Part shown: piece by piece, positions 1 to 8,155 of the stretch
Layout of the letters: the number at the start of each line of letters is the position of its first letter
Numbering within the stretch: position 1 is the stretch's first letter
DNA from: Candidatus Methanoperedens sp.
GTDB taxonomy: Archaea > Halobacteriota > Methanosarcinia > Methanosarcinales > Methanoperedenaceae
DNA: 8,155 bases
Direction of reading: 5' to 3'
NCBI GenBank assembly: GCA_026552835.1
Contig: JAPMTY010000068.1
Location: 1 to 8,155, forward strand
Translations under genes and position numbers: made by a program
The notes under the pieces: generated by a model
Database searches by the model: none
Seen by the model: only the letters and a program-made list of their open reading frames with translations
What the model was told of the DNA's origin: nothing

Positions 1-474
1 AAAAGCATGGGTTATTTTAAGGTTTATGAGATTACAAACACGAACCTGTTCCGGAAACAGGTTTCCAGCACTTTCCACGGCAGGGATATTTTTGCGCCAG
101 TGGGTGCGCATATCTCAAAAGGGCTGGACATAAGCGTTGTGGGAAAACAGATTTTTGACTATGTGAACCTTGATTTTGGTAAAGGCTTGAAAAAGGACGG
201 CTCACTTCAGGGCAGGATCATATTCATTGACCAGTTCGGAAATCTTGTCACAAACATAACCTCGGACATGGTGGATTTCCAATTCGGGGATGTACTGGAT
301 ATCCAGAATGTCCGGGTTTTATTCCACAAATCATACGGGTTTTGCAGAAAGGGTGAACCTGTTGCAATGATTGGAAGCCACGGGTTTCTTGAGATTGCGG
401 TTAACTGGGGAAATGCCGCGCATTTTTTTAATAAAAAACCCGGCGATGAGATTATTTTGAGAAAAATTACTTAA
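1..474 (+). CDS. SAM hydroxide adenosyltransferase (DUF62 / SAM hydrolase), C-terminal part, cut at window start
   Basis: The frame is open from base 1, and the ATG at 7 is internal, because members of this family are about 250-270 residues and only about 157 are present. The family hydrolyses S-adenosylmethionine to adenosine and methionine and is related to SAM-dependent fluorinases and chlorinases. The sequence shows the signature TFHGRDIFAPVGAH (bases 70-111). I take the His at bases 76-78 to be the histidine of the family's Asp-Arg-His triad. The Asp and Arg would lie in the missing N-terminal half. The C-terminal beta-barrel follows, with FIDQFGNLVTNIT (about 223-261) and a late GSHGFLEIAVNWGNAA segment (about 367-414). 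The stop is TAA at 472-474. The next gene, queA, starts 25 bp downstream on the same strand, so an operon is likely. Activity as hydrolase rather than halogenase is inferred from the family in archaea. Confidence 0.88.
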   Translation, partial: KSMGYFKVYEITNTNLFRKQVSSTFHGRDIFAPVGAHISKGLDISVVGKQIFDYVNLDFGKGLKKDGSLQGRIIFIDQFGNLVTNITSDMVDFQFGDVLDIQNVRVLFHKSYGFCRKGEPVAMIGSHGFLEIAVNWGNAAHFFNKKPGDEIILRKIT

Positions 475-499
475 CCCACAATGTAATCTAAGCAGCAGA

Positions 500-1504
500 A
501 TGAAACTCTCTGATTTCGATTATAATCTCCCGAAAGAACTGGTTGCCCAGTCGCCCATAGAACCCAGGGACTCATCGAGATTGATGGTGCTGGGGAAAAA
601 TATCGAGCACCGCCGTTTTTCCGATGTTGTTGATTATTTTGAAGCCGGGGATACCCTTGTGCTTAATGATTCCCGCGTCATCCCTGCAAAACTCCAGGGT
701 AAAAAGAGTACAGGCGGGCATGTGGAAGCGCTTGTTATCTCAAAGAGCGGCGCGGGATACGAGTGTCTCATACAGGGCAAGAACATCCGCGAAGGCGCAA
801 AACTTTATTTCGGCGAGATTGAAGCGACAGTCCTTGAAGTCAGAAAGAACCCCAACACCAGCAGGTATCTTGTTGATTTTAACAGCAACGGCAACCTGGA
901 TGACATTCTTGAAAAAATCGGCGAGGCGCCGCTCCCGCCGTATATCAAGAAAAAACTCGATGATAAGAACCGGTACCAGACAGTATATTCCAGGGAGAAA
1001 GGCTCGATTGCGGCGCCGACTGCGGGTCTACATTTCACAGGACATCTGCTGGACAGGATAAAAGAAAAAGGTGTAAGTATTGCATATGTCACTCTTCATG
1101 TGGGTCTTGGCACGTTCACGCCTGTTAAAGCCCAGGAAATCGAAGACCACAACATGGAGCCTGAGTATATTTCAGTCAGCTCAGATAATGCAGAAATAAT
1201 CAATAAAACAAAAGGCAAACTCATAGCCGCAGGGACGACCTCTGTAAAAGCGCTTGAAAGTTCATGCGTGGATGGAAAAATCGTTGCTCACGATGGATTG
1301 AGCGAGCTTTTCATCTACCCGCCATATAGCTTCAAATCGAATATCGATGCAATAATCACCAATTTCCACCTCCCAAAATCCACCCTTTTGATGCTGGTGA
1401 GCGCATTTGCAGGCAGGGAGCGGTTAATGACTGCTTATAATGAGGCTATATCACAATCATACAGGTTTTACAGTTTCGGCGATGCAATGCTGGTATTCAG
1501 GTAA
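500..1504 (+). CDS. queA: S-adenosylmethionine:tRNA ribosyltransferase-isomerase QueA
   Basis: QueA transfers and isomerises the ribosyl group of SAM onto preQ1 already placed in tRNA, making epoxyqueuosine in the cytoplasm. The 334-residue length is typical (about 340-355). The N-terminus DFDYNLPKELVAQSPIEPRD, starting at residue 5, is the usual family start and supports ATG 500, although no good Shine-Dalgarno sequence precedes it. Further hallmarks are LNDSRVIPA near residue 56, GEAPLPPYIKK near 141, AAPTAGLHFT at 171-180, VTLHVGLGTFTPV near 197, and ITNFHLPKSTLLMLVSAFAG from 286. No key block is missing, so the enzyme looks intact. It lies 25 bp after a SAM hydrolase gene and 6 bp before tgt, whose product supplies its tRNA substrate. 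An epoxyqueuosine reductase (QueG or QueH) would be needed and is not in the window. Confidence 0.97.
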   Translation: MKLSDFDYNLPKELVAQSPIEPRDSSRLMVLGKNIEHRRFSDVVDYFEAGDTLVLNDSRVIPAKLQGKKSTGGHVEALVISKSGAGYECLIQGKNIREGAKLYFGEIEATVLEVRKNPNTSRYLVDFNSNGNLDDILEKIGEAPLPPYIKKKLDDKNRYQTVYSREKGSIAAPTAGLHFTGHLLDRIKEKGVSIAYVTLHVGLGTFTPVKAQEIEDHNMEPEYISVSSDNAEIINKTKGKLIAAGTTSVKALESSCVDGKIVAHDGLSELFIYPPYSFKSNIDAIITNFHLPKSTLLMLVSAFAGRERLMTAYNEAISQSYRFYSFGDAMLVFR

Positions 1505-2626
<1,122 letters not shown>

Positions 2627-2651
2627 TTAATCATGATGCGTGGTCAGTATA

Positions 2652-3629
2652 ATGGACTTACAGAGAATTGCCAAGGAAATCCGAGAATTCGAGGGCGTTA
2701 CCCGGAAAAAACCCATCGCAGACCTGATTAATATTTTCGAGAGCGTGCGTTCCGAATATTCAAATGCTGTTGTGGATTTCGGTGATGACGCGGCAGTAAT
2801 TGATATTGGCGGGGAGGATTACATACTGTTTGCAGCCGATGGCATCTGGGGGCGCCTTGTGAACGCAAGCCCCTGGTGGGCCGGATACACGTCTGTGCTT
2901 GTCAATGTCAATGATATAGCAGCGATGGGCGGAAGACCGGTCGCAATGGTCAATGTTCTTTCATCTGATAATAAACATGCATGCAAGGAGCTTCTTCGCG
3001 GAATAAGGGACGGCATAGCCAAGTTCGGGGTTCCCATGGTTGGCGGGCACCTGCATCCCGATACTCCCTACACCTCGCTCTCGGTTGCCATCATCGGCAC
3101 CGTAAAAAGGGGCTGCGAGATAAGATCCGGCACAGCAGGAGCGGGTGACTCCATAATCGCTGCTTATGACATGGATGGTAAAGCTGGCCCCAATTCCCCA
3201 TATAGTTTTGATTCTACGACCATGAAAGAGCCGGAGGCAGTGCGCGGAAAATACAGGGTGATGCAGGAGCTTGGAGAGAGAAAACTTGTCACGGCCGGAA
3301 AGGACATCAGCAATCCCGGATTAATCGGAACGCTGGGAATGCTGCTTGAAACAAGCAGAAAAGGGGCGCGCGTTGACCTCTTAAAAATACCCGTGCCGCA
3401 GGATATTGAATTTGTGCAGTGGTTGAAGGTTCATCCCGCAGTCGGTTTCATAGTTACCTCCCTTCCAGAAAATGAATCCGAAGTAATCCGGCTTTTTGAA
3501 AAAGCAGGATACACGGCAGCAAATATCGGTATTGTTGAAGATACATCAAGACTTGACATTTGCGAGGATGATGAGTGCGTGACTGTATTTGATTTCAAGA
3601 AAGACGTGGTGACCGGGATAACGCAGTAA
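2652..3629 (+). CDS. AIR synthase-related protein, methanogenesis marker 2 type
   Basis: This is a 325-residue member of the PurM/SelD/ThiL/HypE superfamily of ATP-dependent enzymes. The N-terminus MDLQRIAKEIREFEGVTRKK resembles what I recall of the family called putative methanogenesis marker protein 2, found in methanogens and ANME archaea. Superfamily landmarks are FGDDAAVI around residue 43-50 (ATP and metal-binding Asp pair), VNDIAAMGGRP ending at 96, GGHLHPDTPYTS from 131, GAGDS near 163, and a C-terminal domain opening with KDISNPGLIGTLGMLLE and ending in a GFIVTSLP segment. Its substrate is unknown. ATP-driven activation of a carboxyl, amide or selenium-type substrate is only a superfamily inference. 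I chose ATG 2652 over an in-frame GTG at 2640 because it gives the family N-terminus and has a weak TGGT 7 nt upstream. It lies 25 bp after tgt, probably in the same transcript. A Sll0787-type AIR synthase-like protein is the main alternative. Confidence 0.82.
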   Translation: MDLQRIAKEIREFEGVTRKKPIADLINIFESVRSEYSNAVVDFGDDAAVIDIGGEDYILFAADGIWGRLVNASPWWAGYTSVLVNVNDIAAMGGRPVAMVNVLSSDNKHACKELLRGIRDGIAKFGVPMVGGHLHPDTPYTSLSVAIIGTVKRGCEIRSGTAGAGDSIIAAYDMDGKAGPNSPYSFDSTTMKEPEAVRGKYRVMQELGERKLVTAGKDISNPGLIGTLGMLLETSRKGARVDLLKIPVPQDIEFVQWLKVHPAVGFIVTSLPENESEVIRLFEKAGYTAANIGIVEDTSRLDICEDDECVTVFDFKKDVVTGITQ

Positions 3630-3634
3630 TTTAC

Positions 3635-3672
3635 CACTAATTAAATAAGGGGACAACACTAATATAATTAGT
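3635..3672 (+). repeat. CACTAAT direct repeats and an inverted repeat upstream of the cytochrome gene
   Basis: CACTAAT occurs at 3635-3641 and again at 3657-3663, exactly 22 bp apart (about two helical turns). The second copy is the left arm of the perfect inverted repeat ACTAAT-ATA-ATTAGT at 3658-3672. Both copies lie just upstream of the TATA-like box at 3686-3695, which is where archaeal activators or repressors usually bind. Binding is an inference, because AT-rich sequence can make such short repeats by chance. Confidence 0.4.
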
Positions 3673-3685
3673 AGGGAAAAACGTG

Positions 3686-3695
3686 TTTTAAAATA
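3686..3695 (+). promoter_or_regulatory. TATA-like box for the cytochrome gene
   Basis: TTTTAAAATA is the best archaeal TATA candidate in the 115-bp gap between the marker-2-like gene and the cytochrome gene. It is preceded by a purine-rich GGGAAAAA (3673-3680), which may serve as the BRE. Transcription would begin about 25 nt downstream, near 3715-3720, giving a short leader of about 25-30 nt. The AT-rich AATATAATTA at 3661-3670 is an alternative box. Confidence 0.45.
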
Positions 3696-3733
3696 GCTGA
3701 TGCTGTTGAGAAGGTGAGAGCAAAAAAGAGTAT

Positions 3734-3737
3734 GGGG
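3734..3737 (+). promoter_or_regulatory. Ribosome-binding site of the cytochrome gene
   Basis: GGGG lies 7 nt before ATG 3745, the right distance for pairing with the 16S rRNA tail. A better sequence match, GGTGA at 3713-3717, is too far upstream (27 nt) to serve this ATG. No other in-frame start lies between the upstream TGA at 3715-3717 and 3745, so ATG 3745 is the start. Confidence 0.45.
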
Positions 3738-3744
3738 TACAAAA

Positions 3745-6700
3745 ATGCAAACACAAAAGCAATTTATTATAATTTTATTTTTGTTTTTAGTAATAGTAGA
3801 GGCTTCCACACCTGTCAATGATGTTGCAAATAATACACTCACAGCAACTTCTTTTTCACCATTTAATGTTTCAGCAACAGGTGGCAACCAGACCATAAGG
3901 GTTGCGACCAGCAGATATTCGGTTTTCAATCCTTGGCTGATCAGTGCAAATTACAGTTTTAAACTTAGTGGAAATTTCACCGTTTTTGCTTTGCTATTAA
4001 ATAATGGATTGCCAGCTCCGGGAAAAAACATTACTTTTAATATATCTGCAAACGGGACACTTAAATCCACTCAATATAACCTGACCCGGGAGAACGGTTT
4101 AGCAAGTGTTTCGTATAATACACTCGGTATATTTACTAATAGAAATGATACCCAATACGGCAATTGGACGATTACTGCCTCCCTGACTAACAATACAGCC
4201 GTCACGGATAGCACTAATATGAGCCTTGAGGGTTGGGCAAACACTAATACGACAACGTGTGGAACTCAAAATATTTATTGTCATCGGCTGAATATTATTA
4301 CTCCCACCGATTCCAATAATATTAGCGGTGGTAATTATCCTCATTCCCCCTTCACAGGCGGTTATGGCAATGATACTACTTTTATGGAAGCGGCACACCA
4401 AAGGTCAAGCCATTCCAGTAATAATTACAGGGGATGTTATATTTGCCACCCGGGATATTCAATAAATAAGACAGGGTTGTATGGTTCTACAAATGACGTA
4501 CACAAGAACAGAACATGTGATTACTGCCATGGTAACTGGACTTACATAAGGACTAATTTAACACTTGGCGGTGGAGCAGGTGTTCCAAAAATACCAAGCT
4601 GCTATGATTGCCATCCTATCTACAATAACAACCTCACAAATATAAGCACGCTTGCTGATCTGATACCAGGACCAGCCGCTAATGTCACGGGAAAGAATAT
4701 CTCAGTTTATTCTTATAATTTTGATAACGGAACCCCACTTACGGCACACAACGGTACGGAGTCCAGTTTAATAGCCTCTGTTCCATGCGTCGTATGTCAT
4801 GGCCCCGCGCACAATATAAGCAAACCAGACCCCATACCTGCGAATACGAATAACTTTACCGAATACACCCAGTGCACTGCCTGCCATAATGCATACAAGC
4901 GCCACAACGACAGCGTGAGCTGCACTGTATGCCACAGCCAGGATGCCCATGCCATAAAAGTGTTTTCCCAGAGCGCCTCGTATATATCCCTGAATAGAAC
5001 TAATCCAAATCCGGCAAGAGGCAACTGTACGAACTGCCACCAGAATTCTACATTTTTGAAAATTTTGCTGCAACAAAACCTTTCGGGCGCGTACTCCGGA
5101 AGTGACCCCCCTCAGATTCCGGAACCCGTGAACCACAGCAACGATATAAACGCTGGCATAAAATGGAATCAAACTCCGGGTTACTGGAATAATAGCCAGC
5201 AGCTTACCTGGTGCCTCTACTGCCACGGCATAACCCTGCATAATTCCACTGCTTTAGGCAGACCTTCGCTGTCAAAAGGAAACAACGCTGTCAACTCTAC
5301 AATCTCTGCAAACACTTCCTGGTGCGCTCTATGCCACTGGCAGGGGTATTCAAACGGAACCAATACCTATAACGATACAGTCGGTACCTTTAACTTTCCA
5401 GGTGAACCGTTATTAGTCCCGCCTGAAATTACTGGAAATGCCACCTTTGGGGCAAACCAGAGTAATCCTTCATATTTTAACCACAGCAGTATAAACAAAG
5501 ATGATTCATCCTGTAAGAACTGTCATGGGAGCCTGACCTCAAGTGTGAATATAACCGGATTCATGCACAATGTGGTTGCAGGCGGCGGAGCCAACTGTAT
5601 CAATTGCCACGATATAAACGGAAGCGGCGCGCCGCAGGACAAGAGAATAACGGCGTCTTCTATGAAACAAGGGGTACATGCAAACTTAAACAGCAATGCC
5701 ACCAACTCCACATCTCTGGACCCGCTAAACAAAGCCTGCTGGGCGTGTCACGGAAATGGTTCTGAACCTGCAGGACATCCCCTGACATACAAAACACCGA
5801 AGAACTGTAATAACAATGACTGCCACTCGATTTCACAGTCACAATACAACGAGACAATGATTTATTCGCATTTCCAGAACGCAAGCCTGAATAGTAATCC
5901 GAATAATGTTACAAATTACAATATAACAACAACAGAGCAATGCCAGAACTGCCATATAAACAGCTTAATAACAACAGATAACAATTCAAATCTTGCTCTA
6001 GCATCGCATTACGGGTCAAAAGATAACTTAGTGGATTCTTTCAATTGCATTTATTGCCATCTCGATAAGGATAACAGTGAGGACTGGGGAAATGCCACCC
6101 TGATTAATAAGGACAGGACAGGTACTATCGAGGTGAATAAGGAAAAGAACAATCTTACCGTGTTTGAAGGGCAGACTGTCTATCTTGGCGAGGGGTACTC
6201 CTTAAAATTAATACAAATATCAACTTTGAGAGGAGATGCCCTTATCCAGATTATGAATAAAGACATTATCGTGGACCAGGCTATGGTTGGCCGGGATAAC
6301 CCATATACTTACGAGAGAGAGGTCACAATCGATAATGCAACCTTCAAGACACCTGCAGTTACGGTGCGCATAAACTCCATCTTTACCGGCGCTAAAGAAA
6401 GTTTTATCACATTAGAGGCATTCAGGCCAAGAAAGACACATACAGAAAAGGAAAGCAATAACAGTGACTGCTTTGCCTGTCACTTGTACAGGTATTCTAA
6501 TGAAAAAGAACGGTATAAGGTTATAGACAGGGAAGCAAAGGATAACGGGCGGGATATAATCTATTATACCGGAGTGTTACTTGATCATAAATTAGAAAAT
6601 ATGAGTAAAATTTACTCAAACGATGAAGATTATGTCTTTGGCCAGCTCGGCAAAATGGGAAAGTTTATTTCAGTTCCCCACTTCCAGAAATATCTGGAAG

Positions 6701-7881
6701 ACGGGCAGATATGGCAGATAGCTGACAATTACTCTTTGAAGTTCAGGGCATCCAGTACGGACAGGCAGGCATGGCTGGAATTTAAGATAAATAATGAAAC
6801 TGTCGAGGAAGATGTGGTCAGCGCAGGCTCAGTGTTCACCTACGTGCCTGGCGTCAGGTACAAGGGGTATGCTGATACCAATATGACCATCCTCACTGCA
6901 AATGTTTCAAACGTTTTCCTGGGGCAGAAAGATTTTATCGTACTTCAGGATTCGCAACTCCTGTCAACACAGGTATTGAAGACTACTGCTAACACCACTC
7001 AATTCGGGTATAATAGCAGCTGGCTTCATCCGGGCGACAGGTTCACACTTGGAAAAATCCCTGAAAGCCTGCATACTCCAAACCTGTTTTTTGATACCAG
7101 GGACTGGGCTGATTGTGTGGGATGTCATGATTCCTCAAAGAACCTTAGAATTCCAGAGGTCAATGCTATTTCATCACGGCTTGGAAAACATTCAACACTG
7201 AATGCAGAAGCACCAGATAATCCATCCATGTCAGATAGCATTGATAAGGCATGCCTGGCGTGCCATACAGATGGAACCGAACCAAATACCCATTCACCAA
7301 CATACGTTACGCCAAGGAACTGCACATCATGTCATACATACCAGGATAAACCGACGTATGGAGCAGTAAATCTCAGCGACGAAGCTCATGGATACTTTTC
7401 TGCCTGCGAATTATGTCACATGCCAAGGTCCCATGAGATTATCAGGCCCCAGATACTGCCTTCAATAAGTGAGGCTAATTTATCCCGGAGTGTTATCAAT
7501 AGCGGAGAATCGGTGAAATTGACCGCAACAGCCGAAGGCGGTATTGGGATGAAAATAAGATCTGCTGAATACTTCATAGATATAACCGGCAGCCCGGGGC
7601 ATGGAATACCTCTTAAACCCATTGACGGGATTTTTGACTCACAGGTTGAACGGTTAGTTACAGAAATCAATACAAGCGGTATTTCAACCGGGACGCATAC
7701 AATTTATATCCATTCAATGGAGAGAGATAACAGGTGGGGTGAATTTTATCCGGTAAACTTTACCATAGTTTCTGATCCACCGGTCGTCGGCCAGGACAGG
7801 AAGAATGTCGCATCTCTGGATTTTGGTTCTATAATAATCTCTTTAATGATTGTTTATCTCATTATTTCAAAGCGAAGGTAA
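3745..7881 (+). CDS. Giant S-layer-associated multihaem c-type cytochrome, membrane anchored
   Basis: The 1378-residue protein has a signal peptide (residues 1 to about 21). An Ig-like domain of the invasin/Big-1 type follows at about 50-165. Canonical CXXCH haem sites begin at residues 231, 258, 286, 348, 377, 393, 428, 490, 527, 590, 618, 665, 733, 768, 909, 1124, 1170, 1193 and 1221 (19 in all). There is also a CX4CH at 688-694 and a CX6CH at 172-180. Residues about 793-894 and 933-1080 resemble the Methanosarcinales S-layer domain (PF07752 type), with GEGYSLKL and SIFTGAKESFITLEAF in the first and SNVFLGQKDFIVLQD in the second. A second Ig-like domain spans about 1236-1343, followed by a membrane helix (about 1360-1375) ending in KRR. 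The protein should sit outside the cytoplasmic membrane with its haems in or across the S-layer, carrying electrons outward. ANME-2 S-layer cytochromes are the known parallel; the exact partners are unknown. It has its own promoter region. Confidence 0.93.
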   Translation: MQTQKQFIIILFLFLVIVEASTPVNDVANNTLTATSFSPFNVSATGGNQTIRVATSRYSVFNPWLISANYSFKLSGNFTVFALLLNNGLPAPGKNITFNISANGTLKSTQYNLTRENGLASVSYNTLGIFTNRNDTQYGNWTITASLTNNTAVTDSTNMSLEGWANTNTTTCGTQNIYCHRLNIITPTDSNNISGGNYPHSPFTGGYGNDTTFMEAAHQRSSHSSNNYRGCYICHPGYSINKTGLYGSTNDVHKNRTCDYCHGNWTYIRTNLTLGGGAGVPKIPSCYDCHPIYNNNLTNISTLADLIPGPAANVTGKNISVYSYNFDNGTPLTAHNGTESSLIASVPCVVCHGPAHNISKPDPIPANTNNFTEYTQCTACHNAYKRHNDSVSCTVCHSQDAHAIKVFSQSASYISLNRTNPNPARGNCTNCHQNSTFLKILLQQNLSGAYSGSDPPQIPEPVNHSNDINAGIKWNQTPGYWNNSQQLTWCLYCHGITLHNSTALGRPSLSKGNNAVNSTISANTSWCALCHWQGYSNGTNTYNDTVGTFNFPGEPLLVPPEITGNATFGANQSNPSYFNHSSINKDDSSCKNCHGSLTSSVNITGFMHNVVAGGGANCINCHDINGSGAPQDKRITASSMKQGVHANLNSNATNSTSLDPLNKACWACHGNGSEPAGHPLTYKTPKNCNNNDCHSISQSQYNETMIYSHFQNASLNSNPNNVTNYNITTTEQCQNCHINSLITTDNNSNLALASHYGSKDNLVDSFNCIYCHLDKDNSEDWGNATLINKDRTGTIEVNKEKNNLTVFEGQTVYLGEGYSLKLIQISTLRGDALIQIMNKDIIVDQAMVGRDNPYTYEREVTIDNATFKTPAVTVRINSIFTGAKESFITLEAFRPRKTHTEKESNNSDCFACHLYRYSNEKERYKVIDREAKDNGRDIIYYTGVLLDHKLENMSKIYSNDEDYVFGQLGKMGKFISVPHFQKYLEDGQIWQIADNYSLKFRASSTDRQAWLEFKINNETVEEDVVSAGSVFTYVPGVRYKGYADTNMTILTANVSNVFLGQKDFIVLQDSQLLSTQVLKTTANTTQFGYNSSWLHPGDRFTLGKIPESLHTPNLFFDTRDWADCVGCHDSSKNLRIPEVNAISSRLGKHSTLNAEAPDNPSMSDSIDKACLACHTDGTEPNTHSPTYVTPRNCTSCHTYQDKPTYGAVNLSDEAHGYFSACELCHMPRSHEIIRPQILPSISEANLSRSVINSGESVKLTATAEGGIGMKIRSAEYFIDITGSPGHGIPLKPIDGIFDSQVERLVTEINTSGISTGTHTIYIHSMERDNRWGEFYPVNFTIVSDPPVVGQDRKNVASLDFGSIIISLMIVYLIISKRR
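5677..5826 (+). repeat. Internal haem-pair repeat, copy A (contains the CX4CH site)
   Basis: Residues 645-694 contain an upstream His, then KACWACH at 663-669, a GSEP-H-TY-TP linker, and NCNNNDCH at 687-694. This matches residues 1149-1197 of the same protein (copy B). Between the first Cys of the first site and the first Cys of the second, both copies have 24 positions, of which 14 are identical. The second haem site here carries two extra residues compared with copy B. Confidence 0.8.
6121..6426 (+). other. S-layer-like half-domain 1 within the cytochrome
   Basis: Residues about 793-894 follow the pattern of the Methanosarcinales S-layer domain: FEGQTVYLGEGYSLKL, then alternating strands with KDIIVDQAMV, and a closing RINSIFTGAKESFITLEAF. 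The segment is rich in charged residues and has no haem motif, in contrast to the Asn-rich haem region before it. The assignment rests on recalled family patterns, not on a search. Confidence 0.7.
6541..6984 (+). other. S-layer-like half-domain 2 within the cytochrome
   Basis: Residues about 933-1080 repeat the S-layer strand pattern: WQIADNYSLKF, then AWLEFKINNETVEEDVVSAG, then ANVSNVFLGQKDFIVLQD. The segment DGQIWQIADNYSLKF aligns with FEGQTVYLGEGYSLKL of the first half-domain, and SNVFLGQKDFIVL aligns with NSIFTGAKESFITL. The isolated haem site CFACH (909-913) lies between the two halves. Confidence 0.68.
7189..7335 (+). repeat. Internal haem-pair repeat, copy B (both sites CXXCH)
   Basis: Residues 1149-1197 repeat the module of residues 645-694: an upstream His, KACLACH at 1168-1174, a GTEP-H-TY-TP linker, then NCTSCH at 1192-1197. 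Both haem sites are canonical in this copy, so it serves as the reference for the expanded site in copy A. The copies lie on opposite sides of the S-layer-like region. Confidence 0.8.
7816..7869 (+). other. C-terminal membrane anchor of the cytochrome
   Basis: Residues about 1358-1375 form a hydrophobic stretch (FGSIIISLMIVYLIIS) followed by the basic tail KRR and the stop. This is a typical archaeal C-terminal anchor that leaves the protein outside and only a short basic tail in the cytoplasm. Together with the N-terminal signal peptide it makes this a type I membrane protein. Confidence 0.8.
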
Positions 7882-7898
7882 AAATAAATCCAAACTCC

Positions 7899-7916
7899 TT
7901 TTTTTAATCATTAAAA
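7899..7916. terminator. Probable bidirectional T-tract terminator between cytochrome and SRP RNA
   Basis: A run of seven T at 7899-7905, 17 bp after the cytochrome stop codon, fits archaeal termination on the + strand. It overlaps a perfect AT-only inverted repeat, TTTTAA-TCA-TTAAAA (7902-7916). The right arm gives a TTTT run just past the SRP RNA 3' end on the minus strand. The two genes converge here, so a shared terminator is plausible. Confidence 0.55.
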
Positions 7917-8155
7917 GTAGCGGGCATGCCTCAGGTCGTAGTCCCTTCCGCTGTCCGGTTGACCGCAGGCTCGCCTCCGCCCCGCGCCCCCATGAGCGTT
8001 AGTTGTTCACGGGCGGTTTGCTCCCTTCCGGGCCTAGACCTTTGTCCGCAATTAAGATACAAAAACCTTCCTTCAGGAAAGCCCTTGCACCGACACTAGC
8101 CCCACAGGACGGGGTTTCACAGTAGAACCTGCGGGCCGGGCAACAGTCAAAACTT
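7917..8155 (-). ncRNA. Archaeal SRP RNA (7S RNA), 5' end outside the window
   Basis: Read on the minus strand, the segment contains the SRP domain IV (helix 8) core GGUCUAGGCCCGGAAGGGAG followed by CAAACC (about 8039-8014). Its GGAA tetraloop lies at 8029-8026 and is closed by CCC/GGG. This is the SRP54-binding site of the signal recognition particle RNA. Long-range pairing supports helix 5: CCGCAGG (8134-8128) with CCUGCGG (7969-7963), and nested inside it CCCCG (8114-8110) with CGGGG (7984-7980). CUUUCC/GGAAGG around 8080-8065, with a GAAG-like loop, is the likely helix 6, the SRP19 site. About 105 nt follow the tetraloop, as expected for an archaeal RNA of about 300 nt. The first 50-70 nt (Alu-like domain) are therefore beyond the window. 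The 3' end is estimated near 7917-7921. A bacterial 4.5S RNA is ruled out by the extent of flanking structure. Confidence 0.85.

Follow-up and report, generated by a model that had tools for sequence, protein, structure and literature searches.

Introduction

In Gram-negative bacteria, MtrCAB is a porin–cytochrome complex through a lipid membrane, and its proteins differ from the cytochrome described here. An analogous role, i.e. a haem path across the outermost layer of the cell, has been proposed for S-layer cytochromes of ANME archaea by Chadwick et al. 2022 (PMC9012536, available passages). According to the same passages, all ANME S-layer cytochromes carry a single haem motif in a linker, with the haem in the plane of the S-layer. 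The proteins of their type A (MHC-A) are large multihaem cytochromes with this single motif between S-layer segments, with a C-terminal transmembrane helix and with 20–80 haem motifs; a peptidase M6-like N-terminal domain marks type B. The second point of reference is the Methanosarcina S-layer protein MA0829 (PDB 3u2g/3u2h), which is reported to have two DUF1608 domains in the passages of PMC3361143 available to us.

The lone linker haem in S-layer cytochromes is already known for the whole protein group. An earlier note on the DNA analysed here had singled out a haem between two S-layer-like half-domains as the point worth checking; both the linker haem and its position in the S-layer plane had been published, at least as far as the available text of PMC9012536 goes. 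As regards how methane-oxidising archaea move electrons across their protein wall, the lone haem placed in the plane of that wall is the step of interest, and we add to it one further residue, H899, together with a revised map of the domains in the wall module. Neither H899 nor a doubling of the S-layer subdomain is mentioned in the passages covered of PMC9012536, PMC3361143, PMC5744192, PMC10874420, PMC12175726, PMC12372872, PMC10542353, PMC11208441 and PMC7082337, yet either may have been published before. Our preferred reading, at a probability of roughly two in three, is that of an S-layer-integrated cytochrome of the ANME MHC-A kind, from an archaeon akin to Candidatus Methanoperedens, with two DUF1608 middle pieces in tandem, whose linker haem is bound via C909/C912, ligated by H913 and most likely H899, and acts as a relay in the wall plane.

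Results and discussion

Layout of the cytochrome

The window, i.e. the whole 8155-nucleotide stretch of DNA, contains an open reading frame of 1378 residues (3745..7881; this and all features of the protein given below lie on the + strand). By its Pfam matches to Cytochrome_C7 and S-layer sequence, it is a multihaem S-layer cytochrome of the type termed MHC-A in ANME, and those close homologs that bear an organism name belong to Candidatus Methanoperedens. The Cytochrome_C7 match reaches 69.8 bits against a cut-off of 24.8, and Pfam delineates cytochrome c7 and c3 repeats together with two PF07752 segments. A match to the peptidase M6-like domain was absent from the Pfam results for this protein, which is to be read as absence of a match only. 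The hydrophobic N-terminus (residues ~1–28, 3745..3828), with a hydropathy peak from residue 3, is probably a signal peptide. As a separate observation, the 1378 residues contain 70 N-X-S/T sequons (3745–7881), and the cytochrome may thus be heavily glycosylated.

The protein carries 19 CXXCH motifs, 14 before the linker, one within it and four behind it; from composition, 0.05 CXXCH would be expected over its full length, and a chance origin is excluded. The linker motif CFACH (residues 909–913, 6469..6483), placed by the alignment and the genome frames, is the only CXXCH between those starting at residues 768 and 1124. The gaps to these neighbours amount to 141 and 215 residues as compared to 16–68 elsewhere. 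The motif scan thus reproduced what had been claimed before, namely an isolated CFACH between S-layer segments, neighbours at 768 and 1124, and clusters of 14 and 4; there is also a CX4CH motif (CNNNDCH, residues 688–694, 5806..5826). The two cysteines and the histidine of this motif are kept in 105/105 aligned homologs, in 104 of them with the same spacing. Because of this conservation, the cluster before the linker probably comprises 15 haems, located by motif positions at residues 231–772 (4435..6060). The total is therefore 20 haem motifs counting CX4CH and 19 counting CXXCH alone, the former number being at the low end of the 20–80 published for MHC-A. The C-terminal four-haem cluster spans residues 1124–1225 (7114..7419). 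It is followed by an Ig-like beta-sandwich domain (residues ~1240–1325, 7462..7719) and by a hydrophobic stretch, a predicted transmembrane anchor at residues ~1354–1376 (7804..7872), which was assigned by hydropathy only. A C-terminal transmembrane helix is likewise part of the published type A. An unusual CX6CH-like motif, C172-X6-C179-H180 (4258–4284), precedes the haem cluster and is a candidate haem site or disulfide; a CX6CH within the first 400 residues is found in 12/108 homologs, and the CG-X5-CH form in 11/105.

Conservation of the linker haem site

Conservation was assessed in two overlapping samples. Of 108 homologous proteins, three (P0106–P0108) were dropped as they have no S-layer region, which leaves 105 including the window protein, and also including P0065 and P0101, which are incomplete over the module. 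For the genome set, 77 loci were scanned; they were drawn from among the matches listed over 79 genomes, with at most 12 candidates scored per genome, and from places in the two genomes behind the loci used here. Since we chose the genomic places, the resulting counts do not amount to a complete census. Counting one frame per distinct segment 1 sequence, 59 frames have both segments; in 15 of these, segment 1 is identical to that of one of the 108 proteins, hence the overlap. The cytochrome frames of L082, L086 and L089 have a partial module and were left out, and a second frame at L092 (839 aa, 16 CXXCH, short segment 2 match) fell under the cut-off. The frame of L089 shows one linker motif by a looser count. 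L098 gave no match.

C909, C912 and H913 are kept in all 105 homologs, the most distant of which shares 23% identity with the window protein. Over residues 773–1123, no position other than these three and H899 (6439..6441) is invariant throughout the 105. The four are held in 88/88, 48/48, 12/12 and 7/7 representatives after clustering at 90, 70, 50 and 40% identity, respectively, where one further invariant position (G782) appears at 70% and seven appear at 50%. E903 is invariant in the 45 homologs that have this position, and H1110, which lies behind segment 2, in all 103 that extend so far. Judged from these alignments, the haem site with the nearby H899 is the best-kept part of the stretch 773–1123. 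The isolation of the site is conserved as well: in 103/105 homologs the linker haem is the sole haem more than 100 residues from both neighbours, the incomplete P0065 and P0101 having no such haem. Among the matches listed, all 59 two-segment genome frames have exactly one linker CXXCH. The linker haem site is conserved across the S-layer cytochromes examined, in both sets. Frames with fewer than three CXXCH were grouped as haem-free; as only one of five, L034, is two-segmented, they provide a weak control.

H899 is the candidate second axial ligand. The distance from H899 to C909 covers 8 residues in 61 of the 105 homologs, 10 in 26, 11 in 17 and 9 in one, and among the matches listed a histidine is present at most 11 residues upstream of the linker CXXCH in 59/59 genome frames. 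In Desulfovibrio cytochrome c3, the distal ligand of haem 1 stands 8 residues before its CXXCH. The haems of the C-terminal cluster of the present protein also have conserved upstream histidines, H1110, H1149 and H1183 (103/105 homologs each) and H1215 (97/105), with an additional histidine, H1230, kept in 99 of 105. Neither of the remaining two histidines in the segment (H948, H979) is conserved among the 105 homologs. In the structural model, H899 follows the last strand of segment 1 by two residues and H913 precedes the first strand of segment 2 by nine. On these grounds H899 is likely the second iron ligand, and we infer a bis-His linker haem (H913 and H899) from the spacing, the parallel to cytochrome c3 and the conserved upstream histidines in the C-terminal cluster.

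Role of the linker haem

The following arrangement is proposed. The C-terminal helix would anchor the cytochrome in the membrane. The four-haem cluster would occupy the space between this membrane and the wall, and both S-layer copies (see below) would be embedded in the wall itself; the 14 CXXCH and the CX4CH of the N-terminal cluster would be external to it. The 24-residue linker would hold a single c-type haem, attached to C909/C912 and ligated axially by H913 and, most likely, by H899. Given a C-terminal anchor, the four-haem cluster would face the membrane, and the cluster of 15 haems the outside; the linker haem, as the single redox centre between the clusters, would then most likely relay electrons in the wall plane. 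This agrees with the wall-crossing conduit suggested in the earlier note, with the anchor placed by hydropathy. A relay of electrons through the wall appears to be the best reading of the site, with one structural reservation: a whole beta-sandwich would separate the linker haem from each neighbour, and the range of a single hop could be exceeded. Published expression of S-layer cytochromes is mixed and counts against the relay. In the available passages of PMC10874420, an S-layer cytochrome with 23 motifs was upregulated on an electrode, and work cited there is summarised as showing no expression of S-layer cytochrome genes, either with iron minerals or in syntrophic growth with sulfate reducers. 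Five MHC/S-layer kinds were highly expressed with manganese according to the passages covered of PMC7082337, and the 19-haem S-layer cytochrome is not among them.

The invariant ligand set, the short linker close to both sandwiches and the distance in sequence to all other haems would also suit a mainly structural haem, i.e. a covalent bis-His group that staples the two sandwiches and sets their angle with little electron flow. Stapling does not require a redox cofactor, and the site has a haem cluster on either side, in a protein that is probably anchored in the membrane; we regard this option as unlikely, albeit one to be taken seriously. S-layers are lattices, and the isolation of the linker haem by one sandwich on each side could likewise mean that electrons leave laterally, towards haems in neighbouring molecules of the lattice or towards small cytochromes in S-layer pores, instead of passing to the protein's own clusters. 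No evidence was found of cytochromes adjoining each other in the lattice, and such an intermolecular relay is judged improbable.

Two copies of one DUF1608 piece

The earlier note had placed S-layer-like sequence at 6121–6984, which indeed corresponds to residues 793–1080 of the open reading frame, and PF07752 matches are found on both sides of the CFACH motif. Over the full sequence, the PF07752 match reaches 54.3 bits (cut-off 30). When the segments were searched alone, segment 1 was recovered at 37.7 bits as had been expected for both, whereas segment 2 remained slightly below the cut-off at 28.4. Segment 1 comprises residues 801–897 (6145..6435; the strands of the model end at 897), and segment 2 residues 922–1084 (6508..6996) with a core at ~980–1078. 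The linker (residues 898–921, 6436..6507), which joins the final strand of segment 1 to the opening strand of segment 2, is the weak part of the haem-free AlphaFold2 model, with a pLDDT of ~50–60, and the overall pTM of 0.56 leaves the mutual orientation of the two sandwiches unfixed.

The two segments had been described as half-domains; this needs to be revised. Both match the same PF07752 profile stretch, ~89–201, the window rows falling at 93–201 (segment 1) and 97–201 (segment 2). Segment profiles were built from 31 sequences each, drawn from roughly half of the 59 frames with the window protein added, and PF07752 was found in 30/31 members for segment 1 and 29/31 for segment 2. Against PDB 3u2g (MA0829), the segment 1 profile aligned to chain residues 94–203 (E 6.6e-12) and the segment 2 profile to residues 101–207 (E 1.9e-12). 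With hhalign, the two profiles matched each other at 99.3% (99.0% using all homologs). As both segments fall on the same stretch of 3u2g and PF07752, the cytochrome has one piece in duplicate and not two halves, and the linker corresponds to a join between repeats instead of a joint inside one DUF1608 domain. The "linker between two subdomains" of the available PMC9012536 text hence maps here as the junction of two copies.

S-layer proteins without haem motifs were compared in the same manner, using 21 pieces from two genomes (17 once overlaps were removed). Their middle piece aligns twice to the cytochrome in hhalign, at 980–1078 (98.7%) and 801–892 (98.6%), and their N-terminal DUF1608 piece gave no alignment to it (0.1%). 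In L034, an S-layer protein of 886 residues without CXXCH, there is one middle piece in each of two PF07752 domains. The cytochrome thus shares with MA0829 a homologous middle beta-sandwich, matched twice. It differs from the two DUF1608 domains reported for MA0829 (PMC3361143, available passages) in that only the middle piece was detected, twice and haem-linked; the subdomain limits of MA0829 are taken from our alignments and from passages of other papers. Full-length DUF1608 (~259 positions) was not recovered from the cytochrome, only profile positions ~89–201, and piecewise alignment of the remainder of DUF1608 gave no clear counterpart. TIGR01567 scored 44.1 bits on the cytochrome, below its cut-off of 121.9.

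The available text of PMC9012536 states a different view, in which the segments are two subdomains of a single DUF1608 and the haem motif is inserted in a natural flexible linker. It is in line with a Foldseek alignment of the model to 3u2g over 303 columns (17.3 Å rmsd) and with a faint hhalign likeness between the C-terminal DUF1608 piece and the beginning of segment 1 (14.9%; 6.1% in another run). Chain order would require segment 2 to be the later part, yet the faint hint sits in segment 1, the match of segment 2 to the later part of 3u2g is negligible (i-E 1.1e3), and both segments claim the same stretch of 3u2g and PF07752. The single-domain view is disfavoured and retains a small probability. 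That the linker CXXCH is a haem-free metal or disulfide site is hardly credible: while the passages covered show no haem loading for the present protein, the exact CXXCH with its upstream histidine recurs in 105/105 homologs and, among the matches listed, in 59/59 frames, and the other motifs of the protein are cytochrome c motifs.

Returning to the doubled middle piece, a more far-reaching proposal is that the ANME wall module is purpose-built, as opposed to an S-layer domain taken over as such: a DUF1608 subdomain would have been doubled, its partner lost, and the junction turned into an obligate bis-His mono-haem gate for crossing the wall (H899, C909, C912, H913), selected more tightly than any residue of the S-layer copies. 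We put this forward tentatively, at somewhat less than even odds.

Gene surroundings and a larger relative

Upstream of the cytochrome, the window holds the end of a SAM hydrolase-like gene, QueA, Tgt and methanogenesis marker 2. By NCBIfam equivalogs, queA and tgt (500–2626) are queuosine genes of bacterial type, and they adjoin methanogenesis marker 2 in a window that looks archaeal; at locus L001, tgt and marker 2 are likewise upstream of the cytochrome. A much larger frame of 3461 aa was encountered at L030:1-16000, in the genome of L002; it has two S-layer segments and one linker haem, and the part fetched, 2811 aa, contains 52 CXXCH motifs.
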